Below, piece after piece: positions 1-46,925 of a stretch of DNA of 46,925 bases. This DNA comes from Acidimicrobiia bacterium (lineage in GTDB: Bacteria > Actinomycetota > Acidimicrobiia > Spongiisociales > JAENVV01): contig JAOUMT010000003.1 of assembly GCA_029881355.1 (NCBI GenBank), positions 1 through 46,925 on the forward strand, read 5' to 3'. The notes below the pieces were generated by a model that worked only from the letters and a program-made list of their open reading frames with translations, made no database searches and had not been told where the DNA came from. Both the position numbers and the translations under genes were made by a program. Each line of letters begins with the position of its first letter. Position 1 is the stretch's first letter.

Positions 1-566
1 GGGATGTCAACGCCGGCTGCATCAAGCAGGTCCTGATTGACGAACATGATGGCCGAGGACGTGTTCCAAGGCATCGAATAGAAATCGCCGTCGATCGTGT
101 AGTAGTTGCGTGCCGCGGATACGACATCATCAAGAATGACCGGCTCACCGAGAATCTCGGTCCGACCATCGATCGCAGCTGTCACTGACTTGAAAATCGG
201 CGCGCCCGCCGCATCGACCGCATCGATGGCTTCCTGCGTGGCCGCTTCGAAAAAGTGAATGATCTCAGGTGGGTTACCACCATCGAGCGCCAACTGGGCC
301 TGCTCGAAGACGGTGTTATATGAATCAAAGGACTGGACGACCACGTTGAACTCCGGGTGCGCCGCATTGAAGGCAGCAGCCTTGTCCTCGGCGAATCCCA
401 GGCGAGTGTCGTCTGCAAACGCAATCCACATTTCGATGTCGGTGACTTCTCCCGACGCTGACGTGTCGCCGGTACCCCCGGCCGCCGTGGTGGTGGTGCC
501 AGACTCTCCGCATGCTGCAAGGAGCAGCGTCAACACTGTCAGTATGCCTAGCCATCGTTTGGCCAT
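1..566 (-). CDS. ABC transporter substrate-binding lipoprotein (sugar type), 3' end outside window
   Basis: This is the N-terminal 188 residues of an extracellular solute-binding protein that would deliver a sugar or related solute to an ABC importer. The ATG at 566 follows a strong ribosome site (GAGGAGG). It opens a lipoprotein signal peptide with a hydrophobic core and lipobox LLAAC, so the mature protein is anchored at the membrane by its Cys. A Thr/Gly/Ser-rich linker follows, then a family 1 type fold: EMWIAF strand, a FAEDKAAAFNAAHPEF segment, and the SMPWNTSSAIMFVNQDLLDAAG segment typical of UgpB/MalE-like proteins. The gene runs off the window at base 1, where the permease genes would be expected. 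The ligand cannot be told from this part. Confidence 0.85.
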   Translation of the reverse strand, partial: MAKRWLGILTVLTLLLAACGESGTTTTAAGGTGDTSASGEVTDIEMWIAFADDTRLGFAEDKAAAFNAAHPEFNVVVQSFDSYNTVFEQAQLALDGGNPPEIIHFFEAATQEAIDAVDAAGAPIFKSVTAAIDGRTEILGEPVILDDVVSAARNYYTIDGDFYSMPWNTSSAIMFVNQDLLDAAGVDI

Positions 567-651
567 GAATCCTCCTCGTTATATCTGGCGCCGATGCTAC
601 TCGGCCCGCTTCCGGTGTTGATCGTTCGGGTCCTCGAGAATCCCGGCGACA

Positions 652-1512
652 TCATCGCGCCAGATCGGTGATCCATCGACCAACTTCTTCGAATCTTCGC
701 CGTTCCGCAACGGTCCCCCACTGCTCAATCCGGATGGTGTCTTCGTAGAACGGCAGCCAGTCGAGCCACGATGCAGCGACCCAATGAGGGTCAAGGCGCC
801 TGGCGGCCCGACTCGCAAAAACCGCGCTGATCCGCTCGCCGTAATCGGCGGCGAGATTCAGCCAGGTCCGGCCATAGTCCTCCCCCGATGGCCCAACACA
901 TGCGTAATCCCAATCCACGATACCGGTCACCGCCTCGCCCCTAACGAGCAGGTTGCCCGGATGGAAGTCGCGATGGATGAAGACCTCGTCGCTTCGAGCC
1001 ACCGCCGACCGGGCCGCAAGCTCGGCGAACAGACCCGGATCAGAGAACCAGGATGGCGCAAACACGTCGTTCGGTTCGTTGTATCGATGGTGGGTCCAGC
1101 CGAACCCCTCTGCGGGGATCGCATGGATCTGCTCGGCGACGTCGATGATCCGATCGAACAACTTGCGGGTCGGCGCAACCATCGGTGCCCCCTGCGCCAT
1201 CGTCATCATCAGTACCGGACACCCGGCGATCCTTCCCGTTGGATCCGCCCCCACCACCGTCGGAACGGCCAACTCCGAATTCGCCTGGACATGGGCCATC
1301 GCCGAGGCGGCATGTTCGACGCAGTCGGGATACTCCCCCACGAAGCTCGGGTTGGTGAATGCCTTGATCACAAATGTTTGTTGGGCTGTCTCGAACTTCC
1401 AGAGTTGTGCCGTCGTGGCTCCTTCGATTGACGTCCACGTTCCGGTGCAATCGGCTTGGCTTGCCACCCAGTTCCGGAGGCAGGAGTCGGGACCGGCGGT
1501 CGAGGCCGTCAC
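652..1512 (-). CDS. APH-family phosphotransferase (aminoglycoside/choline kinase-like fold)
   Basis: A 286-residue small-molecule kinase of the aminoglycoside phosphotransferase fold. The catalytic loop HRDFHPGNLL (Brenner-type HxDxxxxN) and the metal-binding VDWDYA segment are both intact, so it should be an active ATP-dependent kinase. The substrate is unknown; many chromosomal members act on metabolites rather than drugs, so a resistance role should not be assumed. The start is GTG at 1512, overlapping the TGA of the upstream quinone oxidoreductase (GTGA), which implies translational coupling. It is the last gene of the dehydrogenase-oxidoreductase run before the 85-bp gap to the substrate-binding protein gene. 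Confidence 0.8.
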   Translation of the reverse strand: MTASTAGPDSCLRNWVASQADCTGTWTSIEGATTAQLWKFETAQQTFVIKAFTNPSFVGEYPDCVEHAASAMAHVQANSELAVPTVVGADPTGRIAGCPVLMMTMAQGAPMVAPTRKLFDRIIDVAEQIHAIPAEGFGWTHHRYNEPNDVFAPSWFSDPGLFAELAARSAVARSDEVFIHRDFHPGNLLVRGEAVTGIVDWDYACVGPSGEDYGRTWLNLAADYGERISAVFASRAARRLDPHWVAASWLDWLPFYEDTIRIEQWGTVAERRRFEEVGRWITDLAR

Positions 1513-2483
1513 AATTCAATGACGATTTTGCCCGTGGCTTTGCGATCCATGACCGACCGCAGGGCGGCACCGGTCTCCTCAAGCGGATAGCGAGCCGAGA
1601 TATAGGGCGTTATGGTGCCCGCCTCGAACATGGCAACCAGGTCGTGCAGATTCCGGGCGTTGGCCATCGGATCGCGAGCCGCGAACGATCCCCAGAAGAC
1701 CCCGCGAATATCGCACCCTTTGAGAAGCGTCAGATTGAGCGGGATCTTCGGAATGGGGCCCGCAGCAAACCCAACCACCAGCAAACGTCCCTGCCAGGCC
1801 GTGGCTCGCAGCGCCGCCTCGGTGTAGTTGCCACCAACCGGGTCGTACACAATGTCTGCGCCCGCACCGCCGGTCAATGCTTTCGTACGCGTTTTGAGGT
1901 CCTCGGTCGTGTAGTTGATGGTCTCGTCCGCTCCACGGTCGACACAAACCGCCAACTTATCTTCACTTGATGCGGCCGCAATTACCCGCAAGTCCATGGC
2001 TTTGCCCAGTTCGACTGCGGCCAGCCCCACCCCGCCCGCGGCACCGAGCACGAGGAGGGTCTCGCCGGGCTCGGGATCGGCCCGGTCTTTCAGGGCGTGG
2101 TACGACGTCCCGTAAGTCATCACGAACGCAGCCGCGACATCAGTAGGCATCGAATCCGGAATCGGGATCACCGTTTGGGCCTCCACGACAACCTGCTCGG
2201 CAAACCCGCCCCAGCCGGGGAAGGCAATGACTCGATCCCCCACCGCGACGTGCTCAACGCCGTCACCGACTCCCCCGACGGTGCCGGCCACTTCGCCTCC
2301 AGGAGAAAAGGGCAACTCAGGCTTGAACTGGTACAGATTCTGAATGATGAGCGTGTCGGGGAAATTCACCCCTGCCGCGCCAACCTGGATGACGACCTGC
2401 CCGGGACCGGGGATGGGATCGGGTACCTCAGCGATCGTCAGCGACTCGGGGAGACCATGTTCGGTGCAAAGTACTGCTCGCAT
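1509..2483 (-). CDS. NADPH:quinone oxidoreductase (MDR superfamily, zinc-free)
   Basis: A 324-residue medium-chain dehydrogenase/reductase of the quinone oxidoreductase type. The N-terminal GroES-like domain has GVNFPDTLI and PFSPGGEVAG. The Rossmann domain has the nucleotide-binding GAAGGVGLAAVELGKA motif, followed by VIAAASSEDKL, and the catalytic-zinc cysteines of alcohol dehydrogenases are absent. It should reduce quinones or enoyl compounds with NAD(P)H in the cytoplasm. It starts 15 nt after the E2 stop and ends overlapping the APH gene, so it is in the same transcription unit. It also has its own near-perfect leaderless -10 (TAGGCT, 6 nt before ATG), suggesting an internal promoter. 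Confidence 0.88.
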   Translation of the reverse strand: MRAVLCTEHGLPESLTIAEVPDPIPGPGQVVIQVGAAGVNFPDTLIIQNLYQFKPELPFSPGGEVAGTVGGVGDGVEHVAVGDRVIAFPGWGGFAEQVVVEAQTVIPIPDSMPTDVAAAFVMTYGTSYHALKDRADPEPGETLLVLGAAGGVGLAAVELGKAMDLRVIAAASSEDKLAVCVDRGADETINYTTEDLKTRTKALTGGAGADIVYDPVGGNYTEAALRATAWQGRLLVVGFAAGPIPKIPLNLTLLKGCDIRGVFWGSFAARDPMANARNLHDLVAMFEAGTITPYISARYPLEETGAALRSVMDRKATGKIVIEL

Positions 2484-2489
2484 GGGCGC

Positions 2490-2495
2490 AGCCTA
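2490..2495 (-). promoter_or_regulatory. Leaderless -10 element for the quinone oxidoreductase gene
   Basis: TAGGCT ends 6 nt before the ATG at 2483, the spacing expected when transcription starts at the A of the start codon. No ribosome site is visible. It lies just past the E2 stop codon. Confidence 0.5.
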
Positions 2496-2498
2496 CAG

Positions 2499-3749
2499 TT
2501 AGGCGAGAAACAGCGCAGGTTCCGCCAGGTTCTCCAACAGTCGAGCTACGAACTTGCGTCCGAGCGCCCCATCGATAACCCGATGGTCGTACGACAGGCT
2601 CAGCGGCATCATCGGCGCCACCACGACGACTCCGTTGCGGACGACTGCGCTGTCTTTGGCCCGGCCCACGGAAAGGATCGCCGTGGTGCCCAACGGAACA
2701 ATCGGCGTCCCGTGTCCTCCCCCAACCGCCCCGATATTCGAGACGGTGAACGTACCACCGGACATGTCATCGGCCCCAAGGGTGCGGTCTGCAGCTCCTG
2801 AAGCCAGTCGGGCAATCTCGGTCGCGATCTCCAGGACGGTGAGTAGGCCGGCATCGTGGACCACCGGAATCATCAGGCCATTGGGGGTATCGACTGCGAC
2901 CGCGATGTGATGGCGATGATGCACCACCATGTCGTTGCCGTTGACCGTGGCATTGAACTCCGGAAACTCGATCAGCGCTGGAACGACGGCCTTGACGACC
3001 AATGCTTCGAGCGTGATGTTCTGGCTATGACGAAGCGATAGGGCTTTGCGAGCTTGCAGGAGACGACTGGCATCCACCTCGTCGAACGTCGTGACCCGGG
3101 GAATCTCGGCCCACGACTGACTCATCCGATCGGCGATCGTCCGACGCAGCTTCGACATGGGGATGACCTCGTCGTCGGGACCGGCGACCGGAGCGGCCTG
3201 CCTGGCTACCACCGGTACGGCATCATCAGCCTTGGCCTCAATCGCAGCCATGACGTCGGCTCTTGTGATCTGGCCGTCGGGTCCGGTACCGGTCACGGAT
3301 GCCAGGTCGACACCCTGGTCCTTCGCCAGTTTTCTCACCAGCGGTAGGGCCAACACCCGAGGGGCGGCAGCGTTGACGGATTCGGTCCGGCGACCCAGCG
3401 TCGTGGTCCCCTTTCCGAAACTACCGACCAGGGGCGGGTCCACTTCCGGATCGGGGATCTCGTCGTTCGCGAGAGGTGTCGTTGCCCCGGCAGGTGATGG
3501 GCTGTCGTCTTGTGAGCCGTCGTCGATGACAGCCAACACCGAACCGACTTTGATCGTCTCGCCGGCCGCGGCACCGTGACGGACAACAACACCGGCAACG
3601 GGTGCGGGCATGACAACCACGGTTTTGTCCGTTTCAACCTCTACAAGGGGATCGTCGAGTCCAACTGATTCCCCTTCGGCTACCAGCCAAGAGACAATCT
3701 CTGCTTCAACGAGCCCTTCACCTATGTCGGGCAGCACGAAGTTGCGCAT
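2499..3749 (-). CDS. 2-oxoacid dehydrogenase E2 (dihydrolipoamide acyltransferase)
   Basis: A 416-residue E2 core subunit of a pyruvate or branched-chain 2-oxoacid dehydrogenase. It has one N-terminal lipoyl domain (residues 1-75, with lipoylated Lys42 in VETDKTVV), an Ala/Pro linker, a peripheral subunit-binding domain (LPLVRKLAKDQGVDL..VTGTGPDGQI), and the acyltransferase domain ending with the active site DHRVIDG (His389, Asp393). The start at 3749 was chosen because MRNFVLPDIGEG is the canonical lipoyl-domain beginning, and the ATG overlaps the E1-beta stop as TAATG. A longer in-frame reading to 3845 lies wholly inside E1-beta and is unlikely. E3 is not in the window. Whether the substrate is pyruvate or branched-chain oxoacids cannot be decided here. 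Confidence 0.92.
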   Translation of the reverse strand: MRNFVLPDIGEGLVEAEIVSWLVAEGESVGLDDPLVEVETDKTVVVMPAPVAGVVVRHGAAAGETIKVGSVLAVIDDGSQDDSPSPAGATTPLANDEIPDPEVDPPLVGSFGKGTTTLGRRTESVNAAAPRVLALPLVRKLAKDQGVDLASVTGTGPDGQITRADVMAAIEAKADDAVPVVARQAAPVAGPDDEVIPMSKLRRTIADRMSQSWAEIPRVTTFDEVDASRLLQARKALSLRHSQNITLEALVVKAVVPALIEFPEFNATVNGNDMVVHHRHHIAVAVDTPNGLMIPVVHDAGLLTVLEIATEIARLASGAADRTLGADDMSGGTFTVSNIGAVGGGHGTPIVPLGTTAILSVGRAKDSAVVRNGVVVVAPMMPLSLSYDHRVIDGALGRKFVARLLENLAEPALFLA

Positions 3750-4726
3750 TATGCGTCCAGGGTGCGACGGGCCGCCGCCACGATTGCCTCGGTGGTGGGC
3801 ATATAACGATGCTCCGCTTTCTTCAGCGGAATCGTTGTGTCCCAACCTGCGACTCGTTCAACCGGAGCGTGCAGCGAATACAGGGCGCGTTCACCAATGA
3901 GGGCGGCGATCTCGGCTCCGAAACCTGCTGTTTTGGGGGCTTCCTGGACGACCACGGCCCTTCCGGTCTTCTGGACAGAATCGATGATCGCATCTTCATC
4001 AAGGGGCCGAAGGGTCCGCAAGTCGACCATCTCGGCGGAGATTCCGTCGGCAGCCAGCACTTCGACGGCTTCGCGAACCTCGTGGGTCATCGCCCCCCAG
4101 GTAATGATCGACACATCCGACCCTTCGGTCTCGATGCGCGCCTTCCCGATCTCCACGGTGTAATAGCCCTCGGGAACTTCCTCGCGGACGAGTCGATAAA
4201 GCCGGATCGGTTCAAGGAATATGACCGGATCCGGGGAGTCGATCGCCGCCAGCAGTAATCCCTTGGCATCGTACGGGGTCGCGGGTATGACGACCTTGAG
4301 GCCCGGGATGTGCGCGTATATGGCCTCGGTGGACTCGGAGTGATGTTCGGCAGCTCCAAACCCGCCACCGCACGGCATTCGGATGACCATCGGTGCGCTA
4401 AATCGGTGTTGTGACCGATTCCGAATCCGGGCTACATGGCTCAAAATCTGGTCGTAGGCAGGATACGAGAACCCCATGAACTGAATTTCGGCAACCGGGC
4501 GAAGTCCGGCGACGGCCATGCCGAACGCCGCACCAACTATGCCCGATTCGGCCACGGGAGTATCGATGACCCGTTGGTCGCCAAATCGGCCGATGAGCCC
4601 ATCGGTGATCCGAAACACCCCACCGGTCTGGCCGACGTCTTCCCCAATAACCAGCACCCGCTGGTCCTTGTCCAACGCAGTTGCGAGGGCATCGGTCAAG
4701 GCCCCGGCGAGGGTGAGTTCGCTCAT
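3749..4726 (-). CDS. 2-oxoacid dehydrogenase E1 beta subunit
   Basis: A 325-residue transketolase-like subunit of the heterotetrameric E1 that decarboxylates the 2-oxoacid with thiamine diphosphate. Recognisable parts are VLVIGEDVGQTGGVF, RVIDTPVAESGIVGAAFGMA, EIQFMGFSYPAYDQI, PCGGGFGAAEHHSES and the C-terminal domain with TGRAVVVQEAPKTAGFGAEI. It is of normal length. The start ATG overlaps the E1-alpha TGA (ATGA), and its own stop overlaps the E2 start, so the three subunits are translationally coupled in the order alpha-beta-E2. Confidence 0.93.
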   Translation of the reverse strand: MSELTLAGALTDALATALDKDQRVLVIGEDVGQTGGVFRITDGLIGRFGDQRVIDTPVAESGIVGAAFGMAVAGLRPVAEIQFMGFSYPAYDQILSHVARIRNRSQHRFSAPMVIRMPCGGGFGAAEHHSESTEAIYAHIPGLKVVIPATPYDAKGLLLAAIDSPDPVIFLEPIRLYRLVREEVPEGYYTVEIGKARIETEGSDVSIITWGAMTHEVREAVEVLAADGISAEMVDLRTLRPLDEDAIIDSVQKTGRAVVVQEAPKTAGFGAEIAALIGERALYSLHAPVERVAGWDTTIPLKKAEHRYMPTTEAIVAAARRTLDA

Positions 4727-5742
4727 GACGTCACCTGTTCAAATTGACGTCTGAGGTCCGGCGACATCTCCTCGTACACCGCCCCGAAGATATCTTCGGG
4801 TGATGGCGGTAGCAAGGATTCGGCCAACTCGACCGCCCGCTCGATGGTGGTCGAGGCTTTGGCCTGGACCGCCTCCTCCCAGTCGGCATCCCAGGCCCCT
4901 TCGTGCTCGAGATACCGGCGCACCCGCTCGATGGGATCCCGGTCCAGCGCCAACCGTTCCTCTTCGGGATCGCGGTAGCGCCCCGGATCGTCGTTGGTCG
5001 TGTGGGGGCCGACCCGGTAGGTAACCGCCTCGATGAGCGTCGCTCCCTCGCCGGCTCTGGCCCGATCAACCGCTTCTTTGGTTGCTTCGTAGACCGCAAA
5101 GAGGTCGTTGCCGTCGACTTGTTCGCCGACCATGCCATACGCATCCGCCTTTTGGGCGATCGTATCTGAAGCGGTTTGGCGCTCGCGCGGCATGGAGATC
5201 GCGTACCCGTTGTTCTGACACAGGAATACGGTGGGCGTCTTGAAAACCCCGGCAAAGTTCATGGCCTCGTGAAAATCCCCCTCAGACGTGGCCCCATCGC
5301 CAAAGTACGTTATCGCGATTCGGTCCGTCCCTTGCAGCTTTTCAGCCCAGCTGATCCCGACCGCATGGATCATATGGGCGCCCACGGTGATCGAAGGCGG
5401 AAGCACATCAACATGAACTGGTGGCCGTCCTCCCCGTTCGTCACCTGAGCGAGACAACAGCAGGACCTCCCACGGATACCCCTGCATCCACATTGCGCCG
5501 GCATCGCGGTAGGTCGCCACCATCCAGTCATGCGGATCCAGTGCGGCGGCCGAACCAACCTGGGCAGCCTCCTGACCGAGCAACGGTGCGTAAGTAGCCA
5601 GGCGACCCTGGCGCTGAAGGGTCGTGCCCTTCTTGTCATAAGCCCTTGTCTCGATAAGAGCCCGGTAGAGCCGACGGGTGGTTTCGATGTCGATTGGGGC
5701 TTCCCCGACGAGACGCCCCTCCAAATCAAGAATGTTTCGCAT
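4723..5742 (-). CDS. 2-oxoacid dehydrogenase E1 alpha subunit
   Basis: A 339-residue ThDP-dependent E1 alpha subunit. The ThDP/Mg motif is present as GDGATSEGDFHEAMNFAG..NN, with GRLATYAPLLGQEAAQVGSA, the YRDAGAMWMQG segment and the loop YRVGPHTTNDDPGRYR typical of PdhA/BkdA proteins. The sequence resembles the Gram-positive PdhA type as much as branched-chain enzymes, so the substrate is left open. The start at 5742 was chosen because MRNILDLEG begins the conserved region and a TAGCCT -10 lies 8 nt upstream, fitting a leaderless mRNA. A TTG at 5805 would add 21 residues with no family support. A GGAGGTGA further upstream is about 25 nt away, too far to serve as a ribosome site. Confidence 0.9.
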   Translation of the reverse strand: MRNILDLEGRLVGEAPIDIETTRRLYRALIETRAYDKKGTTLQRQGRLATYAPLLGQEAAQVGSAAALDPHDWMVATYRDAGAMWMQGYPWEVLLLSRSGDERGGRPPVHVDVLPPSITVGAHMIHAVGISWAEKLQGTDRIAITYFGDGATSEGDFHEAMNFAGVFKTPTVFLCQNNGYAISMPRERQTASDTIAQKADAYGMVGEQVDGNDLFAVYEATKEAVDRARAGEGATLIEAVTYRVGPHTTNDDPGRYRDPEEERLALDRDPIERVRRYLEHEGAWDADWEEAVQAKASTTIERAVELAESLLPPSPEDIFGAVYEEMSPDLRRQFEQVTS

Positions 5743-5750
5743 ATTGGGCC

Positions 5751-5756
5751 AGGCTA
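5751..5756 (-). promoter_or_regulatory. Leaderless -10 element for the E1-alpha operon
   Basis: TAGCCT ends 8 nt before the ATG at 5742. It is the head promoter for the E1-alpha/E1-beta/E2/oxidoreductase/APH run. Confidence 0.45.
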
Positions 5757-5796
5757 CTCGGCGCGAGTCACCTCCAAACCACCAGACCGCGACGAT

Positions 5797-5821
5797 ATCC
5801 TTCAACTAGATCCTTCAACTA
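5797..5821 (-). repeat. Tandem 12-bp direct repeat upstream of the E1-alpha operon
   Basis: ATCCTTCAACTA occurs twice with one base between copies (5797-5808 and 5810-5821, period 13). On the operon strand each copy reads TAGTTGAAGGAT. The pair lies 55-79 bp upstream of the E1-alpha start, where an activator or repressor operator would fit. The regulator is unknown. Confidence 0.5.
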
Positions 5822-6295
5822 TGAGCCGATTCCTTCGAATTCACAGCCCCCTGCTGGATCCCTCGTCTTGGGCCCACACCGCGAATGCCCTCTCGCTGGC
5901 TGGCCACGTTGCGAACGTACCGGACCTGCGGGCCTTTGCGGCTGCGACGACCCGCCTGCGGCCTTCCAGCTAGACGTCCACGGGCAGCCCGTATCCGGGT
6001 TTGCGAGCCGAGTCGGAGGCCGATGCCCCGGCGGTACCTATGCGTCAACGACTCACCGATCGACACCTCTGACCGATGGAAGCCTCGCGGCGGTGGCCTA
6101 TGTGCAACTCAGCACGGCATACGACAAAGACCGGATCGAGGCAGAACGGCGAGGCTGGAGGACCTTCATCGGGAAGAGAAACCACATGGCGACGCTGAAT
6201 GATCCTGAGAACGTGGCGGCATGAGAACAGAGATCGCCAACTCCTAGCCGAATCTCACTGTGGCATCGGCGGGCGGACCCAATGCCGACGGACGA
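5822..6295. other. Sparse intergenic region between E1-alpha and the 2-phosphoglycerate kinase gene
   Basis: The full gap between confident genes runs from 5743 to 6295 (553 bp). It holds the operon promoter and direct repeat listed separately. Beyond those I see no tRNA, no strong hairpin terminator and no convincing complete gene. Several overlapping open frames exist on both strands but none has family features. One short plus-strand stretch (6072-6224) reads like the end of a protein and is listed separately. A 51-codon frame from ATG 5821 on the plus strand has no recognisable features and no ribosome site. Confidence 0.5.
6072..6224 (+). pseudogene. Possible C-terminal remnant of an unknown protein
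   Basis: The last 50 codons of this open frame look protein-like: about 70% G/C at third positions and an ordered mix of hydrophobic strand (SLAAVAYVQLSTAY) and a charged helix (DKDRIEAERRGWRTFIGKR). The charged helix before the end loosely resembles the C-terminal helix of SRPBCC/AHSA1-type proteins, but this is a weak impression. No good start codon or ribosome site precedes it (only an internal GTG at 6093), and the upstream part of the frame looks non-coding. It may be a decayed gene or a short unrecognised gene. Confidence 0.25.
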
Positions 6296-7228
6296 TCACG
6301 CCTCGCTCGACGCGGCGCCTGCTATCACCGCGTCGACGATCATTTCCACAACCTGTTGGATCGCATCATCGAGCTGTTCCATCGAGATAATCGGAACACC
6401 GTGTTGTCTCGCGCACGATTGGACATAGCGGTCAATTCGGCGCACCTCGTCGAAGGCATCGAGGTACCGATCCGCGCTGCGCTGCGTAGCTTGTTCGGCG
6501 CGCGCCCGAAAGTGAGCCCGGTGGACTTCCGCATCGTTGACGACCAAGACGGTTTGGCAAATTACGGCGCGCTTGGACCACAGTTCCACTCCGTCGTCAT
6601 AGAGACCAGGAACCATGTGAACGCCCTCTACCACCAGCCCCGTGCCTTCCTTTATGGCACGATCAATCAGGCCGCGCACGCCGGTCGAGACCATGTCGAC
6701 CTGACTCTGGAAACCGACGATGACGGGATCGTGGTCGGGAGGAACGGGTGAGCGGAGTGCCTGGTGGGCTTCGAATGACGAAACGTGCAACATGGGAGCC
6801 AAAGTGTCCGCCACGAGCTGGCGCATCACTTGGCGCACCGCGTCGGTCGGAATCACGCTGGAGATCCGGAGCCGAGCCCCAACCTCCCCGGCTACAGAGG
6901 ACTTACCGACTCCAGGAGCACCGCCGAGCAGGACGATGATGGGCTTGCCGCGCCGGCGGGCCTCCAACCAGGCAACATATCGATCGGCCGAACCAACTCC
7001 CAGGTGAGACTCGATAGATCTCGTGGTGATGTCCATCAGGTCCTCAATGGCGATTTCGGGAAGTCTTCGTTCCAAGAGTCGCGCCTCCGTCTCTTCCGCA
7101 ATCGTGTAGGCGGTCTCGGGCTCGATCCCCACAACAATCATGGACGATGCCGCGACGAACTTGGAAAACGGCAGCGGGTTCTCTCGCCGGTCAAGTACCC
7201 AGATGTAGTGTCCCGCCTGGCTAACCAT
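6296..7228 (-). CDS. 2-phosphoglycerate kinase (cyclic 2,3-diphosphoglycerate pathway)
   Basis: A 310-residue protein matching archaeal 2-phosphoglycerate kinases in layout and motifs. An ATP-cone-like N-terminal domain (about residues 6-75: PLPFSKFVAASSMIVVGI..AYTIAEETEARLLE) precedes a P-loop kinase domain with GGAPGVGKSS (102-111), SSVIPTDAVRQVMRQ, LHVSSFEAHQAL, and EGVHMVPG (201-208). The known reaction is ATP plus 2-phosphoglycerate to 2,3-diphosphoglycerate. The start at 7228 was chosen because GGAG sits 5 nt upstream; a longer frame to 7330 would run into the divergent phosphoesterase gene. The next enzyme of the pathway is encoded at 8395-9708, on the same strand, with two plus-strand genes between. 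It is divergent from the metallophosphoesterase gene with a 63-bp gap. Confidence 0.88.
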   Translation of the reverse strand: MVSQAGHYIWVLDRRENPLPFSKFVAASSMIVVGIEPETAYTIAEETEARLLERRLPEIAIEDLMDITTRSIESHLGVGSADRYVAWLEARRRGKPIIVLLGGAPGVGKSSVAGEVGARLRISSVIPTDAVRQVMRQLVADTLAPMLHVSSFEAHQALRSPVPPDHDPVIVGFQSQVDMVSTGVRGLIDRAIKEGTGLVVEGVHMVPGLYDDGVELWSKRAVICQTVLVVNDAEVHRAHFRARAEQATQRSADRYLDAFDEVRRIDRYVQSCARQHGVPIISMEQLDDAIQQVVEMIVDAVIAGAASSEA

Positions 7229-7276
7229 AGGACTCCATTGGTTTCGGTGATGCCGGAATGCACCCTGCCATACGGC

Positions 7277-7282
7277 TAGTAT
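7277..7282 (+). promoter_or_regulatory. -10-like element before the metallophosphoesterase gene
   Basis: TAGTAT ends 9 nt before the ATG at 7292, so the leader would be at most 2-3 nt. No ribosome site is visible. It lies in the short divergent gap shared with the 2-phosphoglycerate kinase gene. Confidence 0.4.
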
Positions 7283-7291
7283 GACACCCCG

Positions 7292-8128
7292 ATGGCTTCT
7301 CTGACGATCGCCCAACTCTCTGATCTTCATTGCGGTTCACCCTTTTTCGACCCCGCACTGCTATCAGCGGCGGTCAACGAGATTCTCGATCTGAAACCCG
7401 ACCTCGTTGTGGTAGCCGGCGACCTAACACAGGAGGGCTACGCCGAGGAGTTCGAGATGGCTCGTGACTTCCTGCGGCCCTTGCGACAAGCCTTCACCAC
7501 GGTCATCGTGCCCGGCAACCACGATTCGAAAAACGTCGGATATCTCCACTTTCACGACCATTTCGGGAAAGGCAACACAGACTCCAAAGGCGACTTTTCA
7601 CTTTCCCTGACCACGGACGCCTATCCACGGTCGACCAAGATCGTGGCAGTGGACAGTTCCAAGCCTGACCTGGCCGAAGGAGAAATCGGTAGGTCTCGAT
7701 ACGAGTGGATCCGCCAGGAATTCGACGACCCGGCCGACCTGCGGCTCTTCGTCATGCACCACCACCTCGTGTCGGTGCCGGGCACCGGCCGGGAACGAAA
7801 CATCGTCTGGGACGCCGGTGACGTCATGGCCCTGCTCGAGGACGTCGACGTCGACATCGTCCTGGCCGGTCACAAGCATGTCCCCCACGTCTGGCAGGTA
7901 GACCGGATGTTGATCATCAACAGCGGAACGGTTTCGTCGTATCGCCTGCGTGGCTACACCCGACCGTCGTACAACGTGGTTCGAATTGACGAAGCCAGCG
8001 TCGAAGTCACGCTCGTGTACCCGGGCTCTGGCCAGCAAACGGCTGCCTATTTTGACCGGGTAACCACCGAACTCACCCGTAACCCCGACATGGCAGGCAT
8101 GTTCTCGAAAGCCGCTTGGCGATGGTGA
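7292..8128 (+). CDS. Calcineurin-like metallophosphoesterase
   Basis: A 278-residue cytoplasmic dinuclear-metal phosphoesterase resembling class III cyclic-nucleotide phosphodiesterases and CpdA-like proteins. The full metal-ligand series is present: DLH (Asp11, His13), GD (43-44), GNHD (75-78), the MHHHL segment and GHKH near the C-terminus. There is no signal peptide. It sits between the two genes of the cyclic 2,3-diphosphoglycerate pathway, so a phosphodiester or phosphomonoester of that pathway is a plausible substrate, but this is only inferred from position. It overlaps the next gene by 7 bp (ATGGTGA). Confidence 0.88.
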   Translation: MASLTIAQLSDLHCGSPFFDPALLSAAVNEILDLKPDLVVVAGDLTQEGYAEEFEMARDFLRPLRQAFTTVIVPGNHDSKNVGYLHFHDHFGKGNTDSKGDFSLSLTTDAYPRSTKIVAVDSSKPDLAEGEIGRSRYEWIRQEFDDPADLRLFVMHHHLVSVPGTGRERNIVWDAGDVMALLEDVDVDIVLAGHKHVPHVWQVDRMLIINSGTVSSYRLRGYTRPSYNVVRIDEASVEVTLVYPGSGQQTAAYFDRVTTELTRNPDMAGMFSKAAWRW

Positions 8129-8424
8129 TCCGCCTATTTCTCTCGGCAGTATCGGCGGCCGATTTGGACAAGCTGATCGCCATGTTCAAAGAAGATGTTA
8201 TTCCAGCCTTCGAGTCCGCTCCCGGATGCCTGGGCATCGAACTGATTCGCGCCGAAAAGGCCGGAGTTGGCGGCCTCATCGAAGGAGGCGTGATTATCCG
8301 ATGGGAGTCCGCCGAACACATGGAGTCGGCACTCAACGATCCGGCCATCATCCAGAGTCAGCACCGGGTCAGGGCGTTGCTGCGGCGCGAGCCATTACGC
8401 AAGGTCTACGAGGTTATCTCCTAG
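8122..8424 (+). CDS. Small ABM-like (antibiotic biosynthesis monooxygenase-fold) protein
   Basis: A 100-residue protein of dimeric alpha-beta barrel appearance: a first strand VIRLFLSA, a helix with DLDKLIAMFKEDVIPAFESAPGC, strands GIELIRAE and GGVIIRWES, and a helix AEHMESALNDPAI before RALLRREP. This pattern fits ABM/quinol monooxygenase-like domains, where members range from haem-degrading to non-enzymatic. The ATG at 8122 overlaps the phosphoesterase stop; a TTG at 8116 is an alternative. Its 3' end overlaps the oppositely oriented cyclic diphosphoglycerate synthetase gene by 30 bp. The function is unknown. Confidence 0.7.
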   Translation: MVIRLFLSAVSAADLDKLIAMFKEDVIPAFESAPGCLGIELIRAEKAGVGGLIEGGVIIRWESAEHMESALNDPAIIQSQHRVRALLRREPLRKVYEVIS

Positions 8425-9708
8425 TCTCCGGTCCACAACCCTGGCCAGTTCACCGGTCCCACCGGCGACGGCAACCCGATTGTGGATGAGGCCGGCTTCA
8501 ATCCCCCGACTGGATGCCCACGGCAGAACCAGATCAACTGCCGCGGCTTTCACTTCGACGAGTATCAGGTCCGTCGTGGCTGCAGCCGCCAGATCGTCGC
8601 CGAGCCTGGTCCGATCGGACAAACTGTGAATCACCTCGACCGACGACGCTCCGAGTCGCGACAGATCGCTCGTCAGATGATCCTGGGCGAACTCCGGTGC
8701 GGTCGTAACAGCCAACACCCGCCGGCCCTCGACCGGCAATGATGGCTCAAGCTCATATCCCGCCGACAGGACTTTCATATCCGGATTCAGGTCGCTCAGG
8801 ACCTGTCGGAGGCGCCCAACCCGGCCTACCGATTGTTGATCGGGATCGACAATCACGACTGCGGTTGCCTGTTTGACCCGGAACGGACCCAGGTAGCCGT
8901 CGAGATATCCCGGATCGATATCGACGGGCATGACGAGCACATGGGCCTGTGCCTCAGCAGGAGGAAGGGCGGTGCCGCTCCCTTCGAAGATCATACGTTC
9001 GGGACCGAGCAGCTCAGCCGCGCTGACTCCGGCTGCAAAATTGTGGATATCGGTCTCACCAGAAATGCCTGCGCCGCATCGAAACGTACCGATGGTGTCG
9101 ACTCCGGCGAAGACGGCATCCTCGACGTAGTCGGAGGCTGCGTGCATGCCCAGCGCTGACAGTTCCGCGAGTCCCTCAATCGACGCGGTGAACTCCCCAG
9201 CTCGCAGAACCGTTGGCAACGCCGGACCGCCACGCCCCATCGTGACGATTGCCAGCTTGAGTCCGGTGTCCCGCCAATATCTCGCCAGTTCGATCGCGAC
9301 CGCCGTCTTACCGGTTCGTTTCCCGGTACCGCTTACCGCCACGGCAGGTATATCGGTAAGACGGGGGAATGTTGGAGGATCGAAACGGTAACCGGCTCCC
9401 TGATATCGGACATTCCTGGCCAACGCCAACGAAATCAGGGCGAATCGTTTCCGATGGTCGAGGACGGGTTCGTCACTGAGATCAATGACCACGTCCGGCG
9501 CCAGTGCATCGATGGTGTCGGCCAGCGCCTGTTCCGGATCGCCGACGACTACGGGCACCGAGAGATCCGGCGGGCGATCGGTTTTTTCGGTGCCTCCGAG
9601 GAACACTGCACCGACAATCTGATAACCGTCACTTGCGAGAGCGGAGAGCGCGCGTTCGACCACCGGCGGGTAATGCTGACCGTCGATGAGTACGAGGCAT
9701 CTCTGCAT
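8395..9708 (-). CDS. Cyclic 2,3-diphosphoglycerate synthetase
   Basis: A 437-residue protein with the features of the archaeal enzyme that cyclises 2,3-diphosphoglycerate at the expense of ATP. An N-terminal domain (1-115: CLVLIDGQHYPPVV..GAVFLGGTEK) is followed by a P-loop domain with GTGKRTGKTA (127-136), IVTMGRGGPALP (154-165), a SDYVEDAVFAGV segment, GAGISGETD and IFEGSGTALPP. The C-terminal region contains ESSLSD-like and LVEVKAAAVDLV segments. The start at 9708 was chosen because it begins the conserved region and lies 6 nt after a TACGCT -10; 25 further upstream codons overlap ftsK. It sits 40 bp after ftsK on the same strand. With the kinase at 6296-7228 the whole two-step pathway from 2-phosphoglycerate is present. 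Confidence 0.85.
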   Translation of the reverse strand: MQRCLVLIDGQHYPPVVERALSALASDGYQIVGAVFLGGTEKTDRPPDLSVPVVVGDPEQALADTIDALAPDVVIDLSDEPVLDHRKRFALISLALARNVRYQGAGYRFDPPTFPRLTDIPAVAVSGTGKRTGKTAVAIELARYWRDTGLKLAIVTMGRGGPALPTVLRAGEFTASIEGLAELSALGMHAASDYVEDAVFAGVDTIGTFRCGAGISGETDIHNFAAGVSAAELLGPERMIFEGSGTALPPAEAQAHVLVMPVDIDPGYLDGYLGPFRVKQATAVVIVDPDQQSVGRVGRLRQVLSDLNPDMKVLSAGYELEPSLPVEGRRVLAVTTAPEFAQDHLTSDLSRLGASSVEVIHSLSDRTRLGDDLAAAATTDLILVEVKAAAVDLVLPWASSRGIEAGLIHNRVAVAGGTGELARVVDRRLGDNLVDLA

Positions 9709-9714
9709 CTGTGG

Positions 9715-9720
9715 AGCGTA
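9715..9720 (-). promoter_or_regulatory. Leaderless -10 element for the cyclic diphosphoglycerate synthetase gene
   Basis: TACGCT ends 6 nt before the ATG at 9708. It falls in the 40-bp gap after ftsK, so the synthetase could be expressed independently of the ftsK operon. Confidence 0.5.
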
Positions 9721-9748
9721 CCCTGGCCGGAATCCAAGCCGGGGCGGA

Positions 9749-12010
9749 TCAGTCCGAAACGCCGACCATTTGCTCGAGGTCATCGACGGTGACGAGTACG
9801 TCCCGGGCTTTGGAACCGTGTGACGGGCCGACTACCCCACGATTCTCAAGGACGTCCATGAGGCGTCCTGCCCTGGCAAACCCCACCCGGAGCTTGCGCT
9901 GCAGCATCGACGTCGACCCGAGCCCCGACCGGACCACCAGTTCGATTGCCTGGCGAATCAACTCGGCGTCTTCATCGTCGTCTTCGGCAGCTTGGACTTT
10001 GGCCTTCTCGGTCGAAGCCTCGATGACCTTGTCCTCATACTGAGCTTCCTTCTGCTTCTTCACCCAATTGACAACGGAGCGCACTTCTTCTTCCGACACC
10101 CAGGCACCTTGCACCCGGGCCGGTTTGGGATCCTTGGCGGTGACCAACAAAAGGTCACCCATGCCAACCAGCTTCTCGGCCCCGATGGTGTCAATGATGA
10201 CGCGACTGTCGGTCTGGGAAGCTACCGAAAAGGCCATCCGGGATGGGATGTTGGCTTTGATGACACCGGTGATGACATTCACCGACGGACGTTGAGTAGC
10301 AATCACCAGGTGGATGCCGACCGCTCGGGCCATTTGGGCGATCCGGACGATCGACGCTTCAACATCGCGACCCGCCACCATCATGAGGTCGTTGAGCTCG
10401 TCAATGAGGATCACGAGATACGGGAAACGATCGAAGCCGTCCTCGTCGACACCGCCAGCATCCCACTTTTCGTGATAGCCCCCGATGTCACGCACTCCGG
10501 CGTCTGCCAGGAGGTCGTAGCGGCGATCCATCTCCTCGACCGCCCACTTGAGCACCTCATTGGCTTTCTTCGGGTTGGTGATGACCCGGGTAAGGAGATG
10601 AGGAACTCCGTTGTACTGACCAAGCTCGACCCGTTTCGGATCAACCATGATCATCCGGAGCTCGTCCGGGTGAGTGCGCATAAGCAACGACGTGATCAAT
10701 GAGTTCATGCACGACGACTTACCAGCACCGGTCGCTCCGGCGATCAGAACATGTGGGAGTTCGGAGAGGTTCACCAGCGACGCACGACTGTTGATGTCCA
10801 TCCCCACGCCGACCACGGTGGGATGCGTCTCGTCCTTGGCTTCTTGGGATCGAAGTATGTCGCCGAGCGTGACCATGCGTCGTTTTCGGTTGGGTACCTC
10901 GACCCCGATGGCTGACTTGCCCGGGATTGGCGCCAGCAGTCGCACGTCCGGAGTCGCCATGGCGTAGGCGATGTCCGTCGCCAGATTGGTCACCCTGGAG
11001 ACCTTGACACCGGCCGCCAACTCGATTTCATAGCGAGTCACCGTCGGGCCGGGGACGATCTTGGTGAGCTTGGCGTCGACCCCATGCTGGCGAAGCGTTT
11101 CCTCAAGGTCGGCAGCGGTCTCTTCCAACGCCCTCCGGTTCTGACCTTCGGCTTTGCTCTCTCGCAGCAATTCGATCGGGGGCAGTTGATAGGTGCTGTC
11201 GGCTACCCGCCGGGGTGCCGGAGTCGACTCTTTCTTGGATTTCTTGGCCGGCTCGGGACGCGACTTGTCGGGGGTGCCCGATGGCTTCATCGGCTTGGGG
11301 CGGTGGGCCGACGGAGTCTTTTTCGCGACGTGTCGGGGCCGGGCCACTGGAAGTTTCGCTGGAATTTCGGACGTCAGGCCGCCCACCCATCCCTTGATTC
11401 TCGTCCCCACGGCTCGGAAACCGATGAACACTTCCCGCACACTGGTGCGAGTGGCGAGGAGAACCCCCATCGACGTAACGGCCGAAAGCACCACGAACGA
11501 GCCCCAAAAACCGATAACTCGACTCATTGGAAAGGCGACTAGCGACCCGATGGCTCCGCCCCTGGCGCGAACCAGGTCGGCATTGCCGAACAACTCAACC
11601 GCACCAGTGAGTAGATGGAAAAGCGAGAGCGCCCCGAAGTACGAGAGCGTGGTGCCGATACCAATCTTGCCGTAATCGTTGCGCGGATTCCCGATGATCA
11701 AAACGATGCCGACGGTGGCGAAAAGAATGGGAATGAAGTACGCCCACACGCCAAACAGCAGCGTCAGTCCCCCGTGGATCCAGTCTCCGAACGGTCCGGC
11801 CTTCCCGAAGAATGCCAGAGCCACGAGAATGCCAACAACGAGCAGGGCGACGCCCCACACATCATCGGTTTGGGATCCCAGCCTGCGCCGAAGCGATTCA
11901 AAAACGGAAGCCAGCGTGGTCCGTTTTTTGGCGGGGGTTTTTCTTTTGTTTGTCGAAGACACCCGTTTCCGACCGTTTGCCCCTGGACGGGTGGGTGTCC
12001 GTTTTGCCAT
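9749..12010 (-). CDS. ftsK: DNA translocase FtsK/SpoIIIE
   Basis: A 753-residue septal DNA pump that clears and segregates chromosome termini at division. A basic N-terminus (1-45) is followed by four or five membrane segments (about 52-190), a Pro/Lys-rich linker, and the motor domain with Walker A GATGAGKSS (425-433), the VILIDELNDLMMV Walker B region and ATQRPSVNVITG. The C-terminal gamma winged helix (AIELVVRSGLGSTSMLQRKLRVGFARAGRLMD) reads polar DNA motifs. The gene follows rnj by about 95 bp in the familiar dapA-rnj-ftsK order. A TAACGT element lies 9 nt before the ATG and no ribosome site is seen. Confidence 0.96.
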   Translation of the reverse strand: MAKRTPTRPGANGRKRVSSTNKRKTPAKKRTTLASVFESLRRRLGSQTDDVWGVALLVVGILVALAFFGKAGPFGDWIHGGLTLLFGVWAYFIPILFATVGIVLIIGNPRNDYGKIGIGTTLSYFGALSLFHLLTGAVELFGNADLVRARGGAIGSLVAFPMSRVIGFWGSFVVLSAVTSMGVLLATRTSVREVFIGFRAVGTRIKGWVGGLTSEIPAKLPVARPRHVAKKTPSAHRPKPMKPSGTPDKSRPEPAKKSKKESTPAPRRVADSTYQLPPIELLRESKAEGQNRRALEETAADLEETLRQHGVDAKLTKIVPGPTVTRYEIELAAGVKVSRVTNLATDIAYAMATPDVRLLAPIPGKSAIGVEVPNRKRRMVTLGDILRSQEAKDETHPTVVGVGMDINSRASLVNLSELPHVLIAGATGAGKSSCMNSLITSLLMRTHPDELRMIMVDPKRVELGQYNGVPHLLTRVITNPKKANEVLKWAVEEMDRRYDLLADAGVRDIGGYHEKWDAGGVDEDGFDRFPYLVILIDELNDLMMVAGRDVEASIVRIAQMARAVGIHLVIATQRPSVNVITGVIKANIPSRMAFSVASQTDSRVIIDTIGAEKLVGMGDLLLVTAKDPKPARVQGAWVSEEEVRSVVNWVKKQKEAQYEDKVIEASTEKAKVQAAEDDDEDAELIRQAIELVVRSGLGSTSMLQRKLRVGFARAGRLMDVLENRGVVGPSHGSKARDVLVTVDDLEQMVGVSD

Positions 12011-12019
12011 GTGGCTTTT

Positions 12020-12025
12020 ACGTTA
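12020..12025 (-). promoter_or_regulatory. -10-like element before ftsK
   Basis: TAACGT ends 9 nt before the ATG at 12010, in the 94-bp gap after rnj. It would give a very short or absent leader. Confidence 0.35.
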
Positions 12026-12104
12026 CACGGTTGTGCGGGTAGGTCCAACCACCTCCGCGCGATCATTCGCGCGGAGCGCGCGAATCACCACTCGACGCGG
12101 CTCG

Positions 12105-13733
12105 CTACACCTCGAGTACCACCGGGATCACCACGGGCTTGCGACTCGTTTCAGCCCGGATCACCTGCTGGGCGGCCAGCCGGACGGCTTTCTGATATTG
12201 GCCGAGCTCTGATTGCGGGTCCAATTCGGTAACGGCCGAACGGACCGCCTCGGCTGCTTTGGCCAAGATCCGGCGCGGGTCATCAGCGAAGCCGTGCGAG
12301 TCGATGTCCGGGCCGAGGATCACGCTGCTGTCCGAGCGCTGAACCCCCACGGTCACCACCACCACTCCGTCATCGGACAGGTGACCACGGGCTCTGAGCA
12401 CCGAGTTATTGACGTCGCCGGTCCCGTCGAAGTACACGTAACTTGCGTCAACCGCCCGGTTCGTCACATGGGTGCGATCGCCCTTGATCTCGATCATGTC
12501 GCCGTCCTCGAGGATGTTCACGTCGGGGACTTTCATCTGATCGGCAAGTTCGGCATGGGCTCGAAGATGTCGGTATTCGCCATGGACCGGAACAAAGCTC
12601 TTCGGGCGGATCACGTTGAGGAATGTGGTTAGTTCATCCCGAGCGGCGTGACCGGATACGTGGACCTTGGCGTTGCGGCCGTGATATACCCGGGCACCAG
12701 TCCGATTCAGCTTGCTGATTACCTTGGACACGGCCGCTTCGTTTCCCGGGATCGGCGTCGCCGAGATCAGCACCGTATCGTCTGGCTCGAGCGTTACCCA
12801 TTTGTGCCTGCCGGCCGCCATCAGCGACAGCGCCGCAAACGGTTCGCCTTGACTTCCGGTGGTTATCAGCAACTGTTTCTTGGCAGGAAGTTTCGTCAGT
12901 TCCTGAATCTCGACGATCTTGTCAGCCGGAATGTCGAGGACACCCAGCTCGGTTCCCACACCAGAAACCCGGTGCATTGACCGTCCGGCGAAGGCCACCG
13001 TCCGCCCGGCGGCGATCCCGGCGTCGGCGATCTGCTGAACCCGATGGACGTGGGACGCAAAGCAGGCCGCCACGACTCGCCCACCGGCCTTGGCGATGAT
13101 CTCCCCGATCTCGGAAGCGAGTGAGGTTTCCGATGGCACGAAACCAGGAATCTCGGCGTTCGTCGAGTCGGCCATGAGCAGGCGGACACCTTCCCGGCCG
13201 AAGTGCGCGAACTGCTGAAGGTCGGTCGGGCGACCGTCCACGGGGGTTGGGTCGAGCTTGAAGTCACCTGAATGGACGATGAAGCCCTCAGGCGTATCGA
13301 AGACGATACCGGCACCCTGCGGGATCGAGTGTGAGACCGGGACAAACATGAACCCGAAAGGCTTGTGTTCGATCCACCGATTGTCTTCACAACCGATGAA
13401 CTCGGCTTCGACACCGATCTCATCGACGCGCCCCCGTGCAAGAGCCACCGAGAGTTGGGTTCCGTACACCGGAACACCAGGGAACTCCTTGAGGAAATAG
13501 GCCAGAGCCCCGACATGGTCTTCGTGTCCGTGGGTCACGATGACACATTCGACATCCTGTTTACGCTCGATGAGCCACTCCCAGTTTGGGAACACCAGGT
13601 CGACGCCCAGCATGTCTGCTTCGGGGAACATGAGTCCGCAATCGATAAGGGCGATTTTGCCATCGTGCTCGATGGCCGCGCAGTTCCGACCGATCTCGCC
13701 CAGTCCGCCCAGGAATGTGATCTTCACACTCAC
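12105..13733 (-). CDS. rnj: Ribonuclease J
   Basis: A 542-residue metallo-beta-lactamase/beta-CASP ribonuclease with 5'-3' exonuclease and endonuclease activity on mRNA and rRNA precursors. The zinc motif HGHEDH is at 68-73, preceded by LGGLGEIGRNC near the N-terminus. The beta-CASP region contains LLITTGSQGEP and ISATPIPGNE; VSGHAARDEL and FVPVHGEYRHL complete the active site. The C-terminal domain is of usual size. The GTG start at 13733 overlaps the dapA stop (GTGA), so translation is coupled to dapA. Confidence 0.96.
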   Translation of the reverse strand: MSVKITFLGGLGEIGRNCAAIEHDGKIALIDCGLMFPEADMLGVDLVFPNWEWLIERKQDVECVIVTHGHEDHVGALAYFLKEFPGVPVYGTQLSVALARGRVDEIGVEAEFIGCEDNRWIEHKPFGFMFVPVSHSIPQGAGIVFDTPEGFIVHSGDFKLDPTPVDGRPTDLQQFAHFGREGVRLLMADSTNAEIPGFVPSETSLASEIGEIIAKAGGRVVAACFASHVHRVQQIADAGIAAGRTVAFAGRSMHRVSGVGTELGVLDIPADKIVEIQELTKLPAKKQLLITTGSQGEPFAALSLMAAGRHKWVTLEPDDTVLISATPIPGNEAAVSKVISKLNRTGARVYHGRNAKVHVSGHAARDELTTFLNVIRPKSFVPVHGEYRHLRAHAELADQMKVPDVNILEDGDMIEIKGDRTHVTNRAVDASYVYFDGTGDVNNSVLRARGHLSDDGVVVVTVGVQRSDSSVILGPDIDSHGFADDPRRILAKAAEAVRSAVTELDPQSELGQYQKAVRLAAQQVIRAETSRKPVVIPVVLEV

Positions 13734-14638
13734 AGAGATTGCGCCTTACCAACGGCCGCGACCAACGCGGCGGTCGTGGCATCCAAAGCCGGAAGCAGCG
13801 GTAGACGCGGCGCGCCCATTGGTTCCCAAAGCGCCGCCATGGCTCCTTTGAGCGGTACCGGATTTGGTTCGATAAAACACCCCTCAAAGGTAGGCATGAG
13901 CTGGTCGTGTAGCCGGGTAGCTTCGGGGAGATCGCCGGCCGCAGCTGCGCTCACCATCGCCTTGATCTGATTTCCAACAAGATGACTCGCCACCGAAACG
14001 ACCCCGCAGCCGCCTACGGCCATCATCGGTAGCGTCATGGAGTCGTCGCCCGAGTAGATGGCAAATCCTTCAGGCAGTCGCTGCCGGGCTCTCGTCGAGA
14101 ACCCGATATCGCCAACGGCGTCCTTGGTCGCGACGATGCGGGGGTGCCGGGCGAGCTCGACCAACGTTGGGATCTCCACAAGACACGACGTCCGACCCGG
14201 GATGTTGTAGACGATCACCGGTAGCTCTGTGGCATCGGCAATCGCGTTGAAATGAGCTACGAGCATCCGCTGGCTCGGTTTCGAATAATATGGTGTGACC
14301 GCCAGGATCGCATCGACGCCGTGGTCGGCCGCAGCCTTCGATGCCTCGACTGACGCCCTCGTGTCGTACGTGCCGGTTCCAGCGATGACGGGTGCCTTCC
14401 CGCCAACGGCGTCGACGGCAGCGGCGTACAGCGCCAGCTTCTCGGCTGCGGTCAACGTCGGAGATTCGCCGGTCGTGCCAGATACCAGCAGGCCATCTGA
14501 GCCGTGTGACGTCAGAAACCGACACAGTCGGTGGAACTGGTCAAAGTCGATCGCGCCATCGGATCCGAACGGAGTGATCATGGCCGTGATGACAGCACCA
14601 AAAGGTGCCTGAGTGGGGGTCGGGGTTCCGGCTGGCAT
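13730..14638 (-). CDS. dapA: 4-hydroxy-tetrahydrodipicolinate synthase
   Basis: A 302-residue aldolase that condenses pyruvate with aspartate semialdehyde, the first committed step to diaminopimelate and lysine. The Schiff-base lysine is Lys172 (VATKDAVGD), the catalytic tyrosine is Tyr144 (VYNIPGRTS), and GTTGES (54-59) binds pyruvate. Two adjacent ATGs (14644 and 14638) are possible; 14638 is favoured because a TAACCT -10 ends 7 nt before it. It is the first gene of the dapA-rnj-ftsK run, and the next lysine enzyme, DapB, is encoded 3.4 kb away on the same strand. Confidence 0.95.
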   Translation of the reverse strand: MPAGTPTPTQAPFGAVITAMITPFGSDGAIDFDQFHRLCRFLTSHGSDGLLVSGTTGESPTLTAAEKLALYAAAVDAVGGKAPVIAGTGTYDTRASVEASKAAADHGVDAILAVTPYYSKPSQRMLVAHFNAIADATELPVIVYNIPGRTSCLVEIPTLVELARHPRIVATKDAVGDIGFSTRARQRLPEGFAIYSGDDSMTLPMMAVGGCGVVSVASHLVGNQIKAMVSAAAAGDLPEATRLHDQLMPTFEGCFIEPNPVPLKGAMAALWEPMGAPRLPLLPALDATTAALVAAVGKAQSL

Positions 14639-14645
14639 TGCCATG

Positions 14646-14651
14646 AGGTTA
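14646..14651 (-). promoter_or_regulatory. Leaderless -10 element for dapA
   Basis: TAACCT ends 7 nt before the ATG at 14638. The divergent thioredoxin gene has its own leaderless -10 about 60 bp away. Confidence 0.5.
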
Positions 14652-14710
14652 CACGCATTGCTCGCTCGTTCCGGCGCGTTGCCACCGAAAAACCATCTCA
14701 GGACGGCCAC

Positions 14711-14716
14711 TAGAGT
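14711..14716 (+). promoter_or_regulatory. Leaderless -10 element for the CnoX-like gene
   Basis: TAGAGT ends 7 nt before the ATG at 14724, with no ribosome site between. Confidence 0.55.
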
Positions 14717-14723
14717 TCTGACT

Positions 14724-15554
14724 ATGGCAAATCCTTATGTAAAAGATGTCTCCGAAGCACAATTCATGACGGAGGTCGTTGATCGATCGACGCAGGTCCC
14801 TGTCCTCGTCGATTTTTGGGCAGAGTGGTGCGGCCCCTGCAAAACGCTCAGCCCTCTGCTTGAGGCCGCCGCGGCGGAATACGCAGGTGCGTTTGAGCTG
14901 GTCAAAATCGACGTTGACGCCAACCAGGCACTGTCACAACAAATGAAGGTGCAGGGCATTCCGACGGTGGTGGCGTTCGTGGGTGGCCAACCAGTAGGTC
15001 AATTTTCTGGCGCAGTGTCCGAAGCCGAGCTCCGAGCCTTCATCGAACAATTCGTCGGGCCGACCACCGATCCCGAAGTCGACGCGGCACTCGATCTCCT
15101 CGACACCGGCGACGTCGCCGGAGCCGAAGCCGCCCTGCGGTCGATTTTGACGGTTCGTGCCAGCGAGGATGCAGCCAAGACCCTCGCCATGATCTACATC
15201 GATACCGATCGTATGCCGGAAGCCCTGGAGGTTCTCTCAACGCTGACGCCTGACGACGAAACCAAACGACTCATCGCCATGGCCAATATGTCGACGGCGG
15301 CTGCGAATCTGGACTCGTACGCAACGGCCTTCTCGGAGGATCCCAATATCGAGAACCGCGTTTCGTACGCCAAAGCTCTCGCTGGTGCTGGTCAAGCCGA
15401 GATCGGCTTCGATGTTTTACTCGACGCGGTGGCAGAACGCGACGACGACAGTGACCCGGCTCGACTGGCGATGATCGAGATCTTCGAAATGCTCGGTTCG
15501 GAGGATCCGTTGGTCGGCGTATATCGGAAACGTTTGGCCAACGCCCTCTATTAG
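14724..15554 (+). CDS. Thioredoxin-TPR co-chaperone (CnoX/YbbN-like)
   Basis: A 276-residue cytoplasmic protein with an N-terminal thioredoxin domain (about 1-110) carrying the redox motif WCGPC (35-39) and the cis-Pro segment VQGIPTVVAF. The C-terminal half (about 115-276) is helical, with TPR-like repeats (DVAGAEAALRSIL, RMPEALEVLSTL, GQAEIGFDVLLDAVAE), as in YbbN/CnoX proteins that hold unfolded clients and protect their cysteines. Unlike E. coli CnoX, whose motif is SxxC, both active-site cysteines are present here, so it could be a working oxidoreductase. The start at 14724 is set by the leaderless -10 and the canonical domain start. Confidence 0.88.
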   Translation: MANPYVKDVSEAQFMTEVVDRSTQVPVLVDFWAEWCGPCKTLSPLLEAAAAEYAGAFELVKIDVDANQALSQQMKVQGIPTVVAFVGGQPVGQFSGAVSEAELRAFIEQFVGPTTDPEVDAALDLLDTGDVAGAEAALRSILTVRASEDAAKTLAMIYIDTDRMPEALEVLSTLTPDDETKRLIAMANMSTAAANLDSYATAFSEDPNIENRVSYAKALAGAGQAEIGFDVLLDAVAERDDDSDPARLAMIEIFEMLGSEDPLVGVYRKRLANALY

Positions 15555-15663
15555 GCGCACTTATTGAACGCCAGCTCGCCAGGGTCGCTTTCTCAAACGG
15601 ACCCACAGGTGGCTAATGTCCCCGGTTCGGTTTCCAACCGACTCCCTACCATGAAAGGCCGTC

Positions 15664-16173
15664 ATGGCTACCCAGTACGATGCCGCTCCAGCGCTCACCA
15701 TCGATCTCAACAAGTCCTACACCGCCAAGCTTGAGACGAACCACGGTGACATCACCGTGGAACTCGACGCGGTAAACGCTCCACAGACCGTCAACAACTT
15801 CGTGTTCTTGGCCAGAGACGGCTTCTACGACGGCGTCATCTTCCACCGCGTCATCGAGTCGTTCATGATTCAGGGGGGCGACCCGACCGGCACCGGTCGC
15901 GGCGGACCCGGTTACAAGTTCCGCGACGAACTCGACTCGGGCGGTTCATACAGTCGGGGTACCCTGGCGATGGCCAATGCGGGGCCCAATACGAATGGCA
16001 GCCAGTTCTTCATCGTCCACAAAGACGCCGGCCTTCCCAACGACTACACCATCTTCGGCAAGGTACTCGACGGGATCGAGACCGTCGACGCGATTGCCGC
16101 GACCCCCACCGGCCCTGGCGACCGTCCGCACACCGATTGTGTCATTTCGTCGGTGGAGATCATCGAGAGCTAA
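15664..16173 (+). CDS. Cyclophilin-type peptidyl-prolyl isomerase (cytosolic)
   Basis: A 169-residue cyclophilin that catalyses cis-trans isomerisation of X-Pro bonds. The core is typical of bacterial cyclophilins: VNNFVFLARDGFYDGVIFHRVI, IQGGDPTGTGRGGPGYKF, GTLAMANAGPNTNGSQFFI and DYTIFGKV. It has no signal peptide. The ribosome site AAAGG lies 5 nt before the ATG. The next gene, 2 bp downstream, encodes a second cyclophilin carrying a lipoprotein signal, so the pair looks like a tandem duplication followed by relocation of one copy. Confidence 0.95.
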   Translation: MATQYDAAPALTIDLNKSYTAKLETNHGDITVELDAVNAPQTVNNFVFLARDGFYDGVIFHRVIESFMIQGGDPTGTGRGGPGYKFRDELDSGGSYSRGTLAMANAGPNTNGSQFFIVHKDAGLPNDYTIFGKVLDGIETVDAIAATPTGPGDRPHTDCVISSVEIIES

Positions 16174-16175
16174 TC

Positions 16176-16862
16176 ATGGCCACGCGCATCCTCTGGTTTA
16201 CCCTGTTCGCGGCCGCCTTGACGGCGTGTGGGGCGGGCGAGACCGTCGACCAATTTGACGCAACCGGTGCCACTTCCGACGCGGTTCAGACCACGGCAAC
16301 CGTCTCGCCGTTGCCGCCCACGACGGTCGGGACAACCGATGCGACGAACGATGCACCGAAGTCGTACGGTGCGCCACCTGACTTGATGATCGACCCGGCG
16401 GCTCAGTACACGGCAACGATGAGCACGAACCTGGGCGACATCGTAATCGCCCTGTTCGCCGACACCGCCCCCAACACCGTGAACAACTTCGTGTTCCTGG
16501 CGAATGAGGGGTACTACGACGGCGTCATCTTCCATCGGGTGATTCCGGGGTTCGTTGCCCAGGCCGGCGACCCGACGGGGACCGGCCGGGGCGGTCCTGG
16601 CTACGCCTTCGATGACGAACTCAACGACCCGCGCCCCTACACAAGGGGTATCGTCGCCATGGCCAACTCAGGTCCCAATACGAACGGAAGTCAGTTCTTC
16701 ATCGTCCACGAAGACGTCGGACTTCCCTACGCGTATACGATTTTCGGGGAGGTAATCTCCGGATTGGATGTCGTCGATGCGATCGCCGCCACACCCACCG
16801 AACCGGGTGACCGACCAACCACTGACATCGTGATCGAGTCCATAGCGGTCGAGGAGAGCTAA
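16176..16862 (+). CDS. Cyclophilin-type peptidyl-prolyl isomerase, lipoprotein form
   Basis: A 228-residue extracytoplasmic cyclophilin. The N-terminus (MATRILWFTLFAAALTAC) is a lipoprotein signal with lipobox LTAC. A Thr/Ala-rich linker of about 50 residues leads to a cyclophilin domain closely similar to the preceding gene (VNNFVFLANEGYYDGVIFHRVI, GDPTGTGRGGPGYAF, MANSGPNTNGSQFFI). It probably helps fold secreted proteins at the outer face of the membrane. The start at 16176 was chosen over an earlier in-frame codon because it places the signal peptide at the N-terminus. It is 2 bp from the previous stop. Confidence 0.93.
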   Translation: MATRILWFTLFAAALTACGAGETVDQFDATGATSDAVQTTATVSPLPPTTVGTTDATNDAPKSYGAPPDLMIDPAAQYTATMSTNLGDIVIALFADTAPNTVNNFVFLANEGYYDGVIFHRVIPGFVAQAGDPTGTGRGGPGYAFDDELNDPRPYTRGIVAMANSGPNTNGSQFFIVHEDVGLPYAYTIFGEVISGLDVVDAIAATPTEPGDRPTTDIVIESIAVEES

Positions 16863-16891
16863 CAATCCGTGGCGTAGTCGCCCCGAGCGCG

Positions 16892-16897
16892 TAGCCT
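16892..16897 (+). promoter_or_regulatory. Leaderless -10 element for the GYF-domain membrane protein gene
   Basis: TAGCCT ends 6 nt before the ATG at 16904. Confidence 0.5.
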
Positions 16898-16903
16898 GGG
16901 GCC

Positions 16904-17635
16904 ATGGCTGAGTACTACTACACACAGGGAACAGACCGACACGGACCAATCGACCTTGCAGAACTGCAGAGTTTGGTGAGCAGTGGTCAGGTGGCTGGAA
17001 CCGAGTATTACTGGACGACGGGAATGGCCGATTGGGCCACCGTCAATACGTCCAGCCTCTTTTCCACCCAGGATGTGCCGTCGCCGTCCGGTGGCTACCC
17101 GCCACGTGTGGACGCGCCAGAACCTGCCGCGGATGTGCCCGCCCCCGGCGATCCCATCCCATCGACGCTCACCGGAGTACCTCCCGGCGATGCGAGTCCG
17201 AGCCCCACCGTCCCGGCGGCCGGAGCACCCGGAGCATCCACCACAGCCACCTGGTCCCCGAGTCCGATGTCGGCGACGCCGACGACTCAGTCGGACCAGG
17301 GCACCGTGCAACGAGTAGCCGCAAAGATGCCGAAGCCCCTATGGCTGATAGTCAATGGCATCGTGACCGGCCTGAGCGGAGTGTTTCTCATCCTCGGCAT
17401 CTTCACGATCCCGTTCGCGGCGGTCGTGATCTGGATGGCTGTCATGCTGTTCAAAGCCAATACGGCTTTGGAGAATGCCCGTCGAACCGGCTCCCTCGAG
17501 TCGCTAGAGAAGGCTGCCAGTAACCTCAACACGTACTTCGCCATCATCACCATCATGACAATTCTCAGTATCGTGATCACCCTCGTTGCGTTCGTGGCGA
17601 TCGGGGCGAGCCTGTCGGAATTCAACCGGTTCTGA
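16904..17635 (+). CDS. GYF_2-domain membrane protein
   Basis: A 243-residue protein with an N-terminal GYF_2 (DUF4339-like) domain (about 1-55: EYYYTQGTDRHGPIDLAELQSLVSSG..TEYYWTTGMADW), a Pro/Ala-rich linker (about 60-135), and a C-terminal membrane part with a hydrophobic hairpin (LWLIVNGIVTGLSGVFLILG, FAAVVIWMAVMLF) and a last segment (IITIMTILSIVITLVAFVAIG). An amphipathic stretch (NTALENARRTGSLESLEKAA) lies between, as in DUF5362-type proteins. GYF_2 domains are thought to bind proline-rich peptides; the partner is unknown. The next small membrane protein gene starts 1 bp after its stop. Confidence 0.75.
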   Translation: MAEYYYTQGTDRHGPIDLAELQSLVSSGQVAGTEYYWTTGMADWATVNTSSLFSTQDVPSPSGGYPPRVDAPEPAADVPAPGDPIPSTLTGVPPGDASPSPTVPAAGAPGASTTATWSPSPMSATPTTQSDQGTVQRVAAKMPKPLWLIVNGIVTGLSGVFLILGIFTIPFAAVVIWMAVMLFKANTALENARRTGSLESLEKAASNLNTYFAIITIMTILSIVITLVAFVAIGASLSEFNRF

Positions 17636-17636
17636 G

Positions 17637-17993
17637 TTGTCTGAACCCGCCGAGTTCGCCGACGACCCGGCTGGCGGATGCGGTCCGGCGTTGGCCGTCC
17701 TGCTGACGTTTGTGACCTTCTCGATCGTCACTGCGTGGATCGGGATAGCCACCACGAATCTCGCAATGTATTTTGCCGGCCTGCCCGTCTCCGGCGTGTT
17801 TGCGCTATTCGGCTCCGAACTGGTACTCGCCTGGCCGCTCGACGCCCTCGTCTGGATATCGGCGGCCTGGATGGTCGGCCAGCGAGTTCCGTCATCGCGT
17901 TACGTTCGAGTGGTGCTGATCATTCTCGGTGCGGCGATCGCCTACGGGTACACCCTCAGCCAGTTTGTGGAACCAACCGGATCGATCCTCTAG
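17637..17993 (+). CDS. Small three-segment membrane protein of unknown function
   Basis: A 118-residue protein read from a TTG at 17637, one base after the preceding TGA. A short acidic N-terminus is followed by about three hydrophobic segments: ALAVLLTFVTFSIVTAWIGI, a middle segment around AGLPVSGVFALFGSELVLAW into LDALVWISAAWMV, and VVLIILGAAIAYGYTLS. No family is recognised. Its placement suggests co-transcription and perhaps a joint membrane role with the GYF_2 protein. Its stop is separated by one base from the oppositely oriented dapB stop. Confidence 0.6.
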   Translation: MSEPAEFADDPAGGCGPALAVLLTFVTFSIVTAWIGIATTNLAMYFAGLPVSGVFALFGSELVLAWPLDALVWISAAWMVGQRVPSSRYVRVVLIILGAAIAYGYTLSQFVEPTGSIL

Positions 17994-17994
17994 A

Positions 17995-18753
17995 TCAAAG
18001 CAGCCCGTCCAGGCCGACGGTCACCCGGTCGCCAAGGCTCCCGACGCGCCGAACCGCCAATTCGATCCCGGGTCCGAAGGCGGTCCGGTCGGTGGTGTCG
18101 TGGCGAATGGTCAGAGTCTGGCCGACGGCTCCGAAGATGACCTCCTGGTTGGCGATAATCCCGGGAAGACGCACCGAGTGAACCCGAACACCGTTGACCT
18201 CCGCTCCGATCGCCCCTTCTGCAGCGCCGGCGGACTCGACTGATCGAACCTGGTTGGGCTGGGCGGCGGCAATCCGCTCGGCGGTATTGAGCGCAGTCCC
18301 CGACGGTGCGTCGGCTTTGCGATCGTGGTGTAGCTCGATGATTTCGGCGGCCGGGAAGTGCGGTGCGGCAAGTTCGGCAAACCGCATCATCAAGACCGCA
18401 CCGATGGCGAAGTTGGGAACGATCAGACAGCGGGAGATTTCGCCAGTCCAAATCTCGATGACTTTGGCGACCCTAGCTTCATCGAACCCCGAGGTTCCTA
18501 CGACGGCATGGACGCCCATGTCGTGCCACTTGGCGAGGTTGTCGACCACGGCCCCGGGAGTACAAAACTCGACCACCACGTCGGCGTCGGCCACTCGGGC
18601 AGCAGTATCGGTCACCGGTTGCCCGAACAACTCCTCACCGGCATGCCCGGGGGCATACAGCGGCCCAAGCAACAAATCCGGGGCGGCGTCGACCACCGCA
18701 CAGGCAAGTTGCCCCATGCGGCCGTAGGCGCCTGAAACCGCCACGCGCATCAT
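17995..18753 (-). CDS. dapB: 4-hydroxy-tetrahydrodipicolinate reductase
   Basis: A 252-residue NAD(P)H-dependent reductase, the second enzyme of the lysine/diaminopimelate branch. The Rossmann motif SGAYGRMGQ is at the N-terminus, VEFCTPGAV and GTSGFDE follow, and the signature ELHHDRKADAPSGTAL holds the catalytic His pair and Lys. The C-terminal GVRVHSVRLPGIIANQEVIFG is also typical. The start overlaps the M16 peptidase stop (ATGATG; M1 at 18753 or M2 at 18750), so the two genes are coupled. The M16 peptidase-dapB pairing is common in actinobacteria. Confidence 0.95.
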   Translation of the reverse strand: MMRVAVSGAYGRMGQLACAVVDAAPDLLLGPLYAPGHAGEELFGQPVTDTAARVADADVVVEFCTPGAVVDNLAKWHDMGVHAVVGTSGFDEARVAKVIEIWTGEISRCLIVPNFAIGAVLMMRFAELAAPHFPAAEIIELHHDRKADAPSGTALNTAERIAAAQPNQVRSVESAGAAEGAIGAEVNGVRVHSVRLPGIIANQEVIFGAVGQTLTIRHDTTDRTAFGPGIELAVRRVGSLGDRVTVGLDGLL

Positions 18754-20000
18754 GTCAGGTACGACTCCAGATTGGCTTTTTCAAACGGTCCCACTGCACC
18801 GATTACGCGAGGGCCACCCAACAACGCCTGGGCAACCCCCATGACATCGCCACGAGTTACCTCGTCGACCCGGGCGATGTGTTCGGAGATGGAGATATGG
18901 TCGCCGCCAGTCAACTCCCGCTTGCCCAGTCGCACCATCCGCGAATTCGCATCCTCGAAGCCCAACGCCATCGAACCGCGCATGTTCGACTTGGCTCGAT
19001 CGAGTTCTTCTTCCGTGATCCCTTCGACCATCATGGCGTTCAGTTCAATGTTGACGAGATCCATGACCGTGTCGATCTGATCTGGAGTCGTACCCACGTA
19101 AACGCCCCAGGCCCCGGTGTCGGCGAAGGGAAGAGCAAAACTGTAAACGGAATATGCCAGGCCCCGCTCTTCGCGGATCGTCTGAAACAGCCGGGAAGAC
19201 ATGCCCCCACCGAGGACATGATGGAGCACATCAAAGGCAAAACGCCGCTCGTCCCCTCTGGCGATGCCTTCGCCTCCCACCACCAGATTGGCTTGTTCGG
19301 TGTCTTTCACGTCGACCTTCACGGTCGGCCGGAAGGTATGGTCAGCCCATTCGTGCGCCACCGCGGCACCACTCCAATCACCAAAGTACTTGCTCGCTAC
19401 TTCGACGGCTTGCTCGTGTTCGATGGCTCCGGCAATGGCCAGAACCGTAGATCCGGCCCCATACCGGCGCTTCCAATATCCAACGATGTCGTCCCGGCTC
19501 ATCCCGATGATCGACTCGCGAGTTCCAAGAATCGGCATCTCCAGGACGTGTCCCGAGAAGGCCGCTTCGGTGAATCGTTCGAACACAACATCCTGCGGAT
19601 CGTCCTCGGACATGTTGATCTCTTCCATCACCACATGGCGCTCAGAATCGATTTCGTCCGACCGGAACGCGGGGCGCTGCAGCATCTCCCCGAGCATTTC
19701 CATTCCGACATCGAGGTCTTCGTCGAGGAGCCTTGCCCAAAAGCAGGTGTATTCCTTGGAGGTGAATGCGTTTGATTGAGCGCCCATCCGATCAAAGGTA
19801 TGCGAAATCTCGACCGCTGACACCTGCTCGGAACCTTTGAACAGGAGGTGTTCGAGGAAGTGGGACGAGCCGGCCTCGTTGGCCAATTCGTCACGGGTTC
19901 CGGTGTCGACCCAAGCGCCTGCGGCGACTGATCGAATACCCGGCATGGTCTCGGTGATGACGCGTAGCCCGTTAGGAAGCGTCGTTAGGTCATAGTGCAT
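18750..20000 (-). CDS. M16-family zinc peptidase (processing-peptidase-like)
   Basis: A 416-residue M16 metallopeptidase with the inverted zinc motif HFLEH (His47, Glu50, His51) and the downstream EEINMSEDDPQD segment providing the third ligand. The rest follows the family: RYGAGSTVLAIAGAI, the RIDVKDTEQ-type strand and GGGMSSRLFQTIREERGLAYSVYS. Members degrade or process peptides in the cytoplasm. It is the first gene of a two-gene unit with dapB. A TATCAT element lies 8 nt before the ATG and no ribosome site is seen. Confidence 0.92.
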   Translation of the reverse strand: MHYDLTTLPNGLRVITETMPGIRSVAAGAWVDTGTRDELANEAGSSHFLEHLLFKGSEQVSAVEISHTFDRMGAQSNAFTSKEYTCFWARLLDEDLDVGMEMLGEMLQRPAFRSDEIDSERHVVMEEINMSEDDPQDVVFERFTEAAFSGHVLEMPILGTRESIIGMSRDDIVGYWKRRYGAGSTVLAIAGAIEHEQAVEVASKYFGDWSGAAVAHEWADHTFRPTVKVDVKDTEQANLVVGGEGIARGDERRFAFDVLHHVLGGGMSSRLFQTIREERGLAYSVYSFALPFADTGAWGVYVGTTPDQIDTVMDLVNIELNAMMVEGITEEELDRAKSNMRGSMALGFEDANSRMVRLGKRELTGGDHISISEHIARVDEVTRGDVMGVAQALLGGPRVIGAVGPFEKANLESYLT

Positions 20001-20008
20001 GGCTCGTC

Positions 20009-20014
20009 ATGATA
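20009..20014 (-). promoter_or_regulatory. Leaderless-type -10 element for the M16 peptidase-dapB unit
   Basis: TATCAT ends 8 nt before the ATG at 20000. Confidence 0.4.
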
Positions 20015-20105
20015 GATCGCCAGGCAGTTGAGCAGTCCAGCGCCCCGCAGAAACCGCCCAATCCAGTTTTCCCGAACTTGACGGGCATGAGACAATGGGC
20101 GACTA

Positions 20106-22190
20106 ATGCGCGACCGCTCCATGTTGACTGAGATCCTGCCGGCCGAGGACCGGGCCATCGAAAAGGTGGTCGAACGGTACCAACGCGTCGCTCCGGCGGT
20201 GACCCGTTTCGCTCGCACGCTCTGCGGCAATCAAGAACTGCGAGTTCGCCTCGGTTCGGAGGCCCGGAGTTCTGACAGCGAGATCGTGGTCAACCCCGGT
20301 ATCTTCCAAGCCGCCTATTCACGGCGGGCTCCCGTCACGCCCGAAGAAGTCGCCCTGGCGTCGGCTCTGCACGAAGTCGTGCATCTCGTTTCGACCAACC
20401 TCGACGAACGCCGGCCACTTCCCCGCCAGTGGTTCACTGAAAGCGACGACATTCCCGAGGGTGAATTTGACCTGCTCGATGCCCTCGGACGAGCGGGCGG
20501 CGGAGCGGCCGAGGCGCTGTTCTTCGCACTGGAAGACGCCCGCCAGGAGAGACAAGGCCTTGAAATGTATCCGGGAGCGCGGTCGGTCCTGACGGATATG
20601 TACGTCGCAGCACTCAGCCAGGCGTTGTCAGAAGCCAAACCACTGACCCAGTTCGGGATCGCCTGCTTCATGCTGTTGGGCGGCCATGTGGACCGTGACT
20701 ACCTCGAAAAGAAGACGGACGGCCGGGTGGCGGTCGCCCTGGCCGACGCGGCTCCCTTCATTGAGGCAGCGGCCGAGAGCACCGATCCGTGGGAGATCGG
20801 AACGTTGGCGCTCCAACTGTTGAACGTCGCCAAACTCCACAAGATCGCGACACCCACATCGGAGACCGAAACTTCAGGTCAGAAGAAGGCCCGCGAGGAA
20901 CTCGACGAGTCATCGATCGCCGACGGCGTCGACGAGGTTCGCCTCCTCACCCCGATCCTGCAAGATAGCGAGACCTACGAAAAGACTCGCAAGGCTTCCG
21001 ATGCGCGAGCCGGGGAATCCATGCGCCGGGCCCCATCGGAAGTGGCCAGTCAGGAGTCCACCGATCAGATCCTCAAGGTGTCCCAGGCGCCGACGGTGTA
21101 CCTTCCCTCAGGGCAGGGGGGCAAACTCATCGTCGTACCGTTCCCCGACCGTTTCCGCCAGTGGGCTCCTGACGGTCGGGACCGACTGAAGGAGGCCACC
21201 CGACGCTGGCATATGGCCCAGGGACGGATCTCAGGCGAGTTGTTTCCGCTGTTCGCAGCCAACCAACGACGAGGTCTCCAGTCTGGCTTCGATGCCGGGG
21301 ACCTGTCACCGCACGCCCCGCTCCTGCTGGCTGGCGGCCTGTATGAGCGGATGTACGAACGACGAGCCAGGAGAACTCGGCGCTCATATGCCGTCAGCCT
21401 GTTGATCGACGGTTCGGCCTCGATGCTTCAGCCGCGCTCGATCGACGGAACGAGCAGGAAGTCACCGTGGGGGCTGGCGGCCGCCACCCTGGGCGCCTGG
21501 TCACTCGCCCAACTGTGCGACGAACTTCAGATCGATTTTGAGGTGGCGTTGTTCAATCGATCATTCGTCGCCGAACCACTCGACAACGAGTACGAATACA
21601 CCCGCCGATCGTCGCGAACGACTAGCGGCTTGCGTCGGACTCAGGGATCGAGTGCCGATCGGCTTTCGTCAACGGTCAATCACTACATGATCAAGTCGTT
21701 TCAGCAACGCTGGAGGTCAGTCAGCGACGTAATGGCAGGGTTGTTCTTTTCGGCCGCTGATGCCAGAACGGCGGCCGAGTACGCCCGGCGTGAACCTCGC
21801 GAAGCGCCACCTATTTCGATGTTCTCGAAAGGGGCGAACGTGGACGAATACAACGTCACCCACGCCGCCGAACGGATGGCCCGCCTGGGAGCGACCGTCC
21901 GGGTCCTCGTGGTCCTGGCGGACGGGATGACCCGCGGCTCGAGTGCCGAGCTTCAGGCGGCGGTCAAGCGGGCCGAGGGCAACGGAACGATCGTCTTGGG
22001 TATCGGGATTGGTGAAGACACGGTCGAGACGGTGTACCCCCGCTATCAGATTGTCGACCGCCCCGAAACGCTGGCCAGATCGGTGATCGAGGGAGTCAAG
22101 GGCTCGCTACGCAAATCACTCATCACCGAAGGATTTTCAAGCCGGACGTTCGCGTCCGAATTTAACTGGAAGGAAACGACCCATGTCTGA
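20106..22190 (+). CDS. CobT-like VWA-domain protein with HExxH motif
   Basis: A 694-residue protein resembling the CobT subunit of cobaltochelatase-type complexes and related MoxR-partner proteins. The N-terminal part has a zinc-peptidase-like ALHEVVH motif (His89, Glu90, His93) followed by FFALEDARQERQG. The middle is charged and linker-like (about 255-330). The C-terminal VWA domain carries a complete MIDAS first motif DGSAS (435-439), VLADGMTRG and GIGIGEDTVETVYPRYQIVD, as in CobT. It overlaps the CobS-like gene by 8 bp. No magnesium- or cobalt-chelatase large subunit or cobalamin gene is nearby, so the pair may remodel another client. The start at 20106 is not well fixed; 20121 is an alternative. 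Confidence 0.8.
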   Translation: MRDRSMLTEILPAEDRAIEKVVERYQRVAPAVTRFARTLCGNQELRVRLGSEARSSDSEIVVNPGIFQAAYSRRAPVTPEEVALASALHEVVHLVSTNLDERRPLPRQWFTESDDIPEGEFDLLDALGRAGGGAAEALFFALEDARQERQGLEMYPGARSVLTDMYVAALSQALSEAKPLTQFGIACFMLLGGHVDRDYLEKKTDGRVAVALADAAPFIEAAAESTDPWEIGTLALQLLNVAKLHKIATPTSETETSGQKKAREELDESSIADGVDEVRLLTPILQDSETYEKTRKASDARAGESMRRAPSEVASQESTDQILKVSQAPTVYLPSGQGGKLIVVPFPDRFRQWAPDGRDRLKEATRRWHMAQGRISGELFPLFAANQRRGLQSGFDAGDLSPHAPLLLAGGLYERMYERRARRTRRSYAVSLLIDGSASMLQPRSIDGTSRKSPWGLAAATLGAWSLAQLCDELQIDFEVALFNRSFVAEPLDNEYEYTRRSSRTTSGLRRTQGSSADRLSSTVNHYMIKSFQQRWRSVSDVMAGLFFSAADARTAAEYARREPREAPPISMFSKGANVDEYNVTHAAERMARLGATVRVLVVLADGMTRGSSAELQAAVKRAEGNGTIVLGIGIGEDTVETVYPRYQIVDRPETLARSVIEGVKGSLRKSLITEGFSSRTFASEFNWKETTHV

Positions 22191-23184
22191 AACTGTTGTA
22201 TTCGAGGATCCCACCGGCGAAGGAAAGGTCATCGAACTCGAAACCTTCCAGGTTCCCAAGTCCATTCCGGACTACGAGCACCGTATGAACAAGATTCCCG
22301 ACCCCGACCCTCACTACGTTGACCTCGGGATGCTGTACCGCTTTGCACAGGTCGAAAAGGTTCGACGCGAGAACTCAGACGCGTTTGTCCCGCTCCATGT
22401 GGCAGTTCGAGGCCATATGGGCACCGGCAAGGATCACGACATCGAGCAATTCGCCGCCCTCATCAAACTCCCGTACTTCCGAATCCCCCTGACTGGTGAA
22501 GTCCGCGACATCACTCTGATCGGATCGACGAAGCTGCACGGCGACGGGAAAGGTGGGACCGAATCACGCTGGGAGGACGGCGACATCACCAGGGCCTTGC
22601 GGGGACCCGCACTGGTGAACCTTTCCGAACTCAATGCGGCAGGGGCCGAGACCTTGTTCGCTCTCCACGGGTTGCTCGACCGGTACCAGGCGATCGACTT
22701 GCCGAACGGTGAGAACGTCGAACTGCGCGCCGACGTGCGACTCTTCGGCACGATGAACCCGACCGACCTGCGGGACTATGCCGGAACCCAGACCCTCAAT
22801 AAGGCATTCGCCGACCGGTGGGTTATCTGGCACAAACGGTTCCCGAATGCCGATCAGTTGCGGGCCATGATCACCAGACGCTATCCAACTCTGGCCGACC
22901 CATACGTCGAGGCGATCGCCCGTTTGGCAAGCGAAATCAACGAATCGTTCGAACAATCCGACGCCGGAACCCGCGTCGAAACCCCCATGAGCTTGCGTGG
23001 GACACTCGACCGCCTCCCGACCGGCCTGCAGATGTTTTCGGAGGCGGCCGATCCCCTCCGCAGGTCCTGGGAGGAGTTCGTACTTCCGCACGTCGACGAA
23101 TACGACCAGGATCACTACGAAACGGTCTGGAATGCCGTCGTGCGCAAGGGGCCAACGGAAAAACCCTATGGAGGGCTAGCCTAA
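22183..23184 (+). CDS. CobS/MoxR-like AAA+ protein with altered Walker motifs
   Basis: A 333-residue AAA+ protein that aligns by eye with CobS: the Walker A region reads GHMGTGKDHDIEQFA where CobS has GTGKSTHIEQVA. Lys83 is kept but the metal-coordinating Ser/Thr is Asp84. The Walker B region reads NLSELN (146-151) where CobS and MoxR have DE; the Asp is Ser148 and the Glu149 is kept. Sensor 1 Asn (LFGTMNPTD) and the NKAFADRW arginine region are present. It may bind ATP weakly or hydrolyse it slowly. A ribosome site GGAAGG precedes the ATG, which overlaps the VWA gene. It should act with that VWA protein. Confidence 0.82.
   Translation: MSETVVFEDPTGEGKVIELETFQVPKSIPDYEHRMNKIPDPDPHYVDLGMLYRFAQVEKVRRENSDAFVPLHVAVRGHMGTGKDHDIEQFAALIKLPYFRIPLTGEVRDITLIGSTKLHGDGKGGTESRWEDGDITRALRGPALVNLSELNAAGAETLFALHGLLDRYQAIDLPNGENVELRADVRLFGTMNPTDLRDYAGTQTLNKAFADRWVIWHKRFPNADQLRAMITRRYPTLADPYVEAIARLASEINESFEQSDAGTRVETPMSLRGTLDRLPTGLQMFSEAADPLRRSWEEFVLPHVDEYDQDHYETVWNAVVRKGPTEKPYGGLA
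23177..23182 (+). promoter_or_regulatory. Leaderless -10 element for the LOG-family gene
   Basis: TAGCCT ends 6 nt before the ATG at 23189 and spans the last codons and stop of the CobS-like gene. A GGAGG lies about 13 nt from the ATG, so ordinary read-through translation is also possible. Confidence 0.4.
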
Positions 23185-23188
23185 GTCG

Positions 23189-24277
23189 ATGCGCAAATAC
23201 GAGATGGGTAACGAAGAAATCGACGCGGCGGTGGCCGCCCTCGTGGCCCAAGCCGATTCCAAACCCAACGAAGACCTGACCGCCGAAATCATCATCACCG
23301 CCTTGAAGTTGTACCGCGATGGCGCCGAACGTGGTGATCTGAAGCTGGTGAATACCGCACTCAAAGAAATGCGTTACTCGATGCTGGTCTTCTCGCGAGA
23401 TCGGCACCGCCCGAAAGTAACGATGTACGGATCGGCCAGAACCCCGAACAGCGACATCGAGTATCAGCTGGCGAAACGTTTCGCCGAAGTCATGGTCCAA
23501 CGCAGCTGGGCGGTCATCACCGGTGCCGGACCCGGCATCATGGAAGCCGGCAACGAAGGCGCCGGGATGGATGCCTCCTACGGGGTAAACATTCGGTTGC
23601 CGTTCGAATCGAACGCCAACCCATTCGTGTCCCCGGATCAGCTGATCAACTTCAAGTATTTTTTCACCAGGAAGCTCGGGTTCGTCAAAGAGTCGTCGGC
23701 CTTTGCCTTGTTCCCTGGCGGATTTGGCACCATGGACGAAGCTTTCGAGCTGCTCACGCTCACCCAAACCGGTAAATCCGACCTCCATCCGATCGTGATG
23801 GTCGGCTCCGAGCAGTCCACGTATTGGCAACGATGGAACGAATTCGTCGTCGACGAGCTCGTGGGGTCCGAATTGATTGCCCCCGAAGACCAGAACCTGT
23901 ATCGGATCACGGACGACCCGATCGTGGCAGCGGACGAGATATGCCACTTTTACGCCAACTACCGCTCCCAGCGCTATGTCGACGGCAAGCTCGTCCTACG
24001 GGTCACGCAAGGTCCCACCCCGGACCAGCTGACCGAACTGAACGATGAGTTCAGCGACATCCTGGTCTCTGGCGCCATCGAGTCAGTCGACCCGAGCAAC
24101 GCCGAGGTGCGTGACGGCGACGACCTGGAGGCGAGCCGACTCCAGCTGCATTTCGATCGTCGCCACTACGGGCGGCTGCGTTCGGTCGTGAACATGGTCA
24201 ACGACTGGGTCGCCACGCCCGAAATCGTGCATCCGGGCACCGCATTTACCGACGAGCAACAGGACCGCCCCTGGTAG
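23189..24277 (+). CDS. LOG-family (lysine decarboxylase-like) protein
   Basis: A 362-residue Rossmann-fold protein of the LOG family, whose characterised members are nucleoside 5'-monophosphate phosphoribohydrolases. The signature PGGFGTMDE is at 176-184, with VTMYGSART, ITGAGPGIMEAGNEGA and GVNIRLPFE. A charged N-terminal extension (about 1-65, MRKYEMGNEEIDAAVAALV..) and a C-terminal extension of about 100 residues make it longer than simple LOG proteins (about 190). It is 4 bp after the CobS-like gene, so the three genes probably form a unit. How a nucleotide hydrolase-like protein relates to a CobT/CobS-like pair is not known to me. Confidence 0.85.
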   Translation: MRKYEMGNEEIDAAVAALVAQADSKPNEDLTAEIIITALKLYRDGAERGDLKLVNTALKEMRYSMLVFSRDRHRPKVTMYGSARTPNSDIEYQLAKRFAEVMVQRSWAVITGAGPGIMEAGNEGAGMDASYGVNIRLPFESNANPFVSPDQLINFKYFFTRKLGFVKESSAFALFPGGFGTMDEAFELLTLTQTGKSDLHPIVMVGSEQSTYWQRWNEFVVDELVGSELIAPEDQNLYRITDDPIVAADEICHFYANYRSQRYVDGKLVLRVTQGPTPDQLTELNDEFSDILVSGAIESVDPSNAEVRDGDDLEASRLQLHFDRRHYGRLRSVVNMVNDWVATPEIVHPGTAFTDEQQDRPW

Positions 24278-24308
24278 CCGACGTCCGGCGGGATGTAGCG
24301 GATCCGAC

Positions 24309-24317
24309 TACCATATT
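24309..24317 (+). promoter_or_regulatory. -10-like elements before the TIGR03084 protein gene
   Basis: Two overlapping candidates precede the TTG at 24324: TACCAT (24309-24314, 9 nt away) and CATATT (24312-24317, 6 nt away). No ribosome site is seen. Confidence 0.3.
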
Positions 24318-24323
24318 CGTGCC

Positions 24324-25070
24324 TTGAGAGAAATATTGTCCGACCTCGTTGCCGAAGAACAGGCACTTGACCAGCTGTTGCAGCGGATCAATCCGCGCGA
24401 CTGGCACAAGAAAAAGATTCGCAACGGCTGGACGATCCACGAACTGGTCAGCTATCTGTCCGAATCGGAACGCTATGCCTACAACGCTCTCGCCGAGGGA
24501 GGCACGGCCCTCGCCGATTTCGACACTCTCGGCGGCATAGACGGGATTCGCAAGAAGGCGATCCGGGTGGGCGACGGCATGCGCTCCCAGGACATCATCG
24601 AGGTCTGGCGTGGAGCTCGAGCCAAGGTCATCGAGGAACTGTTTCGCGCCAAACCCACTGACCGGATTCCGACGTTTATTGGCACGATGAGCGCTCGAAC
24701 CTTCGCTACCGCCAAGCTGGTTGAAGCCTGGTCGTTCGCGCTGGAGGTCGACGAGACGATCGTCTCGGAAGAGGAGATCGAGGACACGCTGCGCCTCCGG
24801 CACATCGCCTGGTTCGCCTGGGCCTGCTTGCCGTATGCGTTCAGCAAGGCCGGCGTCGAATACGACGGGTCAGTGCGGGTCGAGGTAATGGGTCCGAAGT
24901 ATTCGAAGTGGGTATTTGGCCCAACCGACTCCGATCAACTCATTCGGGGCCAGGCAGCCGATTGGTGCCGGGTGGCCGTCGGATTCATCCAACCCGAGGA
25001 CGCACCAACCATCAAGACAGAAGGCGATATGGCGGCGACCGCCCTTGAGTTGGTCAACGTCGAGCTGTGA
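24324..25070 (+). CDS. TIGR03084/MDMPI-like DinB-fold protein lacking usual metal ligands
   Basis: A 248-residue protein of the mycothiol-dependent maleylpyruvate isomerase-like (TIGR03084) group: helical DinB-like N-terminal domain with GWTIHELVSYLSE and a C-terminal domain with VRVEVMGPKYSKWVFGP, IRGQAADWCRVAVGF. In the family as I recall it, a His in the GWT..HL segment and a second His in the ETWxH segment bind zinc. Here these positions read Tyr (VSYLSE) and Phe (VEAWSF), while the Glu is kept. It may therefore not be a metal-dependent thiol transferase. The start is TTG at 24324. It is 46 bp after the LOG gene on the same strand. Confidence 0.75.
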   Translation: MREILSDLVAEEQALDQLLQRINPRDWHKKKIRNGWTIHELVSYLSESERYAYNALAEGGTALADFDTLGGIDGIRKKAIRVGDGMRSQDIIEVWRGARAKVIEELFRAKPTDRIPTFIGTMSARTFATAKLVEAWSFALEVDETIVSEEEIEDTLRLRHIAWFAWACLPYAFSKAGVEYDGSVRVEVMGPKYSKWVFGPTDSDQLIRGQAADWCRVAVGFIQPEDAPTIKTEGDMAATALELVNVEL

Positions 25071-25261
25071 CGCTCCCGCGTCGCTGAATCTCCTCTCGCC
25101 AAGCCTCCTTCGTGACACTGAAGCCAGTCTTGGCCAACAGACGCAACAACGCCTGAGCGCTTCTTTGAACTGAGCTGGTCGGAGGACGTCGCCGAACGCA
25201 TCCATGAATCGAACCACTCCCTGAACGATGTGACACAGCGAACCACCACATCAGATCCTCC
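25071..25261. other. Intergenic stretch before lhr
   Basis: About 190 bp without a supported gene. Minus-strand frames here contain short protein-like pieces (for example ALLRLLAKTGFSVTKEAW), but they are in different frames with no shared start, so at most a decayed remnant. Confidence 0.3.
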
Positions 25262-25267
25262 TACGAT
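25262..25267 (+). promoter_or_regulatory. Leaderless -10 element for lhr
   Basis: TACGAT is directly followed by ATG at 25268 and ends 6 nt before the in-frame ATG at 25274. The usual 6-7 nt spacing therefore picks 25274 as the true start. Confidence 0.5.
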
Positions 25268-25273
25268 ATGAGC

Positions 25274-28200
25274 ATGCAACTACCGTTCAGTCCGGCTACC
25301 ACTGCGTGGTTCGAGGCGTCCTTTCCGGCACCAACCGTCGCGCAGTCGGCCGGTTGGAAGGCGATCGCCGATGGCACCCATACATTGATCCACGCCCCGA
25401 CTGGATCCGGAAAAACCCTGGCGGCATTTCTCTGGGCTCTGGACGGGCTACTCCATGCACCGATCCCCGAACGTGCGGAGCGATGCAGGGTGCTCTACAT
25501 CTCTCCGCTGAAAGCGCTCGCCTACGACGTCGACCGCAATCTCAGAGCCCCTCTCCGCGGGATCCGGCACGCCGCAGCCCGACTCGAACTAGACGAACTT
25601 CCCGAAGTCACCACCGCGCTGCGTACGGGCGATACGCCTGCCAATGAACGGCAACGAATGCGTCGCACGCCGCCAGACATTCTCATCACGACGCCCGAAT
25701 CTCTCTTTCTCTTGCTTACTTCCCAGGCCAGGGAGTTCCTCCGCTCTGTCGAAACAGTGATCATCGACGAGGTCCACGCTGTGGCGGGAACCAAACGAGG
25801 CGCCCATCTTGCCCTCTCGCTCGAACGATTGGAGGAGATCTGCGCACGCCCACCCCAGCGGATCGGCCTCTCGGCAACTCAGCGACCTCTCGAAACCATC
25901 GGCAGATTCCTGGCCGGCGGGGAGATCGTCCGTGACACATGGCGGGCCCGTCCAGTGATCATCGTCGACGACACGACCGAAAAGGACCTCGACATCGACG
26001 TGGTGGTGCCGGTCGAAGACATGACGTCGCCGGTTCCACTCGATGGCGAACCGTCAGAGCCCCAAGACACCCGATCGATCTGGCCGGCGGTGTATCCGAG
26101 AATCCTCGAAACGATCAGAAAGAACACTTCGACGATCGTCTTTGCGAACAGTCGTCGCCTCGCCGAGCGACTATCGAACGAACTCAACCGAATCGCCGAC
26201 GAATCGCTGACAAGAGCCCACCACGGATCGGTCGCCCGTGAGCAACGCGTCGAGATCGAAGAAGCGCTTAAAGGCGGACATCTTCCTGCCGTAGTCGCAA
26301 CGTCAACCCTCGAACTTGGGATCGACATGGGCGCCGTGGATCATGTGGTTCAGGTCGAGGCTCCTATCAGTGTGGCCTCGGGTTTGCAGCGGGTCGGCCG
26401 GGCAGGCCACCACGTTGGAGCGACGTCGTCCATGACGATTTTCCCAAAATATCGCGGCGATCTGCTGGTGAGCACTGTGATCGCCGACCTCATGCGAAAG
26501 CGGCACGTCGAAGCCACAAAAATCCCGCGGAATCCCCTGGACGTGCTGGCCCAACAAATAGTGGCCATGGTGTCGATCGACGAATCGACCGTGGACGACG
26601 TGTACCGCACCATCAGGCGGGCCGCCCCGTACGCGGACCTCGGCCGTGGTCCCTTTGAAGCAACGCTGGACATGCTGGCCGGGCGCTACCCCTCCGACCT
26701 GTTCGCCGAGTTACGTCCCCGAATCACTTGGGATCGGGTGACGGGCGCCCTGGAGGCCCGTCCAGGTGCTCAGCGACTCGCTGTCCAGAATGCGGGGACC
26801 ATCCCTGACCGCGGTCTCTACATCGTGACGCTTCCAGAAGGCGGGAAAGTCGGCGAACTCGACGAAGAGATGGTCTATGAATCGCGCGTGGGTGACGTCT
26901 TCCTGCTCGGAACCACCGCATGGCGAATCACCGACATCACCCACGATCGGGTCATCGTCCTTCCCGCCCCCGGCGCTCCTGGTGCCAAAATGCCGTTCTG
27001 GCATGGCGACCAAGCGGGACGACCTCTGTCCACCGGGCGGGCCCTCGGTGCGTTCGTACGCGAAATCGCCGCGGCGGATCCCGACGAGGCCTTCGGGCGC
27101 CTCCAGTCCGAGTATCGACTCGACGCCCTGGCCGCCAGGAATCTGCTCGCCTACATTGCCGAAGAACGAGAAACCGTCGGCGCCCTACCAACCGACCGCA
27201 CGATCGTGATCGAACGCTTTCGAGACGAGATCGGCGACTGGCGCCTCGTGCTGCTCTCGCCGTTCGGGGCCAAAGTCCATGCACCCTGGGCGATGGCACT
27301 TGGCAAACGGTTCGCCGAGCAATATGGGCATGACCCGAATGTCATCTGGGCCGACGATGGAATCGCTTTCCGGTTCCCCGACGCGGACGAACCTCCCAAT
27401 CCCCAGGATCTGCTCATCGACCCCGAGGAGATCGAGGCCATGGTGGTCGACCGGGTTGCCGAATCGGCGCTGTTCGCCGCCCGGTTCCGGGAGGCGGCTG
27501 CCCGGGCTCTTCTCCTCCCCCGACGTCGTCCTGGCAACCGAACTCCCCTATGGCTTCAACGCCGAAAGTCCGCTGACTTGCTGTCCGTCGCTCGAGAATT
27601 CGGTTCGTTCCCAATCATGCTGGAGACCTATCGCGAGATTCTCCAGGATGATTTCGACCTTCCTGCGCTTGTCGAGGTCCTCGGCGACATCCGCTCTCGC
27701 AAGGTGCGCGTGGTCGAGACCGATGTTGATCTCCCCTCACCGTTCGCCGCTTCACTCCTGTTCTCCTTTATCGCTGCCTACCTGTACGAAGCCGACACTC
27801 CACTCGCCGAACGGCGGGCGGCGGCACTAACCCTGGACCGGGACCTGCTGCGAGAACTGCTCGGGGAGGGAGAGCTCCGAGAACTACTGTCAATCGAGGT
27901 AGTAGCCGAGGTCGAACTGGAGTTGCAACGTTTGGCCGACGGGTACCGAGCCAAGGGCACCGAAGGAATCGCCGACCTTCTACGACTCCTCGGGCCATTG
28001 ACCACCACCGAAGTCGACGTCAGAACCGAGGACACGCCCCGCGACGCTCTCGGTACGTTGGAGGATGCCCGACGAATCATCCGTGTCACGATTGACGGCG
28101 CGCAACATTGGGCAAGTATCGAAGATGCCTCGCGCTTGCGCGACGGTCTCGGGGTGCAAATGCCACCCGGAGTTCCACACACCTTTCTTGAACCGGTCAG

Positions 28201-29638
28201 CGACCCTCTCGGCGATCTGGTCGGCAGATTTGCCAGAACCCACGGACCGTTCACCAATGAGCATGTCGCCCATCGACTCGGCCTACCGATCGCGGTGGTG
28301 AGCACGACCCTCGAGCGCCTCGAGGCGGCCGGGCGGGTGACTGCCGGCGAGTTTCGTCCAGGCGGCAACGAACGTGAGTGGGTCGACAACGAGGTTCTGC
28401 GCAGACTGAAACGGAGATCGCTGGCCGTCCTTAGAAAAGAGATCGAACCGACCGAACCTGAGGCCCTGGCTCGGCTCGCCGTCAGTTGGAATGGCCTGAC
28501 CACAAAACGCCGGGCAGGGATCGGTCCCCTGCTTGACGCGATCCGCCGGCTCCAGGGAGCCATCGTCCCTGCGTCGGTCCTCGAAACCGACGTCCTCGCC
28601 AGTCGGGTCGGCTACTCCCCTGCCGATCTGGATCAGCTTATGGTCACCGGTGATGTGGTGTGGATGGGACGTGGCACATTGGGAGGCCGCGACGGCAAAA
28701 TATCGCTCTACCTTCGCGAGCAACTACCCCTCTTGGCGTTGCCGTCCACCGACGAGCCACTCGACGGTCAACTCCACAGAACCATCAGGCAACACCTGAG
28801 CGACCGCGGGGCGTCGTTCTTTCGTGACTTGTATGAAACCAGCGGTGGTGGCGATCCCGCAGAACCGCTTGACGCACTCTGGGATCTGGTTTGGCACGGT
28901 GAAGTCACGAACGACACGCTCGCCCCGGTGCGGGCTCTGTTGACGTCGCGGCCGAGGAAAGCCAGCAAGGGTCGCCCGTCCGTGTCGAGTAGTTTTCCTC
29001 CGTCAGCGGCCGGGCGCTGGTATCTGGTATCTGACCTGATCGAACACGCCGCACAACCCACGGTGCGCGCCACAGCATGGGCAGACCAACTGCTCGACCG
29101 GCACGGGGTGTTGACCAGGCGAGCGGTGCTTGGCGAGAACTTCCCCGGAGGCTTCTCCGCCCTCTACCCGGTCCTCAGCCAGATGGAGGACATCGGCAAG
29201 GTCCGACGCGGGTACTTCGTTGAAGGACTGGGCGGCTCCCAGTTCGCCTTGCCGGGAGCCGTCGATCGACTCCGCAGCGATGGCGGGAGTGATCCAATCC
29301 TCATTGCCGCAACCGATCCTGCCAACCCGTTCGGAGCGGCACTGGATTGGCCGACGCATGAAGACGGCCGGGCCGCTCGAACGGCCGGTGCCTATGTGAT
29401 TCTCTCGGCCGGCCGCCTTATCGTCTACTTCGAGAATCGCAGACTGCTCACCTTCACCGACGACCTGAACCTTCTGGCCGACGCTGCCGGTCAGATCGCC
29501 GAGGCAGCCAGGCGCCGCAAAGGATTGAAGCTTCTGACTGCGGACAACGAACCGATCAGCCAGACTCCTCTCGGTGGCTTGCTGAGGGAGGCCGGCTTTG
29601 TTCTCGGCCACCGCGGGCTGACCTTCCGTAATGCCTGA
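25274..29638 (+). CDS. lhr: Lhr-type superfamily 2 DNA helicase (large form)
   Basis: A 1454-residue ATP-dependent 3'-5' helicase of the Lhr family, linked to DNA repair. Motifs: Walker A APTGSGKT (41-48), DEVH box (165-168), GLSATQRP (motif III), TLELGIDMG and QRVGRAGH (motifs V/VI), then the long winged-helix and C-terminal Lhr domain. The length matches the long actinobacterial type (about 1500). Its last 8 bp overlap the Nei2-type glycosylase gene. In mycobacteria lhr and nei2 are likewise adjacent and damage-induced, so a joint role in repairing oxidised bases is likely. I do not see an actinobacterial LexA box in front of it. Confidence 0.94.
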   Translation: MQLPFSPATTAWFEASFPAPTVAQSAGWKAIADGTHTLIHAPTGSGKTLAAFLWALDGLLHAPIPERAERCRVLYISPLKALAYDVDRNLRAPLRGIRHAAARLELDELPEVTTALRTGDTPANERQRMRRTPPDILITTPESLFLLLTSQAREFLRSVETVIIDEVHAVAGTKRGAHLALSLERLEEICARPPQRIGLSATQRPLETIGRFLAGGEIVRDTWRARPVIIVDDTTEKDLDIDVVVPVEDMTSPVPLDGEPSEPQDTRSIWPAVYPRILETIRKNTSTIVFANSRRLAERLSNELNRIADESLTRAHHGSVAREQRVEIEEALKGGHLPAVVATSTLELGIDMGAVDHVVQVEAPISVASGLQRVGRAGHHVGATSSMTIFPKYRGDLLVSTVIADLMRKRHVEATKIPRNPLDVLAQQIVAMVSIDESTVDDVYRTIRRAAPYADLGRGPFEATLDMLAGRYPSDLFAELRPRITWDRVTGALEARPGAQRLAVQNAGTIPDRGLYIVTLPEGGKVGELDEEMVYESRVGDVFLLGTTAWRITDITHDRVIVLPAPGAPGAKMPFWHGDQAGRPLSTGRALGAFVREIAAADPDEAFGRLQSEYRLDALAARNLLAYIAEERETVGALPTDRTIVIERFRDEIGDWRLVLLSPFGAKVHAPWAMALGKRFAEQYGHDPNVIWADDGIAFRFPDADEPPNPQDLLIDPEEIEAMVVDRVAESALFAARFREAAARALLLPRRRPGNRTPLWLQRRKSADLLSVAREFGSFPIMLETYREILQDDFDLPALVEVLGDIRSRKVRVVETDVDLPSPFAASLLFSFIAAYLYEADTPLAERRAAALTLDRDLLRELLGEGELRELLSIEVVAEVELELQRLADGYRAKGTEGIADLLRLLGPLTTTEVDVRTEDTPRDALGTLEDARRIIRVTIDGAQHWASIEDASRLRDGLGVQMPPGVPHTFLEPVSDPLGDLVGRFARTHGPFTNEHVAHRLGLPIAVVSTTLERLEAAGRVTAGEFRPGGNEREWVDNEVLRRLKRRSLAVLRKEIEPTEPEALARLAVSWNGLTTKRRAGIGPLLDAIRRLQGAIVPASVLETDVLASRVGYSPADLDQLMVTGDVVWMGRGTLGGRDGKISLYLREQLPLLALPSTDEPLDGQLHRTIRQHLSDRGASFFRDLYETSGGGDPAEPLDALWDLVWHGEVTNDTLAPVRALLTSRPRKASKGRPSVSSSFPPSAAGRWYLVSDLIEHAAQPTVRATAWADQLLDRHGVLTRRAVLGENFPGGFSALYPVLSQMEDIGKVRRGYFVEGLGGSQFALPGAVDRLRSDGGSDPILIAATDPANPFGAALDWPTHEDGRAARTAGAYVILSAGRLIVYFENRRLLTFTDDLNLLADAAGQIAEAARRRKGLKLLTADNEPISQTPLGGLLREAGFVLGHRGLTFRNA

Positions 29639-30443
29639 GGGTGACACCATTTATCGGGCCGCCGAACGGGTCGGTGCGGCACTTACCGGACGTCGACTGA
29701 GCGGGGTCAGCGGCTCGGCTCCTCCCATCCGCGCCACCTCGTCCCAGCTAACGGGCGCCCGGGTCAAACGGGTTCGGAGTGCTGGCAAGCACCTGCTGAT
29801 CGAGACCGACGCGAACCTGGTGATCCGGACCCACCTTCGTATGTCGGGCGTGTGGGACGTCTATGCAAAAGGCGCCAGATGGCGACACCCGATCGGCGCC
29901 GCCCGAGTGGTCCTCGAACACGACGAAACCACGGTCGTGTGCTTCAGCGCTCCGGACGTATCGGTCGACAGCCCGGTCTCGATCCAGCTGGAGATCAACC
30001 ACCTTGGTCCGGATCTCTGCGCTGACCGGTTCGACCGGGATGAGGCCGTCCGACGAATGGAGGCGCCGCACAAAGCCACGATCGCCGAACACATCGCCGA
30101 TCAACGGGTGATGGCCGGAATCGGCAATGTGTACAAGTCGGAAATCCTGTTTCTGGAACGGATCCATCCGGAAGCCCCTGCGTCATTGACGGAAACCGAA
30201 ATCGAGCGGGTGGTCGACCGTTCCAGGCAGCTGCTCATGCTCAATCGGTCACGCCCCAAGCGGATCACAACTGGTGAGACTCGTCGGGGGGCCGAGCTCT
30301 GGGTCTACGGGCGGGGCAACCAACCTTGCCGCCGCTGCCGGACCAAAATCGATACTGCCTGGATCGGCGACCTGGAGCGGATCACGTATTGGTGCCCGAA
30401 CTGCCAGCCCAGCATCCCGACGGGACACATTGATCGCAAGTAG
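29631..30443 (+). CDS. Fpg/Nei-family DNA glycosylase (Nei2-like)
   Basis: A 270-residue bifunctional DNA glycosylase/AP lyase that removes oxidised bases. The N-terminus MPEGDTIYRAAE has the catalytic Pro2 and Glu3; the MPEGDT form marks the Nei side of the family. LRMSGVWDVY, IADQRVMAGIGNVYKSEILF (helix-two-turn-helix) and a C-terminal zinc finger with Cys233, Cys236, Cys255 and Cys258 complete it. The start codon overlaps the lhr stop region by 8 bp, giving translational coupling with the helicase. Confidence 0.92.
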   Translation: MPEGDTIYRAAERVGAALTGRRLSGVSGSAPPIRATSSQLTGARVKRVRSAGKHLLIETDANLVIRTHLRMSGVWDVYAKGARWRHPIGAARVVLEHDETTVVCFSAPDVSVDSPVSIQLEINHLGPDLCADRFDRDEAVRRMEAPHKATIAEHIADQRVMAGIGNVYKSEILFLERIHPEAPASLTETEIERVVDRSRQLLMLNRSRPKRITTGETRRGAELWVYGRGNQPCRRCRTKIDTAWIGDLERITYWCPNCQPSIPTGHIDRK

Positions 30444-30472
30444 CCTGCGTGGGTCCCATCCAAGGAGCGTCA

Positions 30473-30658
30473 ATGCCGGTTTTCAGGATCAAATCACGAA
30501 CGTCTGGCCGGACCATCCGGATTGAGGGCGCCGCGCTAAGCGTCGAGGGTAACTGGCTGTTCATCAAGTCTGACAAAAAGGAAACGATCGCCGTGTTCGA
30601 AGCCGGCGCCGTCGACTACGCACTCGACGAGACGATTGCGCAAGTCTTGGACAACTAG
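30473..30658 (+). CDS. Small conserved-looking protein of unknown function
   Basis: A 61-residue basic-then-acidic protein (MPVFRIKSRTSGRTIRIEGA..) with beta-strand character and no Cys. The ribosome site AAGGAG lies 6 nt before the ATG at 30473, which supports a real gene and this start over an earlier in-frame ATG at 30449. It follows the glycosylase gene by 29 bp on the same strand. No family is recognised. Its stop is 4 bp from the stop of the opposing DUF971 gene. Confidence 0.6.
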   Translation: MPVFRIKSRTSGRTIRIEGAALSVEGNWLFIKSDKKETIAVFEAGAVDYALDETIAQVLDN

Positions 30659-30662
30659 CCCT

Positions 30663-30956
30663 TCATCGCGGCCGGGACATCGCCCGAAGCTGGGCGAACG
30701 TGAAGATCCCGGTGCTGTGGGCGTCGGGGAGAAACGTAAAGTTGATGCCGTAGCTGCCCACTAGATGGGCATCGCCGATGCGGGTCAAGGTCGGAGCCAT
30801 GAGCCGGAGCGGATTGGCTTCCCTGGTTCGACAATCCGCGCAATTGCAGGCGTTGCGGATCTGCGATGCCGGCCACGAGTCCACAAGGCCATCGGACCAC
30901 TCCAACGTAAGGATGGATCCTTCGTCACTAACTTCAATTCGAACGGGAACATCCAA
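30663..30956 (-). CDS. DUF971 (gamma-butyrobetaine hydroxylase-like N-terminal) protein
   Basis: A 97-residue stand-alone GBBH-like N-terminal domain: LEWSDGLVDSWPASQIRNACNCADCR, with the CxCxxC cysteine cluster usual in this domain, then a YGINFTFLPDAHSTGIFTFAQLR tail. In larger hydroxylases the domain binds zinc; stand-alone copies are uncharacterised, with some linked to iron-sulfur or Mrp/ApbC context. The start is TTG at 30956. It is divergent from the DUF4032 gene with only 31 bp between start codons. Confidence 0.8.
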   Translation of the reverse strand: MDVPVRIEVSDEGSILTLEWSDGLVDSWPASQIRNACNCADCRTREANPLRLMAPTLTRIGDAHLVGSYGINFTFLPDAHSTGIFTFAQLRAMSRPR

Positions 30957-30965
30957 AGCCTGAAC

Positions 30966-30971
30966 AGCCTA
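30966..30971 (-). promoter_or_regulatory. -10-like element for the DUF971 gene
   Basis: TAGGCT ends 9 nt before the TTG at 30956. It is 4 bp from the -10 of the divergent gene on the other strand. Confidence 0.35.
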
Positions 30972-30975
30972 CCGG

Positions 30976-30981
30976 TAGTGT
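30976..30981 (+). promoter_or_regulatory. Leaderless -10 element for the DUF4032 gene
   Basis: TAGTGT ends 6 nt before the ATG at 30988. Confidence 0.5.
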
Positions 30982-30987
30982 GGCGGA

Positions 30988-32172
30988 ATGCCAGAGCTCA
31001 CGATTCGTCCGGGAAACCCCGATTTTCTCGACTTGCCCTGGGACATCCCCCTGGCCGAATGGGAGGTTGACGAGCTGATCGATCTGCCAAAAGGCATCTC
31101 GCGCCACACTGTTCGGTTTGTAGCGTTTGACCAGGGCATCTACGCCATCAAAGAGCTACCGGCCGTTCCGGCCAAACGTGACTATGACATCCTCCGGACC
31201 CTCGAACCCCTGGCGGTACCGTCCGTCACGGCCGTCGGACTCGTTGAAGGGCGCTCGGCCGATCCGACCGAGGAACGATCCGCCGCTTTGATCACCCAAT
31301 ATGTCGATTTTTCGTTCTCATACCGCGAGCTCCTCCAGGGCGCCGGTTTCGGTACCCGACGCAATCAAATGCTCGATGCTTTCGCCAACCTGCTCGTCGA
31401 ACTACACCTGGCTGGGTGCTTCTGGGGCGACTGTTCCCTGTCCAATGTGCTGTATCGCTATGACGGTCCAGCAATCGAAACGATCATGGTCGACGGAGAA
31501 ACTGCCTCGATTCACGAAAACCTCAGCCGCGGCAAGCGCGAAGAAGACCTGGCGATCATGGAACTCAACGTAGCGGGCGGAATGGCTGACATCGCGGCGC
31601 GGTCCGGTCAGGATATCGACCTGGCGGACCTAGCCCTTGGCGAGGACATCTCCCGACGATATGAGGCCCTCTGGAACGAATTGACGACTCCCGTGTCGGT
31701 CGGACCGAACGAACGACACCAGATAGATGCCCAGATCGACCGCTTGAACAACCTCGGCTTTACCGTCGACGAGATCGAGGTCCAGCCAGAAGATCATCGC
31801 TTGACGATTCGAGCCAAAGTCGTCGGTAGGACGTATCACCATGACCGACTACGGGAACTCACCGGGATCGACGCCCTCGAGAACCAGGCCCGTCAGATCC
31901 TGTCCGATGTCTACTACTACCAGGCCCGCCACGCGGAGAAGAAAAGCGCCGGCAAATCGGTCGCAGCGATCCGATGGCGCGTTGCGGAATTCGAACCAAT
32001 GATCACAAAACTCCGCCAGACCGAGGGCGTGCTCGATCCCTTACAGGCTTTCTGTGACGTACTCCACCACCGATATCTGGCGTCTCAGCAGGCGGGGGCT
32101 GATATCGGCACCAAGCAGGCGTATGAAAGCTGGCTCGCCGAGGGTCGCCCTGGCTACAAGATTTCCCGCTAA
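30988..32172 (+). CDS. DUF4032 protein with kinase-like fold
   Basis: A 394-residue protein typical of actinobacteria. The N-terminal part is kinase-like: IYAIKELP (Lys of the ATP site), LHLAGCFWGDCSLSNVLYR (catalytic-loop equivalent GDCSLSN) and VDGETASI (metal-binding Asp). The C-terminal DUF4032 part (about 225-394) has WRVAEFEPMI and the final AYESWLAEGRPGYKISR. The kinase-like residues suggest ATP-dependent phosphorylation, but the substrate is not known. The start is set by a leaderless -10. It is followed 27 bp later by the DUF427 gene, which has its own -10. Confidence 0.85.
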   Translation: MPELTIRPGNPDFLDLPWDIPLAEWEVDELIDLPKGISRHTVRFVAFDQGIYAIKELPAVPAKRDYDILRTLEPLAVPSVTAVGLVEGRSADPTEERSAALITQYVDFSFSYRELLQGAGFGTRRNQMLDAFANLLVELHLAGCFWGDCSLSNVLYRYDGPAIETIMVDGETASIHENLSRGKREEDLAIMELNVAGGMADIAARSGQDIDLADLALGEDISRRYEALWNELTTPVSVGPNERHQIDAQIDRLNNLGFTVDEIEVQPEDHRLTIRAKVVGRTYHHDRLRELTGIDALENQARQILSDVYYYQARHAEKKSAGKSVAAIRWRVAEFEPMITKLRQTEGVLDPLQAFCDVLHHRYLASQQAGADIGTKQAYESWLAEGRPGYKISR

Positions 32173-32186
32173 AACGAACGCCTATG

Positions 32187-32192
32187 TACGAT
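32187..32192 (+). promoter_or_regulatory. Leaderless -10 element for the DUF427 gene
   Basis: TACGAT ends 7 nt before the ATG at 32200. Confidence 0.5.
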
Positions 32193-32199
32193 CGTCAGG

Positions 32200-32688
32200 A
32201 TGCAACGAATCGAACCAGGACCTGGCCAGCAGTCGGTATGGGATTACCCTCGCCCCCCGGCCCTAGCGCCCGATTCTCGCCGGATCGTCATCGAATTCAA
32301 CGGGTCGGTAATCGCCGATTCGGTCGACTCCGTGCGAGTCCTCGAAACCTCTCATCCTCCGGTTTTCTACATCCCTGGTTCAGATATCGACATGGACGCG
32401 TTGTATCCGACGTTGTCGACCTCGTGGTGCGAATTCAAGGGCCGGGCCGCCTATTGGACGGTCGCTGTCGACGATCGCCAGGCCGTCGATGCCGTCTGGA
32501 GCTATCCAGCTCCGGTCGGGGCCTACGCCGAGCTCGCGGGCCGGTTTGCGTTCTATCCGTCACGGATGGACCGTTGCACGGTGGCGGGCATGGAGGTTCA
32601 ACGTCAGGAGGGTGACTTCTATGGTGGCTGGATCACGCCTGAGGTCGTCGGCCCGTTCAAAGGCGCACCGGGAACGCGGGGCTGGTAG
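32200..32688 (+). CDS. DUF427-domain protein
   Basis: A 162-residue protein with a DUF427 fold: VIADSVDSVRVLETSHPPVFYIP, LSTSWCEFKGRAAYWTV, VWSYPAPVGAYAELAGRFAFYPSRMD. The family is widespread and its function is not settled. It ends with a stop immediately abutting the stop of the opposing lipoprotein gene. The start is supported by the upstream TACGAT -10. Confidence 0.85.
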   Translation: MQRIEPGPGQQSVWDYPRPPALAPDSRRIVIEFNGSVIADSVDSVRVLETSHPPVFYIPGSDIDMDALYPTLSTSWCEFKGRAAYWTVAVDDRQAVDAVWSYPAPVGAYAELAGRFAFYPSRMDRCTVAGMEVQRQEGDFYGGWITPEVVGPFKGAPGTRGW

Positions 32689-33960
32689 CTAGTCCCAGAT
32701 GAGGAGGCGACCGTCGGAGGTCACGGCAGTGAGGATGACTGAACCATCAGCGGCGGCAACCGCCATGAGGTTGCTCGACAACACGCCTCCGAGCGGCAAC
32801 GTTGTGACAACTTCCACGTCGTCGCCCACACGCTTGAGGACGGCTAACTCGTCTTTGCGCTGGTTGGGGACGACGAGCTCTACCTGGCCGTCACCATCGG
32901 CGTCAAAGGCCACGGCCATGTCCAGGTTGCGGCTCCGAATCGTATGCGACGAATACCCCTCGAGCGACGCGACAAGCACAAGGCGGCCGCTTCGCATTGA
33001 GAAGTACTCCACGACGCCCCGGATGTGAGGCGTGCGCACGGCCACCAGTTCGATCTCACCCTCGGGCCCGAAGGGCGCCACGGCGATCTGATGGCGCCAC
33101 CGGCCACCTTGACCGATCGGATCGGACTCCGCAACAACGCTGGCGTGAGCGTCGAGCACAACCAGGCGGGCGCCGGACTCAACGTTCGAAACGGTCATGA
33201 TGAATTCGTCAACACCGTCTGAATCAAGGTCGGCGAACATACCGACCATGCCTTCAATCACGTCTTCGTCGTAGGTCATCTCACTAACGACCTCCTGGGT
33301 GTCGAGGGAGACGAAAACAACTCCGGCCGCCTCGAACCGATCCCCCACGACGCCGTGGTTGTAGCGATCGGTTGGATTTACCAGTACGGCCATCCGCCGG
33401 TCAGAGGAGACGGTAAGCCGCCCATCGACCAGCGCATTGACCTCCAGCCGACGATTTCCGGTCCCATCAGAAATAATGACTGCTCCGTCGGACGAGACAA
33501 AAGCCAAGCCGCCTGTCTTGAGAGCCAGCGCATTCGTACCAAGGGCGCCGCTGGTCGCAGGCGGGACAATTACCAGCGCTCCATCGCCTGCCACAAGCGC
33601 AGGCGGAGTGCCTGGCGACGTCAGGGAGATGTTCAACGTCTCCGATGCCATTGCACCAGCGGACCTGCGGAATCCTTCGAGGGTGCCGTCGGCATCGGCG
33701 AGCGCCAGGACCACATCATCCCCATCTGCGACGCCGACGATCCAACCAACCGGTTCCTGGATGGTCTCACCAAGAGGACGTTCGAGAACGCGTTCCGTGG
33801 CGATTGTGGCGTGACCGGCCACGTATCGGTTTCCATCGGCATCTCCGAAGGTCGTGGCAAAGCGAAGTCCCGGATCCAGGCCGGGTGAGGGATCGGCGGC
33901 AGGTGGCGGGACACAGGCAACCACGGCCAGACTGGCTACCACCCACCAGCCTCTAACCAA
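32689..33960 (-). CDS. Lipoprotein with FG-GAP/VCBS-like repeats
   Basis: A 423-residue surface lipoprotein. The N-terminus VRGWWVVASLAVVAC is a short lipoprotein signal with lipobox VVAC. The mature part is rich in beta-strands with repeated Asp-rich calcium-type loops (DLDSDGVDEFI, DADGDGQVELVV), as in FG-GAP/VCBS beta-propeller proteins, and ends with LTAVTSDGRLLIWD. It may bind a ligand or serve in adhesion; nothing more specific is visible. The start is TTG at 33960, overlapping the SDR stop by 8 bp; later in-frame GTG codons would leave too little signal peptide. Confidence 0.7.
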   Translation of the reverse strand: MVRGWWVVASLAVVACVPPPAADPSPGLDPGLRFATTFGDADGNRYVAGHATIATERVLERPLGETIQEPVGWIVGVADGDDVVLALADADGTLEGFRRSAGAMASETLNISLTSPGTPPALVAGDGALVIVPPATSGALGTNALALKTGGLAFVSSDGAVIISDGTGNRRLEVNALVDGRLTVSSDRRMAVLVNPTDRYNHGVVGDRFEAAGVVFVSLDTQEVVSEMTYDEDVIEGMVGMFADLDSDGVDEFIMTVSNVESGARLVVLDAHASVVAESDPIGQGGRWRHQIAVAPFGPEGEIELVAVRTPHIRGVVEYFSMRSGRLVLVASLEGYSSHTIRSRNLDMAVAFDADGDGQVELVVPNQRKDELAVLKRVGDDVEVVTTLPLGGVLSSNLMAVAAADGSVILTAVTSDGRLLIWD

Positions 33961-34729
33961 GAATACCGCCCGCTCCGGTTACGCCTCCGTCAACCGGCAG
34001 GGTGACCCCCGTGATCCACGTAGCCTTATCTGAGCACAGAAAAACGATCGCGTTCGCTACGTCTTGGGGAACGCCGAGCCGTTTTAGGGGATGGGTGTTC
34101 GCGGCGGCTTCTTCATCGGCTTCCCACAACAGTCGCGAGATTCTGGTCTTGACAACGGCGGGCGCCACACAATTCACGGTGACGGTCGGGGCCATCTCGA
34201 GCGCCAGCTGCCGGGTGGTGTGGATAAGGGCCGCCTTGGCGATGTTGTAGGCACCGATCACGCGGGCGGGTTGTATGCCACCGACAGATGCGACGTTGAC
34301 AATCGACCCGCCGTTGGCCGCCATGTACTGGTTCCACGCTTGAGCCGCCCACAGGATCGGGCCGCGCTGGTTCACCGACCACGTCTTGTCTAGCGCTCCG
34401 AGGTCGACATCGGCCAGGTTCCCAGGGGCCGGGTTGGTGCCTGCATTATTGATCAAGATGTCGCACGCGCCGAAGTGTCCAATCGCTTCAGCGACTCCAA
34501 AGCGAGCCTGGTCGGGGTCATCGGCTGCCGCCACGATCCCATGGATGGACTCGGGCCGTCCCGTCAGTTCGGCGATTTCCTTGACGGCTGCCTCGACATT
34601 GTCCGGCTTGCGTGAGGTGATGACCACGCCCCTGGCGCCGGAATTGATCAGCTCTGCGGCGGTAGCCAGTCCGATGCCGCGCGATCCTCCTGTCACGATC
34701 GCAACCTGGTCGTCTACTCGTGCATCCAT
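33953..34729 (-). CDS. Short-chain dehydrogenase/reductase
   Basis: A 258-residue classical SDR with cofactor motif TGGSRGIG (13-20), NNAG, a VNVASVGG serine segment and the YNIAK catalytic pair. The Arg of TSRK after the second strand suggests NADPH preference. The C-terminal SDKATWITGVTLPVDGG is typical of FabG-like enzymes. The substrate is unknown. A good ribosome site (GGAGG, 7 nt before the ATG) is present. The downstream lipoprotein gene overlaps its 3' end. Confidence 0.92.
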   Translation of the reverse strand: MDARVDDQVAIVTGGSRGIGLATAAELINSGARGVVITSRKPDNVEAAVKEIAELTGRPESIHGIVAAADDPDQARFGVAEAIGHFGACDILINNAGTNPAPGNLADVDLGALDKTWSVNQRGPILWAAQAWNQYMAANGGSIVNVASVGGIQPARVIGAYNIAKAALIHTTRQLALEMAPTVTVNCVAPAVVKTRISRLLWEADEEAAANTHPLKRLGVPQDVANAIVFLCSDKATWITGVTLPVDGGVTGAGGILG

Positions 34730-34765
34730 CGTCTTTCCTCCGAGGCGATCTTAGGCGACGGTGTG

Positions 34766-35275
34766 TTAGTCAGACTCGTGGCCGCCCCGCGGAACCCCGC
34801 CGTACTTCATCCGGGTGTCCGACATGGCAGCCGGACGGGCATCATCATCGACGATGTCGCAGTGCTGGAGCTCTCCAAGAAACAATGTGTGGGTACCGCA
34901 GTCAATGGACTGGCGCACGACGCAGTCCATCCAGGCAATGGCTTCTTCGAATATCGGCGCACCGGACGGCGCTTCCCGAATCGCCCATCCGTTTAGGGAC
35001 ATCCCATCCTTTTCGGCTGGTTTGGAAAACTTGCGGAAAGGTTTCGTGTCGTCGGACGACCATAGGTTTACGGTGAAGGACCCCCCGGTTGCAATAAGGC
35101 GATGCGTGACCGCAGAGTTGTCGACGCCCACTGCGATCAGCACCGGTTTCATGGAAACCTGGGTAACCCACGATGTCGTCATGGCGTTCCACTCGTCACC
35201 GGATCTCGATCCAACCAAAACCAGAGCGTTCGGAATCTTCCACGTGATCCGGTTGATCAGCTCATTGTCGGGCAT
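34766..35275 (-). CDS. Flavin reductase-like FMN-binding protein
   Basis: A 169-residue split-barrel flavoprotein. Recognisable parts are GDEWNAMTTSWVTQVSMKPVLIAVGVDNSAVTHRLI and GSFTVNLWSSDD, then the barrel end IDCGTHTLFLGELQHCDI. Members reduce FMN with NAD(P)H for a partner monooxygenase or act as flavin-dependent oxidoreductases. The ATG overlaps the stress-protein TGA (TGATG), so it is translated from the same mRNA as the upstream universal stress protein. No partner monooxygenase is adjacent. Confidence 0.88.
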   Translation of the reverse strand: MPDNELINRITWKIPNALVLVGSRSGDEWNAMTTSWVTQVSMKPVLIAVGVDNSAVTHRLIATGGSFTVNLWSSDDTKPFRKFSKPAEKDGMSLNGWAIREAPSGAPIFEEAIAWMDCVVRQSIDCGTHTLFLGELQHCDIVDDDARPAAMSDTRMKYGGVPRGGHESD

Positions 35276-35781
35276 CAGCCAACTCCCTCGTTGTCACCGA
35301 GGTCGTCAGGGGTTCGAATGAGGCCCGGGACCATCACAACGGGAATCGTCGAACCCTGCATGACTTTCACGGCCACGCTCTGCCAAACGTCCTCGGTGAA
35401 TATCGGCCGGGTCGCCCCCATCACGATGATGTCGATCTGCCCTTCGGTGACCGTTTCCAGAATTGCCGCGGCCGGATCGGCCGACTCGACGAAGAGTGGT
35501 CGAGCAACCAAACCAGCTGCGTCGAGCCCGGCCAAGATGGGCTGAATAAGTCGACGGCCGCGTTCGTCGACGTAGCGAGCCACTTGACGTTCCGATTCTG
35601 GACTCATCGAGTTGTCGGCGAACGGGCGCCATTCCTCGGTCTCGAGTTCCTCCAGGAACGAGCGAGGGACTTCGATGCTCGTCATGACCGTGATTGAACT
35701 CCCGGACGACCACAGCGCGGTAACCAGATCCACGACGGCTGCCGGAGGCAGCGCTCCGGCAGTGGCGATAAGAATGTGCAC
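35275..35781 (-). CDS. Universal stress protein (UspA-like)
   Basis: A 168-residue UspA-fold protein: first strand HILIATAGALPP, a long variable helix region, LVARPLFVESADPAAAILE, then DIIVMGATRPIFTEDVWQSVAVKVMQGSTIPVVMVPG. The last segment resembles the GxxG..GS.. nucleotide-binding stretch of ATP-binding Usp proteins but lacks a clear second Gly pair, so ATP binding is uncertain. The GTG start at 35781 lies 6 nt after a TATTGT -10. It heads a unit with the flavin reductase gene. Confidence 0.78.
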   Translation of the reverse strand: MHILIATAGALPPAAVVDLVTALWSSGSSITVMTSIEVPRSFLEELETEEWRPFADNSMSPESERQVARYVDERGRRLIQPILAGLDAAGLVARPLFVESADPAAAILETVTEGQIDIIVMGATRPIFTEDVWQSVAVKVMQGSTIPVVMVPGLIRTPDDLGDNEGVG

Positions 35782-35787
35782 CTGCCC

Positions 35788-35793
35788 ACAATA
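35788..35793 (-). promoter_or_regulatory. Leaderless -10 element for the universal stress protein gene
   Basis: TATTGT ends 6 nt before the GTG at 35781. Confidence 0.5.
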
Positions 35794-35896
35794 GGACGCC
35801 CGACAACCAGGCGCGTCGAAAGGTGCCCGGCGACCGACCGACCACCGAGGCCGCGAAAATATTCCTCAAATCACGTTTGAGAAATTGGCCGCCGCT

Positions 35897-35920
35897 GCCG
35901 ATAACAAACACAGGACACCA
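35897..35920 (+). promoter_or_regulatory. Conserved upstream elements of peptide gene copy 1
   Basis: GCCGATA (35897-35903) and GACACCA (35914-35920) lie 37 and 20 nt before the ATG at 35941. The same two heptamers occur before copy 2 at 38 and 21 nt, so they were kept after duplication and may be promoter or 5'UTR signals. Confidence 0.45.
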
Positions 35921-35940
35921 CGCAGGGATGAGGAACAGTT

Positions 35941-36138
35941 ATGAAGCAAACATTTGGATTGTCGTGGGACCACGGAAAACGCAAACTCGCCGCCGCCGTC
36001 GCCCTCCTGGTTATCACCATCACACTGGCTCTTGCTCCGGCAAACTCCAGTCTCGAAGCAGGACGGTCCGCCGATACCGGCATCACCGTCGGAGTTGAAA
36101 GCACCAGTTTCACCCTCCGGGGATCCACCTGGGGCTAG
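35941..36138 (+). CDS. Small exported/membrane peptide, tandem copy 1
   Basis: A 65-residue peptide. The N-terminus MKQTFGLSWDHGKRK is positively charged, then a hydrophobic segment (LAAAVALLVITITLALAPA) that could be a signal peptide or membrane anchor, then about 28 residues ending with STSFTLRGSTWG. It has no Cys. The ribosome site GAGGAA lies upstream. It shares both ends with copy 2 while the middle differs. It is followed at once by a hairpin terminator, so it forms a single-gene transcript. No known family is recognised. It could be a secreted signalling or structural peptide; nothing in the sequence tells which. Confidence 0.72.
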   Translation: MKQTFGLSWDHGKRKLAAAVALLVITITLALAPANSSLEAGRSADTGITVGVESTSFTLRGSTWG

Positions 36139-36150
36139 GCCCAGCCAAGT
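36115..36150 (+). repeat. Identical 36-nt block at the end of peptide gene copy 1
   Basis: Bases 36115-36150 are identical to 36495-36530 in copy 2. The block spans the last seven codons, the TAG stop and 12 nt beyond. It includes a short inverted repeat (CTGGG..CCCAG) with the stop codon in the loop. Confidence 0.85.
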
Positions 36151-36157
36151 CACAACG

Positions 36158-36194
36158 AAAAGGCACCCTTCCTCCGAGGGTGCCTTTCTCGTTT
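36158..36194 (+). terminator. Rho-independent terminator after peptide gene copy 1
   Basis: An 11-bp perfect stem AAAGGCACCCT/AGGGTGCCTTT (36159-36169 and 36177-36187) with a 7-nt loop, followed by a T-rich tail. Confidence 0.85.
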
Positions 36195-36272
36195 CTGGGA
36201 CGTCGTCGCCCGAACAAGTGACTAGTCATTTGATGGGTGGCGAGTTTGGTTCTCGGGTTTTTGCGACCGGCG

Positions 36273-36296
36273 GCCGATACATAACTCAAGACACCA
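36273..36296 (+). promoter_or_regulatory. Conserved upstream elements of peptide gene copy 2
   Basis: GCCGATA (36273-36279) and GACACCA (36290-36296) lie 38 and 21 nt before the ATG at 36318, matching copy 1 within one base. Confidence 0.45.
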
Positions 36297-36317
36297 TCGC
36301 CAGGGTAAGGGATTGAC

Positions 36318-36518
36318 ATGAATCAAACATTTGGGTTGTCGTGGGATCACGGAAAACGCAAACTTGCTGCCGCTATCGCCTTGCTCGCGATCGCCGTCAG
36401 CCTGGCACTGACGCCGGCGACTACCAGCCTCGAAGCCGGCAAGAAGACCGGCAACGGCGCGGTCACCGTCGAAGTCCAGTCAACCAGCTTCTCTCTCCGG
36501 GGATCCACCTGGGGCTAG
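36318..36518 (+). CDS. Small exported/membrane peptide, tandem copy 2
   Basis: A 66-residue paralogue of the preceding peptide. The N-terminal motif QTFGLSWDHGKRKLAAA and the C-terminal STSFSLRGSTWG are shared; the hydrophobic core (IALLAIAVSLALTPA) and the stretch after it (GKKTGNGAVTVEVQ) differ. In codons 1-19 I count five synonymous and one amino-acid-changing difference between copies, which points to selection on this N-terminus, unusual for a plain signal peptide. Ribosome site AAGGGA lies 6 nt before the ATG. A terminator follows. Confidence 0.72.
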   Translation: MNQTFGLSWDHGKRKLAAAIALLAIAVSLALTPATTSLEAGKKTGNGAVTVEVQSTSFSLRGSTWG

Positions 36519-36530
36519 GCCCAGCCAAGT
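36495..36530 (+). repeat. Identical 36-nt block at the end of peptide gene copy 2
   Basis: Same block as 36115-36150, offset by 380 bp. Confidence 0.85.
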
Positions 36531-36539
36531 TACAACGAG

Positions 36540-36570
36540 AAAAGGCACCCTTCCTCCTGGGTGCCTTTTC
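36540..36570 (+). terminator. Rho-independent terminator after peptide gene copy 2
   Basis: An 11-bp perfect stem AAAAGGCACCC/GGGTGCCTTTT (36540-36550 and 36559-36569) with an 8-nt loop. It is homologous to the terminator of copy 1. Confidence 0.85.
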
Positions 36571-36627
36571 TGCTGTGATGAGCCAGCAATACCCGTTTTT
36601 GTCACCCTGCGTTGGCATGATGTCCTC

Positions 36628-36984
36628 ATGCACATATGCGACGTTGCCCCCGCTCCCCTAGGTCAGGTCAGCCTGAGCGTCTGCGCCGATTGTGCCCACT
36701 ATGCATGGACCGACGCGGCCGGATCACCCGTCGATCCTGCCGAAGGGATTGCATCTGTGTTCGGTCCGTTCCCACTCATTGAGCGACTGACGGCCATCGG
36801 CGCCCCCGGCGGACTGGCACTCATCTACCAGGTACCGGCCCGCTACCGCTCGCGACTCAGCGTCCTACCAATCGGCGTCTGGACCCAGATTCACCCGGCA
36901 CTATTCGCCAGCCAGGATGGGATGAACTTGATGCTGGCACCGACCGATCCAGCCGTCTCACGCTCTGTCGCCGCTACCGGCTAG
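36628..36984 (+). CDS. Hypothetical protein of unknown function
   Basis: A 118-residue protein with no signal peptide or membrane segment. Its early part has two Cys in VCADCAHY; the middle (IASVFGPFPLIERLTAIGAPGGLALIYQVPARYRSRLSVLPIGVW) is likely an alpha-beta fold. No family is recognised. A CATGAT element ends 6 nt before the ATG, in line with the leaderless pattern of the region, but the first base is not the usual T. It lies between the peptide genes and the opposing ABC exporter gene, 90 bp from the latter's stop. Confidence 0.55.
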   Translation: MHICDVAPAPLGQVSLSVCADCAHYAWTDAAGSPVDPAEGIASVFGPFPLIERLTAIGAPGGLALIYQVPARYRSRLSVLPIGVWTQIHPALFASQDGMNLMLAPTDPAVSRSVAATG

Positions 36985-37074
36985 CCAAGCGGCGGAACAA
37001 CGAGCCGAAAGCCAGCCGGGTTTCGCCACGGTCGATGGTGCGGGCCGCCCGCAACCCATCGGCACGACCACGTA

Positions 37075-38970
37075 TCAAGCGATCGGCTGGTTGCGGAACT
37101 GGGTTTCGAACAGAGCGGCGTAGAGTCCACCGTCATCGAGCAATTCGTTGTGGGTCCCGGCCTCGACCAGCCGGCCGTCTTGGAGGACCAAAATCCGGTC
37201 GGCGGCCAGAATCGTCGACAGCCGGTGGGCGATAACGATCGAGGTCCGCCCCTCCATGACGCGTTCCAGGGCATCTTGGATGAGTGCCTCCGATTGCGAA
37301 TCAAGGTGTGAGGTGGCCTCATCGAGAATCAAGATCCGGGGATTCTTCAGGATGACGCGGGCGATGGCCATTCGCTGCTTTTCGCCACCCGACAAGCGGT
37401 AGCCGCGCTCGCCTACCAGCGTCTCGAAACGATTTGGCAGGGAATCGATGAAGTCAAGGATGTTGGCTGCCCGACAGGCCTCGACCAGTTCATCCTCGGT
37501 GGCGTCGGGTTTGGCATAACGGAGGTTGGCACCGATGGTGTCGTGGAACAAGTAGCTCTCCTGAGTGACGATGCCGATCGCGTCTGCGATCGACCCCAGC
37601 GTGAGGTCCCGCACGTCGTGCCCGTCGATGCAGATGGCTCCCTCGGTGACGTCATACAACCGGGGAACCAGGTAGGAAATCGTGGTCTTGCCTGCGCCGG
37701 ACGGCCCGACGAGGGCGATCATCTGACCAGGCAAAGCGTCGAACGAGACGTCACGGACCGCCCAGGGTCTCCCGATTGGACCGTCCATGGTTTCCGGAGT
37801 GTCTGGCGTGCCACCACCAAACGCGCGAAATCGCTTGACAGCTTCCAGGCCTTCGCCCGTGTCATATCGGAACGAGACGGACTGGAAAGTGATCCGCCCG
37901 TCAACTCGTCCGAGGTGAACTGCACCGTCTTTCTCACCGATATCCAGCGGCAAGTCGAGCACCTCGAATACCCGCTCGAAGCTAACCAGTGAAGTGGCGA
38001 ACTCGACCCGGGCGTTCGACAATGCCGAAAGGGGCCCATAAAGCTGGGCGGTAAGCGTCGAGAACATCACCAACTCGCCGATCTCGATGACCCCATTGAT
38101 GACCATCGCACCACCAACCCAGAACACACCTGCGGTCCCCACGGCCGTCACCAGGCCGAGGGCAGCGAAAAACCACCGACCTACCAGAGCCCGTCGAACT
38201 CCGAGGTCGCGTACGGCAGCAGCCTCGACCGCAAACTTGTCTTGCTCCATGCGGGATCGGTTGAAGAGCTTGACGAGCAACGCCCCGCTCACGTTGAACG
38301 TCTCCTGAAGGATGCTCGACATGTTGGCGTTGTGCTCCATCGCCTGTTCGGTAACCCGTCGTAGGACCTTGGCCACCCGTCTGGCCGGATAAACGAACAA
38401 CGGCAATGCAGCAACGGCCAGCACCGTAAGACGCCACTCGGTGCCGAGCATCACGACGAGTATCACCACGACCGACACCAGATTCGACACGATGGTGACA
38501 AAGGTCCCGGTGATGGCTGACTGGGCTCCGACGACGTCGTTGTTCAGGCGGGAAATCAACTCGCCGGTTCGGGTGTTGGTGAAAAACCGGAGTGACATGG
38601 CCTGCAGGTGGGCATACGACTGGCGGCGGAGATCGAAGATGATTCCCTCGCCAACCCGAGCCGACAGCCAGCGTTGGAAACCCCCCACGATGGCGTTGCC
38701 GAAAGGAACCGCCACCATCGCCAACCCGAGGATCGTCAGGTAGCCGAAGTCCTTGTCAGGAATTGCCCGGTCGAGCAGCTCCCGAATGAGGATGGCCGGC
38801 AGGACGGTGAGGCCCGAAATCACCAGGATCGTGGCGAAGACGCCGACCAGCGCCAACCGGTACGGACGGGCATAGGCAAAAACCCGCTTCAGTAGCCCCC
38901 GATCGACCTTGGGTTTGTCTTGGTCTTCGTCGTATTGGAGCCGGGCGTACCAGCCACCACCGTGAAACAT
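37075..38970 (-). CDS. ABC exporter half-transporter (membrane + ATPase fusion)
   Basis: A 631-residue type IV ABC exporter with an N-terminal six-helix membrane domain (about 35-330; HLQAMSLRFFTNTRTGELISRLNND coupling region) and a C-terminal ATPase domain with Walker A GPSGAGKTT, Q-loop VTQESYLF, signature LSGGEKQR, Walker B ILILDEATSHLD and the H-loop VIAHRLST. All catalytic residues are present. An insertion of about 33 residues (LEAVKRFRAFGGG..GRP) lies between the first ATPase strand and the VRDVSF strand. It probably works as a homodimer exporting lipid, drug or peptide. A ribosome site (GAGGAG, 6 nt) precedes the ATG. It follows the lipoprotein gene by 30 bp. Confidence 0.93.
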   Translation of the reverse strand: MFHGGGWYARLQYDEDQDKPKVDRGLLKRVFAYARPYRLALVGVFATILVISGLTVLPAILIRELLDRAIPDKDFGYLTILGLAMVAVPFGNAIVGGFQRWLSARVGEGIIFDLRRQSYAHLQAMSLRFFTNTRTGELISRLNNDVVGAQSAITGTFVTIVSNLVSVVVILVVMLGTEWRLTVLAVAALPLFVYPARRVAKVLRRVTEQAMEHNANMSSILQETFNVSGALLVKLFNRSRMEQDKFAVEAAAVRDLGVRRALVGRWFFAALGLVTAVGTAGVFWVGGAMVINGVIEIGELVMFSTLTAQLYGPLSALSNARVEFATSLVSFERVFEVLDLPLDIGEKDGAVHLGRVDGRITFQSVSFRYDTGEGLEAVKRFRAFGGGTPDTPETMDGPIGRPWAVRDVSFDALPGQMIALVGPSGAGKTTISYLVPRLYDVTEGAICIDGHDVRDLTLGSIADAIGIVTQESYLFHDTIGANLRYAKPDATEDELVEACRAANILDFIDSLPNRFETLVGERGYRLSGGEKQRMAIARVILKNPRILILDEATSHLDSQSEALIQDALERVMEGRTSIVIAHRLSTILAADRILVLQDGRLVEAGTHNELLDDGGLYAALFETQFRNQPIA

Positions 38971-39000
38971 GTTTGATCTCCTCGGGTTGGTCGAACCCGA

Positions 39001-39768
39001 TTACGGATCAGTTTGTTCCGCTGCATCGACGTCCCGTAACAAGATCATAGAGCTCGCCAGGTCCACCAACGCCTCACGTCCGAACTTCTGGCGATCCAGC
39101 AACTCGTATCGGAAACCGCTGTCGTACCAAACAAGTACCGGTCCATCGAGCGTGGTGATCCACCAGGCTCTGGCGGCCGACACACTCGTCGGATCACACG
39201 AGGTGATGTCCCGGTTGTTGAACCGATTACAACCAAGGCTCGCATCATCGGCGGCCGGAGCGGGATCAGCATCGTCCTCGGCTACTTTGAGCTGGAGCAG
39301 TTGTGAGACTGAACGACTCGACACGTATGGCTCAGACTTCCAGAACCCAAACGCGGCGACGTAGGCATTGGTAAGCCGACCTGTGGAGACCCCGTAGACA
39401 ATCTGGGAAGTCACATAGCTCGTTTCAGGAGGCAGGACCCTCGGTACTTTGATACCCGGGATTGCGACACTGATCTCGTTGGCGGCCGCCTGCACAAATG
39501 CGTCAGTCCCCGAGGAACGCTCCCAGATCGACTCGATGACAACAGCTGGATCAGGATCAACAGAATCAGCCCACGGGTTATACCAGATGAGTGTTTCGAT
39601 CGGGCGGTTCACCCGCACCGGGACGGTGGTGGCGAATCCAGCCGCACCGTCACCCCGGTCGCCCAACCACTCCTCGGTCACCCCGAAGTCGGCCAGCGGA
39701 CTGTCCCCACAAGCCGATAAAAGAAAGGCGCATGCCAGCGCCAATAGCCCAATCCGAACGGTCACCAT
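39001..39768 (-). CDS. Lipoprotein of unknown function
   Basis: A 255-residue lipoprotein: MVTVRIGLLALACAFLLSAC ends with lipobox LSAC. The mature part has no recognised domain; it includes RVNRPIETLIWYNPWAD and, later, two Cys (LGCNRF and TSCDPT) that may form a disulfide, then WWITTLDGPVLVWYDSGFRYELLD. It is upstream of the ABC exporter on the same strand with 30 bp between, so they are probably co-transcribed, and it could be an accessory of the exporter. No clear ribosome site or leaderless -10 was found. Confidence 0.65.
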   Translation of the reverse strand: MVTVRIGLLALACAFLLSACGDSPLADFGVTEEWLGDRGDGAAGFATTVPVRVNRPIETLIWYNPWADSVDPDPAVVIESIWERSSGTDAFVQAAANEISVAIPGIKVPRVLPPETSYVTSQIVYGVSTGRLTNAYVAAFGFWKSEPYVSSRSVSQLLQLKVAEDDADPAPAADDASLGCNRFNNRDITSCDPTSVSAARAWWITTLDGPVLVWYDSGFRYELLDRQKFGREALVDLASSMILLRDVDAAEQTDP

Positions 39769-39818
39769 GTATTGCGTATAACGCTAGCGGCTGGCAAACG
39801 GTTTCCTTGGTCGGTCGA

Positions 39819-39824
39819 TAAGAT
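39819..39824 (+). promoter_or_regulatory. Leaderless -10 element for the lipoate ligase-family gene
   Basis: TAAGAT ends 6 nt before the GTG at 39831. Confidence 0.55.
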
Positions 39825-39830
39825 CCAGTC

Positions 39831-40580
39831 GTGACCCCAACTGCGCTCCTCCTTGACAGCTTTGATGCCCCGCCCGAACTCAACACCGCTGTTTCGGCCG
39901 CCACACTCAAAGCGGTGGCTTCGGGGGAACTTCCCGACCTCTTCCGAATTCACGTCCCCGCCCGGGTTGTGGCGTTCGGGCGCCAGGACACGCACACGAC
40001 CGGATTCAACCGGGCTGTGGCGGCGTGCAGATCCGAAGGCTTCACGCCGGTCATCCGCCTAGCCGGTGGACGGGCGGCGGTTTTTCACGAAGGCACCCTT
40101 GCGTTTTCCTGGCAGACCAGAACCGACCAGCCCAAGCTGGGCGTGTCCGAGCGCTTCGAGTTCATGACGTCGATTCTTGTGGCCGCCCTCGCGTCATTGG
40201 GCTACGACTCCAATGTCGGGGAGGTACCGGGTGAGTATTGCCCTGGCCGCTACAGCGTCCATATCGGCCAGAAGAAGATCGCCGGGGTCGGGCAGCGACT
40301 GGTTAGTGGGGCGGCTCATGTGGGTGGCGTGCTGGCCGTCACCGACGGGGCCGCTATCAACCGGGTGCTTACACCTGTATACGAGGCCATGGAATTCGCC
40401 TGGGATCCGAACGTGACGGGGGCGGTTGGCGATTTCGGAACCGTAACTCCCAGTATGGTCTCGGACGCCGTCGCGGCCCAACTGGGCGAACGGGTGAACC
40501 TCACCGAGACGTCGCTGCCGGCCTATCTGGTTAGGGAGGCTGCCGGACTGGTCCCGGACCATCGGCCCCAGGCGGGTTAG
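39831..40580 (+). CDS. Lipoate-protein ligase/octanoyltransferase family protein (LplA/LipM-like)
   Basis: A 249-residue member of the BPL_LplA_LipB fold. The signature RLAGGRAAVFHEGTLAFSW and EYCPGRYSVHIGQKKIAGVGQRL fit LplA/LipM-type enzymes, with the conserved Lys in GQKKIAG. Such proteins attach lipoate or octanoate to a Lys on lipoyl domains. The E2 of the 2-oxoacid dehydrogenase at 2499-3749 would be a natural target in this genome. Whether it uses free lipoate with ATP or octanoyl-ACP cannot be read from the sequence. The start is GTG with a leaderless -10. Confidence 0.85.
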   Translation: MTPTALLLDSFDAPPELNTAVSAATLKAVASGELPDLFRIHVPARVVAFGRQDTHTTGFNRAVAACRSEGFTPVIRLAGGRAAVFHEGTLAFSWQTRTDQPKLGVSERFEFMTSILVAALASLGYDSNVGEVPGEYCPGRYSVHIGQKKIAGVGQRLVSGAAHVGGVLAVTDGAAINRVLTPVYEAMEFAWDPNVTGAVGDFGTVTPSMVSDAVAAQLGERVNLTETSLPAYLVREAAGLVPDHRPQAG

Positions 40581-40607
40581 GCTCTCGATCAGCGTCAGCG
40601 AATCACC

Positions 40608-41774
40608 ATGCCAAAACTCTTGCTCATCAATGGACCCAATCTCAATCGGCTCGGATTCCGGGATCCAGAGACTTATGGGTCCACCACGATGGCCGAACTG
40701 GAGGAGCTCTGTCGCGGCTGGGCAGGTTCGGTTGGTTTCGATCTCGAGGCGATGCAATCAAACCATGAGGGAGACCTCATCGATGCGATCCAACAACACG
40801 GGGCCGACGGGATCGTCATAAACCCTGGTGCTTTCACCCACTATTCCTACGCGCTACACGACGCGTTGGCCGATTCACCACTTCCCAGCGTCGAAGTCCA
40901 TATTTCGAACATCAAGGAACGCGAGGCCTGGCGGGCGAACTCGGTGGTCAGCGCGGCGTGCCTGAGCACCATCTACGGCCGCGGAATCAAAGGATACGCC
41001 GACGGTATATACCGGCTGGCGGCGCATCTGGAGATGCCGGCGACGACGCACACCTTCGGCCCGGACCCAGACCAGGTCGGCGACCTGCGGGTGCCGGCTC
41101 CCAACAGCCCCGTCATGGTGTTCTTGCACGGGGGATTCTGGCGCCATCAGTGGACCAGGGACCTCATGGACCGGCTTGCAGTAAACGTTGCGAAAGCCGG
41201 GTGGGCAAGTTGGAACATCGAATACCGGAGGGTGGGAACCGGGGGCGGTTGGCCGACCACCGCCGTCGACGTCGGACTGGCCATCGACCACCTCGCCGTA
41301 CTCTCGGAGGACCACACCCTGGACCTTTCGAGGGTGGTGCTGGTGGGTCACTCGGCCGGAGGCCAATTGGCACTGTGGGCCGGTTCCCGGGGGCACCGGA
41401 CATCCATGTCACCGGGCGCCGATCCCCTCGTCCCGGCCACGGATGTGATCGGCCTTGCCCCCATCAGCGATTTGCGGGGCGCACGATCTTTGAGCGATGG
41501 CGCAGTCGACCAATTCCTGGCATCGGCTCGGACCCACACCGACGTGTATCGGGAAGCATCACCGATAGACTTCATCCCGGTCGGTGTAAACCAAATCATC
41601 GTGCACGGCACGGCTGATACCGACGTACCAGTGGAGCAAAGTCAGGCGTATGCCCGAGCAGCCCGCCAAGCCGGAGATGCGGTCGTATATCACGAATTCG
41701 ACAACGTTGACCACATGACGCTGATTGATCCTGCTTCGGAGGCCTGGCAGACCGCCCTCGACGCACTGACATGA
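40608..41774 (+). CDS. Type II dehydroquinate dehydratase fused to an alpha/beta hydrolase
   Basis: A continuous 388-residue two-domain enzyme. Residues 1-145 form a complete AroQ-type 3-dehydroquinase with INGPNLNRLGFRDPETYG (Tyr23), QSNHEGDLIDAIQ, INPGAFTHYS, VHISNI (His98) and EAWRANS (Arg109). Residues about 160-388 form an alpha/beta hydrolase like kynurenine formamidase or carboxylesterase, with oxyanion motif HGGFW (174-178), nucleophile elbow GHSAGG (Ser249), acid in GTADTDVP (Asp337) and His369. All catalytic residues of both domains are present, so both may be active. AroQ is normally a stand-alone protein of about 145-150 residues. The gene overlaps the YhhN gene by 4 bp and follows the lipoate ligase-family gene by 27 bp. 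Confidence 0.9.
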   Translation: MPKLLLINGPNLNRLGFRDPETYGSTTMAELEELCRGWAGSVGFDLEAMQSNHEGDLIDAIQQHGADGIVINPGAFTHYSYALHDALADSPLPSVEVHISNIKEREAWRANSVVSAACLSTIYGRGIKGYADGIYRLAAHLEMPATTHTFGPDPDQVGDLRVPAPNSPVMVFLHGGFWRHQWTRDLMDRLAVNVAKAGWASWNIEYRRVGTGGGWPTTAVDVGLAIDHLAVLSEDHTLDLSRVVLVGHSAGGQLALWAGSRGHRTSMSPGADPLVPATDVIGLAPISDLRGARSLSDGAVDQFLASARTHTDVYREASPIDFIPVGVNQIIVHGTADTDVPVEQSQAYARAARQAGDAVVYHEFDNVDHMTLIDPASEAWQTALDALT

Positions 41775-42388
41775 ATTCCATCCACGAGGGTGGTCCGGTA
41801 ATCTTCACGGCCATCGCCGTGGCCGCCCTGCTCATAGCCGAGAAGACCAACCGACCGACGCTGGGCTGGAAGACTCTCGCATCGCTGGGTTTCATGTGGG
41901 CGGCGCTGGGCGGCGGAGTTCCCGACACGTTCGGCGGTTGGTTGCTGCTCGGCGGATTGGCATTGTCGATGGTCGGAGACATCGCTCTCGTCTTCGAGCG
42001 AGGGTTCCTGGCCGGGTTGGCGGCTTTTGCCGGAGCCCACCTCCTCTATAGCGGGGCGTTTCTCAGTTTCGGGATCCGGTGGGCGACCATCATCCCAACC
42101 GCCCTCATCGCGGCCGTGGCTTTCCTTGCGGTGAAACGATGGCTGATCGGCGATGTTCCCCCGAACCTTCGAAGGCCAGTCGTCGCCTATATGGCCATCA
42201 TCACCGTCATGCTGGTCACCGCCTCAGGCTCGGCAAGGTTGGTCCTGTATGCGGGCGCCGCATTGTTCTACCTGTCAGATCTGGCCGTGGCGAGGCATCG
42301 GTTCGTTGCGCCTGGCTTGGAAAACAAAATCGTCGGCTTGCCGTTGTATTACGCGGGCCAGTTGTTGCTGGCATCTGCGGTGACGTGA
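41771..42388 (+). CDS. YhhN family membrane protein (lysoplasmalogenase-like)
   Basis: A 205-residue polytopic protein with about seven to eight hydrophobic segments. Family features are GGLALSMVGDIALVFE, GLAAFAGAHLLYSGAF, GAALFYLSDLAVARHRF and LPLYYAGQLLLASA. Eukaryotic TMEM86 relatives hydrolyse lysoplasmalogen; bacterial members are linked to lipid metabolism. The Asp residues in GDI and SDL are the likely catalytic ones. It is translationally coupled to the fusion gene (ATGA overlap). Its end is 8 bp from the stop of the opposing gene. Confidence 0.85.
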   Translation: MNSIHEGGPVIFTAIAVAALLIAEKTNRPTLGWKTLASLGFMWAALGGGVPDTFGGWLLLGGLALSMVGDIALVFERGFLAGLAAFAGAHLLYSGAFLSFGIRWATIIPTALIAAVAFLAVKRWLIGDVPPNLRRPVVAYMAIITVMLVTASGSARLVLYAGAALFYLSDLAVARHRFVAPGLENKIVGLPLYYAGQLLLASAVT

Positions 42389-42396
42389 GCGTAGAC

Positions 42397-43068
42397 CTAA
42401 CCAATCACGCGGTAGACAACCGAGTTTCCAACCTTGCCGGTCATCGCAATCGATCCCATCTTCCGCAGGCAGTAGGCCGCTTGTTGGGCTGATCTCCGAC
42501 TCACCGAACCGAGGTCTGAAATCATGGCCGTCGTGAATTCCACGGGCAGGTCGGGCAGGAGGTTCAGATAATCGGCAGCACAACTAAACAGGTGTGTTTC
42601 CTGAACTTCCAGGAGATGTCGTTCTTGGGTGACCCACCCGCGCCGGCGCCGCCGCTCTCGCTTTGCGTCAAACACCCGGTCCTCCTGTTCTTCGATCAGC
42701 ACAACCTCAATGCTGAGATTCGGGCGGTCGATGAGGTGCGGGAGATAAACCACTTCGCCAAAGATATCGAAGATGTGCCCTCGCTTCGGTGACTTGCGAC
42801 GGTTCGTGGGAGGGTCCGTGAGCTTGTTCAACCACTTCGTGACGGCAATCGGGTGAACCACGGTGACCTGGTGGTCTCGGGTAAGCCGATCCAGCTTGGT
42901 CTTCATCGCCGAGAAGTTGCGGGTCTGAATCTCGATGAGATGATCTCCGCGGACCAGATCGATCACATAGCCATCGAGCGGGACCTCAAACCGATCGCCG
43001 GGCCGGGCATACCAATGCTTCAGTTGGGCATGAAGGGACTTCTCATTCAGCGTGCCGACACCAGACAT
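42397..43068 (-). CDS. Nuclease-like N-terminus plus winged-helix C-terminus, function unknown
   Basis: A 223-residue protein of a family I recognise only as uncharacterised. The N-terminal 60-80 residues (LNEKSLHAQLKHWYARPGDRFEVPLDGYVIDLVRGDHLIEIQTRNF) look like a PD-(D/E)xK nuclease core, with Asp in VIDLV and the ExQ pair in IEIQTR. A middle part has RRKSPKRGHIFDIFGEVVYLPHL, and a strongly basic RERRRRRGWV stretch. The C-terminal 45 residues resemble a winged helix (VEFTTAMISDLGSVSRRSAQQAAYCLRKMGSI). It may bind or cut nucleic acid. It follows the MFS gene by 19 bp on the same strand. Confidence 0.65.
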   Translation of the reverse strand: MSGVGTLNEKSLHAQLKHWYARPGDRFEVPLDGYVIDLVRGDHLIEIQTRNFSAMKTKLDRLTRDHQVTVVHPIAVTKWLNKLTDPPTNRRKSPKRGHIFDIFGEVVYLPHLIDRPNLSIEVVLIEEQEDRVFDAKRERRRRRGWVTQERHLLEVQETHLFSCAADYLNLLPDLPVEFTTAMISDLGSVSRRSAQQAAYCLRKMGSIAMTGKVGNSVVYRVIG

Positions 43069-43087
43069 GGGGCTTCATCGTGGCAGG

Positions 43088-44296
43088 TCAACTGTCGCTA
43101 GTGGTGGACCTGCTCCGCAATCGGTCGTCGGCTCGCCCGGCAGCCATCGTCAACACCGCCGCCAACGCGACTGCCACGGTCAGCGCCAACAGGATAGGAA
43201 CATAGGAACCCGCCAGGTCACGAGATGCGCCGACGACGGTGGCTCCGAATGCCGCCACGAAGAACATCACCGACGATTGAGTGCCCGATATCTCCCCATA
43301 TTCGCGACCGGCATACCACCGGGTCATCACCATCGCCCGCAGTGGTGTGATGGCCCCAAATGCCACGCCAAAGAGCACGAAGTGGCCGATCATCGAAGCA
43401 TTCGAACTCCCGGGGACCGCCACCAAGATGGCCAACGCCATGACTCCGAATACCCCCGCAGTAAGCGCCGTCGCTCTGATTCGGGCGACGAGCAATGGGG
43501 CGATGTAGCGACCCGGCATGGAGATGACCGAGGCCAGGCCCGCCCATACGGCCACCGTAGAGAGTGGAAATCCTGCTTCGGTAAATCGATCAACCCGATG
43601 AGCCACGAGACCCTGAACCGACAGGTACGCCAGCACCAACGCCAGGGTGAAATAGACGAACCGTCGATCGCCCACCAGGGCCCTGATGGCGGTCGGGACG
43701 GGACTCGATTGAGACGCGTACCGTCCCTGACCGGCCGGGATCGCCCACCTGGCGGCAATCAAGGCGGTCAAGAGAATGGCCACGCCGAGGAGCTGTACGG
43801 TGGTACGCCACCCGAACGCCGAAACCAACCGCTCTGTCAGCGGAATGAAGATCGCCCCGGCCAGACCACCTAGCAGTGTCAAGGCACCAAACGCCCGGGG
43901 TTGGCTGGTCGGGGCAACCCAGGCAGCGATCCCGACCATCGAGGGCTCGTAGTAGACCGCAGCGGTCCCAGGACCGATGAGGAGCCACCAGGCCGCGAAC
44001 ACCTGCCACGGCTCGTTTGCGAACGAGAAGGCCACCAGCCCGGAGCACGCCAACAAGGCACCGACGACGGTAACCGACCGAACTCCGCGCCGGTCCATGT
44101 ATCTACCCAATGGGCGAGCCATCAACGCCGCGACGATCCCGGACCCGGTGATACCCAGCGACAGGACGGTCGTTGAGAAGTCAGCCCCGGCCGCATCGTC
44201 GGTAACCAGGACGCTGAACCCGTACATAATCGAGCCGAACGCGACGATGATGACTGCCGAGAAACCCAGGACGATACGTCGATTCGAATAGGTCAC
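43088..44296 (-). CDS. Major facilitator superfamily transporter
   Basis: A 402-residue protein with 12 predicted membrane segments and the MFS motif A-like loop ARPLGRYMDRRGVRS between segments 2 and 3. It resembles the monocarboxylate/oxalate-type MFS proteins. The substrate is unknown. The start is GTG at 44296, 6 nt after a TAATCT -10, so the transcript is probably leaderless. The -10 lies in the 24-bp gap after dnaE2, so it can be expressed apart from it. Confidence 0.88.
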   Translation of the reverse strand: MTYSNRRIVLGFSAVIIVAFGSIMYGFSVLVTDDAAGADFSTTVLSLGITGSGIVAALMARPLGRYMDRRGVRSVTVVGALLACSGLVAFSFANEPWQVFAAWWLLIGPGTAAVYYEPSMVGIAAWVAPTSQPRAFGALTLLGGLAGAIFIPLTERLVSAFGWRTTVQLLGVAILLTALIAARWAIPAGQGRYASQSSPVPTAIRALVGDRRFVYFTLALVLAYLSVQGLVAHRVDRFTEAGFPLSTVAVWAGLASVISMPGRYIAPLLVARIRATALTAGVFGVMALAILVAVPGSSNASMIGHFVLFGVAFGAITPLRAMVMTRWYAGREYGEISGTQSSVMFFVAAFGATVVGASRDLAGSYVPILLALTVAVALAAVLTMAAGRADDRLRSRSTTSDS

Positions 44297-44302
44297 CGGG
44301 GC

Positions 44303-44308
44303 AGATTA
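44303..44308 (-). promoter_or_regulatory. Leaderless -10 element for the MFS transporter gene
   Basis: TAATCT ends 6 nt before the GTG at 44296. Confidence 0.55.
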
Positions 44309-44320
44309 GGTGTTGTTTTC

Positions 44321-46925
44321 CTACCGAAAGTTTCGGGACTGCGTGTGCAGCGTGGAGAACGGGGTAAAGGACCGAGCTACCAGGTTCGTGACTCCGTCGC
44401 GATACTCGAGCACCCCATCAATCACCAGTCCGGGATTCCGGCGGGCGATCAAATGATTGGCTGACCAAACATCCGGCAACACAACCACGTTCAAAAGGCC
44501 GGTCTCGTCTTCGAGGTTGAAGAAGATGACGCCAGACGCCGTTCCCGGTCGCTGACGATGGGTAACGATGCCTCCGACTCGAACGACTGTCCCATGCTTC
44601 TGTTTGGCCAGGGCCTGAGCGGTGGTCAAACATCCTTCTTCAACCAACCAGTCCCGGATGAACACCACCGGGTGGTTGACCGAGATACCGGTAGCCCACC
44701 GTTCCGCAGCTGACGCCTCCTCAGGTGTCATGCCGGGAAGTGTGGGGGCTTCGACTCCCGGAGCCAGAGGAAGTCGATCTGGTCCGATCTCGGCGAGGGC
44801 ACCGGCCGCCCATAATCCGTCACGTTTGCCAAGGCCGATCGACTGTAATGCCCCTGATACGGCCAGCGCCTCAAACGCTTCAACCCCCAGGCCGGTCCGA
44901 TGGGCAAGCTCTTCAGGAGAGCCAAAAGGTCCTCCAATCTGACGGGCAGCCTCGATACGAGTGACTTCGGCATCACCCAGGTTACGCACATATCGGAGGC
45001 CAAGTCGGACTGCCACCGCTACCCGGATCGGATCGTCGACGGGACCCCTCCCCCGCCTCCACGACTTTCCCATAAACGTGACAATGTCTTCGGGGTCGGC
45101 GTCCTGTACTTCAATGGTGCAGTCATGCCACGACCGATTGATATCCGGCTGGTTGACAACCACCCCGTGGCGTTGGGCGTCATGTACCAACGAATTGGGA
45201 CTGTAGAACCCCATCGGTTGGGCGTTGAGTAGTCCTGCAAGGAACTCGGCCGGCCAGTGATACCGCAGCCAGGCGGACATGTACACAATGTAGGCAAACG
45301 AAACCGAATGACTTTCGGGAAACCCGAACGAACCGAACCCCTGCAGCTTTTCCCAAATCTCATCGGCGGCGGCTCCGACCACACCTTGCCCGTCCATCCC
45401 TTCGTACACTTCCGTTTTCAGCTTCTCCATGGCTTGCTCGGATCGTTTATGGGTCATCGCCTGGCGCAACCGATCACATTGCCCTGGATCAAAGCCGGCA
45501 CATACCCGGGCGAGTTCCATGAGCTGCTCTTGAAAAATGGGAACACCGAGGGTCTTGGCAAGCACCGGTTCCGCCAGAGGATGCGGATACCTCACCGGTT
45601 CTTCGCCATTGCGCCTACGCAAATATGGATGGACCGAGCGACCTTGAATCGGGCCAGGTCGGATAAGGGCAACCTCGACCGCCAGGTCGTAGAACGTCTT
45701 GGGTTTCATCCGCGGCAACGTTGCCATCTGCGCCCGGGATTCGATCTGAAACAACCCGACCGTATCTGCGGCAGTCAACGACTCATAAATCGCCGGTTCC
45801 TGCTCGATCGTGGCTAGGTCAATGGACACGCCATGCATCTCCCGGATGCCATCAACCGTCAGATGTAACGAGTTGAGCATGCCAAGACCCAGCAGATCGA
45901 ATTTTACGATGCCAATCATCCCACACGATTCTTTGTCCCATTGCAGGATCGACCGACCCTCCATCCTCCCCCATTCGAGCGGGACCACTTGCCAGAGGGG
46001 CCGGTCGGCGATGACCATACCTCCGGAGTGGATTCCCATATGACGGGGAAACCCGTCGAGCCGCCAGCACACGTCGTAAATCTGATCAGCGGTCAAACCT
46101 TCGGGTAGTGGCGCTTCGAGACGCAACTTGGCTGGATTACGCGTGTCGATGTATTTAGAAAGACCATCCACCTGGGATTGGGTAAATCCGAAGGTTTTGG
46201 CTACGTCACGCAGTACTGAGCGGGCCCGATAGGTCACAACATTGGCGACCATGGCCGCCCGTTCTCGGCCATAGCGGCGATAACAATATTGGATCACTTC
46301 CTCGCGGCGGTCGGCTTCCAGATCCAGGTCAATATCGGGAGCCCGACCTCGTTCCTCTGATAAGAACCGCTCGAAGGGCAGATTGAGGCGGATCGGGTCG
46401 ACCTGAGTCAGGCCGATACATCGGCAAATCGCCGAGTCGCCCCCCGAACCACGGATCTGACAGTAGATGTCCCGGGATCGGGCGAACTGCACAATGTCCC
46501 AAACAATAAGGAAATACCCGGGGAAGTTGAGCCGGTCGATCACTCCCAATTCGTGGTCGAGCCGTGACAACGCCCGCGGGTCGATCCCGCCCGAACCATC
46601 CGAATAGACCTGGCGGGCCCCTTCCAGCGTGAGATGGCGAAGAAACTCCATCTCCGATCGGAAATGTCCTGGCATGGGAAAGTCCGGTAACTCCGGGGCG
46701 ATCAAGTCGAGATCGAAGGCCAGGTCGCTACCCAGCTCACCAGCTCGCTCCACCGAACCGGGATAGCGACGAAACCGAGAGGCCATTTCGGCAGGAGTCT
46801 TGAGATGGCGTTCGTCAGTCGCTGGTCGAAAACCATCATTGGTGCCAAGCGTCCGACGACCGGCAACAGCAGCCAAAACTTCGGATAGGTCAGCCTTGGA
46901 GGGACTGTCGTAGTGGACGTTGTTC
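44321..46925 (-). CDS. dnaE2: Error-prone DNA polymerase III alpha-like subunit (DnaE2), N-terminus outside window
   Basis: The C-terminal 867 residues of a DnaE2-type polymerase, the damage-inducible translesion enzyme of actinobacteria. The open frame runs past the window end, so the N-terminal PHP domain is not visible. At the edge NNVHYDSPSKADLSEVLAAV is the usual end of that domain. The palm has PDIDLDLEADRREEVIQ with the two catalytic Asp residues and VKFDLLGLGMLNSLHLTVD with the third. The RGS loop reads RGSGGDSAIC where most DnaE2 proteins have RGSAANSAVC. A C-terminal OB domain (GTVVRVGGIVTHRQRPGTASGVIFFNLEDE) and the final QSRNFR are typical. No ImuA or ImuB gene is in view. Confidence 0.92.
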   Translation of the reverse strand, partial: NNVHYDSPSKADLSEVLAAVAGRRTLGTNDGFRPATDERHLKTPAEMASRFRRYPGSVERAGELGSDLAFDLDLIAPELPDFPMPGHFRSEMEFLRHLTLEGARQVYSDGSGGIDPRALSRLDHELGVIDRLNFPGYFLIVWDIVQFARSRDIYCQIRGSGGDSAICRCIGLTQVDPIRLNLPFERFLSEERGRAPDIDLDLEADRREEVIQYCYRRYGRERAAMVANVVTYRARSVLRDVAKTFGFTQSQVDGLSKYIDTRNPAKLRLEAPLPEGLTADQIYDVCWRLDGFPRHMGIHSGGMVIADRPLWQVVPLEWGRMEGRSILQWDKESCGMIGIVKFDLLGLGMLNSLHLTVDGIREMHGVSIDLATIEQEPAIYESLTAADTVGLFQIESRAQMATLPRMKPKTFYDLAVEVALIRPGPIQGRSVHPYLRRRNGEEPVRYPHPLAEPVLAKTLGVPIFQEQLMELARVCAGFDPGQCDRLRQAMTHKRSEQAMEKLKTEVYEGMDGQGVVGAAADEIWEKLQGFGSFGFPESHSVSFAYIVYMSAWLRYHWPAEFLAGLLNAQPMGFYSPNSLVHDAQRHGVVVNQPDINRSWHDCTIEVQDADPEDIVTFMGKSWRRGRGPVDDPIRVAVAVRLGLRYVRNLGDAEVTRIEAARQIGGPFGSPEELAHRTGLGVEAFEALAVSGALQSIGLGKRDGLWAAGALAEIGPDRLPLAPGVEAPTLPGMTPEEASAAERWATGISVNHPVVFIRDWLVEEGCLTTAQALAKQKHGTVVRVGGIVTHRQRPGTASGVIFFNLEDETGLLNVVVLPDVWSANHLIARRNPGLVIDGVLEYRDGVTNLVARSFTPFSTLHTQSRNFR

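Follow-up and report, generated by a model that had tools for sequence, protein, structure and literature searches.

Cyclic 2,3-diphosphoglycerate (cDPG) is made by methanogenic archaea with two enzymes, 2-phosphoglycerate kinase (2PGK) and cyclic 2,3-diphosphoglycerate synthetase (cDPGS, EC 6.5.1.9). In the open literature that was searched, the compound is described as exclusive to hyperthermophilic methanogens, as in a structural paper from 2023. As described for the cDPGS of Methanothermus fervidus (PDB 8ORK, 8ORU), 2,3-diphosphoglycerate (2,3-DPG) is contacted by E45 of the other subunit, K145 and R146, with K149 and K406 providing charge shielding, while Mg2+ is bound by T150 and D208 and ATP is contacted by E305, P335, T353 and E404 (PMC10690619). 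With regard to degradation, a membrane-bound cDPG hydrolase activity has been reported from Methanothermobacter (PMC1224877), to which no gene is assigned in the literature searched.

Layout of the locus

The window, i.e. the whole stretch of 46,925 nucleotides that was analysed, originates from an Acidimicrobiia bacterium and contains homologues of both enzymes in the following arrangement:

8395–9708, minus strand: cDPGS homologue, 437 aa (phmmer, contact residues, predicted fold)
8116–8424, plus strand: ABM-like (antibiotic biosynthesis monooxygenase-like) protein, 102 aa (Pfam ABM, 22.1 bits, cut-off 23.1)
7292–8128, plus strand: calcineurin-like metallophosphoesterase of a cDPGS-associated family with the signature P-x-TGRERN (Pfam Metallophos, 71.9 bits)
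7229–7291, no strand: 63-bp intergenic region from which 2PGK (310-aa form) and the phosphoesterase diverge (gene coordinates)
6296–7228, minus strand: 2PGK homologue, 310 aa (NCBIfam NF003259, AlphaFold)

A previous sequence-only reading had described a 437-residue ORF with the motifs GTGKRTGKT and MGRGGP and a 310-residue kinase ORF, and both were found on the minus strand, running from 9708 to 8395 and from the ATG at 7228, respectively. The positions confirm that the pair lies close together on the same strand, as claimed, but two plus-strand genes between cDPGS and 2PGK (the metallophosphoesterase, 7292–8128, and the ABM-like gene, 8116–8424) had been left out, and with the former a third, probably functionally linked gene of the locus was missed. 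Since these two genes separate the pair, cDPGS and 2PGK are not located on one simple transcript in the present genome.

For both ORFs longer alternatives exist. With the ATG at 7330 as its start, the 2PGK ORF would comprise 344 aa, whereas the 310-aa form does not overlap with the divergent phosphoesterase gene starting at 7292. The in-frame 462-aa alternative of cDPGS from 9783 would reach into the 3' part of the ftsK-like gene, which ends at 9749 on the same strand, with the 437-aa cDPGS starting about 40 bases beyond. Solely from the gene coordinates we infer that the gap at 7229–7291 is a regulatory region shared by 2PGK and the phosphoesterase.

The ABM-like gene overlaps the end of the phosphoesterase gene as well as the 3' end of cDPGS, and its product is kept in loci L025, L026 and L027 with 91, 84 and 61% identity. 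A similar-looking protein is encoded at 4104–4412 of locus L202, following a phosphoesterase which is unlinked. Lysine-threonine, rho and prfA genes are neighbours of the locus in many relatives and were taken as conserved chromosomal context rather than as part of the pathway.

The predicted synthetase and kinase

The similarity of both proteins to the archaeal enzymes exceeds chance by far. The cDPGS homologue matched 8ORU with E = 1.8e-68 over residues 3–405 (phmmer), sharing 36% identity with the M. fervidus enzyme over 403 aa, and was also similar to 9SXB over the full length. The kinase matched the NCBIfam 2-phosphoglycerate kinase model NF003259 over nearly its whole length (282.8 bits, E = 3.4e-84) without reaching the curated cut-off of 343, as was likewise the case for the other bacterial 2PGKs that were scored.

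In the alignment, E41, K42, K130, R131 and K134 of the window cDPGS correspond to E45, K46, K145, R146 and K149 of M. fervidus, and T135, D193, T336, E385 and K387 to T150, D208, T353, E404 and K406. Ten of the 12 published ligand and metal contacts (PMC10690619) are kept, including all 2,3-DPG contacts and both Mg2+ ligands (T135, D193), and the two exceptions are found on the nucleotide side. Here, T353 and E404 are conserved and E305 is replaced by D, while position 335 (numbering of this analysis), given as P in the paper, is occupied by F in the aligned 8ORK chain and by Y in the window. Furthermore, the ten kept contacts are invariant in 93 bacterial and archaeal homologues, one row being gapped at the positions of E385 and K387.

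The predicted fold matches substrate-bound 8ORU with a TM score of 0.92, and the alignment from residue 3 onwards together with this full-length score indicates that the cDPGS-specific N-terminal domain (~127 aa), joined to the P-loop domain, is present. A generic P-loop or LpxK-like protein was ruled out for the 437-aa ORF, LpxK as the next fold reaching a TM score of only 0.42. In the cDPGS tree those archaeal enzymes that have been characterised are nested within the bacterial sequences, with the window clade on a long branch. Neither placement in a different functional family nor loss of the substrate-binding residues, two of the outcomes that the sequence-only reading had named as refuting, was observed for cDPGS.

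The window 2PGK shares 36–37% identity with 2PGKs of Methanobrevibacter scoring above the NF003259 cut-off and keeps the P-loop lysine (GVGKSS), in place of which Methanobrevibacter L136 has a threonine. Its AlphaFold model (pLDDT 88.9) consists of a helical N-terminal domain and a P-loop kinase fold. The ATP-cone plus P-loop layout, which is common to archaeal 2PGK (NF003259, PRK04220) and had been claimed for this protein, holds at the level of the family, with Pfam ATP-cone matching 11 of 15 aligned relatives, and in the model, but the window protein itself gave no Pfam ATP-cone match at E ≤ 0.01. No solved close homologue of 2PGK was found for a comparison of substrate residues.

Distribution, the phosphoesterase and competing readings

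In the proposed survey of Actinomycetota the co-occurrence of the two genes was almost perfect: among 397 genomes, 152 contained both genes, one cDPGS only, one 2PGK only and 243 neither, the p-values being inflated by shared ancestry among the genomes. The bacterial pair is real, but it is not peculiar to the present actinobacterium, since it is common in Actinomycetota and occurs in several other phyla. ORF calls on the GC-rich loci are crude, and linkage relies on tblastn-based counts alone, according to which 65 of 80 named loci, other bacterial phyla included, have cDPGS and 2PGK adjacent on one strand at a distance of no more than 350 bp. In family f66 both genes are kept yet unlinked (e.g. 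G305, C1:957081 and C1:54372).

Based on homology, fold, conserved catalytic contacts, co-occurrence and gene linkage, the window locus is likely a bacterial cDPG module with 2PGK and cDPGS activities, and bacterial cDPG synthesis is strongly predicted. In this module 2PGK would convert 2-phosphoglycerate and ATP to 2,3-DPG, from which cDPGS, using ATP, would close the intramolecular phosphoanhydride of cDPG. The metallophosphoesterase is the proposed return arm, either from cDPG to 2,3-DPG or from 2,3-DPG to phosphoglycerate. Intact pairs, conserved active sites and near-perfect co-occurrence (~38% of the sampled Actinomycetota) indicate that many bacteria, those of soil, fen and groundwater included, probably make cDPG. 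Its role in bacteria may be that of a phosphate or energy store or of a stress solute.

According to the record titles, many carriers were obtained from soils, fens and groundwater and not only from hot springs. This would also suit a pathway that operates but keeps just a little 2,3-DPG or cDPG, for regulation or as phosphoglycerate mutase cofactor, instead of a bulk solute, and abundant cDPG in bacteria was not found in the literature searched. However, cDPGS is present in 152 of 153 2PGK-positive genomes, although it would be superfluous for the cofactor role, and we regard a mere small pool as unlikely, if with an appreciable chance of being right.

The dinuclear metal motifs of the phosphoesterase (D-x-H, GD, GNHD, HH and GH-x-H) are all invariant in the family alignment. 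The family was found in 151 of 153 cDPGS-positive versus 4 of 244 cDPGS-negative Actinomycetota, and 43 of 81 loci have a member no more than 400 bp from cDPGS (tblastn-based), whereby two different subfamilies account for two different arrangements. Among the tested Methanobacteriota it occurs in 27 of 29 cDPGS-positive and 7 of 15 negative genomes, with the methanogen gene sitting in an NAC/tgtA cluster that is remote from cDPGS. In other phyla, several genomes with cDPGS (G635–G639) contain no strong member of the family. The hydrolase role is proposed because the phosphoesterase is linked to and co-occurs with cDPGS; we tentatively consider it a candidate hydrolase of cDPG or 2,3-DPG. With somewhat less assurance, the P-x-TGRERN family could be the cDPG hydrolase of the cDPG-making methanogens and much of Actinomycetota, which would make the turnover cycle widespread in bacteria. 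The remote gene position in methanogens, the membrane-bound nature of the reported hydrolase and the genomes G635–G639 count against the hydrolase arm. An anti-phage phosphoesterase (NCBIfam DS9_1) was rejected for the middle gene, which scored 74.8 bits where 420 are required.

Alternatively, cDPG could be a phosphagen, with ATP being regenerated by the reverse reaction of cDPGS and the phosphoesterase acting on another substrate. M. fervidus cDPGS was reported to be reversible (PMC1224877), and in methanogens NAC and tgtA, instead of cDPGS, are the genes linked to the phosphoesterase; in Actinomycetota, however, the gene tracks cDPGS almost 1:1 and adjoins it in two arrangements, which renders this function rather unlikely.

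Counting against the module itself are the long branch of the window cDPGS clade, the 2PGK score below the equivalog cut-off, and the residues D and Y at positions 305 and 335. The former two, together with the 36% identity and the fact that mevalonate-3-phosphate 5-kinase belongs to the same kinase superfamily, would also fit a pair that acts on a related phosphorylated hydroxy-acid and yields a different cyclic anhydride, so that the archaeal names describe the fold and not the substrate. Such a shift in substrate is improbable, as the 2,3-DPG and Mg residues (E45, K145, R146, T150, D208) and the nearby K46, K149 and K406 (one gapped row at K406) do not vary across the 93 sequences and the constant partner of cDPGS is a 2PGK-family kinase.

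Although it is from methanogens that the two genes are best known, a mis-binned contig or contamination by archaeal DNA was ruled out by the same-genus loci, cDPGS being present in each of the four genomes sampled from the genus (the other three 71–88% identical, with the kinase beside it), its nearest named relative being an Acidimicrobiia MAG and the flanking ftsK-like, RNase J-like and dapA-like genes reading as bacterial. A phage or plasmid origin was likewise dismissed, with no cDPGS match among 72,556 records of plasmids and 50,697 of phages; a narrow single-sequence scan of viral contigs also gave none.

Comparison with known systems

The M. fervidus cDPGS stems from a hyperthermophilic methanogen, whereas the window enzyme, with D in place of E305, belongs to an uncultured bacterium. 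If bacterial synthesis holds true, cDPG would be recast from a thermoprotectant to a more general phosphate or energy solute, and enzymes from non-hyperthermophiles would be on offer for its production.

The nearest solved relatives of the phosphoesterase are the phosphodiesterases GpdQ and Rv0805 (PDB 2ZO9, 2HY1), which have the GNHD and GH-x-H metal motifs in common with it. The profile similarity amounts to only ~50–60 bits, however, and their HHPP region is replaced in the phosphoesterase family by HHH[LVI] and P-x-TGRERN. The Methanothermobacter cDPG hydrolase activity corresponds to the chemistry proposed here, and the family occurs in most cDPGS-positive Methanobacteriota tested; that activity is membrane-bound, whereas the window phosphoesterase, a short protein, has no obvious membrane segment. 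The linked phosphoesterase offers a concrete candidate for the cDPG catabolic enzyme. If its family is indeed the hydrolase, cDPG turnover by 2PGK, cDPGS and hydrolase would be a widespread bacterial cycle for storing phosphate or energy rather than a speciality of hyperthermophiles.

Gene arrangement at the locus

The genes of the putative cyclic 2,3-diphosphoglycerate (cDPG) module lie on a contig of a 3.08 Mb host genome (319 contigs, completeness 99.87%, contamination 0.98%) as follows.

Open reading frames of the locus and its flank
6296-7330, minus strand: 2-phosphoglycerate kinase (2PGK) homologue, 344 aa (310 aa if started at the ATG at 7228)
7292-8128, plus strand: calcineurin-like metallophosphoesterase, 278 aa, between the kinase and synthetase genes
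8116-8424, plus strand: ABM-like protein, 102 aa, overlapping the phosphoesterase gene by a few bases
8395-9708, minus strand: cDPG synthetase (cDPGS), 437 aa, starting about 40 bases past the end of the ftsK-like gene
9749-12010, minus strand (as cDPGS): ftsK-like gene

The sequence-only reading had described a neighbouring, same-strand pair of 2PGK and cDPGS, which holds, and had overlooked the two plus-strand genes in between; the pair are thus neighbours, with two genes of the other strand in between. The phosphoesterase and ABM-like genes possibly form a two-gene unit. An ABM-like gene likewise follows phosphoesterases of this subfamily in L025, L026 and L027, and a similar-looking small protein (L202, 4104-4412) adjoins an unlinked one. 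Elsewhere in the window (20106-24277, plus strand) a 694-aa ORF without a Pfam match precedes genes for an AAA_5 ATPase and a LOG-type protein resembling lysine decarboxylase; possibly the large ORF encodes a so far unrecognised partner of the ATPase.

Identity of the synthetase and the kinase

The assignment of cDPGS was supported by a PDB sequence search, which returned only three distinct sequences, every one named cyclic 2,3-diphosphoglycerate synthetase (8ORU and 8ORK from Methanothermus fervidus, E=1.8e-68; 9SXB, E=2.4e-62). Identity to the M. fervidus enzyme is 36% across 403 aa, and the AlphaFold model (pLDDT 90.9) superimposes on ligand-bound 8ORU with a TM of 0.92, the next-best fold being LpxK (TM 0.42). 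No Pfam or NCBIfam model matched the protein at E<=0.001. In the M. fervidus crystal 2,3-diphosphoglycerate (2,3-DPG) is contacted by E45 of the other subunit, K145 and R146, Mg by T150 and D208, and ATP by E305, P335, T353 and E404, while K149 and K406 act as charge shields and K46 is shown beside the site (PMC10690619). All 2,3-DPG and Mg contacts are retained in the window protein, where E45, K46, K145, R146, K149, T150, D208, T353, E404 and K406 are identical; none of these ten positions varies among 93 homologues from bacteria and archaea (E404/K406 gapped in one row). E305 is replaced by D, and the position numbered 335 is uncertain because the aligned chain has F where the paper has P (PMC10690619).

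For the kinase the best NCBIfam match was 2-phosphoglycerate kinase NF003259, whose curated cut-off of 343 bits is not reached (282.8 bits). The remainder of the proposed 2PGK identity stands on layout, overall similarity and partnership with cDPGS: in the predicted structure a nucleotide-kinase fold comes after a helical N-terminal domain, an N-terminal Pfam ATP-cone was detected in 11 of 15 close relatives, and identity is 36-37% to above-cut-off 2PGKs of two cDPGS-carrying Methanobrevibacter genomes. GVGKS is kept here and in most other bacterial 2PGKs; the 2PGK of Methanobrevibacter sp. 87.7 (L136) reads GVGTSS, the P-loop lysine being gone.

Distribution and pairing

Co-occurrence, a check proposed with the original reading, was surveyed in 397 Actinomycetota genomes using a 14-row cDPGS alignment (strong hit, E<1e-20). 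Strong cDPGS was found in 153 and strong 2PGK in 153 of these same genomes; both genes occur in 152, one alone in two (cDPGS 1, 2PGK 1) and neither in 243, the Fisher p-value being inflated by shared ancestry. Each listed genome of families f91 and f93 carries both genes or neither, and family f66 retains both though distant (positions 957081 and 54372 on a single contig of G305). Within the window's class cDPGS is sparse (16/295 strong, including 4/4 genomes of its genus); the closest named relative of the window cDPGS, from the Acidimicrobiia MAG LH_M20, is 88% identical.

Among 80 named loci from GTDB genomes 2PGK is present in 68, always on the cDPGS strand and in 65 of them within 350 bp; of the 12 remaining genomes six carry a clear 2PGK elsewhere. 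Genome searches found no 2PGK for L058 (Acetothermia), L084, L088 and L096 (Bacillota), reflecting either incomplete MAGs or a different partner. The loci belong to Acidimicrobiia, Thermoleophilia, Coriobacteriia, Euzebyaceae and Geothermincolaceae and, outside Actinomycetota, to Coatesbacteria, Poribacteria, Gemmatimonadetes, Acidobacteria, Acetothermia and Bacillota MAGs; none was found in plasmid and phage records. In many Actinomycetota (L028, L042, L054, L064 and similar loci) the gene order around the module is conserved on the chromosome, the neighbours resembling by sequence hom-thrC-thrB upstream and transaldolase-like, rho, prfA and prmC genes downstream. Strong cDPGS occurs in 105 of 120 Methanobacteriota genomes, including Methanobrevibacter, and in a tree midpoint-rooted for drawing only the characterised archaeal enzymes are nested among bacterial ones, the window clade forming a long branch.

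The linked phosphoesterase and predicted cDPG turnover

At 43 of 81 loci a member of the phosphoesterase family is found no more than 400 bp from cDPGS. It usually precedes cDPGS immediately and shares its strand, the order then being phosphoesterase-cDPGS-2PGK. In the 397 Actinomycetota the family co-occurs with cDPGS in 151 (cDPGS only 2, phosphoesterase only 4, neither 240). The ten best plasmid matches are just 27-34% identical. The window copy belongs to a subfamily mostly unlinked to cDPGS in other genomes, so that cDPGS adjoins phosphoesterases in two different arrangements. In Methanobacteriota the gene was found in 27/29 cDPGS-positive and 7/15 cDPGS-negative genomes, whose completeness is not given, making absence weak evidence. 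There it is distant from cDPGS, mostly between NAC and a gene without NCBIfam match (clusters in L205, L206, L207, L209-L211 and L215) and in some genomes preceded by tgtA (L207 and L211 each have a tgtA-like gene upstream), which suggests an older or wider role. L208 and L212 hold a second copy with other neighbours.

2PGK converts 2-phosphoglycerate and ATP to 2,3-DPG and cDPGS closes the phosphoanhydride at the expense of ATP, reversibly in M. fervidus; Methanothermobacter has a membrane-bound cDPG hydrolase (PMC12136491, PMC1224877). The bacterial pair probably performs the same two steps, 2PGK yielding 2,3-DPG and cDPGS yielding cDPG. The metallophosphoesterase fold cleaves phosphodiesters and phosphoanhydrides, making cDPG opening or 2,3-DPG dephosphorylation a tentative candidate role for the third gene. 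The three proteins would then form a turnover cycle of a phosphate-rich, energy-rich anion. Bacterial cDPG could serve as phosphate store, phosphagen or stress solute.

The nearest solved relatives of the phosphoesterase, GpdQ and Rv0805, lack the three motifs of its family (P-x-TGRERN, HHH[LVI] and GH[KR]H[VM]P). cDPG itself was called exclusive to hyperthermophilic methanogens by the 2023 structure paper. Searches of the open-access literature found no report of bacterial cDPG. Databases may already carry such bacterial proteins as cDPG synthetase, so the homology by itself is perhaps not a new finding; the apparent novelty lies in how widespread and how tight the cDPGS/2PGK pairing is in bacteria, together with the linked phosphoesterase.
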